From a virus: DNA of 38,173 bases. Below are positions 1-38,173 of the stretch, piece after piece (the first letter of the stretch is position 1; the number at the start of each line of letters is the position of its first letter). The position numbers and the translations under genes were made by a program. Location: IMG/VR virus record IMGVR_UViG_3300007735_000695, positions 1 through 38,173 of that record. One strand, written 5' to 3'. The notes beneath the pieces are model-generated. The model was not told the origin of the DNA. It was given only the letters and a program-made list of their open reading frames with translations, and ran no database searches.

Positions 1-127
1 ACCACGGACCACCCGCGCCGTAGGTAGTAAAGCGCCCATTTTTTTGCTGGCGCTTATAGGCTTGGTGCGGTCAGGCTCATATACCACACATCCCTTCACA
101 TTCTTCGCCAAATAAGTCTGGTTGCCC
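1..127. repeat. Terminal direct repeat, left copy
   Basis: These bases match 38047-38173 at 124 of 127 positions. The mismatches are 41 (T versus C at 38087), 55 (T versus G at 38101) and 127 (C versus T at 38173). The repeat is most simply the overlap of a circular assembly. In this left copy the base at 55 would put a TAA at codon 9 of the primase-helicase, while the right copy reads Ser there, so the right copy looks like the correct one. A real short terminal redundancy is the alternative. Confidence 0.9.
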
Positions 128-883
128 TTTTTCCTCCCAGGAACGGAGGTCAACCTGCTCAAGTGGCATTGCTGATTTATGAACAAAGGCTTGGCCCACC
201 ATCCCATGAAAGCCCGGCCTGATAGCGCGGTCAAATTCAACCACTGCCTTCCAATCCTCTGGCATTGTGTCTCGCATTTCCCGCCACTGGCGATCACTCT
301 TGTAAGGGCAGAAGATGCAGGAAGATTTGGGGGCAATGGGGTAGCCATTGCGTTCCAGCCAATTCAAACACCCTTGCCGTGTCATACCTTGTTCAATCAG
401 CGGCCAGCGGTTTTCAACCCAGCCGATTTCTGCGGGCTTCATCCTGTGGGCTTCGTCAGTGCTGATCCCAAGCCATTGCTCCACCTTAATCCCGTTTGGG
501 ACGCGGGCCTTTGGTTCTACCCCAAGTAATTTCCTGATTTCGCGCTGCACCACCCGCGCCTTGAACTCCTTGGCGCACTGCTTTGGCAGCATGGTTTTAT
601 TACCCTGCTGATCGGTCACAAACCATGGCGGCATTGCGGTTCGTGTCACTGGGCTGGCGGCAATCTGGATCGCCAGATCACCCAATGACAAACCATCCCG
701 CCTTGCTCTGATCAATTGGAAATTGAGTTGCCCTTCAAGCCACTCCAAATGGCGGTAAACCCCGGAAGGCTCCCAGCCTGTATCGGCAAAGATGGCGTAA
801 TCTGGTTTCTCTAGTTCTCCTTTGACCACCATCAGCGCCAGTGTGGTGCTTTGGACGCCCGCACCAAGTGACAGTATTTTCAT
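77..883 (-). CDS. PAPS reductase-like / PP-loop ATPase family protein
   Basis: The 268-aa product starts at ATG 883, preceded by GGGGA, and reads MKILSLGAGVQSTTLAL. The early SLGAGVQSTT stretch is a PP-loop-type ATP-binding motif of the phosphoadenosine phosphosulfate reductase / adenine nucleotide alpha hydrolase superfamily. A later SSCIFCPYKS segment (about residues 190-199 of this start) carries a CxxC pair, common in the phage members. Family members reduce PAPS or activate substrates for sulfur transfer, for example DndC-type enzymes. The true substrate here is unknown, and no dnd partners or sulfate-assimilation genes are present. A 21-codon ORF overlaps its start. Across the circular junction its TGA overlaps the ATG of the primase-helicase, so it sits in the early replication operon. 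A longer in-frame reading back to 943 is possible, but the 883 start has the better ribosome-binding site. Confidence 0.85.
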   Translation of the reverse strand: MKILSLGAGVQSTTLALMVVKGELEKPDYAIFADTGWEPSGVYRHLEWLEGQLNFQLIRARRDGLSLGDLAIQIAASPVTRTAMPPWFVTDQQGNKTMLPKQCAKEFKARVVQREIRKLLGVEPKARVPNGIKVEQWLGISTDEAHRMKPAEIGWVENRWPLIEQGMTRQGCLNWLERNGYPIAPKSSCIFCPYKSDRQWREMRDTMPEDWKAVVEFDRAIRPGFHGMVGQAFVHKSAMPLEQVDLRSWEEKGQPDLFGEECEGMCGI

Positions 884-945
884 GGCTGCTTCCCCGGATA
901 TTCGCTGTGTGGCGGGTATTCTGGGTCTTTGAGTGGGATGCACAT
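880..945 (-). CDS. Possible 21-aa leader peptide / microprotein
   Basis: ATG at 945 is preceded by GAGGAAAC and opens 21 codons beginning MCIPLKDPEYPPH. The TGA overlaps the ATG of the PAPS reductase-like gene (ATGA). The peptide is Pro-rich, with one Cys and two Tyr. Coupled stop-start and a clear Shine-Dalgarno suggest it is translated, either as a small protein or as a coupling leader. I know of no family for it. It could also be a chance ORF. Confidence 0.45.
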   Translation of the reverse strand: MCIPLKDPEYPPHSEYPGKQP

Positions 946-973
946 TGTTTCCTCGTTCTCTTGCGAAAGGAAA

Positions 974-997
974 GGCGGCAATCCTTAAATTGCCGCC
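974..997 (-). terminator. Hairpin, terminator or attenuator-like (leftward)
   Basis: GGCGGCAA and TTGCCGCC form a perfect 8-bp stem with an 8-nt loop. On the minus strand it is followed by TTTCCTTTCGC, a broken T-rich stretch. It lies between the Cys-rich 66-aa gene and the PAPS reductase-like gene, so it could reduce read-through into the latter. The T-tract is imperfect, so termination may be partial. Confidence 0.55.
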
Positions 998-1006
998 CTT
1001 GGTTTG

Positions 1007-1207
1007 TTAATCTTCGTCCATTACCGGCGGTCCAGCCACTTTCACCTTGAAAGGTGTTGCGTGGCTGCACCAATCATCGGGCTTAGTCATTGCCCAGCGA
1101 TAGTTACCGCCCACTGGTTGGAAGCGGCATTCGCCCTGGCGGCTGTCGGCGGGAAGATACCACCGACAAACCGCGCAGTTCGTAAATGTTGCGGGAACCC
1201 TAGGCAT
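1007..1207 (-). CDS. Small Cys-rich, probably zinc-binding protein
   Basis: The 66-aa protein has CAVC at residues 11-14, then C27 and C47 in DDWCSHAT, a spacing that could hold a metal ion. Aromatic residues (W16, Y17, W39, W46) suggest a folded core. Its ATG overlaps the TGA of the upstream gene by one base (TGATG), indicating coupling in the leftward early operon. No specific family is recognised. A nucleic-acid-binding or accessory role is inference from the neighbourhood of recombination genes. Confidence 0.7.
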   Translation of the reverse strand: MPRVPATFTNCAVCRWYLPADSRQGECRFQPVGGNYRWAMTKPDDWCSHATPFKVKVAGPPVMDED

Positions 1208-1884
1208 CAGAACGGTAGGGGTTTAGCAGCTTGCGGCGTTGGCGGAGGTAGCGGAGCCGCTGGCGCGGGGGCAGCCTGCGCCACACTTTGCGGAACAGCA
1301 GCCGCAGGCGCGCCCGCCGGTAATTCGGCGGGACGAGGAACCCATTTAACAATCTGGAAATTCGGGGTGTAATTCGCGCCATGCTTGTTTTTTACCTCCG
1401 TTGCCCCCGTAAATTGGATCACTGGCAACATGCCTTGGGCGCGCTCTGGTGCAGCTTCATATTCGTTATGCAGCGCATCAATGGCGCCCAATACTGAAGC
1501 GGCGTTGCTGCTGAACTCCCGTACTGTGCGGTTACCGTCCATTACCCGCATGGCGAAACCCTGCTTGGGTTGGTTGGGCCTACCGCGCTCATCAACACCA
1601 TAATCACCCACCGGAACTGGCGGCAGCGGGTTACCAATCTTCACCAGCGCCCGCACAGGCGCCATCCCTGATTTGAAGAACAGGTAACCAACCTGAATGT
1701 TTTCCATATCAGCCACGAAAGCGGGTTGCTGGAAGGAAACATCTTCTTCCTGCTTTTCCCAGCGCCCATTGACCTCCACACGCTGGCTATATTTCAGCCG
1801 CCCTGCCTTGGCGTTGTAGCTGACCAGCGGCAGGAAATCGCTGCTGGCGGTTTCGCTAGATGAATAAGAAAGACCTAAACCCAT
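1207..1884 (-). CDS. Early-operon protein, candidate ssDNA-binding/annealing protein
   Basis: The 225-aa product starts at ATG 1884, which has GGAG six bases upstream; an in-frame ATG at 1896 lacks this. The N-terminal 150 residues look like a mixed beta-rich domain with many Val, Phe and Tyr. The last 45 residues are a Pro/Ala/Gln-rich disordered tail ending KPLPF. A flexible tail ending in Pro-Phe is reminiscent of bacterial SSB C-termini, although the usual acidic residues are absent. It lies between a RecB-like nuclease and other early genes, where phages often place ssDNA-binding or annealing proteins. Function is inference; no clear family motif is visible. Confidence 0.7.
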   Translation of the reverse strand: MGLGLSYSSSETASSDFLPLVSYNAKAGRLKYSQRVEVNGRWEKQEEDVSFQQPAFVADMENIQVGYLFFKSGMAPVRALVKIGNPLPPVPVGDYGVDERGRPNQPKQGFAMRVMDGNRTVREFSSNAASVLGAIDALHNEYEAAPERAQGMLPVIQFTGATEVKNKHGANYTPNFQIVKWVPRPAELPAGAPAAAVPQSVAQAAPAPAAPLPPPTPQAAKPLPF

Positions 1885-1902
1885 AACAGGCTCCATATGT
1901 CT

Positions 1903-1933
1903 AAAAATGCGCCAAATGTGAACACGTTGGCGC
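1903..1933 (-). terminator. Rho-independent terminator-like hairpin (leftward)
   Basis: GCGCCAA (1909-1915) and TTGGCGC (1927-1933) form a perfect stem around an 11-nt loop. On the minus strand the stem is followed directly by ATTTTT. It lies 8 nt beyond the nuclease stop and about 20 nt before the start of the next gene, so it may attenuate transcription inside the early operon. Confidence 0.65.
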
Positions 1934-1940
1934 TTCGTGT

Positions 1941-2682
1941 TTACATCCCGTAAATCTCTTTACGGGCTGCCTCTGCGGCTGGATCGGACCAGTAGAAGCT
2001 ATCTACGTCCGGCACCAGCAAACCGATTAACTCATTCTTATCTGCCGATAGCGCTAGAAACCGCTTCAGCCTTTGGGCGATGGCCTGCATGTGTGTCCAA
2101 TGATCTTGGACCCCTTCAAGCTGATAGACCGCCACCTTCTTCGGGCTGCAATACGCGAATCGGCAAATCTGGTTTGTGTTTACAACGTACCCACAGCCCT
2201 GCCGCGCATGGGCACTAGAAATCTGGCCAGGCACGCGCTCTGTGGTCTTGAGGTCCAACACCAGCCCGTGTTCCTGCCAGTAGAAGTCTAGATAGCCAAC
2301 TAAATCGGGCAGTCCTTCGCCCAGCGGCTTGCTGATCCGGTGCTGGTGCTGCCCTTCTTCCGGCGGTGTAGGGCGGCCATATTGGCGCAGTTCAGCTAAC
2401 GCCACTGGTACAGTATCTTGTACAACCTTCCGCTGCGACTCGCGCCGGGGATCACTTGAGAGTGCTGTTAAGCGGTCATATTCAGCCAGGGCGATTGCAA
2501 TGCAATCATCCACCGGCTTCTCAGGATCGAACAGCCCGGCTGACACACCAGCTTCGATAGCGGAACCGCGATGGGCGGAGGCACCAACCGGCAGGCGACG
2601 CTTCAGCAGGTAAGACATGGCCCAGGCAGCGGGCTGGCTGCGTAGGTGTTCAGGCTGCTGGCGGATAGGTGGCCAATGCCAT
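1941..2682 (-). pseudogene. PD-(D/E)XK (RecB/Cas4-like) nuclease, 5' end frameshifted
   Basis: The main open frame (ATG 2618) contains the superfamily core, GYLDFYW then LVLDLKTTE, followed by RQGCGYV, so it is a RecB/Cas4-type PD-(D/E)XK nuclease likely acting in recombination or DNA end processing. Homologous N-terminal sequence continues upstream in two other frames: MALATYPP from ATG 2682, then SSLNTYAASPL, then AWAMSYLLKRR in the main frame. One missing base near 2660 and one near 2628 separate them. Restoring both gives a conventional N-terminus. Either the gene is inactivated or the sequence has two single-base errors in G/C runs. If ATG 2618 is used as is, the product is a truncated 225-aa protein. 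Neighbours are RusA resolvase upstream and the candidate ssDNA-binding gene downstream. Confidence 0.8.
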
Positions 2683-2700
2683 GCGTTGCGAAGGGATCGG

Positions 2701-3099
2701 TCACGGGTTTGCCTCGATGATTAAGATATAGCGGGGCTTGCACGAGTACATCTTGCTAAGGTGCAGCTTGATGATCTGGCTATCGTCGTCCCACAGGATG
2801 CCGTTGGCGGCATCAAGGACCAGCTTCGCCAGGTTGTCCAGATCGGGTTTGCCTGTGTGTTCGATGTCACCCGCCAGCGCCGCTTCCTGCTTTTTCTTTG
2901 GCCAGGATTTGGGAATAGGCATCAGGACCATAACATCAACACAGACCGGAACGGACCCAAAGGAATCGAAAGGGGAAATAAATGCCCGAATTGTTTCCTC
3001 TGCCTTGCGGGTCTTCGCTGGCGTATAGGCGCCGTGCTTGCCGAATCGGGGGCGCCCCTTAGCGACGGGTTCGATAGGGATGGTGATACAGGTTCTCAC
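2701..3099 (-). CDS. rusA: RusA-family Holliday junction resolvase
   Basis: The 132-aa length is close to the usual 120-130 aa. The start is GTG at 3099. The N-terminus has GRPRF (15-19), and the C-terminal half has the metal-binding signature KPDLDNLAKLVLDAANG with D86 and D88, followed by WDDDSQI (D104-D106). RusA is a dimeric metal-dependent endonuclease that resolves four-way junctions during phage recombination and before packaging. It follows the 49-aa protein gene by 2 nt in the leftward early operon. Confidence 0.93.
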   Translation of the reverse strand: MRTCITIPIEPVAKGRPRFGKHGAYTPAKTRKAEETIRAFISPFDSFGSVPVCVDVMVLMPIPKSWPKKKQEAALAGDIEHTGKPDLDNLAKLVLDAANGILWDDDSQIIKLHLSKMYSCKPRYILIIEANP

Positions 3100-3101
3100 G
3101 G

Positions 3102-3251
3102 TTAGACCCCCGCCAGCACAGTTCGGGAGGGGATATTGAAAGTGCTGGCGGAGGTATCCGCACCGTGCGGATTTAACCGGAAGCCCGTCGCGGGTTCGTA
3201 GTAGTCGCGCCAGGCTTCCGGGCGCGCAATGGTTGGGAGGCTAGTTACCAT
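3102..3251 (-). CDS. Uncharacterised 49-aa early protein
   Basis: ATG at 3251 lies inside the end of the regulator gene (11-nt overlap), and the TAA at 3102 is 2 nt before the RusA start. The product begins MVTSLPTIARPEAWRDYY and is soluble, with a cluster of aromatic residues near position 15-24. An AAGG-type site lies 9 nt upstream of the ATG. It fills an otherwise empty gap in a tightly packed operon, which supports it being real. No family is recognised. Confidence 0.65.
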   Translation of the reverse strand: MVTSLPTIARPEAWRDYYEPATGFRLNPHGADTSASTFNIPSRTVLAGV

Positions 3252-3522
3252 CGCGCGCAGCCTTTTCGGGCAGATGTCCGTCCCGGCGTCCGGTACAGAT
3301 ATGCGCCCATATTTGGTTGGCAGTCACCTCGTCAGTGCTGCACATTTCAATAACAGGTATCAGCCGCACGATAGGCGGCGCAATACCCCCATATTCACCG
3401 CGATATGTCAGCCAGATTAGCCACCGGCTGGCAGTGGCGGTTGATACGCCAGCCGCTTCAGCCAGATCGCGGAGCGTGTAGCCGTTCTGCTGCAACAGCT
3501 TTCTATAGGGAAGGTGATCCAT
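3241..3522 (-). CDS. Helix-turn-helix transcriptional regulator (Cro/repressor-like)
   Basis: The 93-aa product from ATG 3522 contains a classical HTH: LRDLAEAAGVSTATASRWL at about residues 18-36. The C-terminal half is short and has no peptidase motif, so it is closer to Cro-size regulators than to full CI repressors. It is the first gene of the leftward early block. A consensus-like promoter (TTGACA, 17 nt, TAGGAT) places the transcript start at or next to the ATG, and an inverted repeat covers the -10 and start codon, so autorepression and a leaderless mRNA are likely. An in-frame ATG at 3564 lies upstream of the promoter's -35 box and is unlikely to be used. Confidence 0.85.
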   Translation of the reverse strand: MDHLPYRKLLQQNGYTLRDLAEAAGVSTATASRWLIWLTYRGEYGGIAPPIVRLIPVIEMCSTDEVTANQIWAHICTGRRDGHLPEKAARDGN

Positions 3523-3537
3523 AGGGCGAATCCTATG
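3520..3537. promoter_or_regulatory. Inverted-repeat operator candidate
   Basis: CATAGG and CCTATG are perfect 6-bp arms separated by 6 nt. The dyad overlaps the -10 element and the start codon of the HTH gene, an ideal place for autorepression by that protein. Confidence 0.6.
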
Positions 3538-3558
3538 CCTCATAAATTTTCGTGTCAA
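3530..3558 (-). promoter_or_regulatory. Sigma70-type promoter for the leftward early operon
   Basis: On the minus strand, TTGACA (3558-3553) is followed by a 17-nt spacer and TAGGAT (3535-3530). The expected start site is 3522-3523, which coincides with the A of the regulator ATG. No Shine-Dalgarno can lie on such a transcript, so translation would be leaderless. Confidence 0.75.
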
Positions 3559-3578
3559 GCGCATTTTTTCACTTGACG
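3554..3578. promoter_or_regulatory. Back-to-back -35 boxes / second inverted repeat in divergent control region
   Basis: GTCAAG (3554-3559) and CTTGAC (3572-3577) are inverted copies. The left arm is part of the leftward -35 box, and the right arm begins TTGACG, a -35-like box pointing toward the rightward operon. No good rightward -10 is visible at 16-18 nt, so the rightward promoter is weak, activator-dependent or placed elsewhere. Confidence 0.45.
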
Positions 3579-3642
3579 TAGTTTTTAGTCCGTGTTTTCG
3601 TCATGTCTAGGCAATCAAGCCTGTACCGCAAGAGGAACTATC

Positions 3643-3759
3643 ATGGATTACTTGAAACATCGCTCCGCCGCTTGGTGGATTTTAGCAGTCCTGCAAGGCT
3701 TAGGCTTTGCTGCGTGTATGCTGCTGCTGATTATCTTGTTCGCGATGGCTGGCGCATGA
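3643..3759 (+). CDS. Small single-pass membrane protein (38 aa)
   Basis: ATG at 3643 has AGAGGA six bases upstream, the best ribosome-binding site in this region. The product begins MDYLKHRSAAWWILAV and continues as one long hydrophobic stretch ending FAMAGA. This is one transmembrane segment with a short basic N-terminal end, so inside-to-outside insertion is likely. The TGA overlaps the ATG of the next gene (ATGA). It is the first gene of the rightward operon. No family is recognised; an early membrane-acting role such as superinfection exclusion or host takeover is speculation. Confidence 0.7.
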   Translation: MDYLKHRSAAWWILAVLQGLGFAACMLLLIILFAMAGA

Positions 3760-3992
3760 GTAGCGACGCCAAAGCAGAACACTTATCCGAAGTGTCCGAG
3801 AAAATGAAACGCGCAATTTTTGAGATTGGCAACGGCGAAGCTGTGAGTGATGTCATATTCTCCGCCACCATGGCGCTGGCCTGTTTCATCTACGATGTCA
3901 CAGACCACGGAAATGAAAATAGCGTCGCAAAGCGGTCAGCGGATTTGCTGACGGATGCCATTCAGCATCTTGTGAAGGAGGACATGAATTGA
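3756..3992 (+). CDS. Uncharacterised 78-aa protein
   Basis: The start ATG 3756 overlaps the stop of the membrane microprotein by 4 nt. The product starts MSSDAKAEHLSEVSEKMKR and is mainly helical, with a moderately hydrophobic stretch (SATMALACFIYDV) in the middle. A longer in-frame reading from 3603 would run over the microprotein gene and its ribosome-binding site, so the shorter form is preferred. Its end overlaps the TTG start of the next gene. Function unknown. Confidence 0.7.
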   Translation: MSSDAKAEHLSEVSEKMKRAIFEIGNGEAVSDVIFSATMALACFIYDVTDHGNENSVAKRSADLLTDAIQHLVKEDMN

Positions 3993-4204
3993 TCGACCTG
4001 GAAACCCTGCGCGCCAAGCTGGCGATAGCGGAGAACGAACTGGTTCGCATTCAGTATGCGGATGATTTCTGTTTCACTAACGGTTCCTATGACAGTCTCG
4101 CCAAGGTGCGGGATGAGTTGAAGTGGGAACTGATGGAGGCGGAAGCCGAAGCCCGCCAGAAGGCGGCAGGCATTGCGACGGCCAGCGGGGAGCCTGGCCC
4201 GTGA
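3989..4204 (+). CDS. Uncharacterised helical 71-aa protein with TTG start
   Basis: TTG at 3989 follows a near-perfect AAGGAGG with 7-nt spacing and overlaps the preceding stop (TTGA). The product starts MIDLETLRAKLAIAENEL and is rich in Glu, Ala and Lys, with heptad-like spacing that suggests a short coiled coil. The Gly/Ala-rich C-terminus ends GEPGP. Its stop overlaps the GTG of the next gene. No family is recognised. Confidence 0.7.
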   Translation: MIDLETLRAKLAIAENELVRIQYADDFCFTNGSYDSLAKVRDELKWELMEAEAEARQKAAGIATASGEPGP

Positions 4205-4602
4205 ACACCGTCCGCGTGTCCATCAAAATGACCAGCAACATTCCCTCACAAACGGACCTTTTCGTGGAGGTGGACGATATCAGCCAACCAGCTTGGCGCC
4301 CACTCGCCGCCTTCGCCAGCATTAAGGCGGCGGCGAAGTGGCTACAGGAAGAAGGCTACAGGTACGTCGTCGGAACCAATGGAGTTTATAGTCGTGACGC
4401 CTCAACAAAGGGAAAGAATGCGCCTGCTGAATACGGCGATGATATTGGCGGAAGAAGGATTGATGAAGCGGGCTTTGATCAAAGCCAACAACAAGCCGCT
4501 GGAGTTCGACGCCTTGCGGTCAAACTGGGACGTATGGGTGCGACTCTGCGACCAGGACCGGGTTCTGTGGCAAGCAATCAGCGCAGTGAAAAACCAAATT
4601 AA
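4201..4602 (+). CDS. Uncharacterised protein, C-terminal half probably out of frame
   Basis: The GTG start at 4201 overlaps the previous stop (GTGA). The first 65 or so residues, including FVEVDDISQPAWRPL and AAAKWLQEEGYRYVV, look like a small folded protein. After about position 4395 the frame runs over the next, better-looking gene for more than 200 nt, and its composition becomes Arg/Gly/Gln-rich and shadow-like. A single-base indel near 4395 would end the protein at the TGA at 4428-4430, which may be the ancestral form. Function unknown. Confidence 0.5.
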   Translation: MNTVRVSIKMTSNIPSQTDLFVEVDDISQPAWRPLAAFASIKAAAKWLQEEGYRYVVGTNGVYSRDASTKGKNAPAEYGDDIGGRRIDEAGFDQSQQQAAGVRRLAVKLGRMGATLRPGPGSVASNQRSEKPN

Positions 4603-4639
4603 GGGGACATGGACAGATGAAGACGAAAATGAAAATTGA
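4379..4639 (+). CDS. Uncharacterised 86-aa protein
   Basis: The product from ATG 4379 has a helical, charged N-terminus (TPQQRERMRLLNTAMILAEE) and a Trp-rich second half (SNWDVWVRL, VLWQAI), ending in the acidic DEDENEN. A GTG at 4394 gives an equally plausible shorter form beginning MTPQQRERM. It overlaps the ATG of the next gene by 23 nt. Composition favours this frame over the overlapping upstream frame. No family is recognised. Confidence 0.65.
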   Translation: MEFIVVTPQQRERMRLLNTAMILAEEGLMKRALIKANNKPLEFDALRSNWDVWVRLCDQDRVLWQAISAVKNQIKGTWTDEDENEN

Positions 4640-4868
4640 AATCATGAAGGACGTACCAATTCCGCCAAAGCGCCAGCGTGGCAGACCGCCGGGCAGTAAG
4701 TATCCGTTTGACAGGCTGGAGGTTGGTGAAAGTTTTTATGTCTCTGGCGCCAAGGTAAAGCCCGCCTCAATGGCGTCAATCACATCCCGGCAAAACCGGA
4801 TGCTGGTGCCGAAGAAATTCACCACCAGGACAACCCCTAAAGGCACAACCGTTTGGAGGGTGGAGTAA
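4617..4868 (+). CDS. Small basic protein with AT-hook-like motif
   Basis: The 83-aa basic protein has KRQRGRPPGSKYPFDRL at about residues 19-35. RGRPPG resembles the AT-hook core GRP. The following KYPF, LxVGESF and C-terminal R-rich strand ending VWRVE recur in a widespread small phage protein family of unknown function. AAGGGG lies upstream of the start. It probably binds DNA or another nucleic acid, by inference from the hook. The stop overlaps the next ATG by one base (TAATG). Confidence 0.75.
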   Translation: MKTKMKIEIMKDVPIPPKRQRGRPPGSKYPFDRLEVGESFYVSGAKVKPASMASITSRQNRMLVPKKFTTRTTPKGTTVWRVE

Positions 4869-5119
4869 TGAGTAATGTTGAAGCGCGCATCCAGGATATC
4901 TTAAATCACACAAGCCCTCAGGTGCGCCCCCAATATTTACTTAGCGACATCAAAGAGGCTGTTGAAGTAATTGAACGGCTTAGATGTGTATTGGATGAGG
5001 CGGAAGCAAAACATAATCTCCTAAACGCAGCCATCCAAGACCTCGCCGCTCACATCTGGCGCGGCGATTGGGACAAGTTGAAGCCGGAAACGCGCGCGGC
5101 GCTGGGAGAAAAGGAATGA
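4868..5119 (+). CDS. Uncharacterised helical 83-aa protein
   Basis: ATG 4868 follows GGAGGGTGGAG and overlaps the upstream stop (TAATG); a TTG 15 nt upstream is less likely. The product starts MSNVEARIQDILNHTS and carries a probable coiled coil around DIKEAVEVIERLRCVLDEAE. The last residues are GEKE, and the TGA overlaps the next ATG. Function unknown. Confidence 0.7.
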   Translation: MSNVEARIQDILNHTSPQVRPQYLLSDIKEAVEVIERLRCVLDEAEAKHNLLNAAIQDLAAHIWRGDWDKLKPETRAALGEKE

Positions 5120-5481
5120 CCAAACCCCGCTCCCCTTTACGCTACGGACCTGGCCGCGCCATTCATCCAGAAGTGAGAAGGGCGCGGGAAGCATATATTG
5201 GTGAAGCCCTGCAACGCGGCGAAACCTTCCACCAGATCGCCGCGCATTTTGAGGTGGATACTGAGACGGTGAAGCGATGGTGGAATAAAACACACCACTC
5301 CACCAAGTATGAAAATGTTTTTGATAAAGAACGGCGCTGCTTGTCATGCAGTGAAATGTTCTGGTCAGAAGGCCCCCACAATCGACGGTGTATAAGATGT
5401 AAAAGCCACCGGCCAGCGGATACGCCTTATGAGCCTGGCGGATATGGCAACAGCGGGCATAAAAAAGAACCCCGGCGCTAG
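5116..5481 (+). CDS. HTH plus zinc-ribbon regulator-like protein
   Basis: The 121-aa product starts at ATG 5116 (AAAGGA upstream, ATGA overlap). The N-terminal half contains an HTH-like segment, FHQIAAHFEVDTETVKRWW. The C-terminal half has CLSC and CIRC pairs about 20 residues apart, the layout of a four-Cys zinc ribbon. It probably binds DNA and may be the regulator of this operon or of later phage genes. It is the last gene before the terminator. The target is not deducible. Confidence 0.75.
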   Translation: MTKPRSPLRYGPGRAIHPEVRRAREAYIGEALQRGETFHQIAAHFEVDTETVKRWWNKTHHSTKYENVFDKERRCLSCSEMFWSEGPHNRRCIRCKSHRPADTPYEPGGYGNSGHKKEPRR

Positions 5482-5490
5482 GCCGGGGTT
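5460..5490. terminator. Bidirectional terminator between convergent operons
   Basis: AACCCCGGC (5468-5476) and GCCGGGGTT (5482-5490) form a perfect 9-bp stem with a 5-nt loop. For leftward transcripts the stem is followed by CTTTTTT, a strong termination signal. For rightward transcripts AGTTTG follows, which is weaker. It overlaps the end of the last rightward gene and closes both operons. Confidence 0.85.
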
Positions 5491-5512
5491 AGTTTGTCGC
5501 AAGAGGAAACGC

Positions 5513-5535
5513 CCTGCCGGGGGGAGATGCCCGGC
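5513..5535. terminator. Second hairpin between convergent operons
   Basis: TGCCGGG and CCCGGCA pair around an 8-nt loop directly beyond the main terminator. There is no clear T-tract on either strand. It may reinforce termination or protect the 3' end of the late transcript. Confidence 0.45.
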
Positions 5536-5548
5536 AAGCGCAATATAA

Positions 5549-5707
5549 TCACTTCTTGCGTGATTTACCAGCCTCAGAAAGCGCAATGGCCATGGCCTGT
5601 TTTTCTGATTTCACCACCGGACCTTTCTTGGAACCGGAGTGCAGCTTGCCAGCGCCATACTCGCGCATAACCTTGGAAATTTTCTTATCAGCTTTAGTCG
5701 GTTTCAT
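5549..5707 (-). CDS. Small conserved basic phage protein (DUF6496-like)
   Basis: The 52-aa basic protein begins MKPTKADKKISKVMREYGAG and continues KLHSGSKKGPVVKSEKQA, a pattern I recognise from short phage proteins labelled DUF6496. The ATG at 5707 overlaps the stop of the endolysin gene (ATGA). It is the last gene of the leftward late transcript. Role unknown; Lys/Arg richness suggests nucleic-acid or virion DNA association. Confidence 0.8.
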   Translation of the reverse strand: MKPTKADKKISKVMREYGAGKLHSGSKKGPVVKSEKQAMAIALSEAGKSRKK

Positions 5708-6309
5708 TTTTTCGCTCCTTTGATGGCTTCGGCTTCCACCTCATCGACACGGCGAAGCCATCCCCTGCCGAATGTGACGTAAGCGCCAAGCCCCTGATAG
5801 AAAGCCCGGCGCCCATCTGAATACTGGCGGATCAGATGTAGTGGGTCTTGTTTCGCCACCGCCGCCACAGTTTGCGGCCCCACGATTCCATCCGCTGGAC
5901 TAGCCACACTTTCTTGCAATATGCGGACAGCGCGTTTAACGCCTGCGTTAACGGCCATATCAAAGACAACCAAATCAACGCCACCAGGCATCCTGCCACA
6001 AGCAGCAGGCTCCCAGTAATAACTTCGATAAATCGCTTCCAACTCGCCATCGCTGATTCTCCTGAGTTCGTCTTTGGTGGCTTTGCGGCCAAGAAACTTC
6101 TGGTAAGTCGATAGAGTAACACCCCGCATAGTGGCGCCGCCAGGGTCTTTTGGATGGTCTGCCCAGCCACCTTCATGGTGTAGAACAATCTTCAGGCATG
6201 GTAGAAAACGATCTACCGGCGCTTCATCGCCTCCGCCATCACTGGGGCTATCTTTTCGGCGGATCGCCCAATGACGTAACCGCCCAAGCCAATCTCCACG
6301 ATAGACCAT
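5704..6309 (-). CDS. GH108 endolysin (N-acetylmuramidase)
   Basis: The core motif HHEGGWADHPKDPGGATMRG holds the catalytic Glu (E46 of the longest frame) and the D-x-GG-x-T signature of glycoside hydrolase 108. A C-terminal peptidoglycan-binding segment follows (PADGIVGPQTVAAV). It cleaves cell-wall glycan at lysis. The only canonical start in this frame is ATG 6309, which forces a 97-nt overlap with the holin gene and an odd 31-residue N-terminus. Family proteins usually begin 10-15 residues before the HEGG, where no ATG, GTG or TTG exists in frame. A one-base indel near 6220 or a non-canonical start is possible. The downstream gene is DUF6496-like. Confidence 0.85.
   Translation of the reverse strand: MVYRGDWLGRLRHWAIRRKDSPSDGGGDEAPVDRFLPCLKIVLHHEGGWADHPKDPGGATMRGVTLSTYQKFLGRKATKDELRRISDGELEAIYRSYYWEPAACGRMPGGVDLVVFDMAVNAGVKRAVRILQESVASPADGIVGPQTVAAVAKQDPLHLIRQYSDGRRAFYQGLGAYVTFGRGWLRRVDEVEAEAIKGAKK
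5832..6050 (-). CDS. Possible nested membrane protein inside endolysin gene
   Basis: ATG 6050 lies in a different frame within the endolysin gene and follows AGGAGA with 7-nt spacing, a good ribosome-binding site. The 72-aa product has a short N-terminus (MASWKRFIEV), then a strongly hydrophobic stretch (about residues 11-33, including SLLLVAGCLVALIWLSLIW) and a basic, Trp-rich C-terminus. This suits a small membrane lysis protein such as a holin, antiholin or amurin-like factor. Overlapping frames of helical proteins can look hydrophobic by chance, so this is tentative. Confidence 0.35.
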   Translation of the reverse strand: MASWKRFIEVITGSLLLVAGCLVALIWLSLIWPLTQALNALSAYCKKVWLVQRMESWGRKLWRRWRNKTHYI

Positions 6310-6605
6310 AGCTTCAGCGCCTCCGCTTCTGAGATACCTGGGGCGCTATACCCAAGCCACCGGGCCACAATCAACGACGTTAGCACCAGCATAACCACCG
6401 GGCGCCAGGTGGCGGTCAGCCAGTGTTCTGAAGCCGCCTCCGTCTTCACAATATCAGCAGCGGCGTTTTCGATCTCCTGGGCGCGCTGCATCAGGGCAAT
6501 GGATAGTTCAGCCTCGATTCGCCCTTGCTCTCCCTGGTCAGGGACAAGGCGGCGGATCACATCCCCGAGAATCGGCGCCAGTACAGGCAGCAGGGCCGCG
6601 AACAT
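6213..6605 (-). CDS. Holin, three-TM gene-transfer-agent type
   Basis: The 130-aa product starts at ATG 6605 (TGATG overlap with the upstream stop). It has a hydrophobic N-terminal segment (FAALLPVLAPILGDVI), a polar helical linker, then WRPVVMLVLTSLIVARWLG and a third hydrophobic stretch (IVEIGLGGYVIG), ending in a charged tail. This layout, with the TWRPVVML motif, matches the 3-TM holins found in gene transfer agents and related phages. It lies directly upstream of the GH108 endolysin, giving a holin-endolysin pair. Confidence 0.85.
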   Translation of the reverse strand: MFAALLPVLAPILGDVIRRLVPDQGEQGRIEAELSIALMQRAQEIENAAADIVKTEAASEHWLTATWRPVVMLVLTSLIVARWLGYSAPGISEAEALKLWSIVEIGLGGYVIGRSAEKIAPVMAEAMKRR

Positions 6606-6853
6606 CAGTCGTCCTCCGGTTCTTCTGGCTTAATCCAGAATTCTGAATAGGCTTGATCCGACAGGCCGCGCAGCACCGCATGGGAGTAAGGGACCGCCGC
6701 GTACTTGTAGCCGGATGGCGTTTCCCAGGTACACATGATCGCCACCGCCCCATCCGCTAGTGCAGTTGCAATCATCTGCTGGGCCGCTTCGGCAAAGGAC
6801 ACCTCATGGTGTTCTCCCGGCGCATCCGAATCGACGATCTTGATACGGCGCAT
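6605..6853 (-). CDS. Uncharacterised 82-aa late protein
   Basis: The product starts MRRIKIVDSDAPGEHHEVSF and has a central Ala-rich helix and a C-terminal acidic end (EEPEDD). It follows the phosphoesterase gene by 3 nt, and its stop overlaps the holin start by one base. There is no membrane segment and no recognised family. Position suggests a late, perhaps lysis-associated or virion, role. Confidence 0.7.
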   Translation of the reverse strand: MRRIKIVDSDAPGEHHEVSFAEAAQQMIATALADGAVAIMCTWETPSGYKYAAVPYSHAVLRGLSDQAYSEFWIKPEEPEDD

Positions 6854-6856
6854 GGT

Positions 6857-7876
6857 TTACCCCCTCCCGGCTTTGATCCGTACACGCCCGCAAATCACCT
6901 GGCCCCGGAACCATGCGGCGCCGTCCACCACCTCGCAAGTCTCTGGTGGTGCCAAGGCGCCATCGCGCCAAGTGAGTACTACGAAGCCTTGTTGCTGGTG
7001 CCCAGGGATGCCCAGGCGATAGTTGAACTGTGGCCAGTTAGGATCGCCTAGCATCCCGGTTTGAACGCCATAGATACGCTTGGACCAGTGGTTCAGGGGG
7101 CGCACATCCAAGGCGTGAGTATCACCACTGATGATGGATCGCCCGGCCTTCATGGCGTTATTGTAGCCCGCGTGAACCCCGCCATGGTAGCGGTGGACGA
7201 ATGACACATCACCGACATCCAGCCGGTAGGTCATGGGCCAATCTATAAACTGGTCCTGAAGACTAAAGGCACCCATACCTTCAAAGGCAGCAGCATGGGC
7301 AGCAAGATATTTATCGTAACGGTCATCATGGTTGCCCCTGATCCAGTAACAGGTGGGATCGCCAGCGGCTTCCCTTAACTCCCGTAAGTGGGTTTGCCCG
7401 GCGGCGAGTTCTTCCGCCACATTGGGCTTCTGGTTGTCAGACCACATCACGGGCGGATGGCGGGAGACAGACCCCATATCCAAGGCATCGCCATTACAAA
7501 ACAAAAAGCCCGGCTTTATGTGCCGGGCTAGAATCAAAAGGGCTTCATGTGACAAGCTGCGCGGTTGCGATAATGACCGCCAATGGCAGTCTGAAAAAAC
7601 TATTCCAACACCGTCCTTGATGGCGGGAACCTCCATCACCAGGGCGCTGTTGTGTTCCTCACTCTCAGACCACGGCTTGCTGATCGGCTCGCGCGCCAGG
7701 CTCCTAACTGAACTGCGAATGTCCGGTTTATTGTACAACTGCATGGCGCGCTGATAACGGCTCCGCATTGTCTCATACGGTAGCCCGTTCTCTTTCGCAG
7801 CAGCCATCACAGAGCCATGTTGCGCTACCGCTTCATAAGCCGCCTTGATGGCGGCGTAGTCAGTCTTGGCTACCAT
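6857..7876 (-). CDS. Calcineurin-like metallophosphoesterase with N-terminal HTH-like segment
   Basis: The 339-aa product carries the full metal-ligand series: D96 and H98 (SDCH), NGDALD (128-133), GNHDD (181-185), HRYH (228-231) and GDTH (251-254). The N-terminal 50 residues resemble a small HTH (MAAAKENGLPYETMRSRYQRA). The enzyme should hydrolyse phosphoesters, perhaps nucleic acid or nucleotide; substrate unknown. It sits between ejection proteins and lysis genes, where many alphaproteobacterial podoviruses carry a similar enzyme. AGGACC precedes the ATG. Confidence 0.88.
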   Translation of the reverse strand: MVAKTDYAAIKAAYEAVAQHGSVMAAAKENGLPYETMRSRYQRAMQLYNKPDIRSSVRSLAREPISKPWSESEEHNSALVMEVPAIKDGVGIVFSDCHWRSLSQPRSLSHEALLILARHIKPGFLFCNGDALDMGSVSRHPPVMWSDNQKPNVAEELAAGQTHLRELREAAGDPTCYWIRGNHDDRYDKYLAAHAAAFEGMGAFSLQDQFIDWPMTYRLDVGDVSFVHRYHGGVHAGYNNAMKAGRSIISGDTHALDVRPLNHWSKRIYGVQTGMLGDPNWPQFNYRLGIPGHQQQGFVVLTWRDGALAPPETCEVVDGAAWFRGQVICGRVRIKAGRG

Positions 7877-7883
7877 GATGGTC

Positions 7884-9578
7884 CTATTGCAATAGGCTTT
7901 CTTGCGGATTTACTAATGGATTAAGGGTGGGCTGTAGCATTGCCCCACCAGCACCAGCCACGTTTTGCCCAAGTGCCTGCATCGCAGGACCGCGTGGCGC
8001 CACCATCGCCCGCTGGAAGGCTTGGCGGACTGATGGGGTATAAGCGCCATACAAGCTAGCTAGAGCCATAAGCGTGGGGATAGGATAACTGAACCCCGCA
8101 CCACCAGTAAGAGCGCCACCAACGGCTTGGCGCGTTGCCGTCCCAGAGTCATTGACGGTTGGCGGCAGTACACCGCGCGCACGATCTGATAGGTCTTGCA
8201 TCAATGCTTCACCACGGGCGAACCGCCCACGGTTTACAGAAGCATCGCCAGCCCGGACGGCAGCAGAAAGTTGCGCTGGACTAAATACCCCCTCAACCGC
8301 TCCAGGGCTGGCTGCGGCGCGGTTCACCCGCATGAAGTTGGCGTAAGCCTCATCAGCCTTTTTAAGATCAGGCGCCAAGTTCGGATTGGTGCGTTCAAAC
8401 CAATCTTGCATGGCGCTACGCACCTTCTTGAATGCGTCACCCAAGCTACGTTCAGCAGCCATAGCGGAACCACTGTAGCTTTCGCCAAGCTTCCGCATAT
8501 CGCTTACGATGTTTTTGTATTGATCCGCTGTAAGTTGTCCACTTTGCAGTTGGCTGATCAACTTATCATCCAATTCGCGGCGCAAAAGCCCTGACATTTC
8601 TGGCGTTAGATTGGTTCGCATCACATTCGCTAGATCACGCCCCAACTCTTGGTCAGGAGCCAAAGGCGAAGCACGAGAAATGATGTCATCATACCTGTTG
8701 GAAATGATGCCACCAACAGTGTCAATCAATTCACGACCAACCGGGCCAGAAACGATCTTTTGCCCAATCGGCTCTAGCGCCCGATTAGCCGCCGCTGTGT
8801 TAAACGTCTCAACAGATTCACGCATGGCGCCCGCAATACGCGGCCCAAGCACCGGAACAGAAGTCAGCGCGCTTTCAATAGAACGAGGAATACCGCCCAT
8901 TACCTGACCGGGCGTCATTTGAACGCCTTCAGCCGCCAACTCTTGAACACCAGCCGGAAGCTTCGGCGCAATGGCGCGGCCAAGCGCATAACCAAGAGGA
9001 CCACCAATCGCGCCGAGCATGGCGCTCGTGCCGACCTGTTGCGGCTTTTGCTCCGCGAACTCGCCAGAAGTTACCGGCTCCGCAAGACCAAGAGCCGCAC
9101 CTTGCAACCCACCAACTCCAATAGAACTAGCCAAGGATTGGGGATTGCGGGTGGCTAAAGCCAAAGCTGTAGCGGGTACCAAACTGCCTGCCATACGGGG
9201 AAGATCGACACCTGTATCACCAGCAGCCACGCGAGACTGTTGATAAGACCGCTCCCGCGCCACTGTCTGCTGTTGGATGTCTTCCGGCGTCGCTGGTGTC
9301 ATACCAAGCGCACGAGTTATCGGGCCAATAACTGGCGCCCTGTTTACCGCACCAGTAGCCGCATTAACCGCTTCAACAACACCACGCGGCAACATTTGCG
9401 TGAGTGCCTGCGCGCCCCCTTGGATTGGATCGAAGGCCCCTTGTGCGATAGAACCCATGGTGGTTGAAGGTTCCGCACCACCAGCCTGCATCCGCCTGAT
9501 GGCGGACGCCATGGCGTCTGGCGACATACCTTCTGGAAATTCGATCTCTTGGCCGGAAGGGAGCGTGACGATTGGCAT
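7884..9578 (-). CDS. Large internal virion / DNA-ejection protein
   Basis: The 564-aa product starts MPIVTLPSGQEIEFPEGMSP, an N-terminal pattern common in large virion proteins of phages. Segments rich in Gly, Ala and Pro alternate with long predicted helices (about 250-400). No catalytic motif is visible. It is co-oriented with and 2 nt after the transglycosylase-like virion protein gene, so an internal core or ejectosome component is the best guess. Confidence 0.7.
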   Translation of the reverse strand: MPIVTLPSGQEIEFPEGMSPDAMASAIRRMQAGGAEPSTTMGSIAQGAFDPIQGGAQALTQMLPRGVVEAVNAATGAVNRAPVIGPITRALGMTPATPEDIQQQTVARERSYQQSRVAAGDTGVDLPRMAGSLVPATALALATRNPQSLASSIGVGGLQGAALGLAEPVTSGEFAEQKPQQVGTSAMLGAIGGPLGYALGRAIAPKLPAGVQELAAEGVQMTPGQVMGGIPRSIESALTSVPVLGPRIAGAMRESVETFNTAAANRALEPIGQKIVSGPVGRELIDTVGGIISNRYDDIISRASPLAPDQELGRDLANVMRTNLTPEMSGLLRRELDDKLISQLQSGQLTADQYKNIVSDMRKLGESYSGSAMAAERSLGDAFKKVRSAMQDWFERTNPNLAPDLKKADEAYANFMRVNRAAASPGAVEGVFSPAQLSAAVRAGDASVNRGRFARGEALMQDLSDRARGVLPPTVNDSGTATRQAVGGALTGGAGFSYPIPTLMALASLYGAYTPSVRQAFQRAMVAPRGPAMQALGQNVAGAGGAMLQPTLNPLVNPQESLLQ

Positions 9579-9580
9579 GG

Positions 9581-11341
9581 TTATTCAACCCTTTGGGTTG
9601 CAGGATTGTAACGAAGGCGTTGCTGTTGTTGAGGCGCCTGTGCGGGAGCCTGGGGCGCAGGAGAAACACCCCTAGCCGCATCAAATGCACGTTCCCGCGC
9701 ACGTTCAGCAATGCTCCGTAATTCATCAAGCGCCTTACGCAAATCAGCCGGGGCTAAACCAGACTCGATACGAGCAATGGCGGAAGTAGCCACACGCCCC
9801 TCCTGCTCAGTAATCGCACCAGCACCACGAAGGCTATTATACGCCTCCAAGAAGGCGGCGCCTTTGATTTGGTCCAAACGCCGACCAAAGTCATAAGCGG
9901 ATGTACCCGGCACCCGCTGCAATGGCGACAATACCCCAGTGGAGGTACTGAAAGCCGAATGGTTTACAACATCGTTAATTTGACTGATGGTGCGACTCGT
10001 TGCGTCAATTACCCCAGGCGCAGCAGCCTGGGCGATACCAGCCGCACGGCCAACCTGTTCTTGGCGCTCGCGTTGCTCTGTTTCACGCGGAACCACACCC
10101 ATTTGAGCGCCAGTACGCCCGCCAACAATTTGCGTACCAGTACCCGTATCAATAGTACGAATACCTTCCGCAACTCGCGCACCAGGCGGAAGTTGACCGC
10201 GCCGCAATTCACCCGTTTGTGTCGGGAAGTACGGCACCACAACACGCTCGCCATTAGGCCCAGGTTCTTCCACCATCACCGGCTGCAAACCAACCCGCGT
10301 CGGGTTCGCCCGTTCAGCCAGAATACGCCAACCAATCTCTGGCGGAAGCGAAGCCAACAAACGGCGTTCTTCAGCAGAAATCGGACGGAGTGGCGGCGCA
10401 CCAGAAGTAGGTTGCCCGGCTGGGGCTGGCTGCGCCTGAGTGGGGGCCGCTTGGGCACTGGTTGGCTGCGCTTGCGCCTGGGCACCCCGCAAGCCCATCC
10501 AGCGGCTAACAGGCGTCCCCAGAACATCGCGCCTATCTTCGCCACGCTCAATAAGCGCCTGAACCCCACCAGGACCGCCGAGCCAAGCGCCCTGCAAAAG
10601 AGCCTCTGGCGTCACTTCGTTACCACCAACATTACGCCCAATTGCACCCGGAAGCCCCATGGAAGTCATGCGGCCAGCCTGAACTTGCATCGCTAATTCA
10701 GCAGCACGACGCTGGGCGTCTGGGTTTTCCAAGAAGTCACGCAATGTACGGACATTCTCAAAGCCGGGGATGTTGAAAGTGCCACCCCATTGCCCGTTCC
10801 ATTCCCCCCGGCGGCTAATTTCGCCAGGCGCAGGACGATAGACACCAGCATCAGCAGCCAGAGGCGCACCAATCTGATATTGCCCCGCATAGCCCTGAGA
10901 ATTGACAACACCGGGACCACGGGCTTCTGCGCGGCCAAGAACATCCAGTGCGCGGCCAATAGCAGCACGGCTAAACGGCCCATTGGTTTCTTCAGCAGAT
11001 GCAGGCGCCCGCACCGGCGCAGCAGACGGAGCCGCCGCCCCTGCGGCGGCTGCTGCCGCTGCCGTGCTTGTCGGCTCGCCACCAGAAGCAAACCGGCTCA
11101 CAGCCTCTTGATAGCGCCGCTGGTTTTGCTGCTGCTGCAACATATTGGTGACGGGCATCACGCTCTGAAGCGCCCCACCCCGCTGGCCAGCCAAGGCGGC
11201 AAAAGCGTCCTGCATGGCGGCAATGCCTAAAAGGCGCCTCTGGTCTGGGGAAAGATCAGCATAAGGACTCTGATCCGGCACCGGATCACCGCCGCTTGTC
11301 GGTTCCCCACCACCAAAAAGACGCGATAGAAATTCAGACAT
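9581..11341 (-). CDS. Internal virion protein with lytic transglycosylase-like domain
   Basis: In the 586-aa product an Ala-run linker (94-104) precedes a lysozyme-like region of about 120-225. There GRAEARGPG places a candidate catalytic Glu at 139, followed by NSQGYAGQYQIGAPLA, the usual second motif of virion-associated transglycosylases. The rest is Pro/Ala/Gln-rich linker (about 290-320) and helical C-terminal segments. It probably cuts peptidoglycan locally as DNA enters the host. It lies within the three-gene ejection block. Confidence 0.75.
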   Translation of the reverse strand: MSEFLSRLFGGGEPTSGGDPVPDQSPYADLSPDQRRLLGIAAMQDAFAALAGQRGGALQSVMPVTNMLQQQQNQRRYQEAVSRFASGGEPTSTAAAAAAAGAAAPSAAPVRAPASAEETNGPFSRAAIGRALDVLGRAEARGPGVVNSQGYAGQYQIGAPLAADAGVYRPAPGEISRRGEWNGQWGGTFNIPGFENVRTLRDFLENPDAQRRAAELAMQVQAGRMTSMGLPGAIGRNVGGNEVTPEALLQGAWLGGPGGVQALIERGEDRRDVLGTPVSRWMGLRGAQAQAQPTSAQAAPTQAQPAPAGQPTSGAPPLRPISAEERRLLASLPPEIGWRILAERANPTRVGLQPVMVEEPGPNGERVVVPYFPTQTGELRRGQLPPGARVAEGIRTIDTGTGTQIVGGRTGAQMGVVPRETEQRERQEQVGRAAGIAQAAAPGVIDATSRTISQINDVVNHSAFSTSTGVLSPLQRVPGTSAYDFGRRLDQIKGAAFLEAYNSLRGAGAITEQEGRVATSAIARIESGLAPADLRKALDELRSIAERARERAFDAARGVSPAPQAPAQAPQQQQRLRYNPATQRVE

Positions 11342-11352
11342 TGCGCGGCTCC

Positions 11353-12231
11353 TTACCGGAACAGGAGATTAAAGGCATTAGCCAAGCCGCCAGCAGCCTG
11401 ACCAATGGTGCCAACTTGCTGCAAGAATGAAGGCGTGGATTCCGTTGTGGTGGTCTGCCCCATCGGAGCCATCCCAAGCGCACTCTGCCGAATCCGCAAC
11501 TGCTCCACCGGATACTGGAACTGGCGCAAGAAGTCCTCATAAGCCTGGCTCATATTCGCCTGGGTTAACCCGCGCTGCTGTTCGCCAGATTGGAACATAG
11601 CCTGCGCGCCAGTAAGCCCAGCCGTCTGGCCAAGGGCGCCAAGGGCGCCAAGCTGCTGGGCAGCGGCAAGGGCCTGCTGGTTACCCTGCAAGCCATAACC
11701 AATGTCACGGCCAGCCATTTCGCCCGCCTGCTGGAAGCCCTGGGAACGCAATTGCGCGGCAGTGCGGGCCGCTTGCTCCATCGCCGCCCGGTTAGTCTCG
11801 GCCTCCGCCACACCCTGGCGTGAACCGCCAAACGCCCGCGCCCTCACTGCCTGCGCGGCGGTTTGCTGGTTTGCCATCTGACGGGAACGATCAATATCCG
11901 CCAGCGTAGTATCAATCACCTGTTGCGTGTACGGGTTCTGGTAAGCCGCCATCCCTGAAGCAATAGTGCCCGGCGTATAGGCGCCAGCCTGGCGGGCTAA
12001 AGCCTGGGCTTGGGTAATCGGCTGCTGGGCAGAACCCGCCGCTTCACCAACTCGCTGGAAGGAAGCCTCTTGTAATGGCGTGAAGCCCGCTATCCGCTGA
12101 TATGGGTAAGGTTGATAATCACGATTAGCAACGTCTAGGGCGAACTCATAATTCTCTAGCATCCGTTCCTTGACATCTGGGTCAAGGGAACTGCTTTGGG
12201 TCTGCGTCGATGTCCCGCCGCCCTTAGACAT
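11353..12231 (-). CDS. Internal virion / ejection protein, Gln/Ala-rich
   Basis: The 292-aa product starts MSKGGGTSTQTQSSSLDP and is dominated by Ala, Gln and Gly helices (for example AQALARQAGAYTPGTIASG). The C-terminal end SFLQQVGTIGQAAGGLANAF could be membrane-active. Composition and position resemble the small DNA-injection proteins of P22-like and T7-like podoviruses. The ATG overlaps the stop of the GNAT-like gene by 8 nt. Confidence 0.7.
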   Translation of the reverse strand: MSKGGGTSTQTQSSSLDPDVKERMLENYEFALDVANRDYQPYPYQRIAGFTPLQEASFQRVGEAAGSAQQPITQAQALARQAGAYTPGTIASGMAAYQNPYTQQVIDTTLADIDRSRQMANQQTAAQAVRARAFGGSRQGVAEAETNRAAMEQAARTAAQLRSQGFQQAGEMAGRDIGYGLQGNQQALAAAQQLGALGALGQTAGLTGAQAMFQSGEQQRGLTQANMSQAYEDFLRQFQYPVEQLRIRQSALGMAPMGQTTTTESTPSFLQQVGTIGQAAGGLANAFNLLFR

Positions 12232-12601
12232 GGCGTATCTCCTTAGAAACTGTCGTCATTATACCTTCAAAACCGTGCTGCTTCAAAGCACGAACCCACC
12301 CTGAACGGCCACACCCGGTCAATTTGGAACAATTAAACGCCCGCCCATAGGCTTCTAAAGACGGGATCATCTTAATCACCTGTTCCAACTGACCGCCAAC
12401 CAGCCAAGCATGGAGAATGGTGAACTTCGGATAGTAAACAAGTTCTGTGACAATCACCGCTTCAGAAGCGGGCCAGAACTGGAAATGCCCCTCTTTAATG
12501 CCCTTCGCTACATGATGGAGATCATGCGTATTTCCCGCATAATCCAGAGCATCCTGCAACCACTTAGAGCATCGCTCGAACTCGGCTTCAAACAGGGTCA
12601 T
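12224..12601 (-). CDS. GNAT-like acetyltransferase-fold protein in virion cluster
   Basis: The 125-aa product has a pattern I recognise from podovirus tail-gene clusters: FWPASEAVIVTEL, a LVGGQLEQV segment, LEAYGRAFNCSKLTGCGRSG, then a C-terminal Gly-Phe-Glu. The GRxGW motif and overall length fit a minimal GNAT fold. Acetyltransferase activity is unproven, and it may be structural. It overlaps both neighbours by 4-8 nt, between the 68-aa protein and the ejection protein genes. Confidence 0.7.
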   Translation of the reverse strand: MTLFEAEFERCSKWLQDALDYAGNTHDLHHVAKGIKEGHFQFWPASEAVIVTELVYYPKFTILHAWLVGGQLEQVIKMIPSLEAYGRAFNCSKLTGCGRSGWVRALKQHGFEGIMTTVSKEIRHV

Positions 12602-12804
12602 AGCGCCGTAGCAGCCACCACCCCAGAATTACTAACGGTGATGCTCCACCGTGTTCCGTCAGGGGATTTCAGGATTAACCGGCCTGGGCTTACCTCCAAA
12701 TCGCGGTTCTTCTTGTGGTTCTCATCATCAGCCCGCTCCAACAAGGCACGGGCCGTCTGCTCGTTAGAACTATCATAAGAATTGGTGGCTGGGGGCAATC
12801 TCAC
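12598..12804 (-). CDS. Small conserved virion-region protein (68 aa)
   Basis: The N-terminal half is polar and helical. The C-terminal half, GRLILKSPDGTRWSITVSNS, is a beta-hairpin pattern I recognise from small proteins next to podovirus nozzle genes. It overlaps the nozzle gene stop and the GNAT-like gene start by 4 nt each, so it is translationally coupled to both. Function unknown; it could be a minor tail or assembly factor. Confidence 0.7.
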   Translation of the reverse strand: MRLPPATNSYDSSNEQTARALLERADDENHKKNRDLEVSPGRLILKSPDGTRWSITVSNSGVVAATAL

Positions 12805-14549
12805 CGAAGACCCCCAGGCACCGCTTCAAGCCGGAAGTTACCAACCCGCCAATCCGCCAACTGAACACCCATCACCTTGAAGGAAACTTGGCGCCCTGAG
12901 AACCGGACATCGGTGTACTTAGAAGAAATGGTGTAAGGCCCAAATGTGCTTTCCGTACCCTCTGGCGCAAAACGTGTTTTAAAGCTGACGTTTACCTGGC
13001 CTTGCGTTTTCTCATCTGGCACCACCTGGCGGGCTACCATAATCCGGTCCCCATTCCCCATTTCCAACGGCCCCGTCTCCGCATACGGCGAAGCACCATC
13101 GTAATTCCAACCAACCTCATGATCATACACATAACCAGACGGATCAATCAGAATGGGATAATCAAACACGCCAGCCGCCACACCAGTTGTCCGCGCCCAA
13201 GAACCAATGGACCAAGTATTCTCGCGGTAGTTCCAGATTACATAGCGGTCACATTCATTAGACGCGGCAGACGGGTAAGACCAGATCACCTCAAAGAACT
13301 CGATATTGAGAACCGCATTCACCTTAGAAGCCTGGTTATAGTTGAAGTCGGAGAACACATAATCCGACACATCAGACCGCAAAGGCTTAACGGCGCCATC
13401 AAACACATAGAACGAACCATCAGACATCCAGGCAACGCCAGTATCCATACTGACAGAAGCCTGGGCGCTAATCACCCCGCAACCATAACCAACCCGCTCA
13501 AAGCCATAAACGAATGGCGGGCCTTGGTACGTCGCCAAGTGAGCATCAACCGTGGTCAGCAACAAAGACCCATAGCGAGTGCGCTCGCCACAGATAACCT
13601 TGCCGGATGTAGACAACTCGAAATCACCCGCCTGGTTTGTCGCTGACGGCGTCCAATCGGTATTGTCTTCTTGGTCACACCATTGGACCTTGCGCGGATT
13701 GCCACCCGCTCCAAGCGCAAACAGAAACCGTTCCGGCGTCACCAAGATTGAAGAATTACCCGTGGGGGCAGTGGAAATCAAATCAGCCCGGCCAGCGGTA
13801 TCCAAATCCCATTCGTAAATCTTGCCATCATCAGACCGGCAAGCCACCAAATACTCACCCCAGTTATCCAGCGCCCATGTCGCTGCTGCTGAGATACCTG
13901 TTGGCGATACATCAGGGCGCGCGGTGCCGTATGTGCTGGTGCCGTAGGTAAACCCGCCATAGCCAAGGTTCTGCGTTGCAGCCACATCACCAATAGACAA
14001 TTCATACGCATAGTCAGCAGAGCCAGCATTCGTCTCAGTAGAAGTGGCAGCAGAACCATGCGTGACAGTGTAGGAGTTTAACCCCGTCACCGTCATTATA
14101 TACTCGCCAGATAGCGTAATCCCACTGGAACCAATCGCGGTCCCATTAGTAAATTTAACCGTATCGCCAGTCTTCCCACCGTGCCCGGTATCCGCCACCG
14201 TTACAACCGCTGACGCATTTACCGTGCTGAAGGCGTTAGTGAGCGTACCAGTTTCGCGGATTGGCGTGATATTGTACGGCGAAACATCCGCCTTAATGGC
14301 GTATAACTTCTTGGCGCCGCCAGTGCCTAACCAAGCATTCGCATTATTGGACCGCCAAGCATGGGAGCCGCGCATAATACCAGTAAGCTGAATGTTGCTT
14401 CCGTTGTGTGTGCGCTTCCGCCAACCGCCAATTGGGCGCAAGGTGCCATCATACCACCGCACCAAGTTAGCATCGTACCACCGGCCAGCGGACTGATACT
14501 GCGTCCCGTTGCGATAAATTCCCGGCGGCAACTTTAGCGGAATGTACAT
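12801..14549 (-). CDS. Tail nozzle / packaged-DNA stabilisation protein (P22 gp10-like)
   Basis: The 582-aa product starts MYIPLKLPPGIYRNGTQYQS and has GRWYDANLVRWYDGTLRPIG near the N-terminus, typical of P22 gp10-type nozzle proteins. Repeated beta strands with NTWSI, VIWNYRE and YGCGVISAQASV fit the beta-propeller-like body. It would close the portal channel below the adaptor and seal packaged DNA. It starts directly after the TAG of the small holin-like gene, and its end is coupled to the 68-aa gene. Confidence 0.82.
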   Translation of the reverse strand: MYIPLKLPPGIYRNGTQYQSAGRWYDANLVRWYDGTLRPIGGWRKRTHNGSNIQLTGIMRGSHAWRSNNANAWLGTGGAKKLYAIKADVSPYNITPIRETGTLTNAFSTVNASAVVTVADTGHGGKTGDTVKFTNGTAIGSSGITLSGEYIMTVTGLNSYTVTHGSAATSTETNAGSADYAYELSIGDVAATQNLGYGGFTYGTSTYGTARPDVSPTGISAAATWALDNWGEYLVACRSDDGKIYEWDLDTAGRADLISTAPTGNSSILVTPERFLFALGAGGNPRKVQWCDQEDNTDWTPSATNQAGDFELSTSGKVICGERTRYGSLLLTTVDAHLATYQGPPFVYGFERVGYGCGVISAQASVSMDTGVAWMSDGSFYVFDGAVKPLRSDVSDYVFSDFNYNQASKVNAVLNIEFFEVIWSYPSAASNECDRYVIWNYRENTWSIGSWARTTGVAAGVFDYPILIDPSGYVYDHEVGWNYDGASPYAETGPLEMGNGDRIMVARQVVPDEKTQGQVNVSFKTRFAPEGTESTFGPYTISSKYTDVRFSGRQVSFKVMGVQLADWRVGNFRLEAVPGGLR

Positions 14550-14729
14550 CTAGCCCCTCAAACGTCGAAGCCATGATTGAACGGTCTTGGTTTCATAGAT
14601 GCGAATTACAGTCCAAACGATGGTGAAGATCGCCGCAATAGAAGGAAGAACCTGGGCCAATGTCCCCACAACCGTCGTGATTGATAACACATCCCCTATG
14701 GTCTTTGCGGTTTCGTGGTTATCAACCAT
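14550..14729 (-). CDS. Small holin-like membrane protein (59 aa)
   Basis: ATG 14729 is preceded by AGGTG. The product begins MVDNHETAKTIGDVLSITTV, then holds a hydrophobic segment (VGTLAQVLPSIAAIFTIVW) and ends RIYETKTVQSWLRRLRG. The VLSITT, LPSIAA and RIYET signature matches small holin-like proteins found next to tail genes in T7-like and related podoviruses. TAG at 14550 abuts the nozzle ATG. With the 3-TM holin at 6213 it gives two membrane lysis candidates. Confidence 0.8.
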   Translation of the reverse strand: MVDNHETAKTIGDVLSITTVVGTLAQVLPSIAAIFTIVWTVIRIYETKTVQSWLRRLRG

Positions 14730-14744
14730 GTCGCACCTGTAAGA

Positions 14745-15233
14745 TTAGGGCTTTGCTGGCCAGGTTATATTCCATGGAAACCCAGTTTGGGTAGGAATAT
14801 CGCGCAACGCTTGGCGATAAACTGCCCACACCAAATTATCCACCGGGGCATCCGCAAGCTGGGTCCAATCGCTTTCCGCCAAGCGCGCAGCCCGGTCAGC
14901 CCGCACCAACTTAGCCTGTTCCGCATCCTTCGCCGCCTTATAGGCTGCTTCCTGCTGGGCAGCAGTGGCGTCTGGCGTGTCGGTGAAGATTGGCCCCAAG
15001 ATGTACTTGGTGTACCACTTGCCATCTGTGCCGAGTTCAACACCCTGGCGCATGGAGTATTGATAGACCGTGCCGCCAGTCGCCTGCGGCCCTTCAAACA
15101 CCGGATCGGCGCCAATGGCTTCCATAACCTCTGGCGTCAGCGTGTCATAAGACGGGCCGTCATTAGCTAACAGATAGGCGCGTAGTTCGCTCTCGAACAT
15201 CACAGCGCCGGTAGAACGAAGACGGATTTCCAT
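14745..15233 (-). CDS. Tail fibre assembly chaperone-like protein
   Basis: The 162-aa product starts MEIRLRSTGAVMFESELRAYL. The C-terminal part, AARLAESDWTQLADAP then WAVYRQALRDIP and FPWNITWPAKP, is the hallmark of the phage tail assembly chaperone family (Phage_tail_APC, PF16778 as I recall it). Such proteins help fibres fold and trimerise. It lies directly after the DUF7483-like fibre gene, as expected for a fibre-chaperone pair. Confidence 0.85.
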   Translation of the reverse strand: MEIRLRSTGAVMFESELRAYLLANDGPSYDTLTPEVMEAIGADPVFEGPQATGGTVYQYSMRQGVELGTDGKWYTKYILGPIFTDTPDATAAQQEAAYKAAKDAEQAKLVRADRAARLAESDWTQLADAPVDNLVWAVYRQALRDIPTQTGFPWNITWPAKP

Positions 15234-15244
15234 GATGTCCCTCT

Positions 15245-17206
15245 TTACGCGATTGCTAAGAAGATAAACGAACCACCATTAGCATTGATAGCCGCTGGCG
15301 CCGTGCTGCTGATTTCAAAACCAGCCGAATAGGTGTCGATGTAGTCCGTGCTGGTGTCCTCTGCCGCCGTCGAATTGAGGAGCAGAAAGGGGTCATTACC
15401 AGCATTGATGCCACGCGCACTATCCCAGACGAACCAACCGCCATTGCTGTCAGCGCGCTTGATTAGGACAAACCTTGCGCCACCAGTGAAGCCGCAGTCG
15501 ATCTGTAGAGTTGTCCCGGTGCCGGTGTAGGAGCCTACCTTGCTGACGCCTGGACATGTGGCGAAGAGGTAGGCGACGTATGTAGCAGTGTTGTCATTTG
15601 TTGACCCGGTACCTAAGGAAAACACACTCGACGTTGGAGAAGTGTTATTCCAATAAGTTGCATTTGTTTGAGCATTGCCAGTCGCTTGAAGCTGTAAAAA
15701 CTTTGTATTTCCTATTGTTTGATTATAAACAAGCCAATTTTCCGGCCCGCTTCTTTTCTTCGTAATCATCAATTCTGGCGCCACGCCTAAGTTATGGCTG
15801 ACCGTGCGATTGGCACCCGTCCCCGGGTAGCACACCACATCAAAGAAACCGGGGGCGCGGCGGAACAGGTAGTTGATGAACGTATTGGCGGATGCGTTGG
15901 TGATGGTGGAAGTTGTGCCAAGCTTGACGCCATCCATAACATCCCACGGGTTAGCTTGCAGAATGGTTGTGCCTGCTGCCACTTCTAACGCAGAGCTAGA
16001 TGTTTCCATATAGCCAGTGCCAACAAGCCTTGCTGAAAGCAAATCCCCAACAGCAGAACCACGGTTCTTAACCAGAATTGCATCGTCCGTCTGGCCGCCG
16101 GTGACAGTGGCATTGGCGCCGGTGCCGGTGCGTGCGCTAAGGCCAAACACACTCGTCCCGCTCGTCGGGGTTTTCATCGGGCCGCGACGGATGGCGATGT
16201 AGATGTAGGTGTCTGAAGCCGCTACTGCGCCATTTGCATACCATGTAAAACCTGTGGCGGTTGGGGCAACACCATTTTGTACGGTTTCCGCCGTAGAAGC
16301 GTTTGGAAATAAATTAGCTGTGCTACTACTTAAACCAGAACCTATCGGCATGCCGCGCATATTGTCTGCAATTTTCCACGAATCAGCAGACGTAGCGGTT
16401 TTCCATAAAATAAATTGCGGCTCATATCCTAAAGACACATCAACATTACTTACATTACTACCAGTAAAAGACCCGCAGCTAATCACATTATCCGTACCCG
16501 CCGCGCCAAAGCCGCCAGCATTGTGGGCAAAGAGATAAGCGACGTAGGTTCCTCCATTAGCATTAACTGTAGTGTCAGTGCCAAGCGAAAAGACAGTGCT
16601 AGTTGGTGTCGTGCTATTCCAGCGGGTTGTGCCTGTTGCTTTCGCTGCCGTAGTATTGAGTACCATATATTCGGTATTAGCCAAACTGCGATGATATACT
16701 TGCCAATCTGCTGTCGTGTCAGTGCGCTTAACAATGATACAACCCGGCACCGAGCCTAGGTTGTGGGCAATAGTACGGTTCGCGCCATTCCCCGTATACG
16801 TCACCACATCAAAAAACTTAGCCTGCTCACGAAATGCCCATGAGACATAGGTCGCAGAACTCGTGTTAATTTTAGCAAGGGCGCCAATAGTGAAACCAGT
16901 GGAACCAAAAGAGGTAAGGCCCGTTGCTTGAGTTGTCTGAGCAGCCGTTGTGTTGGAAGCAATGTCAAAGGTCGCGCCGCGTGCAGTGTCGTAAAGCGCG
17001 TGATCTGTAGCGCCAGAACGACCCTTAAGCCAAACGAGTCCACCTTTGCCACTTAGATCAATCCCATTTGTGATCGTCTGTGACGCACCTGTCCCCGTAT
17101 ACAAATACGTCGAGAACACATCTTCGATGTAGTTGGCGGCGACAGAGCGCGCACCAAAACCATAACCTTTTGCAGATGCAGCGCCTTGGGTAATTACGGT
17201 GGGCAT
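15245..17206 (-). CDS. Tail fibre / receptor-binding protein, DUF7483-like repeats
   Basis: The 653-aa product contains two long similar modules, each beginning FFDVV then GANRT and HNLG, and each ending FSLGT plus TYVAYLFA (about residues 131-230 and 455-550). This matches the DUF7483 repeat type seen in tail fibres of aquatic phages. It is rich in Thr, Ser, Asn and Gly with almost no charged residues, as in beta-rich fibre tips. It probably recognises the host surface. The chaperone-like gene lies immediately downstream. Confidence 0.8.
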   Translation of the reverse strand: MPTVITQGAASAKGYGFGARSVAANYIEDVFSTYLYTGTGASQTITNGIDLSGKGGLVWLKGRSGATDHALYDTARGATFDIASNTTAAQTTQATGLTSFGSTGFTIGALAKINTSSATYVSWAFREQAKFFDVVTYTGNGANRTIAHNLGSVPGCIIVKRTDTTADWQVYHRSLANTEYMVLNTTAAKATGTTRWNSTTPTSTVFSLGTDTTVNANGGTYVAYLFAHNAGGFGAAGTDNVISCGSFTGSNVSNVDVSLGYEPQFILWKTATSADSWKIADNMRGMPIGSGLSSSTANLFPNASTAETVQNGVAPTATGFTWYANGAVAASDTYIYIAIRRGPMKTPTSGTSVFGLSARTGTGANATVTGGQTDDAILVKNRGSAVGDLLSARLVGTGYMETSSSALEVAAGTTILQANPWDVMDGVKLGTTSTITNASANTFINYLFRRAPGFFDVVCYPGTGANRTVSHNLGVAPELMITKKRSGPENWLVYNQTIGNTKFLQLQATGNAQTNATYWNNTSPTSSVFSLGTGSTNDNTATYVAYLFATCPGVSKVGSYTGTGTTLQIDCGFTGGARFVLIKRADSNGGWFVWDSARGINAGNDPFLLLNSTAAEDTSTDYIDTYSAGFEISSTAPAAINANGGSFIFLAIA

Positions 17207-17215
17207 TAAATTACC

Positions 17216-18079
17216 TCACTTAAACTGCGTCTGAGAAGCAAACACCGTGAACGCGGCACTGCCAGTCTTCACGATGGTGTATGTGTAGACATCAATAGAT
17301 GAAGCGTTACCCGCGCTTGGCGCTGTACCGCCTTGCCACTTCGGAGTGACGGAAGAACCATCTACCTGCACGGCGCTGTTGTAATAGGCAGTGCTGCCCT
17401 GCGTCACCAAAAACGCCACCGTAATCGCTTGACCAGTAGACATCGCCGTATTCAACGACGTACCGGAAGAAGCGCGGAAGTTCACCGTCCAGTTGGCGGA
17501 AGCATTGCTGGTGTAATAAATGACATTTTGAGTGGTAACATCATAATTGATAGTACCAGTTGCTGCTGTTGCTGATACGGTGGCGATCTCAGCAACATCA
17601 GAAAATATAGCCGCAATCACGCTACTGCTACCACTGAACGTCTGCGCCGCCGTAAACGTGGTAGCCGTACCCGGCGCGACATAATCCGTACCAGCAGTGG
17701 CGTTAGCCAACGCCCCGCCAGAATTGGCCTTCAGAATGGCAGTACCAGACGGGGGCGCTAGATAATCCGTACCCGCCGTCGCATTCGCCAAAGCCCCCCC
17801 GGAATTGGCCTTTAGGATTGCCGTACCACTTGGGGGCGCCAGATAGTCCGTCCCAGCCGTCGCCGCGGTGAAAGCCGAAGTACCGTTCCCCTTAAGAACC
17901 CCCGTCAGCGTCTTGGCGCCAGTGCCCCCACTAGCCACCACCAAGGCGCCACCACTAGCCCCAGCAAACAAACCATCAATGGTATCCAAATCGTTATTTA
18001 GCTTGGTACCCCAGGCATCAGCGGACGCGCCAACCTCTGGCTTCGTAAGCCCTAAATTGGTGGTTGTCGTATCAGCCAT
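17216..18079 (-). CDS. Tail fibre protein with tandem repeats
   Basis: The 287-aa product starts [20 protein letters not shown], the common N-terminus of fibres that attach to a podovirus tail. Residues about 80-133 hold two near-identical 27-aa repeats ([20 protein letters not shown]) and part of a third. The C-terminal half is Thr/Ser/Ala-rich beta. The TxLGLTKPExGxS start and repeated shaft are typical of fibre proteins that form trimers. Confidence 0.82.
17681..17842. repeat. 81-bp tandem repeat in fibre gene
   Basis: Two 81-bp copies (17681-17761 and 17762-17842) and the start of a third (17843 on) encode 27-aa shaft units. Synonymous differences between copies show selection for the protein sequence. 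Copy number could change by slippage or recombination and so vary fibre length. Confidence 0.8.
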
Positions 18080-18107
18080 TTAGAAACCCTCGCCTGTGCT
18101 GGGACAC

Positions 18108-18596
18108 TCAGATTTGCGTCCATATTGTAGAGGAATCAACCAACGGCGTCCATGTTTTCGTGCCATCTGGGATTTGCTCCCACTTCAGAATGGCCGAAGC
18201 AACAAACTCGCTAGACGCCCCAATTTGAACCGAGAAATTACGAACAGCCAGAGCGGTAGCGTCCAAGTTAGAGGTGGCAGTCATCGCCACCCCAGATACA
18301 TAGACCGCTTCCGCTGAAGCCGTCAGATCACTGAAAGCCTCTATATTCACCCCGGATTGACGGTAAATAACGCCATCACCAGTAACCGCGCCAACCGCGT
18401 CTATTTGGACCGCGCCCAAATAAACGATGGCGCCAGAAGGAATTACAGACGCAACCCCCTCTATACTGGTGGCGCCGTTAAAAGTGCCGGTTCCAGCAGC
18501 CGTTAAGGCGGCAATGGCGTCAATTACAGCCGCCCCCTCTTTGGGGTCTATACCGTAATTACCTCGCCCATATAAGCCGCTGCCATAACCAGCCAC
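18108..18596 (-). CDS. Tail-associated protein, Gly/Ala-rich
   Basis: The 162-aa product starts MAGYGSGLYGRGNYGIDP, a Gly/Tyr-rich start seen in structural proteins of many aquatic phages. The body is Ala/Ser/Val-rich and beta-like. The C-terminus is aromatic (WEQIPDGTKTWTPL). It lies between the fibre gene and the conserved 130-aa tail protein, so it is probably a minor tail component. Confidence 0.65.
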   Translation of the reverse strand: MAGYGSGLYGRGNYGIDPKEGAAVIDAIAALTAAGTGTFNGATSIEGVASVIPSGAIVYLGAVQIDAVGAVTGDGVIYRQSGVNIEAFSDLTASAEAVYVSGVAMTATSNLDATALAVRNFSVQIGASSEFVASAILKWEQIPDGTKTWTPLVDSSTIWTQI

Positions 18597-18601
18597 TTAG
18601 A

Positions 18602-18994
18602 TTACTCCAGGGTAATGTCGAGATCGCCAGCCGGAATGCGGAAAACGTCGCCCGTACCAATGGTCTTACTGGTGGTCAGTTCCCCGTAAGCCAACAGGTT
18701 CCCAGATGTGGAGGCATCGAAAATACCCACATAGGTAATCGTGCCCCAGGAACCCGTCGCCGTATCGAACTCAATAGCCCCGCTATTGGTGCTGGCGTTA
18801 CCGCTGGTGGTCATCGTCGCCTGCTTGCGGGTGTAACCATTGCCGGAAACTTCCGTGCCGCCACCACCCTCGCCAGGGGCAGCGGTGAACAGCCCCACAT
18901 AAAGGCTGGCAGACGGCGAAGAATAAGCCGTCCCAGAGAACACATAAGCCATTATCTTGTTTTCAAGATAATTGGTGAAGGCGTTAGTGGTCAT
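18602..18994 (-). CDS. Conserved tail fibre-region protein (130 aa)
   Basis: The N-terminus is MTTNAFTNYLENKIMAYVF, followed by SASLYVGLFTAAPGEGGGG, GNGYTRKQ, FDTATGSWGTITYVGIFD and GELTTSKTI. This order is highly conserved in a group of phage tail proteins; I recognise the pattern but not a definite role. It overlaps the adaptor stop by one base. It probably forms part of the tail or fibre attachment. Confidence 0.75.
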   Translation of the reverse strand: MTTNAFTNYLENKIMAYVFSGTAYSSPSASLYVGLFTAAPGEGGGGTEVSGNGYTRKQATMTTSGNASTNSGAIEFDTATGSWGTITYVGIFDASTSGNLLAYGELTTSKTIGTGDVFRIPAGDLDITLE

Positions 18995-19626
18995 TAGCCG
19001 AAACTCCTTGCTCGCATCCGAAGGGCAGAAGTGGACATACGGCTTCGCTCATCCGAAACCTTTAGGTCACTCATGGCACGATCATACAAAGCGCCCCATA
19101 CCGTGATGCGCTGATCGTCTTGTAAATAGGGCGCCGCCTGCAAAAGCGAGCCATAAAGATATAAATCCGGCGCCTCTACCAGAAGCCAATTACTGGTATT
19201 GGATACCGTCAAAGCCGGAATCTTGGCGTAATAGGTCAACTCGCCTGTATAGGCAGAACCGCTATCCGGCGCCGGGATAACCTGAAACTGCTGGCCAATC
19301 TGCGTGTAATAGATAGGCTTGCCGCTTGCGCTGTTAGCCCCCTTCAGCATCGCCGCCTGATCCGGGGAAACGAACTCCATCACCGTGATGGGATTGGTGT
19401 TGATCTGGAAGCGGATGCTTTCCAACCAATCGCCCGGAACCACGCTATACTCGCTGTCCAGCGTAGCCGTAGCCCGCTCCACCATCTTCCTGTGGCGGAT
19501 GTTCCGGTTGAACTGAGCTTCTGCCAAGGTGATGAAATCAGGGATAACTGCTGTCAGGTCAGCCCGGTTAAGCCAATCACCTATGGAGGTTTGCAGGGTG
19601 GAATAGCTGGTAATCGCCATATTCAT
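18994..19626 (-). CDS. Head-tail adaptor protein (SU10 adaptor-like)
   Basis: The 210-aa product contains LQTSIGDWLNRADLTAVIPD then FITLAEAQFNRNIRHRKM, the signature of SU10-type adaptor proteins that form a ring under the portal. The C-terminal half is helical (LYLYGSLLQAAPYL, WGALYDRAMSDL). ATG 19626 overlaps the glycosyltransferase stop (ATGA). An ATG 6 nt later is possible. It lies in the expected order after capsid and before tail genes. Confidence 0.85.
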   Translation of the reverse strand: MNMAITSYSTLQTSIGDWLNRADLTAVIPDFITLAEAQFNRNIRHRKMVERATATLDSEYSVVPGDWLESIRFQINTNPITVMEFVSPDQAAMLKGANSASGKPIYYTQIGQQFQVIPAPDSGSAYTGELTYYAKIPALTVSNTSNWLLVEAPDLYLYGSLLQAAPYLQDDQRITVWGALYDRAMSDLKVSDERSRMSTSALRMRARSFG

Positions 19627-20252
19627 TCCCCCCTAGATGCAGCCGCATGGGCACAGGAAAACTCAAAAGCCCCGATATGGCGCACTTGATGGCTAATATC
19701 GTGGTCCAACATCACCTTAAACCCTGCTTCCCTTGATGTTCTACAAAAGAATATGTCTTCCCCTATGTATATACCATTTTGGTAAGGCACGAAAAACCAT
19801 GGTTTTTGAACTTTCCGGAAAACTTCAGCCTTAATCAGCATCAGCCCCATCCCAATGGCAGACACCTCTTCCAGTCCAGTACACCACTCTTCCGTATAAA
19901 CCCGCTCGCTGGTTAGATCGTCACGGAAAGCCACCGGCTGAAGTGGGAGTTTGCGCGTACTGTAATTGGCAGCAACAATATCCTCATCCCGCGCCAATAG
20001 CTGCCGGATGCTGTCCTTCGGAAACCGCATATCGGCATCCACAAACAGGACATGGGTAGCGCCAGCATCCAAGGAAGCCTGAGCCAATTCCTGCCGCTGG
20101 TTTACAATCAGCGTCCCTTGGTTTTGGAACAGCAGCACCCGGTCCTTTGTCGCCGCTGTATGGGCCGCAACGCACCGGGCTAAATCGAAGGCAAACCCGC
20201 TATCCACCACATCTCGGCAAGGGACACAGACAGAAACAATAGCGGGCATCAA
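19623..20252 (-). CDS. Glycosyltransferase, GT-A fold (GT2-like)
   Basis: The 209-aa product starts MMPAIVSVCVPCRDVVDSGF and has THVLFVDADMRFP with the metal-binding D72-A-D74. Later come AIGMGLMLIKAEVF and GEDIFFCRTSREAG, the catalytic-loop region of GT-A enzymes. It would transfer a nucleotide-sugar donor to an acceptor in the cytoplasm. It is embedded between the capsid-region 101-aa gene and the adaptor gene and overlaps both by 4 nt, so it is expressed with structural genes. The acceptor may be a virion protein or a host surface glycan. Confidence 0.82.
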   Translation of the reverse strand: MMPAIVSVCVPCRDVVDSGFAFDLARCVAAHTAATKDRVLLFQNQGTLIVNQRQELAQASLDAGATHVLFVDADMRFPKDSIRQLLARDEDIVAANYSTRKLPLQPVAFRDDLTSERVYTEEWCTGLEEVSAIGMGLMLIKAEVFRKVQKPWFFVPYQNGIYIGEDIFFCRTSREAGFKVMLDHDISHQVRHIGAFEFSCAHAAASRGE

Positions 20253-20554
20253 ACGCGCCCCGGCCTGGTACGGAAGAACCTATTCTCTGGGTCATTCAGC
20301 CACTTCTTCATGGCTACCGGGTCATCCACGATACCCTTCATCTTTAAATCATAAAAGACCGCCATGGGGATGGAAGCCACCTTGTTCCACTCGCCGTAGC
20401 GCCCGTGATCTTCATTAAACTGCGCCTTATTGGCTTCAATAATACCAGACACATCCTGGCGCTTCTCAATTAGCGCCGTATCCGTGCCCTCATCATAATG
20501 CCAGTAAGAAGTAATCCCACTCACTGGATCAATATTGAAAACCTTGTCAGCCAT
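20249..20554 (-). CDS. Conserved head-region protein (101 aa)
   Basis: The product starts MADKVFNIDPVSGITSYWHY. The C-terminus, SIPMAVFYDLKMKGIV then KKWLNDPENRFFRTRPG, is strongly conserved among podoviruses with SU10-like capsids, where it sits after the capsid gene. Function not established; a minor head or connector role fits. It overlaps the glycosyltransferase start by 4 nt. Confidence 0.78.
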   Translation of the reverse strand: MADKVFNIDPVSGITSYWHYDEGTDTALIEKRQDVSGIIEANKAQFNEDHGRYGEWNKVASIPMAVFYDLKMKGIVDDPVAMKKWLNDPENRFFRTRPGRV

Positions 20555-20603
20555 AAGCCACCTTTAAGGTGGGGCTGGCAGTCACCCGCCAGCCCCGTTG
20601 CCA

Positions 20604-21569
20604 TTACGAAGTCGTCAAGTCAGCAGCGATACCATGCGCGGCTTCCTGGCGAACCATGAGGCCATATTCGCAAAGCATCATACGCTTCTCAGCGTCGCCC
20701 GTCTTCGCCAAATCCATCGTCTGGATGGGGCGGAGAATGGCGGTAGCCGCGTATTCCGGGTCAAGCACGAACGCATCACGCTCACGCTGGAAGCGGTTCG
20801 GCACCACAGACACCGCACCGAAGTCAGACACATAGACATCAGCCGCGCCGATAATCACAGTCGGGCGAGGAGTCGCCTGATTGTAACGGATTTCGGCAAT
20901 GCCAGCGAAGCCGGAGACAGTCTGCTTGTTGAACGGGCCAACCATCAGAATCTTCGGCGTACCGCCTTCGGTCCACACCTGGGCAATAACGTCCTTCAGG
21001 ATGGTTTCCGTGAAGGTGCGCTGCGTACCATCAACACGAGTGGCGTTCACCACACCGTTAGACACAGTCGGATCAGAACCGCCAGCGCCCTTGTTGGTGT
21101 TGGTGCGAAGGAAGGCAGGCAAGCCAGCCGTCTGACGCGCCGTGGTGTTGTTACCAGCGTTCGCGGCCTTGGACGCCAACAGCGTGGCTTCCATGTCGCG
21201 CTTCAGTTCCGCACCGTTTTTCGCCATCTGATAGGCGAGTTCGGAACGGCGACCAGCCTTGTCCACGCTCTCCAGGGTGCCGGAGATAACAACCGTCTTG
21301 CGGCTGATCTGCGTGTAGTTGCCCAGGCGAGTGGTGGGGTTCACGGCATCGAAGGACGAAATATCATCGCCTTCAAGCGCCGCGTTGGTGGTGGAAGCCG
21401 CCGCCAGGCTGTCCGTCTGCCATTCGAAGAACGTGTTCTTCACGTTCACGCGGGCAGTGTTAGACTGGAACGGGGTTTCTTCCGGCGAGATGTTGTAGAT
21501 CACATTCGCCAGGTCTTCACGGATGCCTTTGGCATCATAGCGCGTGAAGGTATTTGCAACGATAGTCAT
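20604..21569 (-). CDS. Major capsid protein (SU10 / DUF5309-like)
   Basis: The 321-aa product starts MTIVANTFTRYDAKGIREDL and continues ISPEETPFQSN, VKNTFFEWQTD and TRLGNYTQISRKTVVISGTL, the sequence order of the SU10-type HK97-fold major head protein family. The middle has LKRDMEATLLASKAA, the spine-helix region. It lies directly after the scaffold-like gene, as expected. It forms the capsid shell. High, even codon usage fits strong late expression. Confidence 0.92.
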   Translation of the reverse strand: MTIVANTFTRYDAKGIREDLANVIYNISPEETPFQSNTARVNVKNTFFEWQTDSLAAASTTNAALEGDDISSFDAVNPTTRLGNYTQISRKTVVISGTLESVDKAGRRSELAYQMAKNGAELKRDMEATLLASKAANAGNNTTARQTAGLPAFLRTNTNKGAGGSDPTVSNGVVNATRVDGTQRTFTETILKDVIAQVWTEGGTPKILMVGPFNKQTVSGFAGIAEIRYNQATPRPTVIIGAADVYVSDFGAVSVVPNRFQRERDAFVLDPEYAATAILRPIQTMDLAKTGDAEKRMMLCEYGLMVRQEAAHGIAADLTTS

Positions 21570-21582
21570 AGCTTATATCCTT

Positions 21583-22602
21583 TCAGAGAAGCGCCGCTAG
21601 AACACTAGCAGCATCATTGACAGTCCCGGTTTTAGCGAGACGCTGCTTTGCACGGGTTAGGTCCGTCACATTCCTTTGGGGTACAGATTGCACGGGGCCG
21701 GGCTTCACCGGCCTTGTCGCGGAAACCTGTGGTTTGACCGCAGCCTGCGCCTTCTGCTGACCACGATCATACAGCATGGCTTTGCGGAGGATAGCAACGT
21801 GTTGCGCCTTCGTAAGACCATTAATGTCTTGCTCAGACGCACCATTCTCCATCAACCAATCGCGCAACATCTTCTTTTCGCCCTGCGCTACCTTCTGATC
21901 TTTCCAGGCTGGAATGATCTCTTGTAGCTTCTGCGCCTCAGATGTTAGCGTTGCCTTTAGTTGCTCGGTTTGTTGCTGCTGGAAAGCCTGCGTCAAACGC
22001 TGCTTCTCGGCCTCGATAGCCTGAAACTTCGCCAGACGATCTTCCTGCACCTTCTTCCACTGCCGCTCCAAGCGAATGGCGTTCTGGGGGTCTTCTTCAT
22101 AAAGACGATCCCAATCCGGCTCTGCTTCAACTTGAGCGACATTCTGCAACTGCTGCTGTAGTGCCCCTAGAAGAGTGGCGTACTGCGCCCGCTCTTGCCG
22201 AATGGCTTCAGCTTCCGCTTGGAACGCCTTGCGCTCTTCCGCGAGTTGCTGGGTCTTTCGGCTATAGTCCGCCGTCCTTGAATATCCGCGCGCCAGTTCG
22301 TCCAGCGTCACCTCAACTTCTTCGCCCGCCACCTTTACTTTGACAGCTTGCGGAAGCCTTTCACGAGGCTGCTCTTCGACCTGTGGTTGGTCATCATCTT
22401 CAGCGGTTTCCTCAACGGCTTCAGCAGCAGCTTGCGCTACTGGTGCCTCCGTCTCGGCGCCCTGGGCTTGCGCTTCGGGCTGCTGCGCCTCACCGGCCTG
22501 GGTATCGCCGTCATCAGCGGCCAGGATATCGGCTATGGCATCTTGTGCCTGGTGGATTCCGATCCCGCCTTGGGCGGGGGTGCCGGATGATTCAGACATC
22601 AA
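21583..22602 (-). CDS. Scaffold protein
   Basis: The 339-aa product has an acidic, Gln/Ala/Glu-rich N-terminus (about 1-85) with no fold signals. A short conserved segment follows (KVKVAGEEVEVTLDELARGYSRT, described here as one motif near 88-110), then a long coiled coil (about 115-260) with heptad-rich KAFQAEAEAIRQERAQY. The basic C-terminus ends ASVLAALL. Position between portal and capsid genes and coiled-coil content make an assembly scaffold the clear choice. Confidence 0.82.
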   Translation of the reverse strand: MMSESSGTPAQGGIGIHQAQDAIADILAADDGDTQAGEAQQPEAQAQGAETEAPVAQAAAEAVEETAEDDDQPQVEEQPRERLPQAVKVKVAGEEVEVTLDELARGYSRTADYSRKTQQLAEERKAFQAEAEAIRQERAQYATLLGALQQQLQNVAQVEAEPDWDRLYEEDPQNAIRLERQWKKVQEDRLAKFQAIEAEKQRLTQAFQQQQTEQLKATLTSEAQKLQEIIPAWKDQKVAQGEKKMLRDWLMENGASEQDINGLTKAQHVAILRKAMLYDRGQQKAQAAVKPQVSATRPVKPGPVQSVPQRNVTDLTRAKQRLAKTGTVNDAASVLAALL

Positions 22603-22605
22603 AAA

Positions 22606-22863
22606 TTATCCTCTCTCAAAACGCCTCTCGGCGATGGAAGCAGCCACTTTGCCATTATCAATAACGGCTTGAAGTGCCCGCAAGAACTCATGCATCCCCC
22701 GCATTGTTGCGTGGATGTATTTCTGGTCAGCCTCAAACTTGGCGGTTTTCCACTCATCAAACAACTGCTCTTCAACCAATGCCACCGCCGCCTTCAGCGT
22801 CGGATCATTCATCAGCCTAAGAGCGTCGTTCCCCGCCGCTATCTGAGTTGCGAAATCAACCAA
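22606..22863 (-). CDS. Uncharacterised helical 85-aa head-region protein
   Basis: TTG 22863 follows GGGAGG with 5-nt spacing and overlaps the portal stop by 8 nt. The product starts MVDFATQIAAGNDALRLMND and is helical, with ALVEEQLFDEWKTAKFEADQ and a C-terminus MHEFLRALQAVID. A GTG at 22899 gives a longer reading with a less natural N-terminus. It lies between portal and scaffold genes. Similar small helical proteins occur here in many phages; function unknown. Confidence 0.7.
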   Translation of the reverse strand: MVDFATQIAAGNDALRLMNDPTLKAAVALVEEQLFDEWKTAKFEADQKYIHATMRGMHEFLRALQAVIDNGKVAASIAERRFERG

Positions 22864-25048
22864 ACGGGCCTCCCATTCCACCCGGCGCCATATTAGCACC
22901 CATCACCTGGGGCGGATTCATCATCTGCTGGCGCTGCGCCTGCTGAACCTGGCGCATCATCTCACGATCCCGCTCCATGTCAGCCCGGATCGCCGCGACA
23001 TCCACCTGGGCGCCATACTTCGCCCGCATCTCAGCAATCTTTACCATCAAATCGGCTTCCATCTGGTCACGCTGCAAATCGTCCTTACGGACCATTTCCT
23101 CACGGCGCAACTCTAGTTCAGCCGCCTTCTTCTGGATGTCTGCCTGGATCGCCGCCATCTGCGCCTGGGCCAGCATTTCTTCCGGCGAAGGCTTCGGCGG
23201 TTGCGGGGGCATCGGCGGCATCTGCGCCGGATCATTGAAGAACTGGCTGGCGTCCTTATAGCCAGCCAGCGACACAATTTGCGCCAAAGTATTGCGATAC
23301 TGTGCCAGCGTAACCAGCGGATTATTCATCCCCGCCATTTGTAATATCTGCTCTTGCTTCTGCAAGATGTTGGTGAGAACCTGTATCTTGTCCTGCTCGG
23401 TTCCGCCGCCCAAGGCGATATTCACCACAACATCCATATTCGCATCCCAACTACGGGGATCAACCGGCACAAACTGACCGCGCAAGCGAATCATGCGCTC
23501 GGCCTGCTGGTTCTGAACCGCCAACTTCAACAAGCCCGTAAATAGCCGCTTCATGCCGCCTTCAGCAAAGATGCGGGCAATCAACTCAATCCGCTGCTGG
23601 GCCGCTGAAACCGTAGCTGCCACCGCTGCGCGGGTAGAAGACTGAAGGCTATCCGCCGCCAAGCCAGCCGCCGCCTTGGTGATACCTGTGCGGCTTTCCT
23701 TCATGCCATCCATGTAGTCCAGCATCGGGAAAGCCTGCTGCCCCACGAATGGCATAGAGAACGGCTGAACCATCCCCGGCGCCCGCATACGGATTACACC
23801 ACCAACTTCCGTATTCAGCACATCGTCAACATTAACCTGGCCCTCAACCACACCCACACGCGGATGAATGGCCAGCGCCAGACTATCCAGCATATTCCGC
23901 TGAATGTTGGATTTGATAAGCTGAATGTCCATCACCTGATCAGCAACAGACAAACCAAAGAACGTATGAGGCTCCGGGTCCGGGCAGAACACCGCAAACG
24001 GGATCATATCCGCCGGTTCGTTCCGCATAACCTCATAAGCTTGGCCAACCGTGCAAATGCGGCGCAGTTCCGCAATGCCGTCGCCATCCATGTCGATCTT
24101 CACATAAGCTTCGACGTACAAAACCTTCTTCGCGGCAACGTCAGACCGATTAGCCATATCAATGGTGGCTTGCGGATTACGAATGAACCGCTCTTCATTG
24201 TCCTCTAGTTCATCCACCTCATTGGCGTAAGGCTCAATCTCGTCCTTATCGTACCCCATCGCCACCAGTTCGCTGACCGTCAAAATGCGGCGATGCGCGA
24301 CAATGGACGAATCATCCAAGCTAATAGCAGCCCGCGCCACCAGAAACTCTTCAGGCGGAACCGCAGCAATCTTCAACCGCCCCTTATCCCACCTACGGAC
24401 CACCCGCACATCATACATATTTGGGCCAGGCATCCCCGTAGTCGGATCAACATCGCCAGGATAAGCCACCGTCACCTGAACTTCGCAGTTAGGATCAGAG
24501 TTCAGAACCGCCAAACCCGTGTCATCCAAACCACTCATATCCACAGTCTGGATTTCAGTCTGATTGTCCCAATAGAACTTGATAATCCCGGTCTTACAAA
24601 CCAAGGCATCCTTGAAGGCGGAATAGAAAATCTCAAAGCCCGGATTATCACGGGTCAGCACATAATTAATGTAGTCCGTCGCTTGCTCCGCCATGGCCAC
24701 ATCTTCGGCGCCATTCGGAGCGAACTCTACAATTTTCTGACTACCGAAAAACACACGCATCAGGCTAGGCAAGATCGCCTGGACCGTATCCCGCACATCG
24801 CGGCTAACCACCTGAGAACGACCATCTTCCTCGTTCCCGAATGGCATACCACGGTAGTACTCAGTAGCAACGGCGCGCAAAGGAGAAATGGTGCTATCGA
24901 TGTAATCAACCGCATCTTCAATCTCGCCAGTAACAATAGCCTGAATGTCGATCTCATCAGGAAGATCAGCATCCATGCCAGCGTCAACTTCCGAGTCTTG
25001 CATTTGCTGCGTGATGTCGGAAACCAAGTCAGAAATCTTCGGGTCCAT
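22856..25048 (-). CDS. Portal protein (P22/SU10-like)
   Basis: The 730-aa size matches podovirus portals of this type. Key segments are ATEYYRGMPFGNEEDGRSQV and RDVRDTVQAILPSLMRVFFG near residues 65-110, FYSAFKDALVCKTGIIKFYW, and the Gln/Met/Pro-rich coiled C-terminal barrel (about 600-730) ending GGMGGPFG. It forms the dodecameric DNA channel at one capsid vertex and docks the terminase and later the adaptor. It lies between the 541-aa repeat protein and the 85-aa gene. Confidence 0.92.
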   Translation of the reverse strand: MDPKISDLVSDITQQMQDSEVDAGMDADLPDEIDIQAIVTGEIEDAVDYIDSTISPLRAVATEYYRGMPFGNEEDGRSQVVSRDVRDTVQAILPSLMRVFFGSQKIVEFAPNGAEDVAMAEQATDYINYVLTRDNPGFEIFYSAFKDALVCKTGIIKFYWDNQTEIQTVDMSGLDDTGLAVLNSDPNCEVQVTVAYPGDVDPTTGMPGPNMYDVRVVRRWDKGRLKIAAVPPEEFLVARAAISLDDSSIVAHRRILTVSELVAMGYDKDEIEPYANEVDELEDNEERFIRNPQATIDMANRSDVAAKKVLYVEAYVKIDMDGDGIAELRRICTVGQAYEVMRNEPADMIPFAVFCPDPEPHTFFGLSVADQVMDIQLIKSNIQRNMLDSLALAIHPRVGVVEGQVNVDDVLNTEVGGVIRMRAPGMVQPFSMPFVGQQAFPMLDYMDGMKESRTGITKAAAGLAADSLQSSTRAAVAATVSAAQQRIELIARIFAEGGMKRLFTGLLKLAVQNQQAERMIRLRGQFVPVDPRSWDANMDVVVNIALGGGTEQDKIQVLTNILQKQEQILQMAGMNNPLVTLAQYRNTLAQIVSLAGYKDASQFFNDPAQMPPMPPQPPKPSPEEMLAQAQMAAIQADIQKKAAELELRREEMVRKDDLQRDQMEADLMVKIAEMRAKYGAQVDVAAIRADMERDREMMRQVQQAQRQQMMNPPQVMGANMAPGGMGGPFG

Positions 25049-25050
25049 GC

Positions 25051-26676
25051 TTAATCACCCAGCAAGCCGGTGAACCGGCGTTTCGGAATACGCTGCTCAT
25101 TAATAGCATTCAACAAGCCCAAGCCATACATATTAACAGCTTCCGGGCGCAGGACATATTCACCAACATGGACTGTGGCTTTGATTGGGGCATTCTTCTT
25201 CTTACCCTTCACCAAACCACCTTTGCGGTAGCCACCACCGTCGCCGCCGCCGTCTCCACCACCACCGTCACCACCACCGTCGCCGCCGCCGTCTCCACCA
25301 CCGCCGTCGCCGTCTCCACCGCCATCCCCGCTACCATCGCCGCCATCGCCATCTCCGTCGCCTTCACCGGCGCCCTCGCCAGCCGCATCAGAAGCCGCCG
25401 CGTCTGCCGCCGCTGCCTCTGCCGCCGCTGCCTCGTCTGCTGCTGCCTGGGCCTCCGCCATAGCGTTCGCCACTGATTGGGCGGCGGCTTCGTCGTCTGT
25501 GTCTTCATCAGATGGGGCAGCGGGGGCGGCTGGCGCAGCAGCCGTAACATCAGCCATCATTGAAGCAATCGCCTCATTCAAGCCAACCTTGCCTTCAGCA
25601 ACATCGCGGCCAAGCTGGTCCGCCATCGCGGCCAAATCAGCAGCCGGAACACCCGTTAAATCAGACACCGTTTGGGCCATGGCGTTCAACGCTTCTTGCT
25701 GGGTCATGCGACCCTCGGCAACATCAGTCGCAAAACCAGCAGCCTTGTCACCCATGCCGAAGTCGCCTGTAACGCCAGTAGCGTCTTCACCATCAGCCGG
25801 ATAACCATCCAAAAGCGAAGTAATGTTTGGGTTCACCACATTACCCAAATCAGTCAGGGTCTTGCTAACCGCGCCCGTGTCCGTGGTGGCTGCTGTGGTG
25901 CCTGGCCCCTTGGAAGTGGTCAGATCAGTAGTGCCCGTATCCAACAAAGAGGTAACATCAGAAGCAGTCTTGGTGACATTCCCTGTATCTGTGGTGGCTG
26001 CTGTGGTGCCTGGCCCCTTAGAAGTAGTCAGATCGGTAGCACCCGTATCCAACAAAGAGGTAACATCAGAAGCAGTCTTGGTGACATTCCCCGTATCCGT
26101 CGTAGAAGCAACATTAGTTGCAGTCTGCCCCGTCGTATCCAACAAAGAGGTAACATTCTGGTTCAGCGTACTACTGATGGGCGCCAAATCTTCCCGCGTC
26201 GTTTGGCGGTCATCACTAAGGCGCTGCTGCGTGTTGTATTGCCCCTGCTGGGACTCACGCAACGCAGTTACCTGTTCTGGCGTCAAATCCAATTCGCGGG
26301 CACGATCCAACAAGAACCCACCAAGAGAGTTCACCCCCGGAACACCAGCCGCCTGATTAAGAAGAGTTCCAAGCGCAATACTGACCGCGCCAATCGGACC
26401 CGTAGCCAGCGCCATAAGCGCATTCATGGTGCCGGAATCGTTGGAAATCATCTCTAAATCACGGGAAAAATCCCCCGTACTAGTCAGCGCACCACGACCG
26501 ACAGATGTCGGCGTCCAATCGCCATCACCTTCCCAAAACCTTTGGTCTTGATTGACAACAGGCGTCGCTTCAGGGCGCGTCCGCATTGGCTGAAAAAAGC
26601 GATGCTCGCCAGGCGCGTCATACGTTTCAACGGGGCGAAGAAGCGGATTGAACTGCCAGGACCAGGTATCAGACAT
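25051..26676 (-). CDS. Repeat-containing putative virion protein (541 aa)
   Basis: The N-terminus starts MSDTWSWQFNPLLRPVETYD. Residues about 195-290 hold two 36-aa repeats (NVTKTASDVTSLLDTG then TTSKGPGTTAATTDTG). The middle has Ala-rich acidic helices. Residues about 430-485 are an almost pure Gly/Asp low-complexity tract. The C-terminal module ATVHVGEYVLRPEAVNMYG then GLLNAINEQR recurs at the end of many phage structural proteins. It is probably a virion or assembly protein placed just upstream of the portal. The Gly/Asp tract is suggestive of calcium binding but lacks a clear nonapeptide pattern. Confidence 0.65.
   Translation of the reverse strand: MSDTWSWQFNPLLRPVETYDAPGEHRFFQPMRTRPEATPVVNQDQRFWEGDGDWTPTSVGRGALTSTGDFSRDLEMISNDSGTMNALMALATGPIGAVSIALGTLLNQAAGVPGVNSLGGFLLDRARELDLTPEQVTALRESQQGQYNTQQRLSDDRQTTREDLAPISSTLNQNVTSLLDTTGQTATNVASTTDTGNVTKTASDVTSLLDTGATDLTTSKGPGTTAATTDTGNVTKTASDVTSLLDTGTTDLTTSKGPGTTAATTDTGAVSKTLTDLGNVVNPNITSLLDGYPADGEDATGVTGDFGMGDKAAGFATDVAEGRMTQQEALNAMAQTVSDLTGVPAADLAAMADQLGRDVAEGKVGLNEAIASMMADVTAAAPAAPAAPSDEDTDDEAAAQSVANAMAEAQAAADEAAAAEAAAADAAASDAAGEGAGEGDGDGDGGDGSGDGGGDGDGGGGDGGGDGGGDGGGGDGGGDGGGYRKGGLVKGKKKNAPIKATVHVGEYVLRPEAVNMYGLGLLNAINEQRIPKRRFTGLLGD
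25877..26092. repeat. 108-bp tandem repeat in the 541-aa protein gene
   Basis: Two copies of a 108-bp unit (25877-25984 and 25985-26092) are nearly identical, and a degenerate third begins at 26093. Each encodes 36 aa. High DNA identity suggests recent duplication or ongoing copy-number change. Confidence 0.8.
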
Positions 26677-27149
26677 CAGTATTCTTCCTCTTCCTCTGTC
26701 TCTTCTTCGTCACCCTTGGGTAACATCACCTTCGCCATCAAAACCGTCTCACGCTGGCGCTTGGTCATCGGCTTCGTAATCGGACCACCAACTAACCACG
26801 CGCTACAAGTGCGCGATGCCGCACATTTGAACTCCAACAATTCACAATAGCCCAAGTTCGCCGCCTTAGATACTTCGGGCGCATACGTCTCATCGTTGCT
26901 TTCCTCCCCCTGGATGCCCTTAACAATACAAGCCATCATCTCGGGGGTCTGGATGAACGCGGCGCAATTACCACACCGCATCGTCTTAGCCTCATCAGCA
27001 GTCGTATTCCATTCCTTCGCCCGGAGTTTCCAGAAGAAATCATCTTCTTCATTCGGGTTGGCAGGACCATAACCGAAATCCTTAAACGCCCGGTCACGGT
27101 ATTCAATATTTTCCTCAAGATCATAGGTGGCCTTCGGACATTGCATCAC
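26676..27149 (-). CDS. Cys-rich protein, possible high-potential iron-sulfur-like
   Basis: The 157-aa product has Cys at 4, 59, 62, 74, 102, 109 and 115. The central motif MRCGNCAAF followed by GYCELLEFKCAASRTCSAWL resembles phage proteins annotated as high-potential iron-sulfur-like. A Glu-rich tail (EEETEEEEEY) ends the protein. A metal centre, zinc or Fe-S, is likely; its job is unknown. It overlaps its neighbours by 1-4 nt, between a small conserved protein and the 541-aa repeat protein. Confidence 0.72.
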   Translation of the reverse strand: MMQCPKATYDLEENIEYRDRAFKDFGYGPANPNEEDDFFWKLRAKEWNTTADEAKTMRCGNCAAFIQTPEMMACIVKGIQGEESNDETYAPEVSKAANLGYCELLEFKCAASRTCSAWLVGGPITKPMTKRQRETVLMAKVMLPKGDEEETEEEEEY

Positions 27150-27463
27150 ACCAACTCCGTGACGGACACAATCGGACTACCAGCGCCGCCACCCTTGATC
27201 GCCGCCAACTTCCAGCCAGGCTTAACCGCGAAAATCTCAACCCAATTGGCGGGCATCAACATACTTTGGTCCGTTGCTGTCGGGTTACCGTTGATCGCAA
27301 TGTGAACATGGTTACCAGTAGTCGCCACACGGATCGCCGTAGTCTGCGCGCCAAATGCGCCGGTCTGCGTGCTGACAGACGGGTTATTGATTACATGCAC
27401 CCCATCCGTCTCAAACACCTGGGAAATCACATGCCCAGTATCGTCCTTTATCTGGCGACTCAT
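27146..27463 (-). CDS. Conserved beta-rich virion-region protein (105 aa)
   Basis: The product starts MSRQIKDDTGHVISQVFETD and has a beta-rich centre (AIRVATTGNHVHIAINGNPT) and PANWVEIFAVKPGWKLA. The pattern is seen in small phage proteins from the head gene region, perhaps decoration-like. The coupled 4-nt overlaps on both sides are visible in the sequence; function is unknown. Confidence 0.7.
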   Translation of the reverse strand: MSRQIKDDTGHVISQVFETDGVHVINNPSVSTQTGAFGAQTTAIRVATTGNHVHIAINGNPTATDQSMLMPANWVEIFAVKPGWKLAAIKGGGAGSPIVSVTELV

Positions 27464-27768
27464 TTGGATTTCCCCTTATTCCGCTCCGAAATCGCCCTGG
27501 CCTTCGCCTTGGCATCTGCCTTACTGGAAGCACCCCAAGCCTGAAGCGATTTCAACAGCCGCGTCGGCTCGCCCTTCGCATCACGCTCCGGCCCCGGCAT
27601 ATTGCCCATGCGCGCCAAGAAACTAGCCCGGCGAGGATTGTCCCCTGCCTTCACCGGAGCCTTCAAATTAGAACCCGGATTAGCCGCCTCATAAGAACGA
27701 CGGCCAGCCTCGTTCAAACCACCTGAGGGGTTCTTTCCGGCTTTCCGCGTCCAGGCTGGGGATTTCAT
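27460..27768 (-). CDS. Conserved basic protein, DUF6321-like (102 aa)
   Basis: The product starts MKSPAWTRKAGKNPSGGLNE and contains NPGSNLKAPVKAGDNPRRAS and FLARMGNMPGPERD, a very conserved pattern in phage proteins labelled DUF6321. It is strongly basic and low in hydrophobic residues, so it may bind DNA in packaging or be partly disordered. It overlaps the glycosidase-like gene stop (ATGA). Role unknown. Confidence 0.8.
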   Translation of the reverse strand: MKSPAWTRKAGKNPSGGLNEAGRRSYEAANPGSNLKAPVKAGDNPRRASFLARMGNMPGPERDAKGEPTRLLKSLQAWGASSKADAKAKARAISERNKGKSK

Positions 27769-28658
27769 CCAATCCGCCCTTCAAAAATCATGTCCAAGGC
27801 CCCAATCGGCAACCGCAACACCACCGCCGCCGCATCCATGACCCCGTAGCTAAATAACACATTTTCCGGGGTAATTACCAACCCCGAATTAAACTCAATC
27901 TGCTCCGCCTCAAACAAGAAGACAGGGGATACTCGCGTCACATCCCAAGTATCCACATCATACTCCACCAGCCGGTGCGCGTAATAAATCGGCATCTTGC
28001 CATTCTTCTCGCCAAAACGGCGATGCAAACAGGTAACCAAACGGCCCTTATGCGGTACAATCTGGCTGGACCCGCTCCACCCCACCAAATCTGCCCGACC
28101 ATCCCCGTAAAACACGGGTTCCAACATTTGGCTACCATTAAACTTGTACACAGAAATCGGGCAAAACCAATGCACTAGCTTTAAATCTTGCCCATCTACA
28201 TAAATGCCCCAGTTCTTTTCCTTTTTCTCGCCATTTGGCGACAAAAGCACCTGTTTCTCCGTCATAACCGGGGAAACTGGCGCCAAAACCATCGTGTTTG
28301 CATCATTTCGGCTGGAATGCCCGCTGGCCAACCCCCACCAGGCCCCCTTCCAGGCAAACAACCGCATATCTTCCAAGCCGTCTTTGCAGACGGGGGACTG
28401 CCTGATCTCCGTATCGTCGATCTGAACCGCTGATAACTGCGCCAAGCTGGCGGCATCCAAATCCACCAGCCAATTCACCGTATCCGGCGCACTACCCTTG
28501 ATCCAAATGGAACCACTGGGCAACAAACGGTAGTTCAACGTCCGAACCACCGCCCTGATCTTGTCACCATCCCACGCAATCGATGGATTACAAGCCGCCA
28601 TCTTACTCGGCAGCTTGATCTCCACACGCTCTGCGCCAGGAAACTGGCTTAAAATCAT
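27765..28658 (-). CDS. Beta-propeller glycosidase-like protein (GH130/GH43-type fold)
   Basis: The 297-aa product has blade-like repeats: NPSIAWDGDKIRAVVRTLNY, EDMRLFAWKGAWWGLASGHS, VFYGDGRADLVGWSGSSQIV, RLVTCLHRR, FLFEAEQIEFNSGLVI and ENVLFSYGVMD. The EDMRLF segment and the late SYGVMDA resemble the acidic and late motifs of the five-bladed propeller glycosidase / mannoside phosphorylase superfamily. Catalytic residues cannot be assigned with certainty. It forms a coupled trio with a methyltransferase and a GT25 enzyme, implying glycan handling. Confidence 0.65.
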   Translation of the reverse strand: MILSQFPGAERVEIKLPSKMAACNPSIAWDGDKIRAVVRTLNYRLLPSGSIWIKGSAPDTVNWLVDLDAASLAQLSAVQIDDTEIRQSPVCKDGLEDMRLFAWKGAWWGLASGHSSRNDANTMVLAPVSPVMTEKQVLLSPNGEKKEKNWGIYVDGQDLKLVHWFCPISVYKFNGSQMLEPVFYGDGRADLVGWSGSSQIVPHKGRLVTCLHRRFGEKNGKMPIYYAHRLVEYDVDTWDVTRVSPVFLFEAEQIEFNSGLVITPENVLFSYGVMDAAAVVLRLPIGALDMIFEGRIG

Positions 28659-29215
28659 GCCACCTTCTCAAACAACATCAGTGTATTCCGCCCCCATGGG
28701 GCAGGCTTGCGCCGGGTAGTCTCCTGAAACATCGCTGTTTCCACCACCAGATTGCGGAACCCGTGCTGGCCAAACTTCTTCACCCAGTACTCCGCCGTTT
28801 GCTCATTCACATGATGGTGACCGCCCTGGCCCGGCACCGCATGACACATCAACACACGATCCGCCGCCTTCATGGTAGCAAACCAATTAGCCTCATACTT
28901 CGCATCCACATGCTCCACAAACTCAGTGGAAATACACAAGTCAAACCGCTGCCCAATGTCCAGCGGTCCCTTCGTATAATCATGCAAGATAATCGGGCCG
29001 CACTTCGCCTTCAGAATGGCATCTGGGTGCCCCTCTACCCCCAACACCCGACACCCCATGTCTTGGAACCACTTCAGATTGACCGCTGTGCCACACCCGA
29101 CATCAATCACAGATTCCACACCATATTCCAGCAGCAACCAGCCCCAGATATCCGGCGTGAACGTATGCCCATCGCCTTCCTCATAATAGCCACCCAAATG
29201 CGCCATCTCATTCAT
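28655..29215 (-). CDS. SAM-dependent class I methyltransferase
   Basis: The 186-aa product has motif I SVIDVGCGTAVNLKWF (about 35-50), the acidic GVEGHPDAI that binds the ribose, and DLCISTEFVEHVDAKYEANW, a UbiE-like motif. Later HHHVNEQTAEYWVKKF matches sugar- or small-molecule-directed methyltransferases in cell-surface loci rather than DNA methyltransferases, which is inference. It overlaps both neighbours by 4 nt within the glycan cassette. Confidence 0.85.
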   Translation of the reverse strand: MNEMAHLGGYYEEGDGHTFTPDIWGWLLLEYGVESVIDVGCGTAVNLKWFQDMGCRVLGVEGHPDAILKAKCGPIILHDYTKGPLDIGQRFDLCISTEFVEHVDAKYEANWFATMKAADRVLMCHAVPGQGGHHHVNEQTAEYWVKKFGQHGFRNLVVETAMFQETTRRKPAPWGRNTLMLFEKVA

Positions 29216-29817
29216 GCGTGAACCTCGCTCGACATTTTACCCTGCAACGTCAACTGACTGACCAGTTCGGGCAACACCGTCAGCACTTTCAACTTGGGCA
29301 ACACCTTCTGCTCCAACAAAATATCAACCGGCGTATTCGCTGGCTTGGTGTACTCAATCAACGTTGGAATAGCCCGCTGCCGCCACCAAATCGCCGCCGT
29401 ACACAACGGATACCTCACATCATACAACTCATCCCGATACTTGCGCTTCCACTTCTGGTCATCCACACAACAACTCTGCAAATAGACCCCGTCCACATCC
29501 TCATCCACCTTGGCGCGGATAGCGGCCCACTTTTCCAGAAAGTTTTCCGGTAATACTACATCATCCTCGAAGACCATGAACTCGTCAGCACCATCATGCT
29601 GCGCCAGGTTCCAAGCGAAATGGTGACTCAAAACCAGCGCCGTCGCACCACGGGTCACATAATAATCCGAGTGCATGGGTATTTCTGATTTGATACGCAT
29701 GGATTTCCCATACACACCCCAGACCCAAGTTACCGGCACACCCTCACGCTCAAACTCTGCCTGCACCCGCGCCGTGCGCTCAGGCGTCTCACGCAGCGAA
29801 ATACAATAGTACCTCAC
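29212..29817 (-). CDS. Glycosyltransferase family 25-like
   Basis: The 201-aa product starts GTG 29817 as MRYYCISLRETPERTARVQA, the GT25 (LPS glycosyltransferase) N-terminus with the YCISLRE and ERTARV pattern. TALVLSHHFAWN and FMVFEDDVVLP (E84, D85, D86) follow, giving the donor-binding acidic motif. The GTG overlaps the stop of the 52-aa gene (GTGA). It would add a hexose to LPS-like or protein acceptors in the cytoplasm. Confidence 0.85.
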   Translation of the reverse strand: MRYYCISLRETPERTARVQAEFEREGVPVTWVWGVYGKSMRIKSEIPMHSDYYVTRGATALVLSHHFAWNLAQHDGADEFMVFEDDVVLPENFLEKWAAIRAKVDEDVDGVYLQSCCVDDQKWKRKYRDELYDVRYPLCTAAIWWRQRAIPTLIEYTKPANTPVDILLEQKVLPKLKVLTVLPELVSQLTLQGKMSSEVHA

Positions 29818-29972
29818 TTCTTCTTCTTCGCCGCCGCCATATTATCAATAAGATTTGGATACGGGCGACCCGCTGCCTTCGCCCGAGACATCGCCGCCGC
29901 CTTCTTGCCGGGCGACAACTTCTTAGGCTTGGGCAAATCCTTCGGCCTGTTCTTGTCCCATACTTCTTTCAT
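29814..29972 (-). CDS. Small conserved basic phage protein (52 aa)
   Basis: ATG 29972 to TGA 29814 gives MKEVWDKNRPKDLPKPKKLS, then MSRAKAAGRPYPNLIDNMAA and a Lys tail. I recognise this Lys-rich pattern from short proteins near terminase genes in many phages, role unknown. It may bind DNA in packaging. The stop overlaps the GT25 start. It is 12 nt after the DNA methyltransferase gene. Confidence 0.78.
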   Translation of the reverse strand: MKEVWDKNRPKDLPKPKKLSPGKKAAAMSRAKAAGRPYPNLIDNMAAAKKKK

Positions 29973-29984
29973 GGTGGCTTCCTT

Positions 29985-30638
29985 TCACTCCGCCGCATCG
30001 CGGAATAGATCACCCTGCCGCTGGGCTTCTTCAATGCGGCGGCAAGCGATGTCGAAATACTTTGGTTCCATCTCAATACCAATAAAAGGATGGCGCATCT
30101 GCACAGCGGCAACGCCTGTTGAACCGCTGCCCATATAAATGTCTAAAATTGTACCACCAGAGGGGACTTTAGCTTTATCAATACACCACCGCATTAAAGT
30201 CACAGGTTTTTGCGTCGGATGTTCAGCGCCATCCTGCATCAATGCAACCCTATTACAGTCAAATATTCTTAGCGCACCATTGTTTGATGTCCAGGCTAAT
30301 TCTCCATCAGATTGATGTATTCTTTGCCCTTTATCCCAAACAAACCATTGTCCCGTTGGAGGCAAACAATCAGCAAAATAATTACCTCCCCATATTACAC
30401 AAATATCAGAAAGACTCGGTATTTTCATCAACCATTTTTTATCTGGGCGTTTTGAATCCCATCCAAGAAATTCATATTCTTTTCTTCCCCCATGGCTCCC
30501 AGTCGATCTAGATTGACCATCCTTACCAATGCCATAAGGCGGATCAGTAATCACTGCCGCCGGTCTTTCCAGCGTCGGCGCAATCTCCCGGCAGTCACCA
30601 AGATACAGCGTTGCCAGCCCTATCTTTTCAACCCGCAA
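29985..30638 (-). CDS. DNA adenine/cytosine N-methyltransferase (orphan)
   Basis: The 217-aa product has DPPYG at 32-36 (motif IV), the HPTQKP signature at 140-145, then ILDIYMGSGSTGVAA (motif I, FxGxG region, with Tyr in place of the usual Phe). This is the beta-type order of amino-methyltransferases that methylate N6-A or N4-C. No restriction enzyme is nearby, so it is an orphan, probably protecting phage DNA. Its central part (about 30150-30500) is visibly more AT-rich than its neighbours, suggesting recent acquisition. Confidence 0.9.
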   Translation of the reverse strand: MRVEKIGLATLYLGDCREIAPTLERPAAVITDPPYGIGKDGQSRSTGSHGGRKEYEFLGWDSKRPDKKWLMKIPSLSDICVIWGGNYFADCLPPTGQWFVWDKGQRIHQSDGELAWTSNNGALRIFDCNRVALMQDGAEHPTQKPVTLMRWCIDKAKVPSGGTILDIYMGSGSTGVAAVQMRHPFIGIEMEPKYFDIACRRIEEAQRQGDLFRDAAE

Positions 30639-30653
30639 GCAAACCTCCCATCA

Positions 30654-32207
30654 TCACACCACCCCTTTTACCGCCCTTCGAAGCGGCTGGCCCCAGCGAG
30701 CAGAATACCCGCCAGACCCAGACACAGCCGCCGCGACACCCGCAAACGTCAAACAAAACGCATCCGCCTTGTCAGGGCTTCTTCCAAGACGGCGCTTCAT
30801 CTGCGCCTTTGGCTCAATCTGAATCTTGCCCGCACTGGTGACAGTATACAGCGGCCCACACAACTCATCCACCAAAGCCTCATCATTGGGAATGGTGCAA
30901 TCCCGCGCCTCAAACCACTCCCTGGCCTTCCACCATAATTCATCTCTTAGACGCTGGAACCGATTGCCATCTATCGCTGGCAACTCCGCCACATTCACAC
31001 CCCGTACAGGTAAGCTCAGTTCTCTGAGCCTATCTACAACCCCCGCACCCAAGCCAATCACATCCACCATAATCTCAATCGGGCGCATACTGCCTGGCGT
31101 CGCATCCCACTCAACCTTGATCAAACCACACGTTTCCATCAAGTCCTTACCGCGCCACATCTTGATGGGTTCGGTGATCGCATTACCCCGGCGCTTCGCC
31201 AGCGTGGTACTGTCATCACCAAACCGCGCCACATCCAAACCCCATACCACGGGCGCCGTCTGGCTAGGTTCCACCTGGCGAGTAGTGGCAGTCTCTATAA
31301 GATGTCGCGCAATAAGAGCATCATCATCTCCAGCAGGAAACTCTCCAAGAACGCGGACACGATACTGATTTGACCCATCACCATACTGCGCCACCATGTC
31401 CTCTAAGAAAGCCCTGTCCACCGTATCCGCATCGTGACAACTAACCTTCCGGCCCCACCACCGCTTCTGGTTCTTGGTGAAAGCATCATAGAAATACCCG
31501 CTGGCCCTGGTGGGGTTGCCTGTCATTACAACCTTGGCACCCTCAGTAGATAAAGCACCCTGGCCCACCTCGAACACCACATCAGGAACACCAGAAGCCT
31601 CGTCAATCACGAAGAGAAGGTTCTCACTGTGGAACCCCTGCAAGGCTTCCGGCTGTTCCCGGCGGCTGGTTCTGGCCACCGCAAAGCTATCGGGTACGCC
31701 AGCTAATTCGATCTTATCCGATTTAATCTCCAACAGGCGCCGCATTCCCTCCGGCAACTTGCGATGCCACTTACCAATCTCAGACCACAAGACATCAGAT
31801 AACTGGTGCGCCGTGTTGGCAGTGCAAACCACCTTGGTGGGCATTCGGGTCAGGAGCCACCACAACACCAACCAGGACAAGAACGCAGTCTTCCCAACAC
31901 CATGGCCGGATCGAATCGCCACACGGTCTTTGTTGGCAATCGCCCTAAGGGCCTCCGCCTGCCACTTCTGCGGGGTGGCGCCAAGCATGGACTCCACAAA
32001 CAAAACAGGATCCGCCGCCAGTTGCTTGATGATGGCGGCTTGTTCTTCGGGTGTCGGGGCAGCAGGACCGGAAGGGGGCGGGGTAGCTTGGTATTCAGGG
32101 TGCGGGGGTGGCAAGGGGGGTTGTACACCATTAGCTTCCGCTTCGGCAGCGGCTCGCGCCGCTGCCTCCGCTGCTAGTCTAGCCCGCCGTTTGGGTCTGC
32201 CTGCCAT
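30654..32207 (-). CDS. terL: Terminase large subunit
   Basis: In the 517-aa product a Pro/Ala-rich leader (1-55) precedes the ATPase. Walker A is GHGVGKT (101-107), Walker B is LLFVIDEA (197-204), and VMTGNPTRASG is the coupling motif. The nuclease domain begins WGLDVARFGDD (D325) and includes MVDVIGLGAG and a late KADAF Asp. It drives ATP-dependent DNA packaging into the capsid and cuts the concatemer. It lies downstream of the small terminase gene with a 204-nt spacer rather than the usual tight overlap. Confidence 0.95.
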   Translation of the reverse strand: MAGRPKRRARLAAEAAARAAAEAEANGVQPPLPPPHPEYQATPPPSGPAAPTPEEQAAIIKQLAADPVLFVESMLGATPQKWQAEALRAIANKDRVAIRSGHGVGKTAFLSWLVLWWLLTRMPTKVVCTANTAHQLSDVLWSEIGKWHRKLPEGMRRLLEIKSDKIELAGVPDSFAVARTSRREQPEALQGFHSENLLFVIDEASGVPDVVFEVGQGALSTEGAKVVMTGNPTRASGYFYDAFTKNQKRWWGRKVSCHDADTVDRAFLEDMVAQYGDGSNQYRVRVLGEFPAGDDDALIARHLIETATTRQVEPSQTAPVVWGLDVARFGDDSTTLAKRRGNAITEPIKMWRGKDLMETCGLIKVEWDATPGSMRPIEIMVDVIGLGAGVVDRLRELSLPVRGVNVAELPAIDGNRFQRLRDELWWKAREWFEARDCTIPNDEALVDELCGPLYTVTSAGKIQIEPKAQMKRRLGRSPDKADAFCLTFAGVAAAVSGSGGYSARWGQPLRRAVKGVV

Positions 32208-32411
32208 GAGAGCCTGATTCTATCCTAAATTTTCACGGGGGGTAAAGGGACGTTTTGCCTTTTTGCCCCCACCCCACGGGGGGGGTGTAAGTACATATAT
32301 GTCACCGCCAGCCCGCCCCCGCCGCTTTTTGAAGGGGGGGTGGGGCCGGGGGTGCCAGTTTTGGGGCGCCCGGCCTGGAACCGCATAAGGCCCATTATGT
32401 AAAATTACCTG
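32208..32411. other. Noncoding spacer between terminase genes, G-run rich, possible packaging site
   Basis: This spacer holds no convincing gene. The plus strand has G-runs at 32334-32340, 32342-32345, 32348-32352 and 32363-32366 with short loops, a possible G-quadruplex. Another C-run/G-run pair at about 32264-32285 could form a stem, and ACATATATGT (32293-32302) is a perfect palindrome. Location between terminase subunits makes it a reasonable pac/cos candidate. Confidence 0.5.
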
Positions 32412-32930
32412 CTAAGTGCCTGATATGATTACGTTCTTGCGTTTGCGTGCATCGGCATTGTTTCCTAGTTTTTTTACCTCGTTTCCCGTCTCATGGTCCA
32501 CGTCAATAATGCGCCGGGCTTCCCGTTCTTTCTGGCGCATTTTGTCATTGGCAAGCCTAAGCGCTTCCACATAGGATTCCCCAGCCTCAATGGTATGTGT
32601 TGTTTTGTCTCCATAAATTCTAGGCGCGATCTTCCCGACAAGCCATCGCCTAGCATCAAATTTAAGGCGCGCAAGCTGCGCTTGTTCCGGGTCTATGGTT
32701 TTTTCTACATCCCGAACGGCTTTTTCAGCAATTGCATGGGCTTGTTGTTCACGGGCGCGCGCGTATGCTTGCTGCCATCGCCCATCTAATCGCGTCAATT
32801 CGCCATGCACCACATAGCTAGAAGGGAAGCCGTCCTTCCCATATAAATCACAAAGCAATTCCCCATTACCGACACGGCGCAGCAATTCTGGGATGTATTT
32901 TTCGGGATCGTATTTTGGTGGATATGGCAT
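32412..32930 (-). CDS. terS: Terminase small subunit (Sf6-like)
   Basis: The 172-aa product starts MPYPPKYDPEKYIPELLRRV (ATG 32930). It has the HTH-like LLCDLYGKDGFPSSYVVHG and the conserved KFDARRWLVGKIAPRIYGDK of Sf6/P22-type small terminases. The frame is open for another 64 codons upstream, but those cross a strong terminator and are not credible. It recognises the packaging site and stimulates TerL. The C-terminus is basic (DARKRKNV). The large-subunit gene follows. Confidence 0.9.
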   Translation of the reverse strand: MPYPPKYDPEKYIPELLRRVGNGELLCDLYGKDGFPSSYVVHGELTRLDGRWQQAYARAREQQAHAIAEKAVRDVEKTIDPEQAQLARLKFDARRWLVGKIAPRIYGDKTTHTIEAGESYVEALRLANDKMRQKEREARRIIDVDHETGNEVKKLGNNADARKRKNVIISGT

Positions 32931-32957
32931 AAGCCAAAGGATACCTAATCCAAGCCC

Positions 32958-32985
32958 ATAAAAAAAGCCCAGCATTAAGCTGGGC
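32958..32985 (-). terminator. Rho-independent terminator (leftward)
   Basis: GCCCAGC (32967-32973) and GCTGGGC (32979-32985) form a perfect 7-bp stem with a 5-nt loop, followed on the minus strand by seven T residues. It ends the transcript of the small-gene block and separates it from the terminase and late operon. Confidence 0.85.
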
Positions 32986-33006
32986 CTATTTTGGTGCTGA
33001 TTCGGT

Positions 33007-33318
33007 CTAGATTCCGTCTCCCTCCCCAGGCTGACAGCCTCCCACCATGTCGAAGCTTTTGGCAAGCATGGCTTGCACCAAGGCCGGAAGATTCTTCCCT
33101 TTTGTCCATTTTGGCGGATCAATTCCGGCGATTCGAAGATTTAACGCCCAAAGCCTCCCGATTTCATAATTGGCTTGCCCTATCTGATCTGTAAATCGCC
33201 ATGAGTCGAAGGCTTTTCCTGCTACCATATCCGAATATCCTATCTGCGCCGCTATAACCGCCGGATGCGCCGCTAGGCCGCGTTTTGGAGCGCCACGTTT
33301 CAATGTGTTATTTTTCAT
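33007..33318 (-). CDS. Uncharacterised 103-aa accessory protein
   Basis: The product starts MKNNTLKRGAPKRGLAAHPA and has an aromatic, helical centre (FTDQIGQANYEIGRLWALNL). No metal-binding Cys and no membrane segment. It is the last gene before the terminator in a tightly packed leftward run of small genes. No family recognised. Confidence 0.65.
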   Translation of the reverse strand: MKNNTLKRGAPKRGLAAHPAVIAAQIGYSDMVAGKAFDSWRFTDQIGQANYEIGRLWALNLRIAGIDPPKWTKGKNLPALVQAMLAKSFDMVGGCQPGEGDGI

Positions 33319-33320
33319 GG

Positions 33321-33527
33321 CTATGGCACCACCTCCCGCGCGTCAGCATCGGCAGGGTATTCGTCAACCTCCCAAGCCCGGTCTTTGAAGTATAGTTCTA
33401 ACTCGCCATCTTCATATTGCTGCAGCGCCAGCGCTTGCGCCGTGTCAGCGTCCGGCGCGTCGATTTCAACGGTATTGGCGACAACGTCACACACAACGCG
33501 CGTCACGGTTACGGAATATAATGGCAT
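33321..33527 (-). CDS. Uncharacterised small acidic protein (68 aa)
   Basis: The product starts MPLYSVTVTRVVCDVVANTV and continues with acidic residues (DAPDADTAQALAL, DAWEVDEYPADADA-like end). It has a beta-then-helix pattern and low pI. Acidic compact proteins in early phage blocks sometimes mimic DNA or inhibit host factors, but this is speculation. It is 3 nt from its neighbours on both sides. Confidence 0.65.
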   Translation of the reverse strand: MPLYSVTVTRVVCDVVANTVEIDAPDADTAQALALQQYEDGELELYFKDRAWEVDEYPADADAREVVP

Positions 33528-33530
33528 GGC

Positions 33531-33815
33531 TCAAGCCCCCCCTCTGGCTTGCGCGATTAAAGCTTTGGCATTGGCGAACAGGCCTTCGCCTGCCGTTACG
33601 GCCCAAGAGTCGCCGTAATAGAGCGCGAAGCCAAGCAGGCGTTCGCACATGTCCAATAGGTCCGGCGCTGCCGCGATTAGGCGAGCGTTGGCGCTCATTT
33701 CAGGAATGTTTGTCGACGATCCCGGCGCTAACGCCAACGTGCGGCCTAGGCTGTCATTTACAATCAGACCTTCGAAGCCCGTGGAAACCCATGGGCCGGG
33801 TGTGTGTTTGGTCAT
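33531..33815 (-). CDS. Conserved phage protein, HTPGPW type (94 aa)
   Basis: The product begins MTKHTPGPW and contains ANARLIAAAPDLLDMCERLL, the hallmark of a very widespread family of phage and prophage proteins of unknown function. The rest is a helical tail (GEGLFANAKALIAQARG). It lies in the leftward accessory run. Confidence 0.85.
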   Translation of the reverse strand: MTKHTPGPWVSTGFEGLIVNDSLGRTLALAPGSSTNIPEMSANARLIAAAPDLLDMCERLLGFALYYGDSWAVTAGEGLFANAKALIAQARGGA

Positions 33816-33818
33816 GGC

Positions 33819-34043
33819 TCATACCTCCCGCATGGCAAGGCGAATGGTGGTCAGATTATACCGCCCGCCGTCCGGCGTGCGTTCTCCGGCGAAATCGCGC
33901 GCCATGGCCCACGCAGCGCGGTCCTTGGTCCCATGCTGCGTGATGTAATCCAGCATGGTGCGGTAAAGCCCCTCGTCGTTCCAAAGCCATAACGCGATGT
34001 TCCATGCGTTCCATGAGCGATGCCCATTAAACTGTTTTGCCAT
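33819..34043 (-). CDS. Conserved phage protein, DUF7249-like (74 aa)
   Basis: The product has FNGHRSWNAWNIALWLWNDE then GLYRTMLDYI and ERTPDGGRYNLTTIRLAM, a pattern I recognise from small phage and plasmid proteins. Role unknown. It sits among other accessory genes with 3-nt spacing from its neighbour. Confidence 0.8.
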   Translation of the reverse strand: MAKQFNGHRSWNAWNIALWLWNDEGLYRTMLDYITQHGTKDRAAWAMARDFAGERTPDGGRYNLTTIRLAMREV

Positions 34044-34122
34044 TGTCGTGTTTCCCTCTCACTCAAGCCATGATTGGCTTGGATGATGGCAGCGCGGTTG
34101 CCTGCCATCGCCCAAGCCAACC

Positions 34123-34398
34123 CTAGTCTTTATCCCCATAGGCGCTTGGGATGCGCTCATTCGTATGCGCGCAATAAAGCGCAGTATCTTCCCAATTGAC
34201 GTCAACGCCCAATGCCTGCCAACCATCGCGCAAGCCATGCAGGGTCGCGAACACTATCTGGCGCCATTCTTGGCGCGCGGCGTCGCACGACAAGGCCTCG
34301 CCATCGGTAGTGAGGATGTAAAGAGGATAACCCCCCGGCCAAGCATAGGGCTGGCGTATCGCTTGTTTCACGGCGCGTAAGGTTTCAATGCGGGACAT
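34123..34398 (-). CDS. Conserved phage protein with degenerate zinc-ribbon pattern (91 aa)
   Basis: ATG 34398 follows AAGGGG. The product begins MSRIETLRAVKQAI and contains YAWPGGYPLYILTTDGEALS. From memory, relatives carry two Cys pairs in the later half. Here only single Cys remain, in SCDAAR and YCAHTNERI, so a zinc site is probably lost. Role unknown. It is followed by an 80-nt gap with two hairpins (about 34061-34110). Confidence 0.75.
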   Translation of the reverse strand: MSRIETLRAVKQAIRQPYAWPGGYPLYILTTDGEALSCDAARQEWRQIVFATLHGLRDGWQALGVDVNWEDTALYCAHTNERIPSAYGDKD

Positions 34399-34400
34399 GA

Positions 34401-34640
34401 TTAGACCCCTTCTTGGTATGTGACGAAAAGCACGCAAGCCATGCGGTAAGGCCGGAACTCGATCGTATCGCCGTGCCGATAGGTGACGCCGCGCAAGCCA
34501 GACAAGCCCAATGCAGCTTTAGCGCGACGAATCAGCGCCAAAGCGGAAGGCTCGTCGCCAGCTTCAATGGTGGCGCGCTTTACCCATGAGTAATTGGCTT
34601 CACCGCCAAAGGTATCCGTATATTCTGCGATATAAGGCAT
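34401..34640 (-). CDS. Conserved phage protein (79 aa)
   Basis: ATG 34640 follows GGGAGGG. The product begins MPYIAEYTDTFGGEANYSWV and has KRATIEAGDEPSALALIRRA and KAALGLSGLRG, a pattern common to small phage and prophage proteins of unknown function. An in-frame longer reading to 34700 would overlap the membrane microprotein upstream and is unlikely. It lies 2 nt before the next gene. Confidence 0.8.
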   Translation of the reverse strand: MPYIAEYTDTFGGEANYSWVKRATIEAGDEPSALALIRRAKAALGLSGLRGVTYRHGDTIEFRPYRMACVLFVTYQEGV

Positions 34641-34654
34641 TTTCTTTCCCTCCC

Positions 34655-34726
34655 TCAAAAGACTAACAGCCAAACAAAAAGCCCCAGAAAGAAAGCGCAA
34701 ACACCAAGATCGGCTTTGAAAGACAT
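34655..34726 (-). CDS. Possible 23-aa membrane microprotein
   Basis: ATG 34726 has AGAGGA eight bases upstream. The product is MSFKADLGVCAFFLGLFVWL plus three residues, a single membrane segment with one Lys near the N-terminus. It ends 14 nt before the start of the next gene. A clear ribosome-binding site and position as first gene after the AT-rich spacer support translation. Confidence 0.5.
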   Translation of the reverse strand: MSFKADLGVCAFFLGLFVWLLVF

Positions 34727-35066
34727 TGTTTCTATCCTCTTTGCGATGCGCGCATAATCACGCGACAAAACCGCAAATAAATATATTGACGAAAAATACA
34801 AGCACAAAAATGCGCTGATCAAAATTATTTTTTAGCCCAGCTTTTCGGGCCTTTTATGGCATTGCGCTTGCATCTTTGGATTTTCCACAACAAAGGCCAA
34901 GCCCATGATCCGCAAGCGCATTTCCTGAAAATGTTCATATCGCATTTGGAAACTGATTGATCAGGTCAGCCCGAAAGTGCCGTTTAGTTTTTTCGGCCCT
35001 GAATGCCCCCAAAATGCTTATGCCAGATTTGAAAATCAATTGATCCGGTCAAACCAAACCTGCCCT
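34727..35066. promoter_or_regulatory. AT-rich noncoding region with direct repeats, possible promoter/origin
   Basis: This gap of 340 bases holds no convincing gene and is clearly AT-richer than its surroundings. Two imperfect repeats of about 43 bp start at 34944 and 35027, sharing ATTTG, ATTGATC and GGTCA, with weaker similarity further upstream at the same 83-bp period. A leftward promoter-like pair is visible on the minus strand (TTTGTG, 17 nt, TATATT at about 34780-34790), suited to driving the accessory genes. An origin function is possible. Confidence 0.5.
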
Positions 35067-35459
35067 TTAGGGATTTCTGGATTGATAATGGCTATGCAGC
35101 CTTTCCAGGGCCTGTTTTAATTGCCCTACCGCCTTGTCGGTTTCTATTCCCTTACATTCCGCCCAACCGCTGAGAGTGCCATGGCTCAGTACCGACCAGG
35201 CGACCACGGGCATTGTAGTCGTTCCTATTGAACGGCTAGCCCTCAAATACGCCTCCCTGGCCCCGAGCCTCCCAGCCTGCCCCGCATAGTAATCGTCCCT
35301 AAACCGCTTCGCAGCCGCGTGTAGGGCCTCTGAAATCATCCCCCTACCCAACATAGCGTCAGGCACCCAAAACCGCTCAGACACCGTTATATCGCCTTCC
35401 TGAATATCCGGCCCGAAGTCTATGCGTTCCGCCTCGAATGCCCGGCTCATGCTCAACAT
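35067..35459 (-). CDS. Uncharacterised 130-aa early protein
   Basis: The product starts MLSMSRAFEAERIDFGPDIQ and has a helical centre (EALHAAAKRFRDDYYAGQAG). The C-terminal helix ends QALERLHSHYQSRNP. Its ATG overlaps the upstream stop by one base (TAATG). No family recognised; position after the Prim-Pol gene suggests a replication or accessory role. Confidence 0.7.
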   Translation of the reverse strand: MLSMSRAFEAERIDFGPDIQEGDITVSERFWVPDAMLGRGMISEALHAAAKRFRDDYYAGQAGRLGAREAYLRASRSIGTTTMPVVAWSVLSHGTLSGWAECKGIETDKAVGQLKQALERLHSHYQSRNP

Positions 35460-36004
35460 TAGATCGGGATTTCGTCCTCGATCAATTGCCCCTTCCTTAC
35501 CACCTTCGCCTTCGGAAATGCAGCCTTGATTTCGGCGATAGGCGACGCCCCTTTTAGAACCCTGCCCACCTCCTCAACCGTCCAAGCCTCCGCGTTCCAC
35601 CCTTCCGCCTTAGCCCGCGCCAGGACCGCCTGTGCATGGGTATCATCCTGACAGATGCAGATCATGCCCCGCTCCACCTCATCCGCCTGTACGGTCACCA
35701 GCGGCCCCGGAAGCGGTTCGTGCCCGCCAGCCCGAGCCTCCGCTTCCAGTGCCCGCCATGCCCGCATCATCATGGCGTCCAATTCCGCCATATCCTCGCC
35801 AGCCATTATCGCCTGCCGGTGCATATCCTGGGCGCCAACGAATCGCTGCCGTGTCTCCGCCGACACCAGACGCGGGAGCCTATCGAACCCCCATTCTCTT
35901 TCCAGCCCCGCCACCAGCGTGTCCAGCGCACCCGCCATCCGAGAGCGCCATACCCATTCACCATTCGGCTCTGTGAGTGGGGCTAATATCTCTTCTTTCG
36001 CCAT
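35459..36004 (-). CDS. Uncharacterised 181-aa early protein
   Basis: The product starts MAKEEILAPLTEPNGEWVWR with a purine-rich ribosome-binding stretch upstream. Residues about 15-90 are helical (AGALDTLVAGLEREWGFDRL, MMMRAWRALEAEAR). The C-terminal half has a Rossmann-like alternation (GMICICQDD, AQAVLARAKAEGWNAEAW) ending in charged residues. No nucleotide-binding motif is certain. It is the first gene after the GTTGC repeat array, so the array could regulate it. Confidence 0.7.
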   Translation of the reverse strand: MAKEEILAPLTEPNGEWVWRSRMAGALDTLVAGLEREWGFDRLPRLVSAETRQRFVGAQDMHRQAIMAGEDMAELDAMMMRAWRALEAEARAGGHEPLPGPLVTVQADEVERGMICICQDDTHAQAVLARAKAEGWNAEAWTVEEVGRVLKGASPIAEIKAAFPKAKVVRKGQLIEDEIPI

Positions 36005-36036
36005 CTTTTCTCTCCCCTCAAATCATGGGTCTAAAA

Positions 36037-36158
36037 GCAACATGCAACATGCAACACACCTATAGGTGTGTGTTGCACGTGTTGCATGTTGCATTTAGAA
36101 GACCTGGCTTTGCAACATGGTGTTGTAAATGGTGTTGCATTTCGTGTTGCGTTGTTGC
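36037..36158. repeat. GTTGC/GCAAC repeat array (iteron or operator cluster)
   Basis: Ten copies of GTTGC or its complement GCAAC fall within 122 bp: GCAAC at 36037, 36044, 36051 and 36112; GTTGC at 36072, 36081, 36088, 36134, 36146 and 36154. The left group is spaced 7 nt apart. A perfect 18-bp palindrome, ACACACCTATAGGTGTGT, lies between the left inverted groups. The array fills the gap between the Prim-Pol/helicase stop and the next gene. Iterons for origin binding or operators are the main options. Confidence 0.8.
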
Positions 36159-36176
36159 TTTTCATATCACGCGACA

Positions 36177-38126
36177 TTAAAGAACCGCGCTATCATCTTG
36201 AATTACCCACACTCTTCCGCCCTTATGACCAACCATTTTCTTGTCAACAAGGGCGTTGTAAGTGCGGGACCATGTAGCCCCTTTTGACCTCTCATTCTCC
36301 ATGTAGACGGTTTCGAACCATTTGTTGCGCCAAATCTTTACGTCAATATGTTTTACATTAGGTAGATCGCCATAAGATTCTTGACCGTAACGGCTAACTA
36401 ATTCTTTGATGTTGTCCATGGCGATAGCTTCCCATTTATTACCCTTCGGCTTTTGGGGTTTTGCTTCCTCTGGATCGGCGGCGACCACGATGCAACTGGT
36501 GACGGGTTTGTCCCGCCGGTTTCGGCCTAGTTCGATGGTCTGGAGTTTGAATATCCACTCACCTTCTATCTCTAGATCGCGTTGCTTCTTCACGCTGGCG
36601 ACGGACGGGCTGTCTTTGCCTGCTTTGGTGATTTCTATCTCGGTATCCGTCGCGGCCCGCAACAGGCTATGCCCGCGCGCCCCTTTTGCGGTGTCCTTCC
36701 CTGAATGGTGTACGGCGTTGATATGGACGCCTGTGGCCTGCCTGATCCGGTCAATGTTGGTGACTAGCGAGCCCATATCGTCTGGTGCGTTCTCGTTCCC
36801 GCCAGCCAGGGCCCGGGATAGCGTGTCCAAAACCACTAGCCGCACCGGCGCCTTCATTTGCTCCATAGCCCGCCTGATGGCGTCGATCAGCCTTTCGGTG
36901 TCGGCTTCCGGGTTTAGTAGGTTGATGGAGACGGGGATAATGGCAAAGGGGATTTCCTCGCCGTCTAGATTGTAGTGCTTTCTAAAGGCGGCGACGCGGT
37001 TGGAGATGCCGTGGCTACCTTCCAGGGCACAGTAGATCACGCCACCGGCTTCGGTGGTGCGCCCGTTCCACTTGATCCCTATGGCAACGTGTAGAGCTAA
37101 GTCGGTCATAAAGAACGTCTTGCCGCAGTTACTTTCGCCGTAGGTAACAGACATCCCGCCTTCGGTGAGAAGCCCTTCAACAAAATCGGCGGCGTCCAGA
37201 TTGGGGTGGATGGCGTTGAAATAAACCAGGGGCAACCCGCCCGAATCGCTGGTTTCTGATGGCGCGGTCAGTACCAGTTTTGATCGTGGCGGCGTCTCTA
37301 GCTTGATGATACCCCGGCCAACCCGGTCCAGCGTATAGCGTACTTTCATCCTGAACTCGGCTTCCCCGCGACCTGGCCGCGAGAAATCCACTTTACTCGC
37401 ATACTGTGGCCAGCCTTCCGTCACCACTTCTTCTTCGGTGGGGATGCGTCCTAATTGTCGGTATAAATCGGAAACCACCGCCAGAATGGTGTTCCTCATG
37501 TACTGCTCGCGCCCGTCCGTGATGGTGCCTTGCAGCCCAAGCGGCCCGGCTGCATGGATTACAGGGCTTACAGAACCCGTCCCATGGATCACATCCTGGC
37601 AGATAAGTTCCACCATGGATTCGGTCAGGCTGGGTAGCCCCAGGTCATCCACATGGGCATCAACGTCCCAGGAGTACTGGCGCCCGCTGGCGTGGACAGA
37701 AGGCGGCGCGACGATGAAACCACCATCGCCCCGGATGTCCATGCCCGGCAGGATGCCTTTTCTGGTGGGAACCTTCTTCCCAGGATGGGAGAAGAACCTG
37801 TGGCACCCGCCACCACCGGTCAGTGCTACCGGGCCAGCCCCGAGTCGCGGCAGCAATTGCTGTTCTGTGGCGGCGCCAATGTCGCCATCGAAATCCGCCA
37901 CAGTGAGATTACTGATGGCGCCGGTAACGATCCCGACCCCCATGGTGGGATCGGTAAACCAATCCTGAATCTCGGCTTCGGTAGCGCGCCGGTTTTGGAA
38001 TTGGTGCCAGGGAATGGCGGGGATTTTTTCGCCCCGTCTGACCGGCACCACGGACCACCCGCGCCGTAGGTAGTAAAGCGCCCATTCTTTTGCTGGCGCT
38101 GATAGGCTTGGTGCGGTCAGGCTCAT
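36177..38126 (-). CDS. Bifunctional Prim-Pol primase-polymerase / RepA-like helicase
   Basis: The 649-aa product starts at ATG 38126 (MSLTAPSLS), which overlaps the PAPS-like stop through the circular junction. An upstream GTG at 38135 is less likely. The N-terminal Prim-Pol (AEP) domain has GIVTGAISNLTVADFDGD with the acidic motif at 78-82, GGCHRFF near 107 and DIRGDGGFIVAPPS at 130-143. The C-terminal RecA/RepA-like helicase has GESNCGKT (330-337) and LVVLDTLS (430-437), and a late VHHSGKD sensor. The end (about 565-649) looks like a winged helix (YNALVDKKMVGHKGGRVWVI). It should prime and unwind at the origin, with host polymerase doing bulk synthesis. Confidence 0.92.
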   Translation of the reverse strand: MSLTAPSLSAPAKEWALYYLRRGWSVVPVRRGEKIPAIPWHQFQNRRATEAEIQDWFTDPTMGVGIVTGAISNLTVADFDGDIGAATEQQLLPRLGAGPVALTGGGGCHRFFSHPGKKVPTRKGILPGMDIRGDGGFIVAPPSVHASGRQYSWDVDAHVDDLGLPSLTESMVELICQDVIHGTGSVSPVIHAAGPLGLQGTITDGREQYMRNTILAVVSDLYRQLGRIPTEEEVVTEGWPQYASKVDFSRPGRGEAEFRMKVRYTLDRVGRGIIKLETPPRSKLVLTAPSETSDSGGLPLVYFNAIHPNLDAADFVEGLLTEGGMSVTYGESNCGKTFFMTDLALHVAIGIKWNGRTTEAGGVIYCALEGSHGISNRVAAFRKHYNLDGEEIPFAIIPVSINLLNPEADTERLIDAIRRAMEQMKAPVRLVVLDTLSRALAGGNENAPDDMGSLVTNIDRIRQATGVHINAVHHSGKDTAKGARGHSLLRAATDTEIEITKAGKDSPSVASVKKQRDLEIEGEWIFKLQTIELGRNRRDKPVTSCIVVAADPEEAKPQKPKGNKWEAIAMDNIKELVSRYGQESYGDLPNVKHIDVKIWRNKWFETVYMENERSKGATWSRTYNALVDKKMVGHKGGRVWVIQDDSAVL

Positions 38127-38173
38127 ATACCACACATCCCTTCACATTCTTCGCCAAATAAGTCTGGTTGCCT
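38047..38173. repeat. Terminal direct repeat, right copy
   Basis: This is the second copy of bases 1-127, with three mismatches. It carries the start of the Prim-Pol/helicase gene and the last codons of the PAPS-like gene, and reads an intact Ser codon where the left copy reads TAA. It is probably the accurate copy of an assembly overlap. Confidence 0.9.

Follow-up and report, generated by a model that had tools for sequence, protein, structure and literature searches.

The locus described here raises the question of whether a dense array of short repeats directly downstream of such a gene is the origin and, if so, which protein reads it. We addressed this question in the window, that is, the whole virus record of 38,173 bp, in which most genes are encoded on the minus strand. 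Positions 1-127 and 38047-38173, at opposite ends of the record, overlap by 127 nt with three mismatches, and therefore the genome is probably complete and circularly permuted; the start of the Prim-Pol gene is present twice, at both record ends. A phosphoadenosine phosphosulfate reductase-like gene (phrog_424; 77-943, minus strand) lies directly upstream of Prim-Pol across the record ends, and genes for a DNA methylase (N6_N4_Mtase; 29985-30638, minus strand) and a glycosyltransferase of family 25 (29212-29817, minus strand) lie beside the terminase genes. No relative of P0002 was found among isolated phages, and no other replication initiator was found among the window ORFs scanned. We propose, with a probability of roughly 0.8, that the array is the replication origin of this phage, its iterons and hairpin being bound by the predicted winged helix (wH) of the adjacent protein, which joins a Prim-Pol domain to a RepA-type helicase.

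The array lies, as the earlier note had described, between the Prim-Pol/helicase gene (minus strand, stop at 36177) and the next gene on the same strand (start at 36004). All ten exact copies of the pentamer, in both orientations within 122 bp, were found where that note had placed them, as were the partial 7-nt spacing (36037/36044/36051 and 36081/36088) and the perfect palindrome of 18 bp (table 1). Three features had been overlooked: one extra degenerate copy (GTTGT, 36122-36126), the extended form of the word, which reads NGCAACA on the coding strand, and a nested inverted repeat that surrounds the palindrome. Folded as single-stranded DNA, this inverted repeat (36030-36099) reached -30.9 kcal/mol compared with -10.9 +/- 2.3 kcal/mol for shuffled sequences (z = -8.9), and none of 200 shuffles folded as well. 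The claim that the density is far from random also held: the densest 122-nt stretch contained at most seven copies in 300 shuffled genomes compared with ten in the array, and the commonest 5-mer of any kind reached at most seven per 122 nt in 60 shuffles. GTTGC shows no genome-wide excess, with 111 copies in the window against 111.7 expected from shuffles. A chance or low-complexity origin of the array was thus ruled out by the shuffles. A DNA similarity search of the intergenic region against phage records returned nothing beyond short chance matches.

Table 1. Features of the putative origin region and its flanking genes (window coordinates; a dot stands where no strand is given).
Feature	Position	Strand	Basis
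Second downstream gene, unknown function, 130 aa	35067..35459	-	
Downstream gene, unknown function, 181 aa; does not track the iteron class	35459..36004	-	
70-nt imperfect inverted repeat, potential long stem-loop	36030..36099	.	20-nt arms, 95% complementary; DNA fold
Iteron array, ten GTTGC/GCAAC copies, putative replication origin	36037..36158	.	Pentamer counts; about 90 related loci share a homologous layout
Iteron group 3, three inverted copies (GCAAC at 36037, 36044, 36051) at 7-nt spacing; right arm of stem-loop	36037..36055	+	
Perfect palindrome of 18 bp, ACACACCTATAGGTGTGT; candidate element for unwinding or priming	36054..36071	.	
Iteron group 2, three copies (GTTGC at 36072, 36081, 36088); left arm of stem-loop on the coding strand	36072..36092	-	
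Single iteron (GCAAC at 36112), opposite orientation	36112..36116	+	Position kept in classes I and II
Iteron group 1, three copies (GTTGC at 36134, 36146, 36154), beside the Prim-Pol stop codon	36134..36158	-	Pentamer positions
Prim-Pol/RepA-like helicase/winged-helix replication protein, 652 aa	36177..38135	-	Pfam; RSF1010 RepA by sequence and fold
C-terminal wH domain, residues about 565-645, proposed iteron reader	36201..36443	-	AlphaFold2 models; structural matches
Predicted recognition helix H3, residues 615-631, including 619 and 620	36243..36293	-	Covariation with iteron bases -3 and -1

The adjacent replication protein matched Prim-Pol (PF09250) in its N-terminal part (E = 1e-31) and AAA_25, a RecA-type helicase domain, farther on (E = 1e-36); neither a D5 nor a VapE domain was found in it with Pfam, and the helicase is of the RepA-like AAA_25 type. 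Because homology begins at residue 4, the ATG at 38126 is a likelier start than the GTG at 38135. RSF1010 RepA was the only solved relative by sequence (1g8y, phmmer E = 3.4e-4) and was also among the closest folds (1nlf, TM score normalized to the target 0.66). The C-terminus had been said to resemble a winged helix, and the AlphaFold2 models and structural matches agree with this: the domain was modelled as H1-S1-H2-H3-S2-S3 with a pLDDT of 86-87, the structure model being built without two rows from annotated phage records, and it matched the winged helices of Orc/Cdc6, MCM and CRP in a fold search. That search returned winged helices in general and picked out no single initiator family, and a profile of the wH found no match by sequence among solved structures.

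The position of the array was compared with the nucleotide skew of the genome. The detrended cumulative GC-skew of the window has its minimum at 36059, inside the palindrome, and its maximum at 21805. In two class III relatives (described below), the minimum lies within 115 nt of their unrelated stem-loop; in other lineages it is mostly 0.03-0.2 of the genome length away from the array, and in one case 0.43. The GC-skew supports an origin in this area, without proving it.

We analyzed about 40 contigs that encode relatives of both flanking proteins, and three classes were observed. Class I (L091/L004, L013-L016, and L073) carries GCAAC arrays laid out as in the window. Class II (L005-L012, L099, L100, and L102) has the same layout, in which every copy, inverted ones included, is GTAAC; the iteron order (>>> < >>> and, beyond the palindrome, <<<) is kept with these words in L005-L012, and the central palindrome is of the same kind (CACCTTTAGGTG). 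Class III (L018-L034 and others) carries an unrelated stem-loop of about 95 nt with few repeats. In class III (L018-L034) and in L106, this stem-loop (gtccctagg..ctgcacgcgcaGTTGC..) stands in place of the array, and the helicase-wH half of the gene is replaced along with it. Lack of conservation of the array in relatives, which the earlier note had named as one part of its refuting case, was not what we found: the layout is kept, and the word changes with the reader domain.

The identities to the window differ along the locus. L091, with the same word, is 96% identical in the helicase, 92% in the wH, and 93% in the next gene; class II, with GTAACA, is 95-98% identical in the helicase, 49-54% in the wH, and 88-94% in the next gene; and class III retains 82-92% in the Prim-Pol domain and 82-91% in the next gene, with 15-30% in the helicase and wH. 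In this comparison the class is tracked by the Prim-Pol protein, not by the next gene. The mosaic contig L004/L091/L115 is mostly class II-like (75-99%) along 2.7 kb. The exception is a segment that begins about 290 nt ahead of the stop codon and ends about 150 nt beyond it; there the contig is 80-91% identical to the window and 52-80% to class II. This exchanged stretch of about 450 nt comprises exactly the array and the part of the gene that encodes the wH. The gene linker of the same contig still contains clustered copies of GTAACA, the class II word, as would be expected if the 3' cassette had been replaced later.

The survey was extended to 140 nonredundant stretches of 400 nt downstream of the homologous gene, including distant relatives and isolated phages. 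With an array defined as at least five copies of one NNNACA word, a frame that was imposed after inspection and misses other words such as GCACCGA in L081, 92 of the 140 stretches carried an array, and at least 17 different words were observed. By their NNN these included GGG (42), CGG (14), GTA (10), GCA (6), CCG (4), and GTG (3), with CAG, GTC, CGC, ACT, GAG, AGG, ATC, ACG, GGA, GAA, and GCG as further ones; the remaining 48 stretches include some with other words (as in L081) and some that are truncated or without an array. In a frequent plan, direct copies are followed by a palindrome that has a CCTTTAGG-, CCTATAGG-, or CCTAAAGG-like core, and this in turn by inverted copies; CCTWTAGG-like cores occur repeatedly in arrays across many lineages. 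Arrays directly after the replication gene were also present in the isolated Rhizobium phage 16-3 (GCGTGACA, 14 copies), in phage RHph_X2_25 (16 copies of GTGACA), and in the isolated Roseobacter phage CRP-811 (ten copies of ACTACA).

In 11 of 46 loci, the coding sequence itself contains a further cluster of the locus's own word, located in the linker that precedes either the helicase or the wH; for the 63 other words together there was a single case, which is the old word in the mosaic contig. These second clusters, reminiscent of the in-gene iterons of lambda O, lie about 1070-1110 nt before the Prim-Pol stop in L041 (similarly in L005, L010-L013, L074, and L147) and about 155-240 nt before the stop in L124, L174, L175, and L189. 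When viral contigs were scanned from the array side, for three CGGGACA at 10-nt steps, 49 of the 75 stretches found lay within 800 nt of the 3' end of a gene of the Prim-Pol/RepA-type helicase family, and several of the others came after different replication genes (VapE, D5/DUF5906, Zn-ribbon primase, or Prim-Pol). DNA-first scans with CGTAACA, CCGGACA, and GCAACA returned many arrays with no Prim-Pol/RepA-type helicase nearby, and the GCAACA matches may include coding repeats. In addition, GGGACA, CGTAACA, or CCGGACA arrays were observed near other replication-type genes, namely VapE-like, D5_N/DUF5906, DUF3987, Zn-ribbon primase, and Prim-Pol genes (L265, L264, L271, L276, L323, L326, L343, L346, L535, and L539). 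Because several arrays follow other replication genes, the layout with downstream iterons is wider than the Prim-Pol/RepA/wH family.

Residues that might read the word were sought by mutual information between protein columns and word bases across 44 clusters of wH sequences, with 957 tests over the helicase and wH. Residue 620 with base -1 ranked first (z = 10.7) and residue 619 with base -3 second (z = 7.9), and both residues fall in the predicted helix 3. The helicase columns had a mean z of 0.14 and a maximum of 6.8; because some of them also correlate with the word, shared ancestry contributes to the covariation, which clustering reduces and does not remove. In pairs matched for identity outside helix 3, residue 619 differed in 26% of same-word pairs compared with 81% of different-word pairs, and residue 620 in 28% compared with 63%; the next-best residue gained only 0.23. 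Examples are KRA-TW with GCA, KRV-TW with GTA, KKK-AF with GGG, KQK-AF with CGG, and KRQ-AF with CAG.

The prediction was then fixed beforehand and applied to loci found by DNA pattern alone. K or R was present at 619 in 16 of 16 GGGACA loci and at 620 in 15 of 16; among the CGGACA loci, Q, R, or S was present at 619 in 14 of 16, and the other two look misaligned. K619 itself occurred in 11 of 16 GGGACA loci compared with none of 16 CGGACA loci. Most of the GTAACA and GCAACA arrays found out of sample adjoined a different C-terminal domain or no helicase. A strict code of one residue for one base was rejected, since Q620 is shared by loci with CAG and loci with GTG, and V620 by loci with GTA and loci with GAA. 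As read from these alignments, the putative word-residue code is a tendency, not a one-to-one rule.

The array might instead be an operator cluster, bound by an HTH protein or by the replication protein itself, that controls the downstream early genes and is not an origin. The genes on either side of it run in the same direction, the window encodes a small HTH protein (3241-3564), and dense short sites would also fit cooperative repression. However, no sigma-70-like promoter was found in 35950-36250, changes in the word follow the wH of Prim-Pol, not the neighboring gene, and the neighbors themselves vary between lineages, no gene family being present in more than 11 of 44 loci. The iteron clusters inside gene linkers also argue against an operator, as does the observation that, in eight other phage records, there is essentially a single main cluster of repeated sites, besides in-gene copies in some and scattered singles. 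We consider a purely regulatory array unlikely, and a dual role, as origin and in autoregulation, may apply.

Highly improbable, in our judgment, is an RNA element, in which the transcribed stem-loop would terminate or attenuate transcription, or mark a processing site, between Prim-Pol and the next gene. The hairpin is strong (z between about -8 and -9 for both class I and class II, with different hairpins in class III), but no T-run terminator was found on the coding strand at the array, an Rfam scan of the array region gave no match, and iteron copies outside the hairpin are common, in an orientation and order that differ between lineages; nor would an RNA element predict covariation with a DNA-reading helix. 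Clustered repeats and palindromes occur in packaging, partition, and recombination sites as well (pac/cos, parS-like, or att), yet the terminase genes lie several kb from the array (30654-33122), neither an integrase nor ParB was found among the ORFs scanned, and the word covaries with the replication protein, so that we regard a site of this kind as the least probable of these explanations.

An iteron origin read by the winged helix of the replication protein, one of the two readings offered in the earlier note, is supported by the family-wide co-occurrence, the cassette swaps, and the recognition-helix covariation. At such an origin, the C-terminal wH would bind each iteron in the major groove via helix 3; residues 619 and 620 would touch the variable NNN, and the constant ACA would be contacted by other parts of the wH. 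Binding to the opposed iteron groups would load RepA-type helicase hexamers around the palindrome, where hairpin extrusion or melting may help loading; the helicase would then unwind the DNA, and the N-terminal Prim-Pol domain would lay the first primers, leading to bidirectional replication. The steps after iteron recognition are modelled on known replicons. The array and wH would be inherited together as a specificity cassette and would recombine as one unit, and related phages would therefore fall into different origin-specificity groups.

More tentatively, at somewhat less than even odds, we propose a fast-diversifying NNN-ACA code between initiator and iteron, in which ACA would be read by conserved parts of the wH and NNN mainly by residues 619 and 620, and in which exchange of the wH plus array cassette would switch origin specificity in one recombination step, giving incompatibility-like phage groups. 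As part of this tentative reading, K or R would go with G; Q, R, or S with C at -3; A with GCA; and V with GTA.

Several known systems share parts of this arrangement. SaPI Rep and SCC Cch2, initiator helicases of staphylococcal islands, use their C-terminal domains to recognize short iterons that lie just 3' of their own genes (PMC7581432). The array directly downstream of the initiator gene and the short iterons (5 nt in SCC) are common to both, and a C-terminal reader is predicted here as well; however, the SaPI/SCC helicases are of D5/AAA+ type, with a separate polymerase-primase in SCC, whereas here a RepA-like helicase (RecA fold) is fused to an N-terminal Prim-Pol, and the array surrounds a long palindrome and has a covarying NNN-ACA code. 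In pRN1, ORF904 (PrimPol-SF3 helicase-wH) has an essential stem-loop of about 100 nt directly 3' of its gene, the sequence of which diverges while the structure stays, and its authors proposed the same for phages (PMC4234260). Both systems combine an N-terminal AEP PrimPol, a helicase, and a C-terminal wH in one protein with a stem-loop 3' of the gene (70 nt here), but pRN1 has an SF3 helicase and was reported without iterons, whereas here the helicase is RepA-like and iterons dominate. Phage P4 alpha likewise unites primase, helicase, and an iteron-binding wH in one protein that acts at an iteron origin (PMC4234260). One multidomain protein with a wH and an iteron array are thus shared with P4, but the alpha primase is of the bacterial (Toprim) type, in contrast to the AEP Prim-Pol (PF09250) found here. 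The second site of P4 is crr.

With IncQ/RSF1010, the phage system shares a RepA-family helicase, predicted to be a hexamer, and a similar division of labor among primase, helicase, iteron binder, and origin palindromes. IncQ plasmids use three separate proteins (RepA helicase, RepB' primase, and RepC initiator) and iterons of about 20 bp. Unlike IncQ, the phage has no separate RepC or RepB', and one fused protein of 652 aa is accompanied by iterons of about 7 bp. Because the present system lacks one defining feature of each of these families, it is set apart from SaPI/SCC, pRN1, P4, and IncQ. Kazlauskas et al. (2018) proposed that C-terminal WH domains of primases from mobile genetic elements recognize the origin (PMC5862659); the passages in question give no cognate sites, whereas sites and covarying residues are proposed here. 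The suggestion of an undescribed origin type therefore stands only in part: a downstream iteron origin is known from SaPI/SCC (PMC7581432) and a stem-loop origin from pRN1 (PMC4234260), and the combination observed here is a variant of those. In the open-access literature searched, no origins were described for phages with Prim-Pol/RepA-type replication proteins, and, as far as that literature shows, joint evolution of a word with its reader seems to be a new observation.

Taken together, the layout would provide a rule for sequence-based origin finding in phages, prophages, and satellites, with the two isolated phages, Rhizobium phage 16-3 and Roseobacter phage CRP-811, as test cases. The paired changes in iteron and recognition helix, with the natural swaps as controls, would make it testable by what means the match between an initiator and its origin is preserved as the two diverge.
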